Source: Candidatus Peregrinibacteria bacterium CG_4_10_14_0_2_um_filter_38_24 (lineage in GTDB: Bacteria; Patescibacteriota; Gracilibacteria; UBA1369; LOWO2-01-FULL-3). From it: a stretch of DNA of 49,928 nucleotides. Location: positions 4,126-54,053 of the forward strand of contig PFOM01000016.1 in assembly GCA_002792535.1 (NCBI GenBank), in the 5' to 3' direction. A program made the position numbers and the translations under genes. This document shows, piece after piece, positions 1-49,928 of this stretch. The first letter of the stretch is position 1. Each line of letters starts with the position of its first letter. The notes beneath the pieces were generated by a model. It saw only the letters and a list, made by a program, of their open reading frames with translations. It was not told where the DNA came from and ran no database searches.

Positions 1-7
1 TAAAATA

Positions 8-1081
8 GTGGAAAGATTCGCTAAAAGATTGACCTTCACCCCCGACATCACTCATAAAATATATGGGCTAATAAGCCAAATCGAAGAGCTCAAGGGGCAA
101 TGGAGAGCAGGGGTAGACCTATCTCCACAAATCCTTGGACGACTTAAAAAATCTGTAATTGTCACTTCGGCAGGTGCTTCCACCCGCATAGAAGGAGCAA
201 AATTATCAGATGAGGAAGTCGAAAAATTATTGAAAGGATTGAAAATCCAAAAACTCAAAACACGCGATGAGCAAGAGGTCGCCGGCTACGCCGAACTTCT
301 GACTAATGTTTTTGATTCTTTCAGAACAATCAAATTCAGCGAAGGAACAATCAGGCATTTTCATAATGAGCTTTTGAAATACTCAGAAAAAGATTCTCGC
401 CACAGAGGAAATTACAAATTCGGTAGCAACAGGGTAGAAGCCAAAAGTGCCGATGGAAATATCGTAGGAGTGCTGTTTGATCCCACTCCTCCTCACCTTG
501 TAGCCAAAGAAATGAATGAATTGCTCGAGTGGACTATTTCTGAATTTGATAAAAAAGAAATACACCCATTGATCATTATCGGAAATTTTATATTTGAATT
601 TCTATCTATTCACCCATTCCAAGACGGAAATGGTAGAGCTTCGCGAATTTTAACGAATTTATTGCTTTTGAAAAACGGCTATGAATACATGCCGTATCTT
701 TCTCATGAGAAATTAATTGAAGATAATAAAAATGATTACTACATCGCGCTAAACAAATCTCAGAAATCATGGAAAACAAAAAAGGAAGACATAAGTAAAT
801 GGCTTATATTTTTCCTTAGCATCTTTTTGGAACAGACGAAAAGAGCGATAAATCTTTTATCCAGCGAATCCATCGAACATCTACTATCGGCAAAACAACT
901 TGAAGTTTGGAACTATATCCAGAAAAATAAAATGGTAACACCGCGAGAATTACGTACAAAACTAAAAATGCCGGCTCCTACAATTTTACAGATATTAAAT
1001 AAACTGCTATTAATTAAAAAAATTGAGAGATTGGGCGAAGGAAGAGGAGTTAGATACAATTTATTAGCAAATCACCTATGA
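8..1081 (+). CDS. Fic-family AMP-transferase-like protein (possibly 5' truncated)
   Basis: Fic (filamentation induced by cAMP) protein. The family typically transfers AMP from ATP to target-protein hydroxyls. The Fic core motif HPFQDGNGRASR lies at about residues 202-213, with the catalytic His, the acidic metal ligand and the GNGR anion hole intact. An N-terminal STRIEG at residues 58-63 fits the (S/T)xxxE(G/N) inhibitory helix of class II Fic proteins, so activity is probably auto-inhibited. The last roughly 70 residues look like a winged helix, as in many stand-alone bacterial Fic proteins. The GTG start at base 8 is the first available, and no in-frame stop is seen upstream in the window, so the true start may lie outside. 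It ends in TGA within an ATGA overlap with the next gene. The target is unknown. Confidence 0.88.
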   Translation: MERFAKRLTFTPDITHKIYGLISQIEELKGQWRAGVDLSPQILGRLKKSVIVTSAGASTRIEGAKLSDEEVEKLLKGLKIQKLKTRDEQEVAGYAELLTNVFDSFRTIKFSEGTIRHFHNELLKYSEKDSRHRGNYKFGSNRVEAKSADGNIVGVLFDPTPPHLVAKEMNELLEWTISEFDKKEIHPLIIIGNFIFEFLSIHPFQDGNGRASRILTNLLLLKNGYEYMPYLSHEKLIEDNKNDYYIALNKSQKSWKTKKEDISKWLIFFLSIFLEQTKRAINLLSSESIEHLLSAKQLEVWNYIQKNKMVTPRELRTKLKMPAPTILQILNKLLLIKKIERLGEGRGVRYNLLANHL

Positions 1082-2703
1082 AACGCATTCTTATAATTGG
1101 GAATTCGCCATTGCCGGAGGAAAATACGAAGTCGAGGCCGGCGGCGGGACTGAGGACTTGGCAGTTTTTGAAACCGCTTACGCCTGAGAATGGGACTGTC
1201 GTTTTGGATGGACATGAAGAATTTTCGGCTGGTGGCCGCGATGCGATTGGTAGACATGGCACAATAGCGGCCGGTAATGCGGTCGGCAAGCATGCGACTG
1301 TTCCCGCGACAGCGGATCGCGCGTTTTCGGCTGTAAAAAGACAAGGATTTATCGTGAAATTTGTGAGTGTGGCGATGCCGGAATGTTACGAAGAAGAAGT
1401 TTTGTATAAAGAAACGGCTCTTTCAGAAAAATATGCGGAGATTTTGATTTCGAAAGATGATCCAAAAATTCTTCAAACTTTGCAAAAAGTTTGTGATGAA
1501 TTTTCTCCGGATGCTGTAATCGGCGTAAACACATATCCTTCTTTTTTGGCTTCTAAATTGAGATTTTCGGCACCGTTTTGGGCGGACTTGAACGGCTGGG
1601 TGATGGCGGAAGCACAGGCGCAAGCATATAAAATGGATAGCAATGATTACCTCGACCATTATTACAATATGGAAAGAAGTATCGTGTCGCGTGCGGATAA
1701 AATTTCCGTTGTTTCAAGGCCTCAAGAATTCGCTTTGTACGGCGAGCTTGCGGCATTTGGAAGAATGGGAAAAGATAGTTTTGGATACAAATTTGTCGAA
1801 CATATCCCAAATGGAACGGAATGGTTTGAAGGCGAAAGAGGGCTACCAGAAAAGCTTCCTTCCGGCTTGCAGGAAGTTTTTGGACGCATACCTAAAGACG
1901 CTTTTTTCATGCTTTGGATGGGAGGATACAATACTTGGGTCGATGAAATTACTTTATTCAAAGGCGTTTGTGAGGCCATGCAAAAATGTGAAAAATTGTA
2001 TTTTGTGTCTACGGGAGGCGAGATTTCAGGGTTGGATAATAAGACTTTTGCAAAATTCAAAGAGTTGATTGAGAAGTCGGAATTTCGAAATAGATTCGTG
2101 TTTTTGGGATGGGTCGACACTGCGGATATTCCTTATATTTATGACCGCGCGCATTTGGGACTCAATGTTGATCGAAAGTGCGCGGAAACATTTTTTGGAG
2201 CAAGAAATCGCCTCAATGAAATGATGAAATTTGGCTTACCTATCGTAACAACGCTTGGCAGTGAAATCGCCAGAGAATGCACTGAATATGGGGCCGGCCT
2301 CGGTGTTCGCAGTGGCAATTATGAGGAACTTGCGAGTGCTATTTCTACGATTTATCGCGAGTGGTATAACGGCGGACGCGACAGCGCACGACTTCGTGAA
2401 TATGGCCTGCGCGGACTGGAATACACAGAAAAATTTTGCAATTATCTGACAGTTTGTGAACCTATTTTGAAATGGCTCGAAAATCCAAGACCTGCGCCGG
2501 ACAGAGGTGGCATTTCAGGTGGTGGCCGTGGGTTTGGTGGAGAGACAGGAATTATTTTCAAAATTTTAGGTGGCACATGTAGCGTTTTTGGCTTGCTCAA
2601 GAAGTTTTTGAGGATATCTAGAAGTGGAGTTCGTTACCTGAAACAAAACGGAATTAAGAAATTTTCAAAGAAAGCGTGGCAGAAGTTTTTGGGGAAGTTT
2701 TAA
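1078..2703 (+). CDS. glycosyltransferase, GT4-like, with low-complexity insertions
   Basis: Predicted cytoplasmic or membrane-peripheral glycosyltransferase of GT-B fold, 541 residues. The C-terminal half carries the recognisable part: an HIPNGTEWF acceptor-side turn, a GLNVD segment, then an E-rich block ending in KFGLPIVTT, typical of the nucleotide-sugar site of GT4 enzymes. It overlaps the upstream fic gene by four bases (ATGA), suggesting translational coupling. Two stretches differ in composition from the rest: residues about 35-88 (Gly/Ala-rich, GC-rich DNA) and about 473-491 (Gly/Arg/Pro-rich). They interrupt otherwise ordinary AT-rich coding sequence and look like insertions in loops. 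Sugar donor and acceptor cannot be assigned. An envelope-glycan role is inferred from the family. Confidence 0.75.
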   Translation: MKRILIIGNSPLPEENTKSRPAAGLRTWQFLKPLTPENGTVVLDGHEEFSAGGRDAIGRHGTIAAGNAVGKHATVPATADRAFSAVKRQGFIVKFVSVAMPECYEEEVLYKETALSEKYAEILISKDDPKILQTLQKVCDEFSPDAVIGVNTYPSFLASKLRFSAPFWADLNGWVMAEAQAQAYKMDSNDYLDHYYNMERSIVSRADKISVVSRPQEFALYGELAAFGRMGKDSFGYKFVEHIPNGTEWFEGERGLPEKLPSGLQEVFGRIPKDAFFMLWMGGYNTWVDEITLFKGVCEAMQKCEKLYFVSTGGEISGLDNKTFAKFKELIEKSEFRNRFVFLGWVDTADIPYIYDRAHLGLNVDRKCAETFFGARNRLNEMMKFGLPIVTTLGSEIARECTEYGAGLGVRSGNYEELASAISTIYREWYNGGRDSARLREYGLRGLEYTEKFCNYLTVCEPILKWLENPRPAPDRGGISGGGRGFGGETGIIFKILGGTCSVFGLLKKFLRISRSGVRYLKQNGIKKFSKKAWQKFLGKF

Positions 2704-2778
2704 AAACAGACATTGAAAAAGAAATTGTTTTAGTATATAATAAGTATGCATTTAGTAGTATTTCATAATTAAATTAGT

Positions 2779-2991
2779 ATGGTTTTATTACAAGTAAAAA
2801 TTGAAGATAAATTAAGTAAAGCGATCAAAAAGAAGTCTGCCTCCTATGGCGTTCCTGCGAGTTCTTTGATAAAAATAGTTTTGACAAAATCATTTATGGA
2901 GGATGGCTTTTCTGCCGGCAATATATTCAATGCAAAGAGAGATAATGCAGGTAAAGGCATAAGAATAGATGATTTAATCGAAGCACTATAA
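2779..2991 (+). CDS. probable antitoxin of a RelE/ParE-type pair
   Basis: Small 70-residue protein directly upstream (9-bp gap) of a RelE/ParE-like toxin. The N-terminal strand (LLQVKIEDKL) followed by two short helices resembles the ribbon-helix-helix arrangement of RelB/DinJ-type antitoxins. The acidic C-terminus (IRIDDLIEAL) would be the toxin-wrapping segment. No Shine-Dalgarno sequence precedes the ATG. Its function is inferred mostly from position; the sequence alone is too short for confident family assignment. Confidence 0.6.
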   Translation: MVLLQVKIEDKLSKAIKKKSASYGVPASSLIKIVLTKSFMEDGFSAGNIFNAKRDNAGKGIRIDDLIEAL

Positions 2992-3000
2992 ATTTATTAC

Positions 3001-3237
3001 ATGCCGGATAAAATCACAAAATTCATAAAGGCTTTAGATGAAAAAACTCGCTCTCGGCTCAAAGAAAAACTTCTTGAGGTTAAGAAAAATCCATTTTCCA
3101 GTGGTGACATAAAAAAGCTACAAGGCACTTCTGAAAACCTCTATAGGCTTCGCTTAGGCAAGATTAGAGTTGTTTATAAAATTCTTAAGAGCGATATTGA
3201 GATCGTAGACATCGATTACAGAGGAAATATTTATTAA
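3001..3237 (+). CDS. RelE/ParE-superfamily toxin
   Basis: A 78-residue protein with the compact RelE/ParE fold signature: an N-terminal helical hairpin rich in Lys/Arg, then LYRLRLGKIRVVYKI and a C-terminal IVDIDYRGNIY. The YRLR...RVVYKI beta-hairpin is the most conserved part of the superfamily. RelE members cleave mRNA in the ribosomal A site and ParE members poison gyrase; the sequence does not separate these. The antitoxin candidate lies immediately upstream, so the pair forms a two-gene operon. The stop codon is followed closely by the tRNA-Glu locus. Confidence 0.8.
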   Translation: MPDKITKFIKALDEKTRSRLKEKLLEVKKNPFSSGDIKKLQGTSENLYRLRLGKIRVVYKILKSDIEIVDIDYRGNIY

Positions 3238-3326
3238 GAGCCTATAAAAATGTTTGATTTAGAAGCTGTGCAGGGCTAAACTGAGCCTGCTCTATTTGCG
3301 ATTCACAGTTGAGCGATTAAAAATAT

Positions 3327-3401
3327 GGCGCCATCGTCTAGCGGCTAGGACGCCTCCTTCTCAAGGAGGAAACCGGAGTTCGATTCTCCGTGGCGCTACC
3401 A
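3327..3401 (+). tRNA. tRNA-Glu (anticodon CTC)
   Basis: A full cloverleaf can be drawn. The acceptor GGCGCCA pairs with TGGCGCT (one G-U), followed by A and an encoded CCA. The anticodon stem CCTCC/GGAGG encloses loop TTCTCAA with anticodon CTC, and the T-stem CGGAG/CTCCG encloses TTCGATT. The 3' terminal part of this gene is repeated exactly 100 bp downstream. Confidence 0.95.
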
Positions 3402-3407
3402 AATTAA
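3383..3407 (+). repeat. 25-bp direct repeat, copy 1 (3' end of tRNA-Glu)
   Basis: This 25-bp segment covers the T-arm 3' half, the acceptor strand, CCA and six flanking bases of tRNA-Glu. It is identical to 3483-3507, exactly 100 bp away. Duplication of a tRNA 3' end is the usual footprint of site-specific integration, but the enclosed DNA is only about 75 bp, so at most a collapsed element remains. Confidence 0.9.
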
Positions 3408-3482
3408 TACGATTTATCCTGAGGATAAAGCGGATTATTTTATGGTTCAGCAGGAGAATCGAAGTTTATGCCCCAGAGGGTA

Positions 3483-3507
3483 ATTCTCCGTGGCGCTACC
3501 AAATTAA
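3483..3507 (+). repeat. 25-bp direct repeat, copy 2 (tRNA-Glu 3' end remnant)
   Basis: Exact copy of the tRNA-Glu 3' end without the rest of the tRNA. Upstream of it, GGAGAAT at 3453-3459 can pair with ATTCTCC inside the repeat. The repeat supplies the stop codon of the minus-strand toxin gene that ends at 3504, so duplication may have reshaped that gene's 3' end. Confidence 0.85.
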
Positions 3508-3797
3508 AATTGTACGACTGTTCTTGTTACGGTGTTTTTGTAGACTACGGATCTATGCTGTATCACAAAAATTTTTATGATCGCCTTCTCTATTCTGTAT
3601 ATGATCCTATAATCGCCTACCCTAAGTGAGCGATAATTCCTGAGAGAGTTTCTTAGTGGTTTACCAAATAATTCAGGGTGAGATTGCAGTTTTTCTTCAA
3701 TTGATTTTTTGATTCTCTCCTTTTCTTTTTTCGAAATTTTTGGAATATCTTCGGAAACAACAAGTTCGTGATACTCAACTGTATATTTTATTTCCAT
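3504..3797 (-). CDS. RelE/ParE-superfamily toxin (second pair)
   Basis: A 97-residue basic protein of the RelE/ParE superfamily, with KPLRNSLRNYRSLRVGDYR followed by IIYRIEKAIIKIFVIQHR, the typical conserved beta-hairpin and last strand. Family members inhibit translation (RelE/YoeB) or gyrase (ParE); which applies here is unclear. It overlaps the upstream antitoxin gene by 10 bp, so the two are translationally coupled. The last codons run into the duplicated tRNA-Glu 3' end, giving an atypical tail (about residues 86-97, KNTVTRTVVQF) that may be a recent extension from that duplication. Confidence 0.82.
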   Translation of the reverse strand: MEIKYTVEYHELVVSEDIPKISKKEKERIKKSIEEKLQSHPELFGKPLRNSLRNYRSLRVGDYRIIYRIEKAIIKIFVIQHRSVVYKNTVTRTVVQF

Positions 3798-4009
3798 GCG
3801 TTTTTATGTGAAATAAATTTTGCCCCTTTCGTGTCTCTACCTGAAGCAATCTTATCCCAAATGTCGCTTTCTTCCATTTGAATCGCTATTTCTATAAGTT
3901 GCATGGCTTTTGCTGATTTTGAGGTGTCATCGCGTTTTGATAAATACGTCAGAGCTTTATCCAGGTCATTTGGTAAAGTTATATTTGTTCGATTTTTTGT
4001 TGTTGGCAT
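3788..4009 (-). CDS. ribbon-helix-helix antitoxin
   Basis: A 73-residue protein whose N-terminus (TNITLPNDLDKALTYLSKR) is a classic ribbon-helix-helix strand-helix-helix start, as in CopG/ParD-like regulators. The rest is a second helix and a toxin-binding tail. It lies upstream of, and overlaps, a RelE/ParE-like toxin. The RHH domain would bind the promoter just upstream (4023-4051) and autoregulate the pair. That mode of regulation is standard for the family and not demonstrated by the sequence. Confidence 0.8.
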   Translation of the reverse strand: MPTTKNRTNITLPNDLDKALTYLSKRDDTSKSAKAMQLIEIAIQMEESDIWDKIASGRDTKGAKFISHKNAWK

Positions 4010-4022
4010 ATTTTTAATTTAA

Positions 4023-4051
4023 ATTGTATATTAAGTGTATCAAAAGTGCAA
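4023..4051 (-). promoter_or_regulatory. promoter of the minus-strand toxin-antitoxin pair
   Basis: On the minus strand, TTGCAC (4046-4051) is followed after 17 bases by TACAAT (4023-4028), 13 bases ahead of the antitoxin ATG. The implied 5' leader is only about 6 nt. A TTGACA at 4058-4063 is an alternative -35. Confidence 0.55.
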
Positions 4052-4070
4052 CACTCTTGTCAATTTATTT

Positions 4071-4100
4071 AAAAGCCCTCCGTTTTAGGGGAGGGCTTTT
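4071..4100 (-). terminator. rho-independent terminator after the S-layer gene
   Basis: AAAAGCCCTCC pairs with GGAGGGCTTTT around a short loop. On the minus strand the GC-rich stem is followed by TTTTAAATAA. It sits about 40 bp past the stop of the 7.4-kb S-layer-like gene and separates it from the toxin-antitoxin operon. Confidence 0.85.
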
Positions 4101-4142
4101 GCGCGTTGTTACTGGAGAAATACCGTACGACTACTTAGTATT

Positions 4143-7100
4143 CTAGTTCTTCAATATTCCCATCACAATTCCAACGAGATTGTCTTTGAGCATTAGGGAT
4201 GCGATTTTTGCCACTTCACCTCTTGTGATGTTTTTATTGTGGCCGAATGTGCCGTCTTCATATCCGTTTACAATGCCGTTTGCGGCTGCGTATTCAACAT
4301 ATTTTGCGAACCAATCTTTTTTCTTTACGTCTTTGAATTTTGAATCCGCTGTTGGCTCTTCTATTGTCACGCCTGATGCCGATAAAATAATCTTCATGGC
4401 TTCCGCTCTTGTTATAGGCTTGTTTGGATTGAAAGTCTTGTCCGTATATCCTGAAACAATTCCTTTGTCGTAAGCGGCTTGTATAAATGCGGCATACCAT
4501 TGTGATTCTTTGACGTCTTTGAATGAGCTTACGACTGATTCTGCATCTTGCATTGGTAGATCGTACATCTTGACCACAATCTTTGTGAATTCGGCTCTTG
4601 TTATAGGCTTGTCAGGGTTGTAATGAGATTCGTCAGCACCCGACACAATTCCTTTTTCATATAAATCTTCGACGTATGTTTGAGCCCAGTGTCCTGCGAT
4701 ATCTTTGAGTGGCGTTACAGTGGTTGCGGTGGCGCTTGATGCGTCAGTAGAGGTGTCTGTTGCGTCTGTTGATGTCGTTGTTTCTGTTGTTTCTGTTGTG
4801 GTTTTCTTTTTGCTATTGCCGCTTCCGCTTCCGCTTCCGATCCCTACAGGTCCGCCGCCGGATGGAGCTACTGTCGCCGCAACCGGTGTCGCCGCCGCTG
4901 CCGTTGAGCCCGCAGAGCTATTTCCATCTGTATCTACAGCAATTATCTGGAATGAATATGCTGTTCCGTTTGTCAGGCTTGAAATTGTCTTTGTGCACGG
5001 TGTCACCGTACAAGCGGCTTGAGTTAATGTTGAAGTTACTCCTTCCGTGACATTATTTTCCCAAATGTCATATCTCAACATGTCGTCTTCGCTGTTTTTT
5101 GTCCATGACAATGCAACGGACGCATCGCCTGCCGTAGCGGAAAGTCCGCTTGGTGTTGCAGGTGGAGTTGATCCGGATGAGACTATTGGTGCGAAGGTAG
5201 TCAAGTGACCTGTGCTTGTTGTTAATGAAATTGTTGTCAAATCAACAGCTGTCACCGCGGCGGCAAGTGTCGCGTAGTCGTCTATTGTCGTGTAAGGGAT
5301 CACTCCTCCCGTCGAATCATAATATGTCGTTGTTGTCGGCATTTTTGTCCAGTTATTTGTGGTTTCATTCAAATAACCTACATCAATCTTGTCTGTCGCC
5401 CCAGGCGTACTGATTCCTTCTGTCGCCAATTCAGCAACCGTATACTCGAAGGCTAACTTCACGTCATTATCGAATGACGTAACCGGTGTACTGTCATTTG
5501 TCGAGCTACCTGTGATAGTTACTCCTTTTGAGAAAGAATCAGCCGATGGCGTAGTTGGTAATTCGTTTGTCTGAGCAAAAGCTAAAGTTGAATCCGCTGA
5601 TACTGAGCTTGGAGGTACTGTCATATTAAAAGACAAATCAGTATCTGCGAACGCTGTGCTATCGCTGGAACTCACTGTTGCGGCTGTCGGATCTGCTAAA
5701 GTAACAGCTGTGGCCGGCAACTGAATGTCTGCACTGGAAACATCTGTTGTTGATGCATTTGCCTGCAACGCTGTCGCTGATTCGCTAGTTCCGTCTGTAA
5801 CAGCTTTAACATTCCATATTCCGTCACTTACATTCATTGTGTAATCACCGTTTGCGTCTGTTTCTGCGGTTGCCACACCTCCTCCATTCATTGTCGCGTA
5901 AACCAAAGCTCCTTCTACCGGATCTCCTACTGAATCAGTAATTGTACCTGCAATTGTTTTGTCTGCAGGGTCTAAAACAATATCTTGGTTTGCCACAGTA
6001 TCTGTTATAACCATATCTTCAGGTGTTGCCACATAACCAGTCAGTTCAGCTACAACACTATATGTGCCATCCGGAACTTTTGCGGTGTAGTCACCATTTT
6101 CATCGGTTGTTACTGTAAATGTATCCAATGTAACCGGATCGGTGATTGTTACCAATGCGCCTTCTACTCCAACTCCTCCCTCCGCTATTGTTCCTGTTAC
6201 CGTATTCAAAGTTGGAAGAGTAATTGTTATATCATCTCCTGTTCCGTCAAAATTTACAGCAGAAGTGGTGTCGTTGAATGCACCTCCTGCTAGAGATGCT
6301 CCTGATTCGTCGAATGGTAAATCAAGTATTAAGGTGTAATCACCTGCCAGCAACGTAGTCGTTGCTGTTGTTTGACCTGCAGGAATTTTTACTTCCAATC
6401 CTGTACCCGTTGTACTTATAAGATTTACGTATGTATCGTCACTAACGGCTTCTGAAAGAGCTATACTGACTGTAGCAGGGGCTGCTAAACTGCCGAGATT
6501 CTTCGTAACTGTTTCATCCTCATCAACTAATGCTGTTGTTTTGGAAAGTGTTCCAAGTGTTGGGGTCCACATTTCCACCGTGTATGTGGCAGCATCGATA
6601 GGGACATCGAAACTGTATGTACCGTCTGCGGCCGTTACTGCCATGTTAAAGTTTCCGGTAGCATTGTGAGCCGAGACTACTACTCCAGAGTCATCTGATG
6701 TTCCAGGAACATCGATTGTTCCTGAAATAGTTCCACTCTCTGTTGATGAGAGTGGTTCAAAATTTTGGCTGGTAAAACTTGAATCCGTTACCGTTAATGT
6801 CTTTGTCCCCAAGAATCCTAAGCCTGGAGCATTGGCTTCCAGCTGCCATGTTCCTGCTTCCGGTAGGTATAAAATATAATTACCTGATGAGTCTGTAAAT
6901 CCGTTTACAGGTGGACGTTGAGAGTCTGTCCTATGAGCCCATACTCCGGCTCCTGTAATTGTATTTGTTCCGTCCGTAACTCTACCTGAAACCGTAAGAC
7001 TAGTTGTAGAATTTAATGACATTCTGACGACAAAAGGATTTGCTCCGGTACTTCCGGTCGAAACAGTCGTGCTACCATTTACGTATACATTTCCGCCAGC

Positions 7101-10100
7101 CACAATTTTTACAGTATTGTCTTTTCCAGGCGGCATTCCCGGAATAAATATTCCAACTCTATATGTTTTTCCTGATGAAACAGGGATAGAGAATGTTCCA
7201 TCTGATCCGATTTTTGCGTCTCCTCCGAATCCTCCTGCAGTATTATCCGCAAAAACTTTTCCTCCCTTAACAGCTGTCCCGGCAGAATCTTTGACTATAC
7301 CTGATATCGTTGCGTCAGGTGCGGATGCAGTGAATGCTACGGTTGTCATGGCTACTCCTCCTATATTTCCCGTTACGATATTTACATTTTGATTTTGTGG
7401 AGGCATCCATTCCATTGGTGGGAATGCGGAGAATGTTCCTTTTGGAAGTGAAGGCCCTATTCCTATATTGTACATACCCACTCCGCATGCGTATACATTC
7501 ACCGGAGTAACCACGGAGTCTATCACTTGTAATCTTGTGAAAGACTTAGCGAATCCTCCGGATCCGGAGGTATTCCATCCAAAAATATCAATACTGTCAC
7601 TTGTCCCAAGGCTTCCGATTGAGTTTATGTTACTGATGTTGACTGAAACTGGTATGGTCGCACAGTTGTCTCCGTTTTGAGTTGTTAATGTAATGTTTTG
7701 TGTCGCGGCCGTTGTAACATTTTGAAGGTTATAGTTTCCTTCTGAATAGTCAGTTCCTCCTACATTTTGTGGCTGTATGAATATATGATAATTGCCGTTA
7801 GGAAGATTTGAGAATATATATTCTCCATTATTGCTTCCTTCAACTACTGTGCCGGCTGCATCGAGGGCTGTACTGGTTTCCTGATGACCTGCGGATGGTG
7901 AATCCAAGAATACACGTACGCCATTTACACCTGATCCTCCAGAGGTTACTATCCCGGAAATAGTATTTGTGCCGGCTTGGCTGATAAAGTACGGCATTGT
8001 TGTCATTGATTCGAGGAGTGTTCCGGTTGAATTGAAGGTCTTGATTGCTAGACTGTAGCCTGATGTGTTGTAATCCTTTGGTTCACTTGGATTTACGATT
8101 CCATCTAGATCTATGTGTAAGTGATCATTGGCTTGCGTTGCCGCTAAAAGCTGTACATATACCTTTCTTGCGGCGGCAATATATCCTATACCATTGGCTA
8201 AGCTTCCTGCCCCTGAACTTGCCGTATCAGTGCTAATAGAACTTGTAACCCCAGCTTTGAATGTTGGCGTTCCAGTATTAGGACCGTTGAAATCGCCATT
8301 TCCAGGACTATATTGGTCGTTCAAAACTCCAGAAACACCTGTTCCCACAGGAAACGTAAATTCAATATATCCATCTAATGGGATTATTGTCGTAACAGGC
8401 ATATCGATCATATAAATCGTACTTTTGCTCGCCATAGAATTCATAGGGAATGCGCTTACCGGATTTTGCGCCATATCTTTTATATTGAAATCCCCCATCG
8501 TCATTGTGTCTTGTTGGAACATTCCTTGGCCTCCATTTCCAAATTTTGAACCATCCATAACCATACCTGTCCATGACTTATTGGCTGTTGCGTCAAATCC
8601 ATTTCCGGCAGCGTCCGTCACGCTCGTACTTATTCCAATGTAAAATCCATCGCCTGGAGTCAGGGTAAGTCCATCAATCAACACTCTATTTCCTTCTCTT
8701 TCATAACGTATGTTTACTCCTGAAAGTACACTCACTGTTGTCACCCCTCCTCCACCTGTACAGCTCAATCCGTCAGCCGCGATAATTGCCGCAGAACAAG
8801 TTTTTAAAGTGTAGTATGATTTATTTTCTGCCGTTGTTTTGTTTAGTGGTTCATCAATTTGGATGGAAACTCCAAAATCATCAGCGTCTGCAAAGACGAG
8901 CCTAGGTTTCCCTATACTTGTGGTAGCGTCAGGGTCTTTGACTGTATTCGTATCGGCAGCACCCGTAGTAAAGGTCTTTGTCACAGAGGAAATTGCCGTG
9001 TTTGAGATGCTTTTTACCAATGTGGATACATTGAAAGTGTAACTTGTGCTTGCGCTCAAAATACTTGTTGGAGCGAATGAGATAGCATTGTTCATTGAAT
9101 CATAAGATACGGTTCCGGCTGTACTTACTGTTCCGTTTTTCTTTAAAGTAACATTTGTTGAGTTAACCGTGCTTGAATCAAGTCCTCCTGAGAAAGTTAT
9201 TCTAGGGACGAAACCAACTGGCACCGCGGTGATAGCGTCTCCGACTTTGTATGCATCGAGGTTTGTCCCCATCAATGAGGCGTTAATTGTTTTTGTACCT
9301 GTTCCTGTATGAAAAATTTCCTCAAATGGCCCCATGTCTGAAAATCCAAATCCATTTCCCGAACCTCCGCAACCTGCAGAAGAGCTTCCAGGCATACCAG
9401 CCAAAACATCTCCTGTCGAAGAAGTCACATCGTTCTCTACCACTACACAATATTCACTGCTTGCTTCGTAAGTGTATCCGGAAATACATACGGAATTATT
9501 TTCTGAATTGATAATCGTAACGGCAGGCGATCCAGCCGGCAAAGTTTCAGATAAAGCTCCGCTTACGACTTTTTTGATGTAAATATTGCTAGTCGTCAAA
9601 TCGGCGGCAGTCATAGATCTGTCAAAATTTATTGTTACACATCCTGTGTTCGTAGGAACATCCCATTGTCCCGGCATTGGATAACCCATCATTGCAATTG
9701 GAGGAACTTTGCCTCCAAGGGCTCCCGTAAATCCTCCTCCCGGTACAAACGCTCCTCCTCCTGCTCCAGTAGTGAATGTGAAAGTCCAGACTGTAGTTCC
9801 ATCCACAAGGTCCGTTTCTCCTTTTGATGGTGCGAAAGCTTTTGTGACTGAAGCGACATAAATGGTTGAAGATGAAAATGGAGTTGTAGGCTTAAACGAT
9901 ACTCCATATGAAATATTCGAGCCCCATGTTTCCGTGTGACTGCCCCATGATCCCGCTACCGCTATTCCTCCGCTTGTAAGAGAAAATGTGCTATCTACGG
10001 CATTTACCAAAGGAAAGCTTAAACTGGACGGATCTTTGCTCAAGAAAAAGTCGATAGGCGCCATAGTCGGAACGCCGACTTGTCCTGTTGGCGGACCATA

Positions 10101-11558
10101 TGCATTTACGGTCATGTTTGTCGCAGATCCTACCGTCAAAGAGTCGGTCGTCGGAGAAGAAACATTTACCGTCGGAGAGTATGGAGTAACAATGAAAGTT
10201 CCCTCTTCTGACCCCACCACTACAACTGATAATGTTCCAGCTGTTAATGTTTTTCCTGTAACTACCGTTGTTGTTTCATTACCTGTTAGCACTTCACCGA
10301 CGGAATAAATATATCCGTCTGCAGAGCCTACTGCTCCGTTTGAAACAGTGTAGTCACTTGCGGTACCGTCTGTCACAGTTATTTTCGTGATATTTCCTGC
10401 ATTTGTGGCGCAACTCGCAAATCCATTTACCGGACCCATTACTGTTACTGTTGAATCGGCTCCGCTATTTACCGCAGATACAACTGAGAAATATCCCCTG
10501 GTGCCGCACTCTCCATCTCCACTACCAGGCAAGCTTACTATATCTCCCGGAACTAAAGTTGTTACTCCTGACACATTCACAACAGATGCTATATCTTTTG
10601 TTATTGTGTCGCCCGGATCTACTGCTACAGTAACGCCCGCGGATACACCTGAAGCCGCCATAATATTCGAGTTACTGTAAATGACATTGGATGGTCCACC
10701 CATTACTTTGAATGTCGTGGTCGTGAGAACTGATGCCATATAATAAGCTGTTGTATTTGCGGCAGAAGTAAATTTTACTATGCCATATAAGCCAAATGCG
10801 TGGTTAGCCGAACTTTCCATTACACCGGAAAGTGCTCCAGCCGCCACGGTTACCGCATTTGTATCTATCACCACGTCTGCCAATGCGGACGAAACTGTTC
10901 CTCCTCCACTGTTTACCTGCGTTATTGTCACTGTTTTTTGTTCGTTTACTTCCGCTGTTGTCGATGCGCCAAAATCCGCGACCAAGTGATCTGCGCCACC
11001 TACGGCCGCCCCTACAGTGATTGCCATATAGTCAACGCCCGGGTATGTTGGTGTTGAATCATTGATTCCGGCACCAGGAGCCCAGACGAAGACATTGAAA
11101 CTTGAAGTTGCTTTTAAAGTTACCGTATTTGCCGCGTCATCTCCTGTTGCTACATTGAAACAAATCGCATTGTTGTTTGTTCCGCTTATATCAGTTCCTG
11201 GTGTTTGAGGGTAAGGCATAGCTCCCGAACCTACTCCCGTAAGAGAAATCCCTGCTCCAACCGCCGTGACGTCTACGGCTGTGCTTGGGGAGAGACTGGA
11301 TGAGCTATTCATATCCATACAAACTATGTCTGCACCCGTGAATGCTTTAGCCACATTACTGCTATCGTAGGATCCTACTGTAAAAACAAGTATTGATCCG
11401 GAATCCATAGTAGTCGCATTTCCGGCTGACACTATAGTAAAGTGATCCGTTGCGGCTATTGCGGCGCTGACAGAAGGGCTTGCTATGATTGATGAAATTA
11501 TCATGACTACGATTGACATGCGTGAAAGTGCACGTTTAATCCATGTTGTTTTGGACAT
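4143..11558 (-). CDS. giant exported multi-domain S-layer-type protein with three SLH domains
   Basis: A 2471-residue secreted protein. It begins with a signal peptide (charged N-terminus, hydrophobic VVMIISSIIA, SAAIAA cleavage region). The N-terminal 600 residues are Thr/Ser/Gly-rich beta repeats. Around residues 620-930 are two SbsA-type Ig-like modules. Six carboxypeptidase-regulatory-like beta-sandwiches of pattern (T)I(S/T)GxV...G.V....G.Y start near residues 1197, 1416, 1523, 1609, 1784 and 1864. One fibronectin III domain lies at about 2133-2223, then a Gly/Ser/Thr linker. Three SLH domains fill about 2283-2450, with DIAGHWAQ, FKDVKESQWYA and FKDVKKKDWFA starts and ITRAE/ITRGE motifs. 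SLH domains normally bind secondary cell-wall polymer, so this is probably the S-layer or a long adhesin. Translation is toward the terminator at 4071. Confidence 0.93.
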   Translation of the reverse strand: MSKTTWIKRALSRMSIVVMIISSIIASPSVSAAIAATDHFTIVSAGNATTMDSGSILVFTVGSYDSSNVAKAFTGADIVCMDMNSSSSLSPSTAVDVTAVGAGISLTGVGSGAMPYPQTPGTDISGTNNNAICFNVATGDDAANTVTLKATSSFNVFVWAPGAGINDSTPTYPGVDYMAITVGAAVGGADHLVADFGASTTAEVNEQKTVTITQVNSGGGTVSSALADVVIDTNAVTVAAGALSGVMESSANHAFGLYGIVKFTSAANTTAYYMASVLTTTTFKVMGGPSNVIYSNSNIMAASGVSAGVTVAVDPGDTITKDIASVVNVSGVTTLVPGDIVSLPGSGDGECGTRGYFSVVSAVNSGADSTVTVMGPVNGFASCATNAGNITKITVTDGTASDYTVSNGAVGSADGYIYSVGEVLTGNETTTVVTGKTLTAGTLSVVVVGSEEGTFIVTPYSPTVNVSSPTTDSLTVGSATNMTVNAYGPPTGQVGVPTMAPIDFFLSKDPSSLSFPLVNAVDSTFSLTSGGIAVAGSWGSHTETWGSNISYGVSFKPTTPFSSSTIYVASVTKAFAPSKGETDLVDGTTVWTFTFTTGAGGGAFVPGGGFTGALGGKVPPIAMMGYPMPGQWDVPTNTGCVTINFDRSMTAADLTTSNIYIKKVVSGALSETLPAGSPAVTIINSENNSVCISGYTYEASSEYCVVVENDVTSSTGDVLAGMPGSSSAGCGGSGNGFGFSDMGPFEEIFHTGTGTKTINASLMGTNLDAYKVGDAITAVPVGFVPRITFSGGLDSSTVNSTNVTLKKNGTVSTAGTVSYDSMNNAISFAPTSILSASTSYTFNVSTLVKSISNTAISSVTKTFTTGAADTNTVKDPDATTSIGKPRLVFADADDFGVSIQIDEPLNKTTAENKSYYTLKTCSAAIIAADGLSCTGGGGVTTVSVLSGVNIRYEREGNRVLIDGLTLTPGDGFYIGISTSVTDAAGNGFDATANKSWTGMVMDGSKFGNGGQGMFQQDTMTMGDFNIKDMAQNPVSAFPMNSMASKSTIYMIDMPVTTIIPLDGYIEFTFPVGTGVSGVLNDQYSPGNGDFNGPNTGTPTFKAGVTSSISTDTASSGAGSLANGIGYIAAARKVYVQLLAATQANDHLHIDLDGIVNPSEPKDYNTSGYSLAIKTFNSTGTLLESMTTMPYFISQAGTNTISGIVTSGGSGVNGVRVFLDSPSAGHQETSTALDAAGTVVEGSNNGEYIFSNLPNGNYHIFIQPQNVGGTDYSEGNYNLQNVTTAATQNITLTTQNGDNCATIPVSVNISNINSIGSLGTSDSIDIFGWNTSGSGGFAKSFTRLQVIDSVVTPVNVYACGVGMYNIGIGPSLPKGTFSAFPPMEWMPPQNQNVNIVTGNIGGVAMTTVAFTASAPDATISGIVKDSAGTAVKGGKVFADNTAGGFGGDAKIGSDGTFSIPVSSGKTYRVGIFIPGMPPGKDNTVKIVAGGNVYVNGSTTVSTGSTGANPFVVRMSLNSTTSLTVSGRVTDGTNTITGAGVWAHRTDSQRPPVNGFTDSSGNYILYLPEAGTWQLEANAPGLGFLGTKTLTVTDSSFTSQNFEPLSSTESGTISGTIDVPGTSDDSGVVVSAHNATGNFNMAVTAADGTYSFDVPIDAATYTVEMWTPTLGTLSKTTALVDEDETVTKNLGSLAAPATVSIALSEAVSDDTYVNLISTTGTGLEVKIPAGQTTATTTLLAGDYTLILDLPFDESGASLAGGAFNDTTSAVNFDGTGDDITITLPTLNTVTGTIAEGGVGVEGALVTITDPVTLDTFTVTTDENGDYTAKVPDGTYSVVAELTGYVATPEDMVITDTVANQDIVLDPADKTIAGTITDSVGDPVEGALVYATMNGGGVATAETDANGDYTMNVSDGIWNVKAVTDGTSESATALQANASTTDVSSADIQLPATAVTLADPTAATVSSSDSTAFADTDLSFNMTVPPSSVSADSTLAFAQTNELPTTPSADSFSKGVTITGSSTNDSTPVTSFDNDVKLAFEYTVAELATEGISTPGATDKIDVGYLNETTNNWTKMPTTTTYYDSTGGVIPYTTIDDYATLAAAVTAVDLTTISLTTSTGHLTTFAPIVSSGSTPPATPSGLSATAGDASVALSWTKNSEDDMLRYDIWENNVTEGVTSTLTQAACTVTPCTKTISSLTNGTAYSFQIIAVDTDGNSSAGSTAAAATPVAATVAPSGGGPVGIGSGSGSGNSKKKTTTETTETTTSTDATDTSTDASSATATTVTPLKDIAGHWAQTYVEDLYEKGIVSGADESHYNPDKPITRAEFTKIVVKMYDLPMQDAESVVSSFKDVKESQWYAAFIQAAYDKGIVSGYTDKTFNPNKPITRAEAMKIILSASGVTIEEPTADSKFKDVKKKDWFAKYVEYAAANGIVNGYEDGTFGHNKNITRGEVAKIASLMLKDNLVGIVMGILKN

Positions 11559-11585
11559 ATGTGTTGGTTATTTATAAAGGTTTTT

Positions 11586-11614
11586 GGCTCGAGAAAAGGG
11601 TTATTTTGCGAGCC
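11586..11614. repeat. small inverted repeat in the leader of the S-layer gene
   Basis: GGCTCG and CGAGCC (6 bp each, 17 bp apart) lie 28-56 bp upstream of the S-layer-type start codon. They could form a hairpin in the mRNA leader or be an operator. No clear Shine-Dalgarno sequence precedes the start. Confidence 0.45.
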
Positions 11615-11743
11615 GATATTGTTTTCACTTTCTCCTTTTGGTTTTATTTTTTCAACTATTTTATGTTGATATGTTGAGTAGTCGTTTTATAATTTAAGGC
11701 TCGCGGTGGAGATTTTTTGGTGTATACATTTTGGAATGCCAAG

Positions 11744-11893
11744 AAGAATAGGGAAGAAATTTTATTTGAAAAATATTCCGAACTTAGCCGAGCATCACGA
11801 TGCGAGGCTTTTGCGAAGGGCGTACATGTTAGCCCGAGCAATATGGCTGCGCCATGCGAGGTATTTTTCAAATAAAATTTCTTCCCTATTCTT
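11744..11893. repeat. 32-bp perfect inverted repeat flanking an 86-bp spacer
   Basis: The arms at 11744-11775 and 11862-11893 are perfect reverse complements over 32 bp. The spacer is GC-richer than its surroundings and holds smaller palindromes: GCATC-AC-GATGC near 11790 and ATGGC-TGC-GCCAT near 11845. It lies between the divergent S-layer and dnaJ genes, ending three bases before the CIRCE operator. The whole gene-free stretch 11559-11966 contains this repeat, the CIRCE/promoter and nothing else I can identify. Confidence 0.9.
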
Positions 11894-11895
11894 TC

Positions 11896-11922
11896 CTAGC
11901 ACTTCCATTAATAGAGTGCTAG
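11896..11922 (+). promoter_or_regulatory. CIRCE operator (HrcA binding site)
   Basis: CTAGCACTT-N9-GAGTGCTAG matches the CIRCE consensus TTAGCACTC-N9-GAGTGCTAA at 15 of 18 positions with the exact 9-bp spacing. It overlaps the -35 region of the dnaJ promoter, where HrcA would block transcription until heat stress. hrcA itself is not in the window. Confidence 0.88.
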
Positions 11923-11948
11923 ACAAGATTTTTCGAAAAAGATATAAT
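11920..11948 (+). promoter_or_regulatory. dnaJ promoter
   Basis: TAGACA (11920-11925), a 17-bp spacer and a perfect TATAAT (11943-11948) lie 18 bp before the dnaJ ATG. The -35 box overlaps the right half of CIRCE. Confidence 0.75.
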
Positions 11949-11966
11949 CAGTCGGTAAAAATTATT

Positions 11967-13115
11967 ATGGCAGAGAAAAATCTTTATGAAATCTTGGGAG
12001 TCCCTAAAGCCGCTACAGATGCGGAAATAAAGTCTGCATACCGAAAATCGGCTCTAAAGTATCATCCGGATAAACATAAAGGAGACAAAGACTCAGAACA
12101 AAAATTCAAAGAAATAAATGTCGCGTATGAAGTTTTGTCAGACAAACAAAAACGTCAACAATACGATACTTTTGGCTCTACGAACCCACGCGGTGGATTT
12201 GGTGGAGGTGGTGGTGGACAAGCCGGAGGATTTGATTTTAACGGAATGAATTTTGATTTTGGAGGTAGTGCCGGAGGATTTGCTGACATTTTCGAATCTT
12301 TTTTTGGAGGAGGAATGTCCGGAGGAAGATCTAAGCGCTCAAGAAAATCCGGTCCGATTCGTGGAAGTGACATCGAGGCAAATATCAGAATATCTTTTGA
12401 GGATGCCGTTTTTGGATGCGAAAAAGAACTTGAAATCACAAAATCCGATGTATGCAAACAATGTAACGGCAAAGGCGCGGAGCCCGGAAGCAGTATCGTA
12501 ACCTGTACGGCCTGCGGCGGAACCGGAGAAATAAAATCAGTGCGAAATACAATACTCGGACAAATGGCTACGTCCAATATATGTGACGAGTGTAATGGCG
12601 AAGGAAGACGTCCCGAAAAAGTATGCTCTGTCTGCCATGGAACAACTCGCGTCCGAGTGAAAGATCGCGTAAAAATAAAAATTCCTGCGGGCGTGGACAA
12701 CGGATCCACCCTTAAACTTGCGGGAAAAGGCGAGGGCGGAATAAAAAACGGACCGAGCGGAGATTTGTATATATTATTAGTTGTTGAGCAAAGCAGAAAA
12801 TTTATTAGAGACGGTCTCGATATTCATAGCGAAACTGAAATACATTTACTTCAAGCCGTTTTGGGCGGAGAAATTACGGTTGATACAATTCACGGAGAAA
12901 AAACTATAAAAATTCCTGCAGGGACAGGCGACTCGAAAGTTTTCAAAATTTCCGGAGCCGGAATAAAAAAAGAAAATGGACAGTCAGGAGATCATTACAC
13001 AAAAATCAAAGTAAAGATTCCGGACAAACTTTCGAAGAAAGAACGCGAACTTTACCTTTCTCTTGCGGATGAAGCAGGTTTTGATATGAAGAAAAATGGC
13101 GGACTTTTTTGGTAA
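11967..13115 (+). CDS. dnaJ: chaperone protein DnaJ (Hsp40)
   Basis: Cytoplasmic co-chaperone that delivers substrates to DnaK and stimulates its ATPase; 382 residues, normal length. Domains in order: J domain (about 1-66) with the HPD triad at 33-35; a Gly/Phe-rich linker to about 130; a zinc-binding region at about 160-228 with [24 protein letters not shown] and CSVCHGTT (the last lacks the usual final Gly); and the C-terminal peptide-binding domain. I chose the ATG at 11967, not an earlier in-frame ATG, because the promoter and CIRCE operator lie between them and the J domain starts here. No dnaK or grpE is adjacent, so this is a single-gene heat-shock unit. Confidence 0.95.
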
Positions 13116-13170
13116 GACTTTACTTTTTTTATCATTAGTATAAAATTTCCTTAGTAATCACTCATTTCTT

Positions 13171-13743
13171 ATGACTATTGTTCTTTCTTGGGATCTTTTT
13201 GTACTCGTTTTCTTTGTAGTAATTGTTGCGTATAGTTTTATTGTCGGACGAGATAGTACATTGAAGATTATTTTAGGGACTTATGTTTCCATGATCGCGG
13301 CGGATGCCGGTGGAACTGTTTTTTCGCAGTATTTTGGCGGCTCTGTGATGTTTATGAAACTTCTAAAACTTGCGGCGGTCGGAAATGAGCAAGAAGCTAT
13401 GGTTCTAGTGAAAGTCGTTATTTTTATCGCATTTGTCATCATTTTTGCCGTGAAAGGAGCTTTTGAAGTTGATACGGTCGATGACAGATCGGCGGCGGTT
13501 CGTTTTGTTTTGAGTATTCTTTATGCAATCATGAGTGCCGGACTTATCATCAGCGCAATCCTTGTTTTCGTAAGCGGGATTTCTTTTATTGGTGCCGGAG
13601 AGCCAAAAACCACCATCACTGCACTTTGGGATGTTTACAATGAATCATCTTTAATCAGATCAATAGTAAATAATAGCGCACTCTGGTTCTCCCTCCCTGC
13701 GCTCGCGTTTTTGGTGCATAGCCTTTATACGAAGAAGGAATAA
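13171..13743 (+). CDS. polytopic membrane protein, unknown function
   Basis: A 190-residue hydrophobic protein that I do not recognise. About five membrane segments can be seen (roughly residues 6-26, 30-50, 80-105, 120-150 and 170-186). A soluble loop after the third carries FEVDTVDDRSAAVRF. The N-terminal arrangement faintly recalls CvpA-like proteins, but no diagnostic motif is present. It follows dnaJ by 55 bp with a possible TATAAA box between, so it probably has its own promoter. A long imperfect inverted repeat starts just after its stop codon. Confidence 0.7.
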   Translation: MTIVLSWDLFVLVFFVVIVAYSFIVGRDSTLKIILGTYVSMIAADAGGTVFSQYFGGSVMFMKLLKLAAVGNEQEAMVLVKVVIFIAFVIIFAVKGAFEVDTVDDRSAAVRFVLSILYAIMSAGLIISAILVFVSGISFIGAGEPKTTITALWDVYNESSLIRSIVNNSALWFSLPALAFLVHSLYTKKE

Positions 13744-13754
13744 AGGTTCCTGCA

Positions 13755-13854
13755 ATGGCGTAAAGATATTCCCGTTATCTCAGCCTTCTTTTTCTTGGTC
13801 TATATGTATAATCTTTAGAAACGGAATTCGCTAACGGAAATATCTTTGCGCCAT
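13755..13854. repeat. 23-bp inverted repeat (two mismatches) with 54-bp spacer
   Basis: The arms 13755-13777 and 13832-13854 are reverse complements at 21 of 23 positions. It lies between the membrane-protein gene and tRNA-Lys. A stem this long with a long loop is not a normal terminator. The two mismatches suggest an older or compensating version of the structure seen at 11744 and 30405. Confidence 0.85.
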
Positions 13855-13902
13855 CTACCATGATTCGTTTAATACCTTATTTGTGTATTATTGAAAAATC
13901 CC

Positions 13903-13931
13903 TTGCGTTTATGGCTGATGATAAATAAAAT
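13903..13931 (+). promoter_or_regulatory. tRNA-Lys promoter
   Basis: TTGCGT (13903-13908), a 17-bp spacer and TAAAAT (13926-13931) end 13 bp before the mature tRNA 5' end. The same TTGCGT -35 variant precedes the L,D-transpeptidase gene. Confidence 0.6.
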
Positions 13932-13944
13932 AGCTTCGTTGTAT

Positions 13945-14020
13945 GGGGCGGTAGCTCAGCCGGTAGAGCAACAGCCTTTTAAGCTGATGGTCCCGGGTTC
14001 GAACCCCGGCCGCCCCACCA
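13945..14020 (+). tRNA. tRNA-Lys (anticodon TTT)
   Basis: A 76-nt cloverleaf with acceptor GGGGCGG/CCGCCCC, an encoded ACCA end, anticodon loop CTTTTAA (anticodon TTT) and T-arm CCGGG-TTCGAAC-CCCGG. The anticodon stem has an A-A mismatch at its outer pair (27-43). Confidence 0.96.
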
Positions 14021-14025
14021 TAAAA

Positions 14026-14058
14026 AACCCCTGATTACTCAGAGGCCTTTTGTTTTTT
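14026..14058. terminator. terminator between tRNA-Lys and the convergent lipoprotein gene
   Basis: CCCCTGA and TCAGAGG form a stem (one mismatch) around TTAC, followed by CCTTTTGTTTTTTT on the plus strand and preceded by an A-run that gives a U-tract on the minus strand. It can serve both converging transcripts. Confidence 0.65.
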
Positions 14059-14076
14059 TGCTTTCGATTTTGATTA

Positions 14077-14490
14077 CTACATGCGAAGATCCGCTAGAGT
14101 CACTCCGTCTTTAGTTGTTTTATCAGCGTATTCAACACTGTAGCTGTCTCCATTTACAGCCGTGATGGTTGCCTTGGAAAATTTTGTTCCGGACAGTTTA
14201 GCGTAGACACTTGCGCCTACAACTGCCGCATCTTTAGTCGCCGGCACTTCGCGAATAATGTCTGTCATTACTGTACATGTTGGGGATGAACCATCAGCCC
14301 ATTTTACGTTTAAACCGTTGTCACAAGCTGTGTCAGCCGTGCCAAGCCACCAAGTTGAACCTCCATACCAAAGTGCAAGTATACCGTCTCCGGCCTTGAT
14401 TGGCTCCGGTGCTTTTGGGCCGCAACCAGCCGCGAACATCATCAAAATTGATGACATCACTACGAGAGAAATCAGAAGTTTGTTTCTCAT
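14077..14490 (-). CDS. small lipoprotein with two Tudor/SH3-like repeats
   Basis: A 137-residue predicted lipoprotein. The N-terminus MRNKLLIS, a hydrophobic stretch and FAAGC make a signal peptide with lipobox Cys at about residue 23. After a Pro-rich linker come two short beta-barrel-like repeats: residues about 33-80 (GDGILALWYGGSTWWLGTA...) and about 88-137 (VGASVYAKLSGTKFSKATI...GDSYSVEYAD). The spacing of Gly, Trp and the V(E/K)YAD strand is like Tudor/agenet or SH3-type modules. Its function is unknown; it is probably membrane-anchored and outward-facing. It is divergent from the deacetylase gene, with only 37 bp between the starts. Confidence 0.7.
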   Translation of the reverse strand: MRNKLLISLVVMSSILMMFAAGCGPKAPEPIKAGDGILALWYGGSTWWLGTADTACDNGLNVKWADGSSPTCTVMTDIIREVPATKDAAVVGASVYAKLSGTKFSKATITAVNGDSYSVEYADKTTKDGVTLADLRM

Positions 14491-14527
14491 AGGAATTAAG
14501 TTATGAAATTATTATTTTTAGTATATC

Positions 14528-15355
14528 ATGGCGTTAATGAGAAAAAAACATTTGAGTTTTGGCGTTATAATTTCTTTGCTTTTTGTGTTTCTTTTGCCGT
14601 TCTCACTTTCTTTCAAAAATCGAACAGCGCTTTTGTCTGCGCTAACTAATGTGATTTCTTATGATAATTTTGCTGATTTAAATGTGACAACAAAAGTTCC
14701 GATTTTGATGTATCACTATATTCGGGATGTGGATAAAAATTTTGACCCGATGGGCTGGAGGCTCTCTACAAGCCCTTATTTCTTTGAGGAGCAAATGAAA
14801 TATTTGAAAGAAAATGGATATACTACGATAAATTTGAAAGATCTTGAGGATGGAAAAGTTCCTGAGAAAGCTATCGTTTTAACTTTCGACGATGGACTTG
14901 AAGATTTTTATACGACTGCATTTCCTATTTTGCAAAAGTATGGATTCACAGCTTCCAATACGGTTATTACGAATATGGTCGGGCGCAATGGACATATGAC
15001 GATAGAGCAACTAAGGGCTTGCGCTAGGGCCGGAATCGAATTGATTTCTCATTCAAAAAGTCATTTTTCGATGAGCAGTCTCGGCAAAGAAAAACTTGAA
15101 TCCGAAGTGTACGATGCGGCGGATTTTTTGAGAAATAATTTAAGAATAGAGCCTTTTGGTTTCGTTTATCCTTCCGGAAAATACAACAAACTTGTAATAA
15201 AAACTCTTCGAGAAAGTGGATATAAAATTGCTCTAACAACAAACGAAGGAGAAGCGGACTTGAGCGATGATGACTGGCTGATTTTGCCTAGAATAAGGGT
15301 AGATAACCGCAATGGGATTCTTGGATTCAAGAAAAAACTGGAGGAACTTTTATAG
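14528..15355 (+). CDS. polysaccharide deacetylase (NodB-like), membrane-anchored
   Basis: A 275-residue carbohydrate esterase 4-type deacetylase, expected to remove N-acetyl groups from peptidoglycan or surface polysaccharide. The N-terminal transmembrane anchor is about residues 8-28. The NodB domain begins at VPILMYHYI (about 57). Catalytic motif 1 is TFDDG (about 118-122) and the metal-binding motif 2 is SHSKSH (about 174-179). FVYPSGKY fits motif 3. The start at 14528 could be replaced by the ATG nine bases later without loss of the signal anchor. It is followed by a gap of about 150 bp containing a regulatory-looking element shared with recA. Confidence 0.9.
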   Translation: MALMRKKHLSFGVIISLLFVFLLPFSLSFKNRTALLSALTNVISYDNFADLNVTTKVPILMYHYIRDVDKNFDPMGWRLSTSPYFFEEQMKYLKENGYTTINLKDLEDGKVPEKAIVLTFDDGLEDFYTTAFPILQKYGFTASNTVITNMVGRNGHMTIEQLRACARAGIELISHSKSHFSMSSLGKEKLESEVYDAADFLRNNLRIEPFGFVYPSGKYNKLVIKTLRESGYKIALTTNEGEADLSDDDWLILPRIRVDNRNGILGFKKKLEELL

Positions 15356-15415
15356 ATTTGCTAATGTTTTTTTATTTTTCGCAAATCATTTTTTTGACTT
15401 TAATTTTTTTTAATC

Positions 15416-15439
15416 TTTTTTTAACGAAAATTTAATGTC
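15416..15439 (+). promoter_or_regulatory. 24-bp conserved upstream box, copy 1
   Basis: A T7 run followed by AACGAAAATTTAATGTC, 66 bp upstream of the cohesin/dockerin gene. It is identical over all 24 bases to 25599-25622 upstream of recA. Both copies are followed by a TTTTC(C)GCGAAA motif (here 15463-15474) and both genes start with ATCCTATG. Confidence 0.75.
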
Positions 15440-15505
15440 GACCTGTTAATGTGCAGGTGTTCTTTTCGCGAAAAGTGCTTACATAAAACATTTAACAAAC
15501 ATCCT

Positions 15506-16978
15506 ATGGAAAATTTAAAAAAATTTCTTACTTTGACTGCGCTAGTTTGTTTGGCGTCGTCAATTCTAATAGTAAAAGGGGTTACGAGTTTTGCGGCAGG
15601 CTTCGGAAGTATTGTAATCAATGAGGTCGCGTGGGCAGGCACAAGCGATGATTCAAATGATGAGTGGATTGAACTTTACAATCCAACTTCTCAAGAAGTC
15701 GACTTGAGCGAATGGTTTATTGAAGATGACGTTGCGACAAAATACACTATAACTTCCGGAAAAATCGCTCCTCATGGATATTTTTTGATTGAAGATAATG
15801 AAGATGCCGTTTCAAATCTTACTGCAAATGCTATCATCGGGCTTTCTCTTGCGAATGCCGGAGATGCGCTTGTTTTGAAAGATTCTGCGGGGGTTACCGT
15901 AGATAGTGTGAATGCGAGTGGTGGCGCGTGGTATGCAGGAAATGGCACCAGCAAGGCAACAATGGAGCGCATAGATCCTTTAGTAAAAGTTGATAGTGCC
16001 GCAAATTGGGCGACTGCTGTGGCTTCAAATGGAGCGGTCGGAATAAATGGCGGAAGTATTTTGGGAACTCCTGGTGGAGCAAATAGCGCTTATGCCGGCC
16101 ATGGCCCTGAAGTTGTACTTTCAGGTGTCACCGCCAGTATTGGAGAAAATGTGACCGTTTCCGTAGACGCAAAAGACACAGTGGATTTGTATGGATATGG
16201 ATTTGAAATAAATTACGATCCATCTGTTTTGTCTTATGTTTCCGCTGTGGAGTCATCTTTCTTGAAGTCCGACGGGAAGGAAACTTCTTTTAATGCGGCC
16301 CTACAAAATGGCTTAGAGGGGACTCTTATCATTGGTGATGCAAGACTTGTAAATCCACCAAGTGGAGTCGATGGAAGTGGCAAACTTTTGGATCTTGTTT
16401 TTAATGTGAAAAATACTGATTTAAAAACCACTAATCTTTCTTTCGGCGTCACTAGCTTTTTGGCTGATACAACCGGAGATATGGTTACGAAGTTAACAGG
16501 TGCGACATTAAATATTGGAAGCAGTGTGGCTTTGGATATTACAAATCTGAAAATTTCTACAGGTGAAGAAAGATACAGTTTAGGGCTTACTTGGGACGCG
16601 ATTGCCGGTGCGACTTATGTCGTGAAGAAAAAAGGCGTAAATGGCGCATACAATATTATCAAGGAAGGAAGCGATAATTTCTACATTGATAATTCAAAAA
16701 TAGTTACAAGTGTTGAATATTCATATCAGGTTTTTGCCGTAAAAGACGGCATTTCCGGGCAAGCGTTTAGCACTGCCGGGACTGAAACGCGCGGACTTAA
16801 AGGTGACAGCGATAGAAGTGATCGCATAGACGGAAAAGATATCGAAAAACTTGCGAGATCTTTTGGAAGTGAATCTGCGGATGAAGAATATGATGCGCTA
16901 AAAGATTTTAATTATGACGGAATTATTGATGGTGCTGATTTGATAATCATAGGTGCGAATTTTGGGCTTAAATACTAG
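15506..16978 (+). CDS. secreted lamin-tail / cohesin-like / dockerin protein
   Basis: A 490-residue exported modular protein. A signal peptide (about 1-31) ends near SFAAG. Next is a lamin-tail domain (about 34-165, starting IVINEVAWAG...DEWIELYNP). A cohesin-like beta-sandwich follows (about 195-335: GENVTVSVDAKDTVDLYGYGF..., then the FEINYDP strand typical of cohesins). An FN3-like module spans about 338-425. A type I-like dockerin closes the protein (about 430-490), with two EF-hand-like loops, GDSDRSDRIDGKD and DFNYDGIIDGAD. Dockerins bind cohesins with Ca2+. The next gene encodes a membrane-anchored cohesin-like protein, so docking between them is plausible but inferred. I chose the ATG at 15506 because the signal peptide starts there. 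Confidence 0.87.
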   Translation: MENLKKFLTLTALVCLASSILIVKGVTSFAAGFGSIVINEVAWAGTSDDSNDEWIELYNPTSQEVDLSEWFIEDDVATKYTITSGKIAPHGYFLIEDNEDAVSNLTANAIIGLSLANAGDALVLKDSAGVTVDSVNASGGAWYAGNGTSKATMERIDPLVKVDSAANWATAVASNGAVGINGGSILGTPGGANSAYAGHGPEVVLSGVTASIGENVTVSVDAKDTVDLYGYGFEINYDPSVLSYVSAVESSFLKSDGKETSFNAALQNGLEGTLIIGDARLVNPPSGVDGSGKLLDLVFNVKNTDLKTTNLSFGVTSFLADTTGDMVTKLTGATLNIGSSVALDITNLKISTGEERYSLGLTWDAIAGATYVVKKKGVNGAYNIIKEGSDNFYIDNSKIVTSVEYSYQVFAVKDGISGQAFSTAGTETRGLKGDSDRSDRIDGKDIEKLARSFGSESADEEYDALKDFNYDGIIDGADLIIIGANFGLKY

Positions 16979-16989
16979 GTAAATCATGT

Positions 16990-17016
16990 GGAGGGGATTT
17001 CTACAGAGTCCCCTCC
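16990..17016. terminator. hairpin between dockerin and cohesin genes
   Basis: GGAGGGGA and TCCCCTCC form an 8-bp GC-rich stem around an 11-nt loop, 12 bp after the dockerin gene stop. The downstream T-tract is poor (TTTGAGAAAATTTTA), so it may attenuate rather than fully terminate. Confidence 0.55.
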
Positions 17017-17050
17017 TTTGAGAAAATTTTATAATTTTATGTTTTAAAAA

Positions 17051-17902
17051 ATGAAAAGAATTAAAAATTTGGCTGTTCTCTTTGTCGTTATTTTTGCAAT
17101 TTTTTCTTGGATGAGGAAAGAGGCCGACTTCGTCGGCGTGGCAGATGTACTTGATGATACTTTGGTGGAAGTTTCGGGCGAAGATTTCACTTTTGGTGAA
17201 AGTGACGGGAGTAGTCTTGATGAAAATTCCGATGCGAAGAATGGCAGGATTTTTATTGAGAAAAATTTTATGGATGACAATTTGCTGAAAATCTCGGTAT
17301 ACGCAGAGGAGGTTCTTTTGCCTGTGATAGGCGTTTCTTTCCATTTGAAATACGAACCTGCGAAAATTTCTTTTGTGCGACATGAGGCTGGAGATTTTTT
17401 GGAAACCGGCGGAAAACCTTTTTATCTTGTTAAAGATTCCCCGGAAAAAAATAAAATTTATTTTGGAGCAACTTTGAAAAAAGGTGACGCATTTCCAACT
17501 CAAGGAGGAAAAATCGTGGATTTTTATTTTAAGATTTTAGATTATGCGACGACTGAAAAATCCGATACGAATGCCCAAATCGGTCAGTCCGGCAATAACG
17601 TAGCGGGCAAAGAAAATTCGAAAATTCTTTTCTCTTTCTCAAACGGGAATGTTTCCACGATGGACAATGGCGCAGAAAAAATGAAAAACATAAATTTTGA
17701 AAATTCAGAAATAGATTTACTCGAGAAAGATGGCTTGTCGCAGAGTATTGCGAGCGTTTTTAGAAATTTTGATTTTTTAAAAAATAAATTTTTCCTTGGT
17801 ATTTTACTTGGAATAGCAATATTTGGAGGACTGAGTTTAGCCCTTTTCCTTGCCTTTAAGCATGGAAAGAAAAGAGCGGAGAGTTCTGTCAATTTCAAAT
17901 AG
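17051..17902 (+). CDS. membrane-anchored cohesin-domain-like protein
   Basis: A 283-residue protein. A short N-terminal hydrophobic segment (about 7-20) acts as signal or anchor. One cohesin-like domain (about 70-205) carries LLKISVYAEEVLLPVIGVSF followed by HLKYEPAKISFVRHEAGDFL, and later GGKIVDFYFKI, a strand pattern matching the cohesin fold. A C-terminal transmembrane helix (about 247-271) is followed by a basic tail, KHGKKR, so the C-terminus stays inside. This topology displays the cohesin on the cell surface. It sits 72 bp after the dockerin protein gene on the same strand. No sortase motif or SLH domain is present. Confidence 0.75.
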   Translation: MKRIKNLAVLFVVIFAIFSWMRKEADFVGVADVLDDTLVEVSGEDFTFGESDGSSLDENSDAKNGRIFIEKNFMDDNLLKISVYAEEVLLPVIGVSFHLKYEPAKISFVRHEAGDFLETGGKPFYLVKDSPEKNKIYFGATLKKGDAFPTQGGKIVDFYFKILDYATTEKSDTNAQIGQSGNNVAGKENSKILFSFSNGNVSTMDNGAEKMKNINFENSEIDLLEKDGLSQSIASVFRNFDFLKNKFFLGILLGIAIFGGLSLALFLAFKHGKKRAESSVNFK

Positions 17903-17941
17903 CATAATAGATTTTGTGTTTGGCTTGGAATCCATTATATT

Positions 17942-17969
17942 TTGAGTAGTCAAAATATTGATTACTCAA
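17942..17969 (+). promoter_or_regulatory. inverted repeat, probable operator of the HTH gene
   Basis: TTGAGTA (17942-17948) and TACTCAA (17963-17969) are perfect inverted repeats 14 bp apart, seven bases before the HTH gene start and after a TATATT box (17936-17941). An autoregulatory operator is the simplest reading. Confidence 0.5.
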
Positions 17970-17976
17970 CAATCCT

Positions 17977-18456
17977 ATGGAAAAAGAATTTATAAGCATA
18001 CAAACTGCGGCTGATTTATCTCTAAAATCTATTCAAACAATCAGACGTGCAATTAAGTCTAAGAACCTTAGAGTTAAAAGACAAAAAACTCCTCAAGGTT
18101 TTAATTATATGATCGAGAAAAGTTCTCTATACGAGTTTTACAAAATAAAAACTACCGCAGAGGCAAGCGCTAAAACCGAAACTCCTTCGTCTGAGATAAA
18201 AGGAACGACTCGTAAGAAAGTTAAATCATTTATAAAGTTTGCCGAGACTGAAGAAAGTGAAGATACAATGTATATTTCCGCAAATGATTTCAGAAGTTTT
18301 TCTCAGACAATGGAAAAGCTTTTGGGTCAGCACTCTGATGAAAGACAAAATTTCTTGAGATTGGTTACTTCTCTTCAAGAAAAAATTATTGTTCTTGAAA
18401 ATCAGCTAAATTTGCTCCAAGCTCCAAAAAAGAGCTGGTATCAGATTTGGAAATAG
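17977..18456 (+). CDS. excisionase/MerR-like HTH protein with C-terminal coiled coil
   Basis: A 159-residue protein. The first 55 residues (FISIQTAADLSLKSIQTIRRAIKSK...FNYMIEKSSLYEF) read as a helix-turn-helix of the excisionase/MerR (HTH_17) type. A basic, low-complexity linker follows (about 58-80). The C-terminus (about 100-150) is a heptad-rich helix, LLGQHSDERQNFLRLVTSL onward, likely a coiled coil for oligomerisation. It is a single gene with a palindrome directly before its start. It could be a nucleoid or plasmid-partition-like DNA binder rather than a classical regulator; no integrase lies next to it. Confidence 0.65.
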   Translation: MEKEFISIQTAADLSLKSIQTIRRAIKSKNLRVKRQKTPQGFNYMIEKSSLYEFYKIKTTAEASAKTETPSSEIKGTTRKKVKSFIKFAETEESEDTMYISANDFRSFSQTMEKLLGQHSDERQNFLRLVTSLQEKIIVLENQLNLLQAPKKSWYQIWK

Positions 18457-18506
18457 ATTTTAAAATCTGACACCACAAAAGGGTACATGTCCGCAACCTG
18501 TATTTG

Positions 18507-18534
18507 TTGAATTTTTTGCTGGCGAGAATAGAAT
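18507..18534 (+). promoter_or_regulatory. promoter of the gdhA-ppdK operon
   Basis: TTGAAT (18507-18512), a 16-bp spacer and TAGAAT (18529-18534) end 30 bp before the gdhA start codon. Confidence 0.5.
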
Positions 18535-18564
18535 TACGTTACAAATATCTTAACAAATTCACCC

Positions 18565-19800
18565 ATGTCTCTTTTTGAAAACACCCTTGCTCAAATCAAG
18601 AGGGCTTCTGATATCATGAGCCTAGATAAGGATATTGCGACAATTTTGTCGAATCCTATGCGAAAAGTCGAGGTTAATATTCCTGTAAGAATGGACGATG
18701 GAACTCTTAGAATTTTCACAGGTTTCAGAGTTCAACACAATAACGCATGCGGACCTTTCAAAGGAGGAATCAGATACCACCAACAAGTTGATTTCGGTGA
18801 AGTTATGGCTCTTTCTGTATGGATGACTATCAAATGTTCAGTCGTTGGAATTCCACTTGGAGGAGGAAAAGGTGGAATTATTGTTAATCCAAAAGAACTT
18901 TCAGAGGGGGAACTTGAGAGACTTACCAGACGATATATTAGGATGATTGCTCCCATTATTGGACCTACGACCGACGTTCCGGCTCCAGATGTGAATACAA
19001 CTCCAAAAATTATGTCATGGATAGCCGACGAATATTCAAAGTTTGTCGGACATGATGCAAAAGGTGTTGTCACAGGAAAACCTTTGGAAAATGGCGGAAG
19101 CAAGGGAAGAGACAAAGCGACTGCTATGGGAGGGACTTATGTTTTGAATGAATATGCTACTGAAAAAGGGCTAAATCCAGCTGAAACAAAAATCATTGTT
19201 CAAGGATTTGGAAATGCAGGAAGCATAATGATTGAACTTCTTACTGCCGCAGGATACAAACTTGTTGGAACTTCAGATTCACAAGGTGGAGTTTACTCTG
19301 CTGACGGACTTGATTTTGCCGCTTTAACAGCATGTAAAGCTGAAAAAGGAACTGTTCATGCATTTGAAGGAGGAAAGGCTATTACAAATGAAGAATTATT
19401 AGTGCAGGATTGCGATATTTTGATCCTTGCCGCTCTTGAAAATCAATTAACATCCGGAAATGCCGACCAAGTGAAAGCTACTCTTGTTCTTGAGCTTGCA
19501 AATGGCCCAACAATGCCGGAAGCTGATGAAATTTTATCTAAAAAAGGTATTCCTATTATCCCCGATATCCTTGCAAATGCAGGTGGTGTTACGGTTAGCT
19601 GGTTTGAAATGTTGCAGAATGCGGACAACAAATATTGGGAAACAGATGAGGTTAATGCAAAACTTAAAGATATCATGGTAAAGTCTTGGAATGATGTAAA
19701 AGGCAATAAAGAAAAATATAACTGTACCTTTAGGGAAGCCGCTTTCATCACCGCTATCGGACGTGTCGAAAAGGCAATTAAGGAAAATTGGAAAATTTAA
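18565..19800 (+). CDS. gdhA: glutamate dehydrogenase
   Basis: A 411-residue Glu/Leu/Phe/Val dehydrogenase family enzyme interconverting glutamate and 2-oxoglutarate plus ammonia with NAD(P). The N-terminal domain has GPFKGGIRYH (about 63-72) and the catalytic-lysine motif PLGGGKGGI (about 96-104). DVPAPDVNT (about 139-147) matches the substrate-proximal loop of true glutamate dehydrogenases. The nucleotide-binding fold has GFGNAG (about 215-220). Length matches the short bacterial/archaeal type. The gene is 12 bp upstream of ppdK, so the two are likely co-transcribed. Together they would link amino-acid carbon to pyruvate/PEP. Confidence 0.95.
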   Translation: MSLFENTLAQIKRASDIMSLDKDIATILSNPMRKVEVNIPVRMDDGTLRIFTGFRVQHNNACGPFKGGIRYHQQVDFGEVMALSVWMTIKCSVVGIPLGGGKGGIIVNPKELSEGELERLTRRYIRMIAPIIGPTTDVPAPDVNTTPKIMSWIADEYSKFVGHDAKGVVTGKPLENGGSKGRDKATAMGGTYVLNEYATEKGLNPAETKIIVQGFGNAGSIMIELLTAAGYKLVGTSDSQGGVYSADGLDFAALTACKAEKGTVHAFEGGKAITNEELLVQDCDILILAALENQLTSGNADQVKATLVLELANGPTMPEADEILSKKGIPIIPDILANAGGVTVSWFEMLQNADNKYWETDEVNAKLKDIMVKSWNDVKGNKEKYNCTFREAAFITAIGRVEKAIKENWKI

Positions 19801-19812
19801 TCAACACACAAT

Positions 19813-22473
19813 ATGATCATCCCAAGCTCTTCTATTGAAAAAGCGTCAGATATTCGTCGCGATGTTTTCTTGAGAAAATATATATATTCTTTTGACGAGG
19901 GAGATAAAAGCATGCGTGATTTGCTCGGAGGTAAGGGCTCAAACCTTGCCGAGATGACGGGCATAGGAATTCCCGTTCCCTTCGGATTTACAATCACTAC
20001 AGAAGTTTGTGAATATTTTGTTTCAAAAAAAGCTTACCCTGAAGAGTTCGCTGAACAGCTTGAAGAAAAATTAAATTTGCTTGAAATAAGAACTGGAAAA
20101 AAACTTGGAGACAGCAAAAATCCGTTGCTTGTTTCCGTTAGAAGCGGCGCGGCGGTTTCGATGCCTGGAATGATGGATACAATTTTGAATCTTGGGCTTA
20201 ATGATGAGACAATTGAGGGCGTGATTGCAAATACTGAGAATGCGCGATTTGCATATGATTGCTACAGAAGGTTCGTACAAATGTTTGGAAATGTTGTTTT
20301 AGGTGTTTCTCATGACCTTTTCGAGGAAGCTATTGAAAAGATAAAAGAAGAAAAAAATGTAAAACAGGATACTGACTTAACTGCAGATGATTTGAAGAAA
20401 TTGGTTTATGATTTCAAGGAAATTATCAGTAAAAATTCTGATGAAGAATTCCCGGAAAATCCGCTTGCTCAAATGAAACTTGCGATTGAGGCAGTATTCA
20501 ATTCTTGGGATAATGATCGTGCAAAAACTTATAGAAAAATTAATAATATTACAGGCCTTAAGGGAACAGCGGTAAATGTTCAGTCGATGGTTTTTGGAAA
20601 TATGGGTGACGATAGTGGCACAGGAGTCGCGTTTACGAGGAATCCTTCAACCGGAGCCAAGGAATTTTATGGTGAATTTTTGATGAATGCGCAGGGGGAA
20701 GATGTCGTTGCAGGAATCAGAACTCCAAGTAGAATTGAGGACTTGAAAGAGATAAATGAAGCCGCCTATAATCAGCTGATTGAGATTAAGGATAATTTGG
20801 AAAAACATTACAAAGATATGCAGGATATTGAGTTTACTATTGAACGTGGAAATCTATTTTTATTGCAGACAAGAAATGGAAAGAGAACTTCTCATGCGGC
20901 GATAAAAATTGCGGTTGATCTAGTTGCGGAAGGGCTTCTTTCAAAGGAAGAGGCTCTTTTGAAAGTCGATGCCGCCGCACTTAGCCAATTGCTTCATCCT
21001 CAAATAAAAAAATCTATTGAGAGAAATGTTATAGCAAAGGGTCTTCCGGCTTCTCCGGGAGCGGCATGCGGAAAAGTTGTATTTAGCGCCGATGATGCTT
21101 TCTCATGGGCAACGGAGAAAGACGAGAAAGTGATTCTTGTGCGAAAAGAAACGAGTCCTGAAGATATTCACGGAATGCATGTGGCTCAAGGAATTTTGAC
21201 TTCACGCGGGGGAATGACCAGCCACGCGGCAGTCGTCGCTAGAGGAATGGGGAAATGCTGTGTCGCGGGGTGCGCTGAAGTTATCGTAAATGCGTCTGCC
21301 AAGAAAATTATTATCGGAGATTTGGTTATTAATGAAGGAGATAGAATAACGCTTGATGGAGGCACCGGTGAGGTTATTTTAGGCAGTGTGGAACTCGAAG
21401 AACCAAAGATGTCCGAAGATTTCAAAACTATCATGGACTGGGCAGATAAAGTAAGGATTATGAAAGTTCGCACGAATGCTGACACTCCAAAAGATTGCCA
21501 AGTTGCTATCGATTTTGGAGCTGAAGGAATCGGCCTTTGCCGAACTGAACATATGTTTTTTGATGAAGAAAGAATTCCAATGGTTCGAAAAATGATTTTG
21601 TCTAAAGACGATGAAACTCGTGGAAAACAATTAAAAAAACTTAAAGAATTTCAGAAAGGTGATTTCGTGGAAATCTTCAAAGTGATGGAAGGCAAGCCAA
21701 TGACTATACGTTTGCTTGATCCACCTCTTCACGAATTTTTACCGGAAAAAGAGGAGGATATTCGCAAGTTGGCTGAAGATTTGGATACAACTTTTGAGGA
21801 CTTGAAAATGACTATTTCAAATCTACATGAAATAAATCCAATGCTTGGACATCGCGGATGCAGACTTGGAATAACTTTTCCTGACATCTATAGAATGCAG
21901 GCACAAGCCATTTCTGAGGCGGCGATTGAAGTTTCTGCCGGTGGCACAGAGGTAAATGTAGAGTTTGAAATTCCGCTTGTCGGGTTTGATACTGAATTGA
22001 AAAATTTGAAAAAATTAGTTGAAGAAACTATTTTATCTTATGGAGATAGCGTAAATTTCAATTATAAAATCGGGACAATGATCGAGGTTCCACGCGCTTG
22101 TTTGACAGCAAATGAATTGGCAAAGGAAGCGGACTTTTTCTCATTCGGAACAAATGATCTTACTCAAATGACACTTGGTTTTTCACGCGATGATTCCGGT
22201 AAATTTTTGAATGCATATCTTGAAAAAGGAATTTTCGAAAGAGATCCAACTGAGACTATCGATCAAGCCGGAGTTGGCCAGCTTATGCGTATTTGTATCG
22301 AACTTGCCAGAAAAGAAAAACCGAATTTTGAAATAGGAATCTGCGGAGAACACGGAGGTGATCCACAGTCCGTGGAATTCTGCCATAAAATAGGACTGGA
22401 TTATGTAAGTTGCAGTCCTTATAGAGTTCCTGTTGCAAGGCTTGCGGCGGCGCAGGCGGTGTTGAAGATATAA
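19813..22473 (+). CDS. ppdK: pyruvate, phosphate dikinase
   Basis: An 886-residue enzyme for the reversible conversion of pyruvate, ATP and Pi to PEP, AMP and PPi. The N-terminal ATP-grasp domain includes GGKGSNLAEM and SVRSGAAVSMPGMMDT. The phosphohistidine swivel domain carries GGMTSHAAVVARGMGK (His near residue 471). The C-terminal PEP/pyruvate TIM barrel holds RTEHMFF, GFSRDD and the catalytic cysteine in ICGEHGGDP (near 843). All key motifs are intact and length is normal. It lies in an operon with glutamate dehydrogenase. In fermentative small-genome bacteria the enzyme often runs toward pyruvate and ATP; direction here is not shown by sequence. Confidence 0.97.
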   Translation: MIIPSSSIEKASDIRRDVFLRKYIYSFDEGDKSMRDLLGGKGSNLAEMTGIGIPVPFGFTITTEVCEYFVSKKAYPEEFAEQLEEKLNLLEIRTGKKLGDSKNPLLVSVRSGAAVSMPGMMDTILNLGLNDETIEGVIANTENARFAYDCYRRFVQMFGNVVLGVSHDLFEEAIEKIKEEKNVKQDTDLTADDLKKLVYDFKEIISKNSDEEFPENPLAQMKLAIEAVFNSWDNDRAKTYRKINNITGLKGTAVNVQSMVFGNMGDDSGTGVAFTRNPSTGAKEFYGEFLMNAQGEDVVAGIRTPSRIEDLKEINEAAYNQLIEIKDNLEKHYKDMQDIEFTIERGNLFLLQTRNGKRTSHAAIKIAVDLVAEGLLSKEEALLKVDAAALSQLLHPQIKKSIERNVIAKGLPASPGAACGKVVFSADDAFSWATEKDEKVILVRKETSPEDIHGMHVAQGILTSRGGMTSHAAVVARGMGKCCVAGCAEVIVNASAKKIIIGDLVINEGDRITLDGGTGEVILGSVELEEPKMSEDFKTIMDWADKVRIMKVRTNADTPKDCQVAIDFGAEGIGLCRTEHMFFDEERIPMVRKMILSKDDETRGKQLKKLKEFQKGDFVEIFKVMEGKPMTIRLLDPPLHEFLPEKEEDIRKLAEDLDTTFEDLKMTISNLHEINPMLGHRGCRLGITFPDIYRMQAQAISEAAIEVSAGGTEVNVEFEIPLVGFDTELKNLKKLVEETILSYGDSVNFNYKIGTMIEVPRACLTANELAKEADFFSFGTNDLTQMTLGFSRDDSGKFLNAYLEKGIFERDPTETIDQAGVGQLMRICIELARKEKPNFEIGICGEHGGDPQSVEFCHKIGLDYVSCSPYRVPVARLAAAQAVLKI

Positions 22474-22510
22474 TGAAAAAGGGAAGATATGTCCACTCTC
22501 AATAGATTGT

Positions 22511-22527
22511 GCAAATCTCGCTACTTA
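22511..22527. repeat. 17-bp dispersed intergenic repeat, copy 1
   Basis: The 17-mer GCAAATCTCGCTACTTA covers the NAD kinase stop codon and its 3' flank. An identical copy lies at 46185-46201 directly after tRNA-Ser. In both places it is immediately downstream of a minus-strand gene. Confidence 0.6.
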
Positions 22528-23415
22528 TTCTCCCCAACTTAGCTTATCGCGAAGTTGTTTGTAATAACGATTTCTTGTGCGAGCGAGGTATAGGTATCTG
22601 CGGCTTCTTCGACATGTAATTTTATCACCATATTCAAGTCTGATCATTTCCTGTCCGTCGAGGGTAAGACCGATTGTGGTGGATTCTTCACGTCTGCGTG
22701 TCTCCACTATTAGCGTGAGTTGTCGTGAATCCGGTACGATAATCGGACGCATTGAAAGTGAACTTGGGCAGATAGGAGTGATTGTAATTCCTTGAATACT
22801 TGGATGTACGATAGGGCCTCCAGCTGAAAGTGAATGTGCTGTTGAACCCGTTGGGGTTGCGACTATTACTCCGTCGGCATTGAAAGTCACCAATTTTCTG
22901 CTGTTGATTTCGAGTTCAAGTCTTATTAATCTCGCAAAAGCTCCTTGGTTTATTACCGCATCATTTAGCGCTAAAAACGTTTCGAGCTTTGCGTTGTTTC
23001 TGTATACGGTAACGCGCAAAAGTGCACGTTTGTCTACCGTGTAGTGACCTGCGAAAATTTTGTCTAAAGTTTCGTATAAATTGGAAGGAATAGCTTCGCT
23101 CAAAAATCCCACCGTACCAAGGTTTACACTCAAAACAAGGGTTTTCTTTCTTTGTATGTTTCTTGCCGTTTTAAGGAGTGTTCCGTCGCCTCCAAGCGCT
23201 ATCACAAGGTCAACTTTACCCATGAGCTCTTCTTTCGTATATCCCATTTTTGACCCTTTGATGTAGGCGAATGAATTTCTGTCGAAATATAAATCTTTGT
23301 GTTTGTCTTTCAAATATTTCGCGAGCTCAACTATCAATTTTTTGTAGTGAGCATTGTCGCGTTTCGTGATAATCCCTATTTTGTGAATCTGTTTTTTGAA
23401 CTTTGGTTCTAACAT
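22525..23415 (-). CDS. nadK: NAD kinase
   Basis: A 296-residue ATP-NAD kinase making NADP from NAD. Conserved elements are present: GGDGTL at residues 75-80 (catalytic Asp), NADG at 179-182 and PTGSTAHSLSAGGPIVHP at about 188-205. The C-terminal beta-rich region is complete. The start ATG at 23415 lacks a Shine-Dalgarno sequence, as do other genes here. It is convergent with ppdK and 29 bp downstream of the glycosyltransferase gene on the same strand, so it may be the distal gene of that unit. Confidence 0.95.
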   Translation of the reverse strand: MLEPKFKKQIHKIGIITKRDNAHYKKLIVELAKYLKDKHKDLYFDRNSFAYIKGSKMGYTKEELMGKVDLVIALGGDGTLLKTARNIQRKKTLVLSVNLGTVGFLSEAIPSNLYETLDKIFAGHYTVDKRALLRVTVYRNNAKLETFLALNDAVINQGAFARLIRLELEINSRKLVTFNADGVIVATPTGSTAHSLSAGGPIVHPSIQGITITPICPSSLSMRPIIVPDSRQLTLIVETRRREESTTIGLTLDGQEMIRLEYGDKITCRRSRRYLYLARTRNRYYKQLRDKLSWGE

Positions 23416-23444
23416 GTAGAGAATTTACTTGTAAGTATATTATC

Positions 23445-24551
23445 TCATCTTTTAGGCATTTTGTGAAGGATTTCGTAAAATTTGTCTGCCGAGGATTCCC
23501 ATGAAAACTTAGCGGATTGATTTAAACCTTTTTCTTTTAATGTGGTTTTTAGAGCTTCGTCCATAATTATTTTGACCATTGCTTCGGCTATTTGTGATGG
23601 ACTTTCCGGGTCTACCAAAAGTGCACTGTCACCAACGACTTCCGGCAAAGACGAAGTGCATGAAGAGATCACGGGACAATGTGATTTCATGGCTTCCAGA
23701 GGCGGTATTCCAAATCCCTCATAGAAAGATGGGAAGACTAAAGCTTCTGCCAAATTGTACAAATTCACTAAACTTTTTTCAGATAAATATCCCAAAATGT
23801 GTACAGATTTTTGTAAATAATTTTTTCTTATTTCCTCGTAAACCGGCTCAAATTTCCATCCGTTTTTTCCCACTATTATCAGGTAATAATCCGGAAAACG
23901 ATCTTTTATTAGAGCAAAAGCTTTTATCAAATTTACGTAGTTTTTTCGTGGTTCTATAGTCCCAACCGCTAAAAAAAACTTTTCGGGAAGATTTGTTTTT
24001 TTTGCAAATTCTTTGAGAATTTCTTCTCCGACTTTTCCATATTCCTCCCCTGCCGCGCAAGTAATAACCTCTATTTTTCCCTCATCTGTTCCGAATTTTT
24101 CAATGACATCTTTTTTTGTATTTTTTGAAACGGTGATTACTTTATATGCTTTTTTAAGTGCGGTTTTTAGTAATAATTTTTCTATGAATACCGCTTTTTT
24201 GTTGTGAGTTTTTTGGAAGAGGAAAGCCACTAAATCGTGTACGACGATTATGCTTTTGATTCTTTTTGGAAGGAGAATCGGGACTATAAAGCTTGTCGGA
24301 GAGATAAATGCATTTGTTTTTTCTTTGTATGCGTCTACCACCGTGTTTATATGCCAAAGTATTCCGTTGCCTCTTATTCTTTTTTGTTTTGCGTTTTTAA
24401 ATTCTTCAAAGCCTGCTACAAAATCCGAACAATATAAAATATATTCATTTTTGCGATCAATCTTCAGCAGGTTTCTTACTATATTAAAAGTAAACCATCC
24501 TTTCCCCGCTTTCTCTCCTGCCGCCGACCTAATGTCTATTGCAATTTTCAT
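23445..24551 (-). CDS. glycosyltransferase family 4
   Basis: A 368-residue GT-B glycosyltransferase of the GT4 type. The N-terminal acceptor domain begins KIAIDIRSAAGEKAGKG. The C-terminal nucleotide-sugar domain starts at FFLAVGTIEPRKNYVNLIKA (about 193-212). The donor-binding E-x7-E block reads PSFYEGFGIPPLEAMKSHCPVI, followed by SSLPEVVGDSALLVDPE. It would add a hexose from a nucleotide sugar to an envelope glycan; the substrate is unknown. It is one of only two complete genes here ending in TGA. Confidence 0.9.
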   Translation of the reverse strand: MKIAIDIRSAAGEKAGKGWFTFNIVRNLLKIDRKNEYILYCSDFVAGFEEFKNAKQKRIRGNGILWHINTVVDAYKEKTNAFISPTSFIVPILLPKRIKSIIVVHDLVAFLFQKTHNKKAVFIEKLLLKTALKKAYKVITVSKNTKKDVIEKFGTDEGKIEVITCAAGEEYGKVGEEILKEFAKKTNLPEKFFLAVGTIEPRKNYVNLIKAFALIKDRFPDYYLIIVGKNGWKFEPVYEEIRKNYLQKSVHILGYLSEKSLVNLYNLAEALVFPSFYEGFGIPPLEAMKSHCPVISSCTSSLPEVVGDSALLVDPESPSQIAEAMVKIIMDEALKTTLKEKGLNQSAKFSWESSADKFYEILHKMPKR

Positions 24552-24597
24552 GTTTTCAGTATATTACAATTCTGTAAGAAACTTAAACTATATATCT

Positions 24598-25212
24598 ATG
24601 CCTGATTCATTACAATACAAATTTAGGCAGTTACCTTTTTACAAGAAATTGGCTTTGGCCGGCGGAATTCTGACCGTTATCGGAGCTTTTTTGCCATGGT
24701 ATCAGGATATCGATAAATTCAAGACGGGAGACATGTTTTTGGGAATTACGGGACCGATGTACCTTGCCGGGCTGATTGTCGCTATTTCAGGTGCGGCATG
24801 TGCTTTGACTGCCGGAGTAAAACTTTTCAAGAGATCTGAGCCAAAATTGCCACTTTCAGAACTTCAGATTTACATTGCGGCAAGCGGACTTTCTATACTT
24901 ATGCTTGTACTTGCATTGAGCGTTTATTTCCATCCAAAATTTGGAATAAATCTTACTGAAAAAAATACCGGGATTGGTGTGATTTTTTCTTTTATTGGTA
25001 CCGGACTTACTATTTTTGGTGTGATTGCAGGAGTAAAAAAGAAAGAAGTGGATTTCGACACTGAGGGCGAGATTAAGCCTTTAATCGACATTGACGATAG
25101 GGTTTCCGGAGGTGTTTCCGGAGGTGTTTACAGTGATATTCCGGATGACAATGAGCCAAAAATAAACTATATTGAGGAAGATGAAGCTGTTCAAAAAACT
25201 ATAGATTTATAA
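24598..25212 (+). CDS. membrane protein with acidic C-terminal tail, unknown function
   Basis: A 204-residue protein. Four transmembrane segments can be seen (about 17-33, 46-68, 85-106 and 122-142), followed by a roughly 60-residue acidic cytoplasmic tail rich in Asp/Glu and Gly (VSGGVSGGVYSDIPDDNE). The first loop has FLPWYQDIDKF. The start at 24598 was chosen because the first membrane segment begins shortly after and the earlier in-frame region lies antisense to the glycosyltransferase gene. It is followed after 10 bp by a zinc-ribbon gene, probably co-transcribed. I do not recognise the family. Confidence 0.65.
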   Translation: MPDSLQYKFRQLPFYKKLALAGGILTVIGAFLPWYQDIDKFKTGDMFLGITGPMYLAGLIVAISGAACALTAGVKLFKRSEPKLPLSELQIYIAASGLSILMLVLALSVYFHPKFGINLTEKNTGIGVIFSFIGTGLTIFGVIAGVKKKEVDFDTEGEIKPLIDIDDRVSGGVSGGVYSDIPDDNEPKINYIEEDEAVQKTIDL

Positions 25213-25222
25213 TTTATTTTTC

Positions 25223-25438
25223 ATGACTGAAGAAAATTTACAAGATTGCGACATTATTTTTTACTGCAAGGATTGCGAAGAAGTTGTTGAAACAAACAGA
25301 GTCGGTAGAAAATATGTTTATACCTGCAAGAAATGCGGGACTAAAAATGTGGCTTTCGGAACGAAAAAAAGCATCTCTTCTTTTTTCAGGCTCGATGAGC
25401 CAAAACCGGGAGAAAAAAAAGTTGTTGTTCCAAAATAA
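25223..25438 (+). CDS. small zinc-ribbon protein
   Basis: A 71-residue protein with two CxxC knuckles (FYCKDCEEVV at about 14-23 and YTCKKCGTKN at about 33-42), the arrangement of a zinc ribbon. The C-terminus is basic and Lys-rich. It lies 10 bp downstream of a four-helix membrane protein with an acidic tail, so an interaction is possible but unsupported. Its role is unknown; related ribbons occur in nucleic-acid-binding and chaperone-associated proteins. Confidence 0.65.
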   Translation: MTEENLQDCDIIFYCKDCEEVVETNRVGRKYVYTCKKCGTKNVAFGTKKSISSFFRLDEPKPGEKKVVVPK

Positions 25439-25445
25439 TTTTATA

Positions 25446-25584
25446 AAAATGTAGGACATATTCCCTGCTGACAATCGTGTTGCAGTTGAGGATTTTAACA
25501 TGTACAAATCCTCAACGTGTCATGATACATGATCATGACACAAGCAACACAAGGATTGTTCACAAGAAATATGTCCTACATTTT
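25446..25584. ncRNA. highly structured intergenic element (three-way junction)
   Basis: The strand of action is unknown. The nested stems are nearly perfect. Outer stem: 25446-25462 with 25568-25584 (17 bp). Second stem: 25471-25483 with 25544-25559 (13 bp with a 3-nt AAG bulge). Inside it are two abutting hairpins: 25485-25495 with 25506-25516 (11 bp, 10-nt loop) and 25517-25526 with 25532-25541 (10 bp, 5-nt loop). Together they draw a Y-shaped fold of 139 nt. It could be a structured RNA, a single-strand DNA recombination substrate, or a miniature mobile element. It lies between the zinc-ribbon gene and the recA promoter. Confidence 0.6.
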
Positions 25585-25598
25585 AGAAAAATATTAAG

Positions 25599-25622
25599 TT
25601 TTTTTAACGAAAATTTAATGTC
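25599..25622 (+). promoter_or_regulatory. 24-bp conserved upstream box, copy 2
   Basis: Identical to 15416-15439 upstream of the cohesin/dockerin gene. It lies 54 bp before the recA -35 box, and a TTTTCCGCGAAA motif follows at 25651-25662. Confidence 0.75.
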
Positions 25623-25675
25623 CATGGTGTATAAAGGGCTTGCTTAAGCATTTTCCGCGAAATACAAAAATTCTA

Positions 25676-25704
25676 TTGACGGTGAGTGTATGCTCACCTA
25701 TACT
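25676..25704 (+). promoter_or_regulatory. recA promoter with embedded palindromic operator
   Basis: TTGACG (25676-25681), a 17-bp spacer and TATACT (25699-25704) end 30 bp before the recA ATG. The spacer is almost entirely a perfect dyad, GGTGAG-TGTATG-CTCACC (25681-25698). A repressor bound there would sit between -35 and -10, as LexA does at SOS genes; the identity of the repressor is inference. Confidence 0.7.
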
Positions 25705-25734
25705 GTAGGTACTTTATCAAATAACAACCATCCT

Positions 25735-26820
25735 ATGTCTGTAAAAAATGAAATAAAAAACGAAAAAAATAAAGCTATAGATTTAGCAATAGCTCAGATA
25801 GAAAAAAACTTTGGGAAGGGCTCTATTATGAAAATGGGGGAAGAAGCTAGAGTGCCTATCGAAATAATATCAACCGGTTCTCTTTCTCTTGATGTAGCGT
25901 TGGGAGGTGGAATTCCGAGAGGAAGAGTTGTAGAGATTTTTGGTCCTGAAAGTTCAGGAAAAACGACTTTGAGTCTTCATATTTTGGCTCATGCACAAAA
26001 AGCTGGAGGAACAGTTGCCTTCGTGGATGCAGAACATGCACTTGATCCTGAATATGCCAGAAAAATAGGTGTTGATGTTGATGCTCTTCTTTTGGCTCAA
26101 CCCGATAGCGGTGAACAAGCTTTGGAAATAGTTGAAACTCTTGTAAGAAGTGGCGGAATTGATGCGATTGTAATAGATTCTGTCGCGGCGTTAACTCCAC
26201 GCGCTGAAATCGATGGAGACATGGGAGATTCGCATATGGGACTTCAAGCAAGGCTTATGAGTCAGGCTCTACGCAAACTTACTGCAATCACGTCAAAAAC
26301 AAATACTACCGTTATATTCCTGAATCAGTTACGCATGAAAATCGGAATTATGTTTGGAAATCCTGAGACCACGACAGGCGGACAGGCACTAAAATTTTAT
26401 GCTTCTGTTCGTATGGACATAAGAAGTATTGGAAAAATCGAAGATACCGGAAGTACTGAAAAAGAGCTTGTTGGAAATCGTGTAAAAGTAAAAATAGTTA
26501 AAAATAAGATTGCTCCACCTTTCAAAATAGCTGAATTTGATATTCTTTATAACAAAGGAATTTCATTTGAAGGAGACCTTCTTGACCTTGCCACTAAATA
26601 CAATATTGTGAGAAAGGCAGGCGCTTTCTATAGCTATCATGATGAGAAATTGGGACAGGGGCGTGAAAGCGCAAAGAATTTCCTTTTGAGAAATGCAAAA
26701 ATAACAAAGGAAATAGAAAAGAATGTGAAAACTTTTATTTCCGGGAATGTTGCTGAAATCGCAAAAGCAATAGTTGAACCTGAAAAATCTAAACAACCAG
26801 AACCAATCGAAAATGACTAA
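25735..26820 (+). CDS. recA: recombinase RecA
   Basis: A 361-residue RecA, the ATP-dependent strand-exchange protein of homologous recombination and SOS induction. It has the N-terminal polymerisation motif [14 protein letters not shown], Walker [11 protein letters not shown] (about 69-78), the Walker B region [12 protein letters not shown] and the L2 loop region [21 protein letters not shown] chose the ATG at 25735 because upstream in-frame codons overlap the promoter and the RecA N-terminal helix starts just after it. The stop codon overlaps the recX start. The promoter carries a dyad consistent with damage-inducible control. Confidence 0.97.
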
Positions 26821-27316
26821 TAAGATCATTAATAAAAGCAGGCTGATGGATTATTCTTTACGGCTTGTCTCAAAGAAAAGATATACCGTTTCCGAAATTC
26901 GGAAAAAGTTATCCGCTCTTTGTAGAAGTCATCCTGAAATCGAAGTTGGCATTATAGATGAGGTTATAAGCAGACTTCTTGAACTAAAGTATCTGGATGA
27001 TAATGAGTTCGTAAAGGATTATGTCCTTAGTAGGATCCAATTTAAGCCGAGAGGGATTTCGCTTATAAAACAGGAACTAAGGATAAAGGGCATAGACAAA
27101 AACATCATAGAAAGTGGATTTGAAGGGATGGACTATGATGAATCTAAAGCCTGCCTTGATCTTATTTCAAAGAAAAACAGACTATGGAACAAGCACCCTC
27201 TTCAAAAGCAAAAAGAGAAAGCTTTTCAGTTCCTTGCAGGGAAAGGCTTTTCAAAAGAAGCTATTTACACAACGCTAAAATCCTGTTATTCTAGTGATAG
27301 AGAACAGGATTATTAA
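26813..27316 (+). CDS. recX: regulatory protein RecX
   Basis: A 167-residue RecX family protein, a modulator of RecA filaments. It is made of three-helix repeats: [18 protein letters not shown], then [31 protein letters not shown], then a third repeat near the C-terminus ([19 protein letters not shown]). The PRG motif in the second repeat is typical. The ATG at 26813 overlaps the recA stop by eight bases, indicating coupled translation, the classic recA-recX arrangement. Confidence 0.92.
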
Positions 27317-27356
27317 TTTATTCTGTTTGTTTTTGTATCCTTTAAAAAGAAACTAT

Positions 27357-28601
27357 ATGCAATCTCAGTTTATTGCTGCGATAAATCAATTATGTGACGA
27401 GAAAAACATTCCTAGAGATAAAGTTCTGGAAACTATTAAAGCCGCTTTGCGTGCCGCTTTTAGGAAAGATTATGGAAATAGAAACCAAGAAGTTGACGTT
27501 GATCTTGATGAAAATTCAGGACTTGCAACTGTCTTTCTTGTAAAAGAAGTCGTAAAAAAAGTTGAAGATGAGGACCTTCAAATGTCAGAGCTTGAATCTA
27601 AAAAATACAGCAAAAAAGCCAAAGTAGGAGACAAGATAAAAATTGATGTAACTCCAACAAACTATGGAAGGATTGCTGCGCAAGCCGCAAAACAAGTTAT
27701 TATTCAAAAGATTCAGGATGCTGAAAGAGATGTTATGTATGATACATTTAAAGATCGTGAAAATGAACTTTTGAATGCGTTGGTTCATCGTGTTGATGGA
27801 ACAAATGTATACGTAAATTTGGACAATAAAACGACTACGAATTTGCCTTACGATCAACAAATTCCAGGAGAAAAATATTATTCCGGACAAAGAATTAAGC
27901 TTTATTTGGACAAAGTTATCAAAACTACAAAAGGTCCACAACTTATGATTTCACGAACTAATCCAAATCTTGTTCGAAAACTTCTCGAGCTTGAAATTCC
28001 GGAAATCAAATCAGCACTTGTAGCAATCAAATCCATCTCTCGTGAGCCGGGGATACGATGTAAAGTTGCCGTAACTTCGAATGATGCAAAAATCGACCCG
28101 ATTGGCTCATGCGTAGGACAAAAAGGTGTTCGTGTACAAAATATAATGGATGAACTTAATGGCGAGAGAATCGACATTATTCAGTGGTCTTCAAACATGG
28201 AGGATTATATAAAAACAGCTTTGGCTCCTGCAAAAGTTACAGCTATCAAACTTTTCGATAAAGAAAGAAGAGCAAAGGTTTTCGTACAACCAGACCAACG
28301 TCCTCTTGCAATCGGGAAACAAGGACAAAATGTTCGTTTGGCTTCGATTCTTACAGGTTGGGAAATTGATATTCTTGATATTTCAGATCTTTCTCCTGAG
28401 ACAAAAGGAGAGGTCAAGATGATGATTGAGAACCTTTCTGACCTTGGACTTGCTGACTCTATCGTCGAAGCTTTGTCTAAAGCAAATCTTACACTTGTGG
28501 AGCAAATAAAAGGGCTTAGCGCCAAAGATTTGATGGAAGTTGAGGGTATAGACGAAACCGGAGCAAACGAGATCGTAGGAGCTCTAAAGAAGGTGGCGTA
28601 A
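27357..28601 (+). CDS. nusA: transcription termination/antitermination protein NusA
   Basis: A 414-residue NusA that binds RNA polymerase and nascent RNA. Domains in order: N-terminal RNAP-binding domain (about 1-125), S1 domain (about 130-200), two KH domains (SCVGQKGVRVQNIMDEL and IGKQGQNVRLAS, giving the GxxG motifs) and one C-terminal helix-hairpin-helix repeat (about 360-414, ending GIDETGANEIVGALKK). The second acidic repeat of E. coli NusA is absent, as in many bacteria. The ATG at 27357 fits the start of the NusA N-domain; the earlier in-frame ATG overlaps recX. It lies 40 bp after recX, so it may be in the recA operon. Confidence 0.95.
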   Translation: MQSQFIAAINQLCDEKNIPRDKVLETIKAALRAAFRKDYGNRNQEVDVDLDENSGLATVFLVKEVVKKVEDEDLQMSELESKKYSKKAKVGDKIKIDVTPTNYGRIAAQAAKQVIIQKIQDAERDVMYDTFKDRENELLNALVHRVDGTNVYVNLDNKTTTNLPYDQQIPGEKYYSGQRIKLYLDKVIKTTKGPQLMISRTNPNLVRKLLELEIPEIKSALVAIKSISREPGIRCKVAVTSNDAKIDPIGSCVGQKGVRVQNIMDELNGERIDIIQWSSNMEDYIKTALAPAKVTAIKLFDKERRAKVFVQPDQRPLAIGKQGQNVRLASILTGWEIDILDISDLSPETKGEVKMMIENLSDLGLADSIVEALSKANLTLVEQIKGLSAKDLMEVEGIDETGANEIVGALKKVA

Positions 28602-28626
28602 TCCACTTCCTTTTCAACCTGTTTTC

Positions 28627-28659
28627 TGCTATAATATTCAGATATAAACGAATCTGAAT
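28627..28659 (+). promoter_or_regulatory. extended -10 promoter and dyad before the pilus ATPase gene
   Basis: TGCTATAAT (28627-28635) is an extended -10 without a good -35. Directly after it, ATTCAGAT (28636-28643) and ATCTGAAT (28652-28659) form an 8-bp perfect inverted repeat that ends one base before the ATG. It may be an operator or an RNA hairpin at the 5' end. Confidence 0.6.
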
Positions 28660-28660
28660 T

Positions 28661-30406
28661 ATGGCGGACACAAATAGCTCAAATATCGGTGATAGTGTGG
28701 TGACGGATGAAAAATCTGTAACTACTGCTAAACCTGTAGAGAATCAAAACCTTAATATTGCGGGAATTAACCCTAAGCAAACAAATATGGGCTCTTCGGA
28801 GGGCACCGCTATGGATCAAGTTTCTCAAGTAAATAGAGAGTTTCTGGAGAAATCTGTTTTGAAAGAGGCTAGAGTCAAAAATATGCCATACATAGACATC
28901 GAGCGCACTCCGCTTAATCCGGATTTCATAAAAGTTCTTGACCTTGAGACTGCAAAAAAAGCAAAGATGATACCATTTTTGAAGGCATCAAAAAATCTTA
29001 GAATTGCCGTTTCAAATCCGGAGGATGAGGAAACAAAAAAAGTTCTGCAAAATTTGAAAGATAATGGGTTTATGGTTGACTTAAGCCTTGCGTCTGAGGT
29101 TGGTATCGAGGAATCTTTCAAGCTTTACGATGCGACTCAAAAATACAAAAAGATCGAACTTGTGCAAAGTGTTGAGGAAAAATCTATTCAAACTTACGAA
29201 AAAGAAATTACTGCGCTAAAAGATCTTCCGGTAAAACTTGCGACAATTCCGGCCGAAGAAGCTTTGAATTTGCTTGATGTTGCGGCCTTAAAAACAAAAG
29301 CTTCGGATATACATTATGAACCTTCCGAGGTGGAAACAGTTGTGCGTTTTAGAATCGATGGAGTCTTGCATGTCGTTTTCAATTTGCCGACTGACACCTA
29401 TCACAGAATTTCCAATCAAATAAAATTCAGGAGCGGAATGCAATTAAATATAAATGCAATTCCTCAGGATGGACGTTATGTTTTCACCTTCAATGAAAGG
29501 AAAATCGCAGTTCGTGTCGCATCAATTCCTACCCCTTACGGTGAATCATTTGTTTGCAGATACCTTCCTTCAGATGTGAAAGCTTTGACCCTCGAGGAAC
29601 TTGGATTTCAGGGGCAAGCGCTTAAAACTTTGCAAGATTGTACAAAAATTTCACAAGGAATGGTTCTCGTAACCGGGCCTACCGGAAGCGGTAAAAGTAC
29701 GACTCTTTATTCGATGTTGAATCTCATGAATTCGCCTGAGAAAAAAACGATTACGCTGGAAGACCCTGTCGAGTATTACATTCGCGGAGTTGTTCAAAGT
29801 CAGATTAGTGAAAAAGCCGGATATAGTTTTGCGGATGGGCTTAGGTCTATTTTAAGAAATGATCCGAATATCGTAATGCTCGGGGAAATTCGTGACGTTG
29901 AAACGGCTAAAACTGCATCACAAGCGGCTTTGACAGGACATGTGTTGCTCTCCACTTTACATACAAATAGCGCCCTTGAATCCATACCTCGTCTTGTAAA
30001 TATGGGACTTGCTCCTTTCATGGTTGCACCGGCTTTAAATACAGTTGTTGCACAAAGATTAGTGCGTAAAGTTTGCCCAAAATGTTCAACTCTCGATGCT
30101 ACCTCCGAGAGCGAGAAAAAAGAATTTGATAATGAAAAAATTCCTGTTCCGGAAAAAATTCCACATGCTCATGGATGTGATGAATGTAGTAGCACCGGAT
30201 ATCTTGGACGACTTGTTATAGCAGAGGCAATCACTATCGATGAGGAGATGAAAAATCTTATTTTGAAAGACGCAGGTTTGACGGAAATAGAAACATTGGC
30301 CTTCAAAAAAGGCATGATAAAGATGAAACAAGACGGTTTAACTAAAGTCGCGCAAGGACTTACGACAATGGAGGAAGTGTTTAGGACTACGAATTTTTCA
30401 GGCTAG
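28661..30406 (+). CDS. type IV pilus/type II secretion assembly ATPase, PilB/GspE family
   Basis: A 581-residue cytoplasmic hexameric ATPase that powers pilus assembly. The N-terminal GspE/MshEN-like domain is about 60-180. The core has GPTGSGKSTTLYSM (Walker A, about 337-350), the Asp box TITLEDPVEYY, a Walker B region with MLGEIRDVETA, and a His box TLHTNSALESIPRL. A zinc-binding insertion has CPKC (about 472) and CDEC (about 507), marking the PilB/GspE extension subtype rather than PilT. No other pilus genes flank it. Type IV pili in this group are linked to host attachment and DNA uptake, and dprA is the second gene beyond its convergent neighbour. Confidence 0.93.
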   Translation: MADTNSSNIGDSVVTDEKSVTTAKPVENQNLNIAGINPKQTNMGSSEGTAMDQVSQVNREFLEKSVLKEARVKNMPYIDIERTPLNPDFIKVLDLETAKKAKMIPFLKASKNLRIAVSNPEDEETKKVLQNLKDNGFMVDLSLASEVGIEESFKLYDATQKYKKIELVQSVEEKSIQTYEKEITALKDLPVKLATIPAEEALNLLDVAALKTKASDIHYEPSEVETVVRFRIDGVLHVVFNLPTDTYHRISNQIKFRSGMQLNINAIPQDGRYVFTFNERKIAVRVASIPTPYGESFVCRYLPSDVKALTLEELGFQGQALKTLQDCTKISQGMVLVTGPTGSGKSTTLYSMLNLMNSPEKKTITLEDPVEYYIRGVVQSQISEKAGYSFADGLRSILRNDPNIVMLGEIRDVETAKTASQAALTGHVLLSTLHTNSALESIPRLVNMGLAPFMVAPALNTVVAQRLVRKVCPKCSTLDATSESEKKEFDNEKIPVPEKIPHAHGCDECSSTGYLGRLVIAEAITIDEEMKNLILKDAGLTEIETLAFKKGMIKMKQDGLTKVAQGLTTMEEVFRTTNFSG

Positions 30407-30527
30407 AGAGTTATAAAAAATGAAGCAATACTGCGTCAACTACGTCGCTTCTTCTTCGCCGTACAAATGCACGACTCTGTCAGAAGCTCCTTGTTTCCTT
30501 GTATTGCTTCATTTTTTATAACTCTCT
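30405..30527. repeat. 27-bp perfect inverted repeat spanning convergent gene ends
   Basis: The arms 30405-30431 and 30501-30527 are perfect reverse complements over 27 bp, with a 69-bp spacer holding a further GCTTCT/AGAAGC pair (30447-30452 and 30482-30487). The left arm begins inside the pilus-ATPase stop codon, and the right arm contains the last codons and stop of the MFS gene. It could terminate both converging transcripts, but the stem is far longer than a normal terminator. Confidence 0.9.
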
Positions 30528-31700
30528 CAAACTAGATCTAAAATAAAATCCTGCTCCTGAAATAATTATTGCAAAAACGAGAAATATAAATTTGAATGGA
30601 AGTACTAACAAAATCAGTGCTCCTATTATTGGTGTAACAAATGAGGACATTATCGTTGCGGTTGAGTATATGCCGAATAAATCTTCCCCCTGTTCTTTTG
30701 AAGTGTTTTTGAGGAAATAATATTCTGGTATAGGTTCAATAAATGCCGCCCCGATGCTTGCAAGTATTATTATGATGAAATTCAAAATCGGGAATGGGCT
30801 TAAGAATGTCAAAAGTAGAGCGCCGGCTATTATAAAGAATCCTAATGAAACCGGGATTCTTATTCCTTTTTGGTCTGCATATTTTCCGATTTTTTCCTCT
30901 AAAAGAATGAATGGAATTATTCCTAGAGATATGATAATTCCCGTTACCGTGCTCAAGTATCCGGATGCAATTACGTAAAGAGGAAGGTAGATCCTTTTTA
31001 CTATGAACCAAGCCATAAGTGAGAAATTTATGAAGTAGGCTTTTACTCTATTTTTGTCTCTAAAGTAATTTTTTACGTTTTCAAAAAGTGTTACAGTTGA
31101 GGTTTTTTTCATGTTTATAATCGCCATGGATTCTTTGACCACGTGGTGATTATAAAAATATACAAATCCGCTAAGAATCGTGCCCGCCGCCAAAATAAAA
31201 ACTATTTCGTAGCCGAATTGGCTCGCTAAAAATCCTCCGACAAGTGGTCCTATCAAGTATCCGATATTTTGAAATTTGAAATATCTGCCCTCTTCTTCTC
31301 CGAAATCTTTAATGCTCGCGAAATCTCTTACGAAAAGAGAAAGAGTGATTATTGCGAAAAGTTCAAACCATGATTTTATTGTTGTCAGAATCGAAAGTTC
31401 CGTGATTCTTACAACAAAAATCAACATGAAATAAATTACAGCCAAACTGATAAAACTCAATTTCAAAATTAATGTTCTTTGGAATTTTCTAAAAACTATC
31501 GTACTGCAAAGTGCCGCGATTAAAGTCATGAGGGCCATTGCTGAAAAGAAAAAACTTACTGCGGAATCGGTATGGACAACTGATTTCACGAAGTTTGGAA
31601 ATATTGGAATAATAAGGCTTGCCGAGAAACCTATCAGCATCGCCAGCCATGAAAATATTCTTCCTTCTTTGCTTTTATGTGGAGTTCTGATTTTGTACAT
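30516..31700 (-). CDS. major facilitator superfamily transporter
   Basis: A 394-residue polytopic membrane protein with about 12 hydrophobic segments and MFS organisation. Charged loops lie between helices 2-3 (FRKFQRT) and 8-9 (GKYADQKGIRIP, resembling the MFS loop motif). The substrate is unknown; efflux is likely. It is co-directional with and 9 bp downstream of dprA, suggesting an operon. The last five residues and the stop fall inside the 27-bp inverted repeat, so the C-terminus may have been altered by that element. Confidence 0.82.
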   Translation of the reverse strand: MYKIRTPHKSKEGRIFSWLAMLIGFSASLIIPIFPNFVKSVVHTDSAVSFFFSAMALMTLIAALCSTIVFRKFQRTLILKLSFISLAVIYFMLIFVVRITELSILTTIKSWFELFAIITLSLFVRDFASIKDFGEEEGRYFKFQNIGYLIGPLVGGFLASQFGYEIVFILAAGTILSGFVYFYNHHVVKESMAIINMKKTSTVTLFENVKNYFRDKNRVKAYFINFSLMAWFIVKRIYLPLYVIASGYLSTVTGIIISLGIIPFILLEEKIGKYADQKGIRIPVSLGFFIIAGALLLTFLSPFPILNFIIIILASIGAAFIEPIPEYYFLKNTSKEQGEDLFGIYSTATIMSSFVTPIIGALILLVLPFKFIFLVFAIIISGAGFYFRSSLREL

Positions 31701-31709
31701 AGCTGGATA

Positions 31710-32606
31710 TTAACACTTACGTATATATTTGCCAGTATTATTAATAACAAAATTTTTTATTTCAAGTAAAGATAAAATCATCAGGATTTTTTGGGTCTCA
31801 AATCTCGATTTATCTTTAATTTTTTCGAGAGATGTTGCGCGATTTATTTGCATGCAAAATAAAATTTCTTTTTCTTCCGCGGAAATGTCGTATGCGATTT
31901 TCAGCTTGGCTATGGGCATTTGCGGCTTTGGTGGGTCTTTGATGTCCAATTTTAATTTTGGTTGGAGCTGGAGTTGTTCGATAATTTCTTGTCCCGATGA
32001 AACCGGATATGCTCCGCATTTTTGCAAAAGTTTTAGTGCGCCTATTCCCTGAAATCTATCCACGTCTTGCGGCACAACAAATATTTCCCTGTTTTGTTCA
32101 AGGGCCAAACGCGCTGTGATAAGTGCGCCTGATTTTTCCGGAGCTTCAACTACTAAAGTCGCTACAGAAAGCCCTGAAATGATCCTGTTCCTTTGTGGAA
32201 AGGTGTATTTTGACGGCCTTGAATTTTCTTCGTATTCGGATACGAGAAGTCCTTTTTCTGAAATTTCCTGCGCCAAATTTTCATTTTCCGGTGGATAAAT
32301 GTCGATAAGTCCGCTCGGCAAAACCGCTGCGGTTTTTAGATTATTTTTTATTGCGGCTTTGTGTGCAATCGTGTCGATGCCTTTTGCAAGCCCTGAAACG
32401 ATGGTCACCTCGTAGTGAGATAATTCTTCAACTATTTTCTCCGTCATCATTTTTCCGTACTCGGTGCACCTTCTCGTGCCAACTACCGCGATGCAAGTTC
32501 TGTCTAGAACGCTCAAGTCTCCTTTGTAAAAAAGTTTTTGTGGAGGATTATGAATTTCCTTTAGTATCTGCGGAAAAACTTTGTCTGTAAGGTTGAGTAT
32601 TTGCAT
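31710..32606 (-). CDS. dprA: DNA processing protein DprA
   Basis: A 298-residue DprA/Smf, which loads RecA onto incoming single-stranded DNA during transformation. The Rossmann-like core has IAVVGTRRCTEYG, TIVSGLAKGIDTIAH, GLIDIYPPEN and FPQRNRIISGLS. A later segment SGALITARLALEQNR is also typical. The C-terminal winged-helix-like domain (about 225-298) is present. It supports competence together with recA and the pilus ATPase. It is followed by an MFS gene 9 bp downstream. Confidence 0.95.
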   Translation of the reverse strand: MQILNLTDKVFPQILKEIHNPPQKLFYKGDLSVLDRTCIAVVGTRRCTEYGKMMTEKIVEELSHYEVTIVSGLAKGIDTIAHKAAIKNNLKTAAVLPSGLIDIYPPENENLAQEISEKGLLVSEYEENSRPSKYTFPQRNRIISGLSVATLVVEAPEKSGALITARLALEQNREIFVVPQDVDRFQGIGALKLLQKCGAYPVSSGQEIIEQLQLQPKLKLDIKDPPKPQMPIAKLKIAYDISAEEKEILFCMQINRATSLEKIKDKSRFETQKILMILSLLEIKNFVINNTGKYIRKC

Positions 32607-32641
32607 AAATTATTGTTATTAAATTTTTATAAAAAGATTTT

Positions 32642-32785
32642 TTATTTTGCCGCTTTTTTTAGTATCCAAGAATACTCTTTTTTATATGGGCTTAAACCTT
32701 CCTCAAGTTTTCCATTTACATATAAATGATGGACAAGAGAATAAAAATCTCCATCACTTGTAATTATTAAGGCATAATTTATAAA
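32642..32785 (-). pseudogene. remnant of a NYN-domain (LabA/DUF88-type) protein
   Basis: On the minus strand a 47-codon open stretch with no start codon encodes ALIITSDGDFYSLVHHLYV followed by Lys-rich residues ending YSWILKKAAK. The (I/V)TSDGDF block is the metal-binding third motif of NYN/LabA-like PIN-fold nucleases, where the two Asp residues bind metal. A TAA lies directly upstream in frame, so only the C-terminal third survives. No function is expected. The flanking gap 32607-32862 holds nothing else identifiable. Confidence 0.6.
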
Positions 32786-32862
32786 TTATTTTAAAAGCCC
32801 TTATATTAAACAGCCTCGACATTAAGGAATGGTTAAAAAAACTTAAAATTTTCTTAAAATTT

Positions 32863-33900
32863 TTATAAACCCTTTATCGTGATTTTGCCGCCTTCAACTA
32901 TTTCTCCGACTACTTGCATCTTGATATTATGTCTTGCACAAGCCTCTGTTATCACGTCAATGTCATTTGAAACAAGTAACATTCCGACTCCCATGTTCCA
33001 TGTTCTATAGGCATCTTCTTTTGGAATATTTCCGATTTCCATGAGTTTTAGCATTTGTTCGTGTGGTACAGGCAAGTTATCCAAATTTGCACCAAGTCCT
33101 GTTTTCTTTAGGACTCTGCCGAAATTTCCAGCTATTCCTCCTCCGGTGATGTGGGCTATTCCTTTTAGTTCCGCTTTTGGTTGTTCTTTATATCTTCCGT
33201 GCAAATCCATTATCAGACTTGTGAAAATCACTGATGGAATCAGAACCACTTCTCCCCAAATTCGAGTGTCATCGTATTTTTCGTGGATCCAATCAGCTCC
33301 GAATTTTTGTTTCAAAGCGTGCCTAACAAGAGAAAAGCCATTTGCTCTAAAACCGTTACATTGAAGCGCTATTACCTTGTCTCCCGGTTTGATATTTTTG
33401 CCTGTGATTACTTTGTTTTTTTCCACCACGCCGACCGCTGTCGCGTTCCAAATATATCCGTTTAAAACGTCTCCGAGTTCCGCGATTTCTCCGCCCGGGA
33501 CTATTATCTTATGCTCAATTGCGGCTTTCTTTAGCCCTTCCATCATTGCAGATATTTTTTTATCATCCACTTTATTTGCGTCGATTGTGTTTGAAACTGA
33601 AATTGTTTCAGCTCCAACGCAAGAAGCATCGTCGGCTACCGTAGCCACTAAATCGTATCCAATCGTATCGTATTTTTCCATTAATTCTGCAACTTCCATT
33701 TTTGTTCCGATTCCATCGTCGTTTTGTACAAGCAAGTAATCGCCCATGTCCATAGTCCCCGTAAATCCACCTTCCTCGATAACAGGTTCACCGATCATGC
33801 TTTTCCTGCCTGAGAAAGTCGCTTTTGCCGCCGCGTACGCTATAGCTGAACATTTATCTCCCAAGTCGATGTCGACTCCAGATTCTTTATAAGTAGACAT
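32863..33900 (-). CDS. purM: phosphoribosylformylglycinamidine cyclo-ligase (AIR synthetase)
   Basis: A 345-residue PurM, the ATP-dependent step that closes the imidazole ring in purine synthesis (FGAM to AIR). Recognisable parts are YKESGVDIDLGDKCSA at the N-terminus, LVQNDDGIGTKMEVAEL, DLVATVADDASCVGAETIS, the PGGEIAELGDVL segment and AHITGGGIAGNFGRVL in the C-terminal domain. No other pur genes are nearby. It is 11 bp downstream of ftsE on the same strand. Members of the wider AIR synthase-related family cannot be excluded, but motif conservation favours true PurM. Confidence 0.87.
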   Translation of the reverse strand: MSTYKESGVDIDLGDKCSAIAYAAAKATFSGRKSMIGEPVIEEGGFTGTMDMGDYLLVQNDDGIGTKMEVAELMEKYDTIGYDLVATVADDASCVGAETISVSNTIDANKVDDKKISAMMEGLKKAAIEHKIIVPGGEIAELGDVLNGYIWNATAVGVVEKNKVITGKNIKPGDKVIALQCNGFRANGFSLVRHALKQKFGADWIHEKYDDTRIWGEVVLIPSVIFTSLIMDLHGRYKEQPKAELKGIAHITGGGIAGNFGRVLKKTGLGANLDNLPVPHEQMLKLMEIGNIPKEDAYRTWNMGVGMLLVSNDIDVITEACARHNIKMQVVGEIVEGGKITIKGL

Positions 33901-33911
33901 AAGTAAATTAG

Positions 33912-34568
33912 TTATTTGTCGCTGATAATTTTCCCTTCTTTAAGGGTAATAACTCTTTTTTTGACGCGAGCTACCACGTCTTTATTGTGAGTTGAAAGTA
34001 AAATTGTTGTACCTGATTTATTTATTTTTAGCAAAAGTTCTGCAAGTGCCAATGCATTTTCCGGATCAAGATTTCCTGTCGGCTCGTCGGCAATAAGCAA
34101 CTGCGGCGCATGTACAAGCGCTCTAGCGATTGCGACTCTTTGTTTTTCTCCTCCTGAAATTTCGCGAGGAAAACTATTTCTCAATTCCTCAAGTCCTGTA
34201 AGTTTCAAAATTTCCGTAACTCTTTTTTGCACAAAATCTTTTGGATAGCCTGAAACCTCCAATGAGAATGCGACGTTTTCGAAAACTGTTTTTTGTGCGA
34301 GAAGTTTGTAGTCCTGAAACACAATTCCGATTTTCCTTCTATAGGCTTGTAGATGCTCTCCTTTTAATTTGTTCACTTCGAAATCGTCCATAAAAATATT
34401 TCCGGCATTTATCTTTTCTGCACCAATTATTGCGTGAATAAGTGTCGTTTTTCCCGCTCCGGAATGCCCTGTTATGCAAACAAATTCGCCACCTTCCACA
34501 TTGAAAGATACAGAGTCCAAAACTTTTTTATTCCCGAATTTTTTTGTAACACGGTCTATGAAAATCAT
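33912..34568 (-). CDS. ftsE: cell-division ATP-binding protein FtsE
   Basis: A 218-residue ABC ATPase of the FtsE/LolD group. Motifs: Walker A GHSGAGKTTL, Q-loop IVFQDYKLL, signature SGGEKQRVAIARAL, Walker B LLIADEPTGNLDPENA and H-loop LLSTHNKD. FtsE works with the permease FtsX to control septal peptidoglycan hydrolases. No ftsX lies beside it; purM follows instead. I chose the ATG at 34568 because the FtsE N-terminus MIFIDRVTKKFG begins there and an extended -10 lies just upstream, which would exclude a longer 5' extension. Confidence 0.88.
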   Translation of the reverse strand: MIFIDRVTKKFGNKKVLDSVSFNVEGGEFVCITGHSGAGKTTLIHAIIGAEKINAGNIFMDDFEVNKLKGEHLQAYRRKIGIVFQDYKLLAQKTVFENVAFSLEVSGYPKDFVQKRVTEILKLTGLEELRNSFPREISGGEKQRVAIARALVHAPQLLIADEPTGNLDPENALALAELLLKINKSGTTILLSTHNKDVVARVKKRVITLKEGKIISDK

Positions 34569-34574
34569 GCCTGT

Positions 34575-34583
34575 ATTGTAGCA
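34575..34583 (-). promoter_or_regulatory. extended -10 promoter of ftsE, near-leaderless
   Basis: On the minus strand TGCTACAAT ends only six bases before the ftsE ATG. With normal initiation about 7 nt past the -10, the transcript would start at or next to the A of ATG. Confidence 0.5.
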
Positions 34584-34649
34584 AATAAAATTGTAATGCA
34601 AAAGAGGAGAATGTATTTTTCTATGTATTCTTTTTGAAACTTGGCCAAA

Positions 34650-34681
34650 TTTCATGGTTTAAGTCGAACCAAACTATGAAA
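34650..34681 (-). terminator. hairpin after the Panacea-type pair (weak terminator)
   Basis: TTTCATGGTTT and AAACTATGAAA pair (11 bp with one G-T) around a 10-nt loop, downstream of the small toxin-like gene. The T-tract is short on both strands. Confidence 0.4.
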
Positions 34682-34746
34682 AATGTGTTATCTGCGTAAC
34701 CTCCAAAAACTCTGGCTTTTTGTTGATTTATTCCCAGCAATGAAAA

Positions 34747-35040
34747 TTAGAAGTTTGGGATTTCGGTAATTCTACCTTTTGGAAATCCTTCTTCCCTGCA
34801 TTGCGTCCAGTCTATCTCATGCAAACGATATGTTACTCTGTCACGTTGCAATTTTTGAAATGTTTTTTCACATATTTCTTTTAGTCTTTTTAATGCCATT
34901 GCTGTCTCTTCTTCCGACCACTGCGACAAGCAATATTTGTTGCAATTTGTATCGTAAAATTCAAAACTAAATTTTAGATTTGTAGCTGGAAGTTTTGTTT
35001 CCGGTATGTTGAATTTATTCTCTTTTCCCATACTCTTCAA
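34747..35040 (-). CDS. probable toxin partner of a Panacea-domain antitoxin
   Basis: A 97-residue protein with no family I can name with certainty. Visible features are an LKFSFEFYDTNCNKYCLSQW opening, a helical segment (EEETAMALKRLKEICEKTFQKL) and a C-terminal YRLHEIDWTQCREEGFP block. Small proteins with a similar layout (a YCLS-like strand, a long helix, then H.IDW and GFP near the end) occur beside DUF4065/Panacea proteins; I cite this from general recollection. The gene overlaps the upstream Panacea-domain gene by 26 bp (17 bp if it starts at Met4). This toxin-antitoxin-like order supports a toxin role. The mechanism is unknown. Confidence 0.6.
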   Translation of the reverse strand: MKSMGKENKFNIPETKLPATNLKFSFEFYDTNCNKYCLSQWSEEETAMALKRLKEICEKTFQKLQRDRVTYRLHEIDWTQCREEGFPKGRITEIPNF

Positions 35041-35509
35041 TTATATCTTCGTCTGATATTTCAGTTGTGCTATGTGCCGTTGGAGAGAGTTCTTGCCTTG
35101 CTCTTTTCCATGGTTTTTCGTTGTGTGTCATCGTAACCAATTCAAAAGCGTTTCTTACTATATATTGATCGTATACTTTGTCTATTATATCCAATGTCCC
35201 TTCAGGAAAACTTTTTTTTAATTCTTCTAAATCATTCTCATCTCCTAGTTCTATAAATGATGGATCTATCCCTCTACCTTCAAATTTTTTCAATTTTTTG
35301 TATAAACTTGGGAGTACCGGACCACGTGGCCACGCTTGAAATTTTTCATCAAACATACAATTACCTTTTTTGATTAAAACCCATACGTAAACGTAGTAAA
35401 GGAGTTTTTGCATTTTTAGTGGAGTTATCGTTTCTCCATCAAAATTTGCACGATATAAAAAATATCTTGCTAGATTTATGGCCATGTTTTCGTCAACTTT
35501 GTTTGCCAT
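35015..35509 (-). CDS. Panacea (DUF4065) domain protein, probable antitoxin
   Basis: A 164-residue protein of the DUF4065/SocA-like family, now called Panacea. The signature is clear: MAINLARYFLYRA, then TPLKMQKLLYYVYVWVL and FDEKFQAWPRGPVLPSLYKKL. Family members act as antitoxins against many unrelated toxins or as ClpX-linked proteolytic adaptors (SocA). Here the overlapping downstream gene is the likely toxin. A -35-like TTGAAC and a weak -10 occur upstream on the minus strand, consistent with a separate operon. Confidence 0.85.
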   Translation of the reverse strand: MANKVDENMAINLARYFLYRANFDGETITPLKMQKLLYYVYVWVLIKKGNCMFDEKFQAWPRGPVLPSLYKKLKKFEGRGIDPSFIELGDENDLEELKKSFPEGTLDIIDKVYDQYIVRNAFELVTMTHNEKPWKRARQELSPTAHSTTEISDEDIIEEYGKRE

Positions 35510-35677
35510 ATCGTTTTATTTATTTACTACAATATAAAAATAGCCCATGTTTATCCTTAGTTCAAGAGGTTTGGAAAATTATCTTTTTATAATTTTTTAA
35601 TGAAAATTTTAAATTATTTTTTTTCGTTAGAGTCACTATCATCGAGGTTATTATTGAAAGTGGAATCACATGGTTAT

Positions 35678-36583
35678 CTATTTGTGAAACCTCTCATGAA
35701 TCTCCCTGAGTTTTTTGTTGGTGACGTGGGTGTAGACTTGGGTGGTTGTGATGGAGCTGTGGCCGAGCATTTCTTGGACAGAGCGGATGTCGGCGCCGTT
35801 TATTAGGAGTTCTGTTGCGTAGCTATGGCGGAAAGTGTGGGGAGTGATTTTTTTGATTAATCCGGCTTTTAGTGCATATTTTCGTACCATTTTTTCGATA
35901 CTTACTGCCGTCAATCTGTGTTTTTCTTCTTCTAAAATGTCGCTTACCTTCAAGTTATTTATAAATAACGGTTTGAAATTGTCATTGCGGATTTTTAAAT
36001 AATTTTCTATCGCCGTAACTGCATTTTTTGAAAGAAAAACGATTCTTGGTTTTTTGCCTTTTCCTCGAACCATGAATTCTCTCCTTTTCAAATCCACCTG
36101 ATCACGATTCAGATTTTTTAACTCACTTACACGAAGACCTGTAGAATAAAGCATTTCCAAAATTGCGGCGTCTCTAATCCCTAATGGTTTTGATTTATCT
36201 ACTGCGTTAAAAACACTTTCAAGTTCTTCACGACTCATCACTTCTACAGTTCTTGCAGGAATTTTTGAAAGCTCGATTTTTTCAGGCGCGAGAGTTTCTA
36301 TGTCTTGTTTTATTAAATATTTCAAAAACGCGCGAAGTGCTATGACATGATAATTTTGGGTCTTTATAGAAAGAATACTTTCGTTATTTTCACTCAGGCG
36401 ATTTAAGTGAAGTCGATATTTGTTTATATCTTCGAGTGTTATTTGCTCAGGTTCAATATCTTTATCTAAAAACTTTATAAATCTATTCAAATAATGACTG
36501 TAGTTTTCCAAAGTTTTCTTGGATTTGTTTTTCGTAATCTCAAGATATTCCAAAAATTTCTGTAAATGTTCGGAGAATTTCAT
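35678..36583 (-). CDS. xerC: tyrosine recombinase, XerC/XerD family
   Basis: A 301-residue site-specific recombinase. The N-terminal SAM-like domain is about 1-95. The catalytic domain has the full set: Arg in STGLRVSEL, Lys in VRGKGKKPRIV, HTFRHSYATELL (His, Arg), LGHSSITTT (His) and the nucleophile Tyr in QVYTHV. Length matches chromosomal Xer proteins that resolve dimers at dif; a single Xer is usual in reduced genomes. XerC versus XerD cannot be told apart. Its ATG begins directly after the T-run of the terminator of the upstream gene. Confidence 0.92.
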   Translation of the reverse strand: MKFSEHLQKFLEYLEITKNKSKKTLENYSHYLNRFIKFLDKDIEPEQITLEDINKYRLHLNRLSENNESILSIKTQNYHVIALRAFLKYLIKQDIETLAPEKIELSKIPARTVEVMSREELESVFNAVDKSKPLGIRDAAILEMLYSTGLRVSELKNLNRDQVDLKRREFMVRGKGKKPRIVFLSKNAVTAIENYLKIRNDNFKPLFINNLKVSDILEEEKHRLTAVSIEKMVRKYALKAGLIKKITPHTFRHSYATELLINGADIRSVQEMLGHSSITTTQVYTHVTNKKLREIHERFHK

Positions 36584-36588
36584 AAAAA

Positions 36589-36613
36589 AACCTTTAAGTT
36601 CATCTTAAAGGTT
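36589..36613 (-). terminator. terminator of the small acidic protein gene
   Basis: AACCTTTAAG and CTTAAAGGTT form a 10-bp stem around TTCAT, followed on the minus strand by a run of seven T. The T-run abuts the xerC start codon. Confidence 0.85.
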
Positions 36614-36644
36614 ATCAGAGCGTAAACGAAAAGTCACTAATTAC

Positions 36645-36965
36645 TTATCTAGCGGCATCTTCTATTCCATCCAAGTAGTTTTCCAAAATAGTTCTACCAT
36701 CTTCGTCATCTTTGTATTCTTCCATGAGTTGAGTTCTTATGTCTTCCACTATTTCATGGAAGTCGGCTTTCTCTCGCGGATCTATTACTTCTTTTAGAAG
36801 CTCTTGTCTCACAAGTTTATTCGCAAATGAAACAACGTCTCTTCTCCTTAGTATTTCTGTAGCGCGTTCCATGTACGGCATAACTTTACGAGCCGTGTCG
36901 GAAAGAGCGCTCTTTTCCAAGCTTTCCCTTGATGGTTCTCCTCCTGTTTGTGATAATCCTGCCAT
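36645..36965 (-). CDS. small acidic helical protein, unknown function
   Basis: A 106-residue charged, helix-rich protein (RESLEKSALSDTARKVMPYM, then DPREKADFHEIVEDIRTQLM and an acidic tail). It has no membrane segment, signal peptide or metal site. It is followed by a strong terminator and is divergent from the dGTPase gene, with 58 bp between the starts. I recognise no family. Confidence 0.6.
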   Translation of the reverse strand: MAGLSQTGGEPSRESLEKSALSDTARKVMPYMERATEILRRRDVVSFANKLVRQELLKEVIDPREKADFHEIVEDIRTQLMEEYKDDEDGRTILENYLDGIEDAAR

Positions 36966-37023
36966 ATATTTTTGTTTTATTTATCGTATTAGTATATCAT
37001 GTTTATGGCTTAATTTCAAGGAT

Positions 37024-38127
37024 ATGTGTTATGAAAATCTAAAGGAGTACGCAATAAAAAAGAGTCTTGGACGAAAATTTGAAGAGAATGATGCTGGAGA
37101 TAGAAGAAATCCCTTCCAAAAAGATCAAAACAGAATCCTTCACAGTAAGGCTTTTAGGCGTATGGATGCGAAAACTCAGGTGTTTACCGCCGGTAGCGGA
37201 GACCATTACAGAACACGGCTGACTCATTCCTTGGAAGTTGCGCAAATCAGCAGAGATTTGGCGAGAAGACTTGGATTGAATGAGGATTTATGTGAAGTGA
37301 TAGCGCTTGCGCATGATCTTGGCCATCCGCCTTTTGGGCATGGTGGCGAAGATGCGATAGATGAAATGATGAAAAAATATGGTATGCATTTTGAGCATAA
37401 TGAGCAAAGTCGCAGAATTGTCGATGAAATTGAAAAAGCTTATCCCGATTTTGACGGACTGAATCTAACTTTTGAGGTTTTGGACGGGCTTATAAAACAC
37501 CAAACTGTTTTCGATCAGAGAGGAAAAGTTTTTGAGACTGCTCCACATTTGGAAGCGCAAGTTGTAAATATTGCCGATGAAATAGCTTATACAAACCATG
37601 ATTTGGATGATGGAATTCGTGGGGGATTTTTGAAAATTGCGGAGCTCAAGAAAAAAACTTTGTGGAAAATTGCGGAGCAAAATGTGCAAAAAAGATATGG
37701 AAAAATCGAAGATAAGGACGTTTCTATTTCGCGAACGATAAGTAATATTCTTTCAATGATGATTGAGGATTTGTGTGAACAGACAGAGCAAAACCTAAAA
37801 TCTAAAAAAATACGAAACGTGGATAATGTGAAAAATCACAAGGGCATGATTGTAAAATTCAGCGATGAAATGTCTGCGAACATAAAACAACTACGGAAAT
37901 ATTTGCTCGAAAATTTTTATATGAATCCTAAAATTTTTAGCAAAGTTGAAAAGGGAAAGAAGATGATCAAAAAACTTTTTGAATTTTATGTAAAAAATCC
38001 GAAAAAATTCCCTAGGAGAAAATCGGCTAAGAGAAACCCTATAATCGTTGATATCAAAGATTATATTGCCGGGATGACCGACTCTTTTCTTGTGACTGCG
38101 TTTGAAAAAATTCTAAAAAACCATTAG
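37024..38127 (+). CDS. dgt: deoxyguanosinetriphosphate triphosphohydrolase-like protein (dGTPase)
   Basis: A 367-residue HD-domain dNTPase that cleaves dGTP (or other dNTPs) to nucleoside and triphosphate. The conserved start NPFQKDQNRILHSKAFRRMDAKTQV is followed by the HD metal site in RTRLTHSLEVAQISR and ALAHDLGHPPFGHGGE. A later IADEIAYTNHDLDDGI supplies the remaining ligands. The ATG at 37024 fits family N-termini, while earlier in-frame sequence is antisense to the neighbouring gene. It is followed after 11 bp by nrdR, so both may tune the dNTP pool. Confidence 0.92.
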   Translation: MCYENLKEYAIKKSLGRKFEENDAGDRRNPFQKDQNRILHSKAFRRMDAKTQVFTAGSGDHYRTRLTHSLEVAQISRDLARRLGLNEDLCEVIALAHDLGHPPFGHGGEDAIDEMMKKYGMHFEHNEQSRRIVDEIEKAYPDFDGLNLTFEVLDGLIKHQTVFDQRGKVFETAPHLEAQVVNIADEIAYTNHDLDDGIRGGFLKIAELKKKTLWKIAEQNVQKRYGKIEDKDVSISRTISNILSMMIEDLCEQTEQNLKSKKIRNVDNVKNHKGMIVKFSDEMSANIKQLRKYLLENFYMNPKIFSKVEKGKKMIKKLFEFYVKNPKKFPRRKSAKRNPIIVDIKDYIAGMTDSFLVTAFEKILKNH

Positions 38128-38138
38128 ACTTTATAAAG

Positions 38139-38585
38139 ATGAACTGTCCAAAATGCCAAAAAGGAGATACATGCGTACTTGATTCTCGTGAGACTGACGG
38201 CCATAAAGCCGTCCGAAGAAGACGAGAATGTGAAAAGTGCAACCACAGATTTACCACTTTCGAAAGAGTAGAGGTGAATAAATTTATAGTAGTTAAAAAA
38301 AACGGCTCGCGTGAAGCATACGACAGAGAGAAGCTCGAGAAAGGTATTTGGAAGTCTTGCGAAAAACGAAAAATCACGGAAGGACAAGTAAGTCAGATGT
38401 TAAATAAACTTGAAGAAGAGTGGTCAAATCTTGGAAAAGAAGTCGATAGTGGAATAATCGGAGAAGGAATAATGAATGCTCTGAGAGATTTGGATGAAGT
38501 CGCTTATATCAGATTTGCGTCTGTATACAGGCAATTTAAGGACATAGATACTTTCAAAAAAGAACTTCATAAACTTTCTAAGTAG
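38139..38585 (+). CDS. nrdR: transcriptional repressor NrdR
   Basis: A 148-residue NrdR that represses ribonucleotide reductase genes in response to dATP/ATP. The N-terminal zinc ribbon has CPKCQKGDTCVLDSRETDG and CEKCNHRFTTFE. The ATP-cone follows (VVKKNGSREAYDREKLEKGI... through RFASVYRQF). All four cysteines are present and length is typical. Its placement right after a dGTPase gene suggests joint control of dNTP levels. I see no NrdR box in this window, and no nrd genes are here. Confidence 0.95.
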   Translation: MNCPKCQKGDTCVLDSRETDGHKAVRRRRECEKCNHRFTTFERVEVNKFIVVKKNGSREAYDREKLEKGIWKSCEKRKITEGQVSQMLNKLEEEWSNLGKEVDSGIIGEGIMNALRDLDEVAYIRFASVYRQFKDIDTFKKELHKLSK

Positions 38586-38589
38586 AAGG

Positions 38590-38606
38590 CTTCGCTTCGC
38601 TCAGAA
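38590..38606. repeat. 17-bp dispersed repeat (copy 1) in a GC-rich intergenic stretch
   Basis: CTTCGCTTCGCTCAGAA is repeated exactly at 49594-49610 beside the IS200-like element. It opens a gene-free, GC-rich stretch (38586-38680) that differs sharply from the AT-rich surroundings. No fold or gene is evident there. Confidence 0.55.
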
Positions 38607-38677
38607 GGGGCAGAGCCACATTCTTCGCTAGCTTAAGCGCCCGCGCCGTGCGCTCGCCTTTCCATCCCATCAAGGGG

Positions 38678-38706
38678 TTGCGTTTATCCGCTTTTTGTTG
38701 TATAAT
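38678..38706 (+). promoter_or_regulatory. promoter of the L,D-transpeptidase gene
   Basis: TTGCGT (38678-38683), a 17-bp spacer and a perfect TATAAT (38701-38706) lie 37 bp before the ATG. Confidence 0.75.
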
Positions 38707-38743
38707 AGTGTATTATAAAAATAAAAATTAAAACAAAAACAAT

Positions 38744-39808
38744 ATGAAAAGGAGTAAATTTTTAATTGGAGTTGTTACTGCTCTCTCGTTATCTATATTG
38801 ATTTCAGGGCTTGCTAATGCGGACACTAAGATCATGAGGGCATCTATTTTTAGTGCAAATGATTTTGAGAATGTGGCCATAAATAATCCACAGATGCCGG
38901 CTGAAAATTGTGCATATGAAACTCCAGAAAATAAGAGTTTTAATGCTCAGACGATAGCTGTTCGTAGAAAACTAAAAATAAAGACAGATGAAGTTTTCAG
39001 AGTCACTGTGTTTGTTAAGAATTCCGGAAATATGCCTTGGTTTTCAGGAAAGAGTACTTGTAAAGGTCCTCATGTTTCACTTGGAACAGATAAACCAAGG
39101 GACGCGGCAAGTCAGTTTTACGCAAAAGAGCTTGATGGAGTAGTGGATACAAATTGGGAAGGAAATAATAGAATTGGAATGGATCAACTTAGGGTTGACC
39201 CAGGATATATGGCTTCATTTACATTTTTCTCAAGATCTCCAAAATCGGCAGATATCCTTAAAGAGAATTTGACTCCAGTTGTGGAAGGAATTACATGGAT
39301 GGATGACGCTAAATTTTCATTTGATTTGTTGGTGGGAGACACCGAAATGATGCCTGCTGATGTGCGCCTACGAATGTTTTACTCCAACCAAAGTGGTTCG
39401 GCTATGGATATTCCTATAGACGGCGAGAAGAGTTTTCATCTTAATCTTGATACGCAAAAGATGCATATAAAATTGGGAGATTATGTCGTACGTGAATTCA
39501 CTATAAGTAGTGGAGCATCCGCTACACCAACTCCTCGTGGTGAGTACAGTGTTATCTTAAAACAAGAAGTCCGTGTCGGAGGAAAAGAACCTCACTATAT
39601 AATGCCGAATTTCATGATGTTCGATAATAGAGGATATGGATTTCATGCTCTGCCAAGTCTTCGAGGCAGAGGAGATGCTTTCTGGACAGAGGCAAGAAGT
39701 CATATCGGTATTCCGGTGAGCCATGGATGTGTAAGAATGCTACCTGAAGAATCTCAATTTGCCTTTGATTTCGCAGACATAGGCACAAAAGTACATATTG
39801 AAAGATAA
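38744..39808 (+). CDS. exported L,D-transpeptidase (YkuD domain)
   Basis: A 354-residue secreted enzyme that would form 3-3 peptidoglycan crosslinks or attach proteins to the wall. The signal peptide is about 1-26 (LSILISGLANA). The first about 235 residues are a beta-rich domain of unknown family. The C-terminal YkuD domain (about 240-354) has GEYSV, GFHALPS and the catalytic SHGCVRM motif with the active-site cysteine. It complements the deacetylase at 14.5 kb in cell-wall modification. It has its own promoter and is followed by uvrD. Confidence 0.9.
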   Translation: MKRSKFLIGVVTALSLSILISGLANADTKIMRASIFSANDFENVAINNPQMPAENCAYETPENKSFNAQTIAVRRKLKIKTDEVFRVTVFVKNSGNMPWFSGKSTCKGPHVSLGTDKPRDAASQFYAKELDGVVDTNWEGNNRIGMDQLRVDPGYMASFTFFSRSPKSADILKENLTPVVEGITWMDDAKFSFDLLVGDTEMMPADVRLRMFYSNQSGSAMDIPIDGEKSFHLNLDTQKMHIKLGDYVVREFTISSGASATPTPRGEYSVILKQEVRVGGKEPHYIMPNFMMFDNRGYGFHALPSLRGRGDAFWTEARSHIGIPVSHGCVRMLPEESQFAFDFADIGTKVHIER

Positions 39809-39835
39809 ACTTTTGGGTATCTCAAACTTTTGATA

Positions 39836-39874
39836 TATAATCGAGCTCCATTATAAAAATATATGAGCTCGATT
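39836..39874 (+). promoter_or_regulatory. uvrD promoter -10 with dyad spanning the start codon
   Basis: TATAAT at 39836-39841 is followed by AATCGAGCTC (39839-39848) and its perfect inverted copy GAGCTCGATT (39865-39874), which begins in the ATG. It is either an operator on the promoter or an RNA hairpin that would close over the start codon. Confidence 0.6.
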
Positions 39875-42067
39875 TTCGATAATTTGAATGACAGGCAGGT
39901 TGAAGCGATGACCCATTTTGAAGGTCCGCTTTTAGTAATAGCGGGGGCCGGTAGCGGAAAAACCAAGGCGCTAACTCACCGAATTGCTTACTTGATAACA
40001 GAAAAAGGAATCAATCCTTGGAATATTTTGGCGGTAACTTTTACAAATAAAGCGGCCAAAGAAATGAAAGGGCGTGTCCTTAAACTACTTGGAAAGAAAG
40101 AAACACCTTTTACTGTCGGGAATTTTTATGAAGACAATACTATCCCTACAGTAGGAACTTTTCACTCGATATGCGTGAGGATTCTTAGAAAATATATTCA
40201 TCTACTTGGATATGAAAATTCTTTTGCAATTTATGACGATACGGATCAACAAATTTTGATGAAACATATTTTGGAAGAGATGCTGCTTGATCCGAAAAAG
40301 ATGGTTCCAAGAGCTGTTTTGGGACATATTTCAAATGCTAAAAATCAATTACTCGGACCTAAAGAATTCGAATCATATGCACATGATTTTTTCTCGGAAA
40401 AAGTTGCAGAGATTTATCCGAGATACCAAAAAGCTTTGATTAAAGCCAATGCTTTGGACTTCGATGACATCATCATGAAGACGGTTGAGCTTTTTCAGAC
40501 TCATCCGGAAGTGCTTGAAGTGTATAGGGAAAAATTTAAATTTATTTTGGTAGATGAGTATCAAGATACAAATAGAGCGCAATATATTCTCGTAAAAATG
40601 CTTGCGGAAAAATACAAAAATTTGTGTGTTATCGGAGACGCGGATCAAAGTATTTATAGTTGGCGAGGCGCGACAATTCAAAATATTATGGATTTTGAAA
40701 AAGATTATCCGAATGCAAAAGTGGTTACTCTTGAACAAAATTACAGATCCACTCAACTCATTCTTGATGCTTCAAATCAAATCATCAAAAAAAATGAGAG
40801 AAGAAAACCAAAAGATCTTTGGACTTCGCGTGAGGGTGGAGAGAAAATCAAAGAGTTTATTGCGGACAATGAGAGGCATGAAGCAGATCTTATTTCCAGG
40901 GAAATTTCCGAATTATTAATCGGTAGCGAGTATCCCATTTACAATGATTTTGTAGTGTTATATCGCACAAATGCGCAATCCCGCGTACTTGAAGAAGTTT
41001 TTATTCGACAAGGGATTCCTTATAAAATAGTTGGTGGAATAAAGTTTTATTCTAGAAAAGAAGTGAAAGATATTATCGCTTATTTACGCGTTATTCAGAA
41101 TCCGAGTGACAATGTAAGTTTGCTTAGAATTTTGAATACTCCTGCAAGAAAAATCGGGCCAAAAACTATCGAGGCGATAAGAGATTTTTCTATTGTTCAT
41201 GATATTTCTTTTTTTAATGCGATGCTTTTGCACGAACAAATAGAAGATATTTCAGACAGCAAAGGCGAATATCTTGAAAATTTTGTTAAACTTATTACAG
41301 ATTTTCGCGACTTAAATTCCAAGAGTAATGCGTCAGCGATGGTTCGTCACGTTCTTGATAAAACCGGATACAAAAAAATGATTGATGATGGGACTATTGA
41401 GGGAGAAAGCAGACTTGAAAATATTGCCGAATTGATTTCTGTTTCACACAAATATGACAATATTGATGCCGGAACTTCTTTGAGTATTTTCCTTGAAGAA
41501 ATAAGCCTTATTTCGGATCTTGATACTGTAAATGAGACTGACAATGCCGTGACTTTTATGACTGTGCACAGTGCCAAGGGGCTTGAATTTCCTTATGTTT
41601 TTATTGCCGGACTTGAGGAAGGAATTTTTCCACATAACAGAAGTTTGATGGATAGAGAACAATTGGAGGAAGAACGCAGATTGATGTATGTGGCTATGAC
41701 TAGGGCAAAAGACAGGCTTTATTTACTTCATGCTCGCGAAAGAATGCTTTACGGAGAATCGAAAGCGAATATTCCTTCTCAGTTTTTGGAAGATATTGAT
41801 GCCGCGCTTGTGGATAGAAATTATGGACAAAATTCTTCAAGAAAACATTTCTCGATTTCCGAAATCGAAAGACGACCTGTGCCCGTTGAGCTTGATAGAA
41901 GTGTTGATATAGAACTTGCGTCAGGCGATAGAGTCTCTCATTTGATTTTTGGAAGCGGAATTGTGGTAAATGTTACGGGTGGAGTTGCGACCGTTGCATT
42001 TGAAGATCCGAAAGTCGGCGTAAAGAAACTTGCTATCAGCGTTGCACCTCTCAGAAAAATAAGCTAA
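39863..42067 (+). CDS. pcrA: UvrD/PcrA-type superfamily 1 DNA helicase
   Basis: A 734-residue 3'-5' helicase for nucleotide excision repair and clearing of RecA filaments. Motifs: Q-motif LNDRQVEAMTHFEGP, Walker A AGAGSGKTKAL, motif Ia VTFTNKAAKEMKGR, motif II LVDEYQDTNRAQY, motif III VIGDADQSIYSWRGA, motif IV EQNYRST, motif V TVHSAKGLEFPYVFI and motif VI RLMYVAMTRAKD. The C-terminus ends in a Tudor-like domain (HLIFGSGIVVNV), as in PcrA. It is followed after 9 bp by the ctpA-type protease gene. The UvrD or PcrA name is a matter of convention. Confidence 0.95.
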   Translation: MSSIFDNLNDRQVEAMTHFEGPLLVIAGAGSGKTKALTHRIAYLITEKGINPWNILAVTFTNKAAKEMKGRVLKLLGKKETPFTVGNFYEDNTIPTVGTFHSICVRILRKYIHLLGYENSFAIYDDTDQQILMKHILEEMLLDPKKMVPRAVLGHISNAKNQLLGPKEFESYAHDFFSEKVAEIYPRYQKALIKANALDFDDIIMKTVELFQTHPEVLEVYREKFKFILVDEYQDTNRAQYILVKMLAEKYKNLCVIGDADQSIYSWRGATIQNIMDFEKDYPNAKVVTLEQNYRSTQLILDASNQIIKKNERRKPKDLWTSREGGEKIKEFIADNERHEADLISREISELLIGSEYPIYNDFVVLYRTNAQSRVLEEVFIRQGIPYKIVGGIKFYSRKEVKDIIAYLRVIQNPSDNVSLLRILNTPARKIGPKTIEAIRDFSIVHDISFFNAMLLHEQIEDISDSKGEYLENFVKLITDFRDLNSKSNASAMVRHVLDKTGYKKMIDDGTIEGESRLENIAELISVSHKYDNIDAGTSLSIFLEEISLISDLDTVNETDNAVTFMTVHSAKGLEFPYVFIAGLEEGIFPHNRSLMDREQLEEERRLMYVAMTRAKDRLYLLHARERMLYGESKANIPSQFLEDIDAALVDRNYGQNSSRKHFSISEIERRPVPVELDRSVDIELASGDRVSHLIFGSGIVVNVTGGVATVAFEDPKVGVKKLAISVAPLRKIS

Positions 42068-42076
42068 AATTCTCGC

Positions 42077-43315
42077 ATGTACGAACTTGATAATACAAGC
42101 ACAGGGAAGAAAGTTTTTATCGGATCATTGATCGCGGTTTTTTCTTTTTTGGTAGGATGGCAAGCGAACAGTTTTGGGCTTCTTGGTAACGTCTTCGACA
42201 CTACTAAAACTGAAAATTCAACAGGTGGAAATGCTGAAAAAGTTGAGGGGCATGATGAAAATTTAAATCTCTTTTGGGATGTTTGGGACAAGCTTGATAG
42301 TGAGTATGTTGATAAAGATAAGGTCACTCCCGACGACAAGGTTTATGGTGCGATTAAAGGACTCGTGGGTTCTTTTGAAGATCCTTATACCGTTTTCATG
42401 ACTCCAAAAGAGAGTAAAGAGTTTAGCGAAAGCATAGATGGAAAGCTTGAAGGCATTGGAGCCGAGCTTACAGTAGAAGATAAATTGCTAAAAATTGTTA
42501 CTCCTCTAAAAGGCAGTCCTGCTGAAAAATCTGGCATTTTACCTGGAGATATAATCTATAAAATAGATGGAAAAGATACGAATGACATGTCTCTTTTTGA
42601 TGCAATAATGTCTATTCGCGGCCAAAAAGGAACTAGTGTTACTCTTACAATTGGAAGAAAGAATCTTGATAAAACTTTGGAAGTTTCAATTGTCCGAGCC
42701 AGCATAGAAATCGATAGTGTGACTATGGAAAAAACGAAAAACGGAATTGTTTATTTGAGCGTCAATCAGTTTAACGGAAAGACAAATGAACAATTTGGGA
42801 AAGCCGCTTCTGAAATGATTTTGAATGAGCCAAAGGGTCTTATTATTGATTTGAGATATAACGGTGGTGGATACCTTGATAGTGCTGTGGAGCTTTTATC
42901 TTATCTTCTACCGAAAGATACTCCTGCCGTTGAGATTCGACAACGTGGGAAAGAAAATGACATGATGAAAACGAATGGAAATCCAAAAATTACGAAAGTA
43001 CCACTTGTTGTTTTAGTGAACGAAGGAAGCGCTTCTGCATCAGAAATTCTTGCTGGAGCTGTGCAAGATCTTAAGCGTGGAATAATCATGGGAACAAAGA
43101 GTTATGGGAAAGGAACTGTTCAAGAAGTTGATAGCTTTGCCGATGGATCAAGTATAAGAATGACTATTGCAAAATGGTTTACGCCTAACGGTCGTGATGT
43201 AAACAAAGTCGGACTTACTCCTGATATTATTGTTGAATTGAAAGATGAAGATTTGAAAGAGAAGAAAGACACTCAAAAAGAAGCCGCCATTAAATATCTT
43301 GAGGAGCTACGTTAA
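42077..43315 (+). CDS. ctpA: carboxyl-terminal processing protease, S41 family (CtpA-like)
   Basis: A 412-residue membrane-anchored serine protease acting outside the membrane. The N-terminal helix is about 12-30. A PDZ domain (about 105-190) has KLEGIGAEL and GSPAEKSGILPGDIIYKIDG. The catalytic domain has LIIDLRYNGGGYLDSAVEL, the nucleophile Ser in EGSASASEILAGA and the general-base Lys in SYGKGTVQ. All catalytic parts are intact. Its end overlaps the convergent MFS gene by 26 bp. Targets are unknown; related proteases trim exported proteins or control cell-wall enzymes. Confidence 0.95.
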   Translation: MYELDNTSTGKKVFIGSLIAVFSFLVGWQANSFGLLGNVFDTTKTENSTGGNAEKVEGHDENLNLFWDVWDKLDSEYVDKDKVTPDDKVYGAIKGLVGSFEDPYTVFMTPKESKEFSESIDGKLEGIGAELTVEDKLLKIVTPLKGSPAEKSGILPGDIIYKIDGKDTNDMSLFDAIMSIRGQKGTSVTLTIGRKNLDKTLEVSIVRASIEIDSVTMEKTKNGIVYLSVNQFNGKTNEQFGKAASEMILNEPKGLIIDLRYNGGGYLDSAVELLSYLLPKDTPAVEIRQRGKENDMMKTNGNPKITKVPLVVLVNEGSASASEILAGAVQDLKRGIIMGTKSYGKGTVQEVDSFADGSSIRMTIAKWFTPNGRDVNKVGLTPDIIVELKDEDLKEKKDTQKEAAIKYLEELR

Positions 43316-44492
43316 TGTCTTCCGGTAGAATCTTCTTTTGCATTTTTCGTCGTATGCAAAGGATTATCCCAAATGCGATGAGGGCGTAAATACCGCTAAA
43401 GATAAAAGGAAGGTTTTCTTTTATTTGGAACACATATCCTGCAACGATAGGCCCTATGATTGTACTAATGGACATTACGGACGCGAGGATGCCCATGACC
43501 TCCCCTCTTTCATGTGGAGCGGCTGAACCGGCTATTTGACTGCTTAACGTCACTCTTAAGACAGATTGGCTAAAAGTTATCATAACCATCCCTACTAAAA
43601 ATATTGGCAAAAGTTCTATTCCCATCAGTAAGTAACCTACTGCGAATGTTGGCATAAGCCAAAGAGTGAGGTTTGATTCTTTGAATTTTTTTAGCCAAAA
43701 ATGTTTCAGGGCGACACCTTGATTTATCGCAATTACAACCCCTATACCGGTCATAAAGATTCCAGCTGTAAATGCTCCGTAACCAAAAGCGTGCTCTAAA
43801 AATAGCGCAAAAACGGAATGCATCCCGACCGTCGCCATGCCGAAGAAAAGCCATATTATATATGCAGGCAAAAGTTCTTTGTTTTTTACGGCCTTGATGA
43901 GTGGTGTCATTGGATTTAGAGAAAGTTTTTTTTCTTTATCTATATTTTTATTTGTTTCCGGTAAAAAGAAAAATACAAGAATCGAATTCACCAGAGCCAA
44001 AATTCCAACAACCCAAAATGGAAATGAATGAGAAACCGAACTTAATACTCCTCCAATCATTGGACCTATTATAAATCCTATGCCAAACATTGAACCAATA
44101 AGCCCAAAATTCTCTGTGCGTTCTTTGTCTGTTTTTGAGATGTCGGAAAGATAACTTTGCGCTATCGGTAAATTTCCGGCGGCTATTCCATCTATAATTC
44201 TTCCTAAGAAAAGTATCCATATTTGGTTTGCCATTGCGAAAATCATCCACCCTATTGCTGTCGATAATATGCTTAAGACAAGGACCGGCCGTCTCCCTAT
44301 TTTGTCTGACAATGCTCCTAAAAATGGCGCACTTAGGAAAGAGAAAAACGCGAAAATCGCAAAAAGCAAAGTTATAATAAATGGCTTTGCTCCAAAGGAT
44401 TGCACGTAGAATGGAAGGACCGGAATGACAATTCCAATACCTATAACGTCGACTAACACTGTGAGAGCAATTAATGTTTTTTCTTTTTTCAT
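43290..44492 (-). CDS. MFS transporter, drug:H+ antiporter (TetA-like)
   Basis: A 400-residue 12-helix MFS protein. The loop 2-3 motif GALSDKIGRRPVLV and the helix 5 motif C-like region GFIIGPMIGGVLS mark the DHA1 drug exporter family, with IIDGIAAGNLPIAQSYLSDI as in TetA-like proteins. Substrate cannot be predicted, and similarity to tetracycline exporters is not evidence of resistance. It is 9 bp downstream of the PEP carboxylase gene on the same strand, and its 3' end overlaps the convergent ctpA. Confidence 0.9.
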   Translation of the reverse strand: MKKEKTLIALTVLVDVIGIGIVIPVLPFYVQSFGAKPFIITLLFAIFAFFSFLSAPFLGALSDKIGRRPVLVLSILSTAIGWMIFAMANQIWILFLGRIIDGIAAGNLPIAQSYLSDISKTDKERTENFGLIGSMFGIGFIIGPMIGGVLSSVSHSFPFWVVGILALVNSILVFFFLPETNKNIDKEKKLSLNPMTPLIKAVKNKELLPAYIIWLFFGMATVGMHSVFALFLEHAFGYGAFTAGIFMTGIGVVIAINQGVALKHFWLKKFKESNLTLWLMPTFAVGYLLMGIELLPIFLVGMVMITFSQSVLRVTLSSQIAGSAAPHERGEVMGILASVMSISTIIGPIVAGYVFQIKENLPFIFSGIYALIAFGIILCIRRKMQKKILPEDINVAPQDI

Positions 44493-44501
44493 TTTGAAGT
44501 T

Positions 44502-46010
44502 TTACCCTAATGACCTTCGGATTTCCGCGGCCCTTAGCGCATCTTCTGCGAAGTCTTCGTTTGAGATTAGTCTCTGATAAAGAGTTGAAGTAATATTTCT
44601 GTGGATTATGTGTCTTGGTTTTTCTTGTTTTATTTCCACGCCGACGATTTCTTCGATGTCCGCTATTTCCTCTCTGACGTCCTTCCAAATATCATTTTTC
44701 TTACACAATAGATCCAAATTTTCTTTATTTAAATAATGCCCTGCATGCCTAAAATCCTCTGCAAGATATGGACATAGGCGCTTAATTAATTCCAAAATAC
44801 CTTTTTTCTTCGCATATTTAAGCGCTCTTCCCTGCCCTATTAATTCCGGAGGAACTCCCAGCGAGTAAAGCGCACCTGTAAAAATGATGGCGCGTGGAAG
44901 CTTTACTTTGCCTTCTCCGCGGGAATATCCGAAAAGTCCGACGTGTTGCATACGCTCTCTGTGATGAGGCAATTTTTTGCCTATGTGGTTTATCATTTCA
45001 GCTGACGGCTCTATTACAGATTTGAAATATCTTGCGACGTAATTATTAAAATCATTTAATTGTTCGTGTTCTTTTTCACTGATTCTTATGAATTTTTTTC
45101 TGTTTTCAGGGATTTTTTCGTTCAATTTCTTGATCGCTTTTTTTACCTCTTTAAGTGGATAATCGTATCTAAAAGCACTTTGCAAAGTTAATGTTGCAAC
45201 TCCTTTATATTCTTCCAAAACCGCATCTATATTTTCAGGATTTATCCCCCCTCGAAAAGGTAATGCGCCACCTCCAACCCATGGATACATTTTGATATCC
45301 TGCTCTTCTCCGAATTCGTGATAAAGACTTATCGCTTGTTTTGAAAAGAGTTTCGCAGGCAAAAAACCGCTATTCATAGCCGTATCGCTTCTTGCTGAAA
45401 AAGTTCGCATATACTCCGGTTTGAAGTGATATTCCTTTTTTAAGAAGTCTATATATTCTTTTAAAATCGATTTTATTTTCGGAAGTGTTTCGAATTTTTC
45501 GAAAAGTGGAATAACATCAATTCTCTTTAAATCAGATTTCATTTCAAAAATTTCTTTTGTTGCTTTTGATATTTTTGAAAATGTTTTTTGTAAGTAAATA
45601 AGCTGATCTGCGCTTGTCGTCATCGGTAAAATCACTTCAAAAAGAGGCGGTGTGTGCATTTTGTAGGTCTTTGCCGCATTCTCGGCTGTAATCATATTCA
45701 TAAAAGCACGAGGCAGTTTGTGGCTTGGTTCAAGCCAAATATTTGGAACTCTGAAAGTCAAAAACACATCTCTTCCGAGTTGTTTCTTGGAAAAAAAACT
45801 GTAATATTTATTGAAAAGTCTGTCTATGACCGCTTCGTCTACAAATTTTCCTTCCCAGTCCCACATGTATTCTTCGGCATGTAGCTCGGAAAAACATCTT
45901 ACGCATTCTTCCACTTCGTCGTTCACGGAAATAAATCTTTTACCGGTGAAATATGTGGCGCAAGCATTGTCTGGATGCTGGGTCGCCATTGTTGCAGGTA
46001 TTTTTCTCAT
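44502..46010 (-). CDS. ppcA: phosphoenolpyruvate carboxylase, archaeal type
   Basis: A 502-residue PEP carboxylase (PEP plus bicarbonate to oxaloacetate). Length and motifs match the short archaeal-type family rather than the roughly 900-residue bacterial enzyme: the start KIPATMATQHPDNA, then FLTFRVPNIWLEPSHKL, YPWVGGGALPFRGGINPEN and KLPHHRERMQHVGLFGYSR. It supplies oxaloacetate from PEP made by the ppdK at 19.8 kb. This type is uncommon in bacteria (known in some Clostridium and Leuconostocaceae), so lateral acquisition is plausible. It starts with the AATCCCTATG context. Confidence 0.95.
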   Translation of the reverse strand: MRKIPATMATQHPDNACATYFTGKRFISVNDEVEECVRCFSELHAEEYMWDWEGKFVDEAVIDRLFNKYYSFFSKKQLGRDVFLTFRVPNIWLEPSHKLPRAFMNMITAENAAKTYKMHTPPLFEVILPMTTSADQLIYLQKTFSKISKATKEIFEMKSDLKRIDVIPLFEKFETLPKIKSILKEYIDFLKKEYHFKPEYMRTFSARSDTAMNSGFLPAKLFSKQAISLYHEFGEEQDIKMYPWVGGGALPFRGGINPENIDAVLEEYKGVATLTLQSAFRYDYPLKEVKKAIKKLNEKIPENRKKFIRISEKEHEQLNDFNNYVARYFKSVIEPSAEMINHIGKKLPHHRERMQHVGLFGYSRGEGKVKLPRAIIFTGALYSLGVPPELIGQGRALKYAKKKGILELIKRLCPYLAEDFRHAGHYLNKENLDLLCKKNDIWKDVREEIADIEEIVGVEIKQEKPRHIIHRNITSTLYQRLISNEDFAEDALRAAEIRRSLG

Positions 46011-46033
46011 AGGGATTGTTTGGGCGGGATAAA

Positions 46034-46047
46034 GAGAGGGAGGGATT
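46034..46047 (-). repeat. partial duplicate of the tRNA-Ser 3' region
   Basis: AGAGGGAGGGATT here matches the tRNA-Ser T-arm/acceptor region at 46209-46221. On the minus strand GAGGG-GTAAAT-CCCTC resembles a degenerate T-arm followed by the acceptor strand. It lies about 175 bp beyond the tRNA 3' end. Confidence 0.45.
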
Positions 46048-46079
46048 TACCCCTCACAATTCTTCAATAGGGATTTGCT

Positions 46080-46139
46080 AAGCTTTCTACTAAAAATGTT
46101 TTACTCAAGAGTTCGTAAAAGCATTTTTCTTGAAAGCTT
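46080..46139. repeat. imperfect inverted repeat between ppcA and tRNA-Ser
   Basis: AAGCTTTC (46080-46087) pairs with GAAAGCTT (46132-46139). Inside, AAAAATG-TTTTAC pairs with GTAAAAGCATTTTT with one bulged base. This is a long hairpin in the gap 46011-46202, downstream of tRNA-Ser on its strand. A palindromic GCAATGCATTGC follows near 46153. No gene is seen. Confidence 0.65.
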
Positions 46140-46184
46140 TCCTTCGCCTCCAGCAATGCATTGCATTGCTTTCGGCTACGGACC

Positions 46185-46201
46185 GCAAATCTCGCTACTT
46201 A
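46185..46201. repeat. 17-bp dispersed intergenic repeat, copy 2
   Basis: Identical to 22511-22527. It lies one base beyond the CCA end of tRNA-Ser. Confidence 0.6.
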
Positions 46202-46202
46202 C

Positions 46203-46295
46203 TGGCGGAGAGGGAGGGATTCGAACCCTCGCGGGAACTTACGTCCCCCTACAGGTTTAGCAAACCCGCCTCTTCAGCCTCTTGAGTACCTCTCC
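46203..46295 (-). tRNA. tRNA-Ser (anticodon GCT)
   Basis: A 93-nt class II tRNA with acceptor GGAGAGG/CCTCTCC, discriminator G and encoded CCA. The anticodon stem CGGGT/ACCTG encloses TTGCTAA with anticodon GCT. A long variable arm (GTAGGGGGACGTAAGTTCCC) and T-arm GAGGG-TTCGAAT-CCCTC follow. Confidence 0.96.
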
Positions 46296-46424
46296 ATTGG
46301 GTTTTGCTAGTCAAAAAGCTACATCACTATATGGAAAACATTGTACAAAGTCTAGGTGATTTTCTTGTTTTTTTGGTTAATCGAAGTTATAAATGTAGCT
46401 GGTACTTAATAATAATAAAAATTT

Positions 46425-47243
46425 ATGAAAAATTCGAAATTTCTCGTCTTAGGAGTCATCGTTGCTTCATTTGTTCTTGCTGGCTGTGCTTCACCTTCAG
46501 ACAAAATAAAGCTTACAGTGGATAATGTTTCATGGAGAGGAGATAAGTTTTTAAATTTCGACCTCTATTTGGAGCGCCCTGATCTTGGCATAAGTGAGCC
46601 AATTGGCAAATCCGACGATCTGTATTCTTCTGATTTATCAGATGCTATAAATCCAAAACTTATGTATGTGAGCACGACCGATGATGAAGATCCCGAAAGC
46701 GGAAATATGTGTGACAGACCAAGATTTCCTCACAGATGTAGTGTTGCCTTGAAGGGAGATGATGCGAATAAAAGTTCTAATGATTTCCTTATAAAAACCA
46801 CTTTTGAAGATGGGGTGTATTTAGCTCAAAAAGTTTCCGTGCCTATGCCTGAGAAACTTGATCTACCTGCGATCTCTGAACCAAATTCTTTGCCAGAACA
46901 GGATGAGGTTTTTGATATAAAATTCAAAGATGTTGGAGCTGATAAATATACAGTTGAAGTAAATATGTGTAATCCTTATGTAAATAACGGCATAAATCCG
47001 TGTCTTGACGGTGAAGAATATTTCCTTCAAAGAAAAGATGGAAAGCTTGTGTTAGCTGAGCCTGATGTTTCTTCTAAGCCAATGGTTACGGAGAAAGATG
47101 GGATGATAGAGGTTAGTAGTGGCCTAAAACTCAAGTTTACCGAAAGTGTTGAGTACTATGTCACGGCTGAAAAAACCGGAGAAGTTGATGGAGTAAAGAG
47201 CTTCACCGACATTACCGACTCAAAAAGTTTCCCCGTGAAATAG
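46425..47243 (+). CDS. lipoprotein, unknown function
   Basis: A 272-residue predicted lipoprotein with signal peptide and lipobox LAGC (Cys at about 21), then ASPSD. The mature part is acidic and beta-rich. Two Cys-containing segments, NMCDRPRFPHRCSVAL and VNMCNPYVNNGINPCLDG, suggest two disulfides or metal sites. I recognise no family. It is convergent with the PAP2-DHODH gene, with one base between the stop codons, and neither has an obvious terminator in that gap. Confidence 0.75.
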   Translation: MKNSKFLVLGVIVASFVLAGCASPSDKIKLTVDNVSWRGDKFLNFDLYLERPDLGISEPIGKSDDLYSSDLSDAINPKLMYVSTTDDEDPESGNMCDRPRFPHRCSVALKGDDANKSSNDFLIKTTFEDGVYLAQKVSVPMPEKLDLPAISEPNSLPEQDEVFDIKFKDVGADKYTVEVNMCNPYVNNGINPCLDGEEYFLQRKDGKLVLAEPDVSSKPMVTEKDGMIEVSSGLKLKFTESVEYYVTAEKTGEVDGVKSFTDITDSKSFPVK

Positions 47244-47244
47244 T

Positions 47245-48897
47245 TTATTTGTTATCGAGACCGACGGCTTCAGAAATATTCTTGAGGCCGTCTTTTTTTA
47301 GGAGTTTTACAAGGCCTTGATTTATTTCTCCTATGACCTGCGGGCCTTCGAAAATCATGCCTGTAATCATCTGTAAAAGTGATGCGCCGAGGCGTATTTT
47401 CTTGTATGCATCTTCTGCGTTAAAAATCCCGCCGACTCCGATGATTATCGCTTTCCCTTGTGTTTTTTTGTATAGATATTTTATAGTTTCATTTGATAAA
47501 TCTTCGACAGGTTTTCCACTTATCCCTCCAAACCCAACGATGTTTTTTTCGTGAATTTTTGACATCATTTTTTTGTTTGTTCTGTCTTTCGTAAGGTTTG
47601 TGCAGATGAATCCATCGATTTTATATTTCAAAGATATTTCTATTATGTTATCCAATTCTTTGCGTTTCAGGTCCGGAGGCATTTTGATAAAAACAGGTTT
47701 TTTATTTCTGTTTTTTGCTATAACTTTTAGTAATTGATTGAGCGACTCTGAGTCCGTAAATGGCTGTCCGCCATGCGCATTCGGGCATGAGATATTTATT
47801 GTCATGTATGAACCGATGCCTTTTGTCAGATTGAATCCTTTAAGGTAATCCTTGATTCCTTCTTGTGAAATTGCTGTGCGTTCACAGTTTGTTTTTGCAA
47901 CGCTTATTCCCACAGGGAATTTGAATCTATCTTTTTTTATCCTTTCTGAGATTTCGTCCGCACCTTTATTATTTAGTCCATAATACACGATAAGTCCTTG
48001 TGATTTTTTTAGTCGCCATAGTCGTGGTTTTGGGTTTCCTTCGCTCTTATCTCCTGTTATCGATCCGCCTTCTTCGTATCCGAATCCTACTTCCGGAAGG
48101 ATTTTATAAAGCTCTATGTTTTTGTCAAAACCTGCAGAAAGTCCGACAGGATTTTCAAATTTTATTCCAAGAATTTTTTGAGAAAGCATAGGATTTTTGT
48201 AATAAAAAATCGCACGTGTAAAAAATCTTGTAACAATATTACTTCCCAGAAATCGTCCCATTATATTAAAAAAATCGTGGATATTTTCCGGATCAAAAAG
48301 AAAAACTATTCTTTTCACAATGTTTTTATAGAGAAACCTCATCACGTCGTTTTTTATAGAGATGAATTCCTCTGCTGAGTTTAGACCTATTATAAGCCAA
48401 ACTGTCGCGATGATTATTCCACCTGCAATGTCTGACGGATAATGCACGTGAAGATAAAGTCTGCTAAATCCGATCAAAGAAGCTGCCGAAAAACAGCTCA
48501 CAAAAAACAGGAATTTCAGAGATTTGTTTTTGATTCGATCTTTCAATATGAAAAATAAAAGCATGAAAAATATGAATGACATCGTCGTGTGTCCGCTTGG
48601 AAAACTTGGGTCGTTTTCGAAGATCAGCATTCTTTCCGGACGTGCGCGCAATACCGTATATTTCAAGATAAATTCAGTAAAAAATCCTCCAAATACTGTA
48701 ATGCCTACCGCATAAAACTTTTGAATTTCTTTTTTCGAAAGCAAAAAAATCAAAAGCAGAATCGTGAAAAAAATAATTGCCGTAGTGCTTCCGAACTCTG
48801 TGATTATTTTAAAAACTTTTACAAAAGATTCTGTTTGAAATGATTCAATCTTTGCGAGAAGTGCTTGGTCGAAGTCTATTATGTTTTGTAAAATCAT
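47245..48897 (-). CDS. fusion of PAP2-type phosphatase and dihydroorotate dehydrogenase
   Basis: One uninterrupted 550-residue frame. Residues 1-178 are a PAP2 membrane phosphatase with K79...RP (86-87), PSGH (100-103) and SR145-...-H152-...-D156, so all three motifs are intact, on several membrane helices. Residues about 190-550 are a dihydroorotate dehydrogenase with a class 2-like layout: FDPENIHDF, NPVGLSAGFDKN, EGNPKPRLWRL, YGLNNKG, VFIKMPPDL and GVGGIFNAEDAYKKI. The catalytic base position in NISCPN is Cys371, as in class 1, whereas class 2 enzymes have Ser. The PAP2 part replaces the usual short N-terminal membrane anchor. It would oxidise dihydroorotate at the membrane; the PAP2 substrate is unknown. 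Confidence 0.88.
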   Translation of the reverse strand: MILQNIIDFDQALLAKIESFQTESFVKVFKIITEFGSTTAIIFFTILLLIFLLSKKEIQKFYAVGITVFGGFFTEFILKYTVLRARPERMLIFENDPSFPSGHTTMSFIFFMLLFFILKDRIKNKSLKFLFFVSCFSAASLIGFSRLYLHVHYPSDIAGGIIIATVWLIIGLNSAEEFISIKNDVMRFLYKNIVKRIVFLFDPENIHDFFNIMGRFLGSNIVTRFFTRAIFYYKNPMLSQKILGIKFENPVGLSAGFDKNIELYKILPEVGFGYEEGGSITGDKSEGNPKPRLWRLKKSQGLIVYYGLNNKGADEISERIKKDRFKFPVGISVAKTNCERTAISQEGIKDYLKGFNLTKGIGSYMTINISCPNAHGGQPFTDSESLNQLLKVIAKNRNKKPVFIKMPPDLKRKELDNIIEISLKYKIDGFICTNLTKDRTNKKMMSKIHEKNIVGFGGISGKPVEDLSNETIKYLYKKTQGKAIIIGVGGIFNAEDAYKKIRLGASLLQMITGMIFEGPQVIGEINQGLVKLLKKDGLKNISEAVGLDNK

Positions 48898-49149
48898 TAT
48901 TTATTTTTAATTGGCACGCGTTTTATATTAGCATGCTGTAGTTTTTTTATAAATGTTTTATAAATAATTATACGGCGTTTCTTCTTCTAGATATTCTTGT
49001 TGGTATCTGCTTTTATATCATGGTGGGGCTGGCCTCATTTTGATTTGGCAAGAGAAAAGCGGAATTCCCCCCAACCTCCTTCCTTTTTGACCGCCTGCTT
49101 GGGCTTCGCCCCCAAAACTTTTCTGCGAGACGGTGGGACAGAAAAATGA
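48898..49149. other. gene-free stretch with a GC-rich block
   Basis: Between the PAP2-DHODH start and the IS200-like element there is no credible gene. The first about 110 bp are AT-rich and probably hold the promoter of the fusion gene (a TAATAT-like box on the minus strand near 48927). Bases about 49020-49140 are GC-rich and contain GGGCTTCGCCCC-like short palindromes. I see no recognisable RNA. Confidence 0.5.
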
Positions 49150-49188
49150 ATTACTGCGGGCTTCAAGCCGCAGTATCTAAATTATCGA

Positions 49189-49593
49189 TTATTGCCTGCA
49201 TTGATTTTGAATATACTTTCTGATAATATTTTCCGAAACTACGCTATGAGTGGAGACAAAATATCCATCTGACAAAAAACTATCACCCCAAAGAAATTCT
49301 TGAAGTTCGGGAAATTCTTTCCTAGTTCATTTGGAGCTACCGCCTTTCATGAACTGCATTATTAACGATGGCGAATATCTTGGCTTAGCAGATAACAAAA
49401 CATGCACATAATCCGGTTGAATTGATAATTCCATGATCTCAAATTGGTTTATATCAGTGCATTCCTGAAATAGCTGCTCAAGCCTATCTTTGACTTTATC
49501 GGTTAGAACCCTTTTTCTATATTTCGGAATCCAAACAAAGTGATATTGGATATTATATGTGGCATTACACGTTGTTTTTCTCATATACCACAT
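49189..49593 (-). pseudogene. tnpA: IS200-type transposase TnpA, interrupted by an in-frame TGA
   Basis: The frame from ATG 49593 encodes a Y1 transposase start (YNIQYHFVWIPKYRKRVL) and runs to SLIMQFMKGGSSK, then meets TGA at 49327-49329. Reading through, the same frame continues TRKEFPELQEFLWGDSF and SDGYFVSTHSVVSENI, with the catalytic-Tyr helix RKYIQNQ, to a TAA at 49189. A CGA-to-TGA change would explain the stop. The HUH motif is also damaged: PDYVHVLL in place of PDHVHLL, with the first His replaced by Tyr. The protein is therefore probably inactive. Confidence 0.85.
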
Positions 49594-49610
49594 CTTCGCT
49601 TCGCTCAGAA
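49594..49610. repeat. 17-bp dispersed repeat, copy 2
   Basis: The same 17-mer as 38590-38606, here between the transposase start codon and the right-end hairpin of the IS200-like element. Confidence 0.55.
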
Positions 49611-49683
49611 TTGAGTCGCATTCATCCCCAGCCTTGAAAGGCTGGAGTATTCTGCGACTTGTAATAAAATTTCTTTATTCTAA

Positions 49684-49928
49684 TTATAAGTCATTTCCGG
49701 AATATGACAAATTGAAACTTTTATTAATCAAAGGAAAATCAGGCACTATATTATTAAAGCTGGCCTGTCCCAATACCGCCCAATTAACAAACGATGGATC
49801 ACGAGGAATAACCCGACTAATATCCCCGTTTGCATCAGTAGTGACAAAATAAACAATTTCTCCTCGCCAACCTTCAACTATGCTTATTGAAAAAGTATTT
49901 TTTACAAAAACAATTTTATGATTTGGAA
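49684..49928 (-). CDS. 3' end of a NuoD / group 4 [NiFe]-hydrogenase-like large subunit (partial)
   Basis: The frame is open from the window edge to a TAA at 49684-49686, giving the last 80 residues. Visible are ISIVEGWRGEIVYFVTTDANG, VIPRDPSFVNWAVLG and NNIVPDFPLINKSFNLSYSG ending NDL. The E(G/A)xRGE...Y segment, the (R/K)DPSFxNW block and a terminal VPDFPLINKSF belong to the C-terminus of the complex I 49-kDa/HycE superfamily. No CxxC follows, so the C-terminal nickel ligands of true [NiFe] hydrogenases are absent. It would be a membrane-complex subunit. The 5' part is outside the window. Confidence 0.7.
   Translation of the reverse strand, partial: PNHKIVFVKNTFSISIVEGWRGEIVYFVTTDANGDISRVIPRDPSFVNWAVLGQASFNNIVPDFPLINKSFNLSYSGNDL

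Follow-up and report, generated by a model that had tools for sequence, protein, structure and literature searches.

What is the strongly palindromic sequence that lies ahead of recA in this Peregrinibacteria genome (G000)? The original prediction, made from the window (the whole stretch of 49,928 nucleotides analysed here), offered three possibilities: a structured RNA, a folded single-strand DNA recombination substrate or a miniature element mobilised in trans. The sequence occupies positions 25446–25584, between an ORF of 71 aa (25223–25438) and recA (ORF 25690–26820; PF00154 match, E 3.8e-134).

Fold and relatives of the recA-side element

The predicted nested four-stem Y with a three-way junction was borne out. 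An outer stem is followed by an internal loop, a bulged stem and two hairpins that abut at the junction, and both strands fold far beyond chance: the plus strand at -66.5 kcal/mol (z -11.6) and the minus strand at -77.8 kcal/mol (z -13.5), with none of 200 shuffles as stable in either case. The minus strand folds better because the wobble pairs fall on its side; the outer stem comprises 17 bp without wobbles and 23 bp on the minus strand.

All parts are given as read on the minus strand. In the MFE fold, the 5' arm of the outer stem P1 (25562–25584) pairs with the 3' arm (25446–25468), where changes relative to the congeneric genomes G001 and G002 are compensated. Beyond the internal loop, the stem has 6+7 bp with a 3-nt bulge. 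According to the fold and the copy alignment described below, the P2 5' arm with one side of the internal loop spans 25554–25561, and the P2 3' arm with the other side spans 25469–25475; the loop is GA/CA here and GA/GA in most copies (35 of 62 aligned). The bulge between P2 and P3 (25551–25553) reads CUU, and N-U-U in most copies. In P3, supported by the fold and by compensated pairs, GUGUUGC (25544–25550) pairs with GCAACAC (25476–25482). Hairpin P4 (25517–25541) has 10 bp and a 5-nt loop with the word CAUG, and nearly every copy has a CANG word in this loop. Hairpin P5 (25484–25516) has 11 bp and a 10-nt loop, GUACAUGUUA, for which the consensus across copies is CGUACAUGUUAG.

BLAST of the element against its own genome returned no repeat, so that it looks single-copy; one short-word match elsewhere in that genome (L023) was attributed to chance. 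Among 99 related genomes, three of the same genus contain related sequences. The G003 relative lies at the same place beside recA and is 99% identical, while its flanks are only 86% identical. In the sister species G001, 91% identity extends over exactly 139 bp (L006:1501-1639), but between the NAD kinase (NADK) and PPDK genes; this shared unit, together with the folds, delimits the whole element at 25446–25584 on the minus strand. In G002, the relative is divergent and lies in the groES/groEL spacer.

The original prediction had proposed a covariance search of related genomes, and this search yielded homologues in which all stems are kept through compensating changes. Within the genus, a first model (R1) detected 7–11 copies in each genome; it also detected copies in other families of the order, and by covariance model the source genome holds approximately 15. 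With a second model (R2), carriers amounted to 27 of the 353 genomes of the class, all from one order (27 of its 89 genomes), with 1–15 copies each; close relatives without the element exist. In a sample of the phylum, R2 matched only already known carrier genomes. A loop-pattern scan of 84,980 species gave 13 matches, none of them outside records of Peregrinibacteria, Peribacteria or Gracilibacteria. Three pattern matches in viral contigs raised the possibility of phage carriage, which was discarded as the covariance model confirmed none of them. The window itself contains a second, diverged copy, whose core as matched by the model lies at 11758–11879 on the plus strand (R2 41.4 bits, E 4.8e-9; fold -82.3 kcal/mol, z -10.2). 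Its outer stem is long and near-perfect, and it has one extra hairpin.

The element family is previously unnamed and known only from one group of tiny Peregrinibacteria. As far as Rfam and the literature were searched, the earlier statement that no named family has this layout holds; the literature search, of incomplete coverage, found no paper on palindromic elements in Peregrinibacteria.

Conservation of the fold and signs of a single strand

On the better-folding strand, the members of the family share a long P1 with a 5' arm that is purine-rich at the foot and T-rich inside, an internal loop, a P2 of 6–7 bp, a 3-nt bulge ending in UU, a P3 of 7 bp, and P4 abutting P5, with CAUG and CGUACAUGUUAG as their recurring loops. 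Every one of the 44 modelled pairs has changed on both sides over the 62 copies aligned. Paired cells represent 94.4% of that alignment against 54.2% after shuffling, percentages that lean towards the model because the alignment was fitted to it; nevertheless, the individual folds of single copies, which are independent of the alignment, agree with the model. The covariation score is 0.945, compared with 0.207 for shuffled and 0.08–0.14 for slid alignments. In the first four sequences alone (G000–G003), 18 pairs have changed on both sides. The copies have the same Y fold and loops, with stems almost devoid of common sequence.

Variations on this layout were observed. Copies in G061 and G068 (L190-L192, L195 and L196) have a longer, branched P4 with two extra hairpins. 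In G007, the element at L112-L118 is nested inside a larger repeat of ~270 bp, which has additional hairpins and an outer inverted repeat of its own (GCAATCTTATTCTG...CAGAATAAGATTGC). Conserved loop-loop kissing was considered, as CATG is self-complementary, but rejected since, where the words change, the better-folding strand shows no compensation (CACG with CACG, CAAG with CATG).

We compared the numbers of G-U and A-C pairs, counted in the folds of both strands. They are similar in P3–P5 (38:47) and in P2 (18:19), and the outer part of P1 has no consistent tilt (63:84 at its outermost, 26:11 in the next segment). In the inner 11 bp of P1, the ratio is 60:2, the kind of single-strand signal that an RNA would be expected to give. 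Thus, the better-folding strand matters at least in inner P1, and the majority of helices act as Watson-Crick arms without strand preference. Between close same-site pairs, two-sided Watson-Crick replacements equal or exceed one-sided ones in several cases (e.g. 4:1, 5:2 and 2:1), but not for L092/L099 and L079b/L168. A purely DNA-level reading of the arm symmetry is therefore too strong, given the inner P1 ratio and the mixed same-site pairs.

Rfam contains no gathering-level match at the element, its best permissive match being far below the cut-off, and a riboswitch or other known RNA was dismissed on this basis. An intrinsic terminator was rejected too: no U-tract follows P1 (2.6 T in 8 positions, 2.4 expected), and no terminator-like site was found.

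Mobility, placement and strand polarity

Orthologous sites were read side by side. G000 and G003 carry the 139-bp unit at recA, and in G001 it lies at NADK/PPDK, with the recA and groES/EL sites empty; the exonuclease/ftsA site and the L083 site are empty in both G001 and G003. A regulator specific to recA was discarded, as G001 has no element at that gene. The NADK/PPDK spacer of the window contains a half-element remnant (TTTGCACAATCTATTGAGAGTGGACATATC; 22474–22524, minus strand), where the same spacer of G001 holds a full element. Other half elements are found in G003, next to its recA copy, and in G002, at the L075 site. Near-identical copies occur at different sites, and three copies of G006 have nearly the same core and different outer stems. 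In the queG genes of G000 and of G016, which belongs to another genus, a copy appears to have inserted in frame, with the reading frame open through the element in both cases. No consistent target-site duplication emerged from the comparisons of filled and empty sites. By these sequence comparisons, copies of the element appear to move, with no excision or transposition event itself observed. The idea of a miniature element mobilised in trans is thereby supported, by filled and empty sites, moved near-identical copies and the 27 carrier genomes; no mobilising enzyme was found.

Some sites are occupied in several species, namely recA, groES/EL, exonuclease/ftsA and RsmE/PPase, which a useful element could also show. 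The groES/EL copies of G000 and G002 have opposite orientations, yet they are each other's best match, at 79%. Opposite orientations were also found at the RsmE/PPase site, for copies from different subfamilies.

A different palindromic insert is present at about the same position as the element in queG of G001, G002 and G003 (L143, L153 and L158), with one copy per genome, an invariant core, CTCGGCCGGCCACCAAGGGAGCCTGC, and stems that differ yet stay complementary. The queG gene of G016 carries a further in-frame insert near the C-terminus (L108; ...SVIPATSVIPAKGGIF...), which resembles translated repeats.

The median distance from a gene 3' end to the element core is 23 nt, and it is at most 60 nt for 75 of 96. 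Convergent spacers account for 27 of 75 classified intergenic copies compared with 20 of 154 in the background (p 1e-4, a generous value since orthologous and recent copies are counted and the copies are not all independent). Divergent spacers are depleted, with 6 of 75 copies called divergent, at least two of which, at recA sites, are miscalls due to the 71-aa neighbour falling below the ORF threshold. Along co-directional genes, 20 copies are in sense and 22 in antisense orientation.

The strand of the element is the locally C-rich one for 54 of 61 copies with a local skew >0.05 (p 4e-10, similarly generous, with the same direction repeated in most genomes), and the polarity is 68:12 at third codon positions. 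Long ORFs, as a control, distribute 165:189 relative to the skewed strand, so genes have no such polarity. On the 998,424-base contig of G007, all seven copies share one strand, and GC skew stays below zero wherever it was sampled round the contig. The two strongest exceptions (L084 and L096) are the two cases of same-site inversion. Orientation is thus tied, as shown statistically, to the strand asymmetry of the chromosome and not to genes.

The skew of G007 is of interest in itself. It ranges from -0.25 to -0.39 in 20 of 20 sampled stretches (L220-L239), with no origin or terminus switch seen. Such a uniform-skew pattern was reported for Microgenomates in a study in which Peregrinibacteria genomes were called typical (PMC7143001).

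Nature of the element and known systems

Since the fold is conserved and the copies are mobile and strand-polar, the element is probably processed, in folded single-strand form, at the replication fork. We favour, with some reserve, the view that the recA-side sequence belongs to a dispersed family of mobile, palindromic and strand-polar elements of one Peregrinibacteria order, working in the manner of Rickettsia palindromic elements or of single-strand elements recognised by their hairpins. The element would move, or be copied, at the fork while folded as a single strand, and a putative trans-acting enzyme would read the bulge, the internal loop and both hairpin loops. The stems would drift freely, with template-switch copying at the fork homogenising the arms and sometimes inverting the interior; selection may also keep them complementary if only folded copies are mobilised. 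Template switching explains double changes (PMC8794818), and it likewise accounts for homogenised arms and inverted spacers (PMC8604942). Were the C-rich strand the lagging product, the strand to be expected on the lagging-strand template would differ from the best-folding one, so that either strand may be the active one. The effect on the host is probably neutral, with insertions directly behind stop codons or, within a protein loop, in frame. The single-strand recombination substrate of the original prediction consequently becomes the likeliest mode, on the strength of an orientation fixed to the chromosome strand and not to genes, although no enzyme was found for it.

The main rival, which we regard as unlikely, is a structured RNA at transcript 3' ends (an mRNA stabiliser, an RNase III site or a regulator transcribed from either of the convergent genes), which now and then spreads by transposition and is kept for its function. 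It would account for the proximity to gene 3' ends, the enrichment of convergent and depletion of divergent spacers, the inner P1 ratio, the recurrent tandem G-A loop and the sites occupied in several species, but not for the balance of sense and antisense copies, the near-equality of G-U and A-C pairs in P2–P5 or an orientation that follows the chromosome strand, and neither a U-tract, a terminator-like site nor an Rfam family speaks for it. Of the RNA proposal, what remains is the single-strand signal of inner P1 and the G-A loop.

Two further explanations dispense with transcripts. Inverted repeats might perpetuate themselves without a mobility system, with template switching at paused forks making, perfecting and occasionally inverting palindromes that recombination spreads. 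This mechanism is known (PMC8794818, PMC8604942, PMC6649704) and would produce near-perfect Watson-Crick arms, double substitutions, in-place inversions and G-U counts close to those of A-C in the inner stems; however, it fails to explain why loops, bulge and GA/GA loop recur across families of the order and why whole units are inserted at clean empty sites, which makes it less credible still than the RNA. Least probable of all, and by our estimate very improbable, is a polar chromosome-maintenance site of the FtsK-orienting or replication-terminator type, its direction bound to the replichore. The orientation bias with strand composition, the intergenic placement and the ~15 copies fit such a role, whereas the patchy occurrence (27 of 89 genomes, 1–15 copies, absence from close relatives), the apparent in-frame insertion in queG and the many empty orthologous sites do not.

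Among known systems, the mobile family resembles most the Rickettsia palindromic elements (RPEs), which are also strongly palindromic, ~100–150 bp long and dispersed in a reduced genome, insert both in intergenic regions and in frame in conserved protein genes, and likewise have no known mobilising enzyme (PMC2229807). The 139-bp unit and its ~15 copies in the source genome correspond to that size and dispersal, and the queG cases appear to match the in-frame insertions. In contrast to RPEs, only the loops, bulge and internal loop are conserved here and all stems covary freely, the fold has a three-way junction, orientation follows the chromosome strand, and the lineage is another one. RPEs are reported to lose repeat identity with time (PMC6649704), whereas the Peregrinibacteria arms stay near-perfect. 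The element thus works most like an RPE but is not classed as one, as its copies share no stem consensus and its host is not Rickettsia; this separation is made by description.

MITEs such as ERIC and Correia/NEMIS are similarly small, non-autonomous spacer palindromes with terminal inverted repeats (PMC2229807). Unlike theirs, the termini of our element are not a conserved sequence, the outer stem varying from copy to copy, and no parent transposon was found. REP/BIME are hairpin elements whose single-strand form is recognised by the RAYT (Y1) transposase. The GTAG/CGTC tag of that system, at the foot of the hairpin, is not conserved here: G000 has GTAG, whereas the G001 copy, 91% identical, has GCAG. 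Integron attC sites are recognised as folded single strands, with structure conserved above sequence; the present layout differs, with no integron integrase in carriers and no cassette arrays seen.

A more ambitious proposal, which we consider possible but doubtful, is that of a class of mobile DNA recognisable almost only by its fold: a three-way-junction single-strand element with fixed letters only in the two hairpin loops, bulge and tandem G-A loop, inserted or retained in line with the polarity of replication by a putative enzyme of ultra-small bacteria, and with stems rewritten by template switching. Families conserved in fold and not in stem sequence evade ordinary repeat finding, BLAST having been blind to ~15 copies here. 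Strong covariation, which is usually taken to prove a functional RNA, can also be the mark of mobile DNA, as this family shows. For bacteria known chiefly from metagenomes, it also offers a natural record of replication-linked insertion and of template switching.

Candidate mobilising enzymes were searched for in the genomes. The Y1 transposase does not track the element, as the carriers G001–G003 and G007 have no PF01797 match. For the integron integrase, only G078 exceeds the TIGR02249 cut-off, no element was found in that genome, and no carrier has one. Both were rejected as mobilisers for lack of correlation with carriers. Separately, a Y1 transposase gene with an internal TGA is present near the contig end in the window (49201–49560, minus strand; PF01797, E 3.0e-39).
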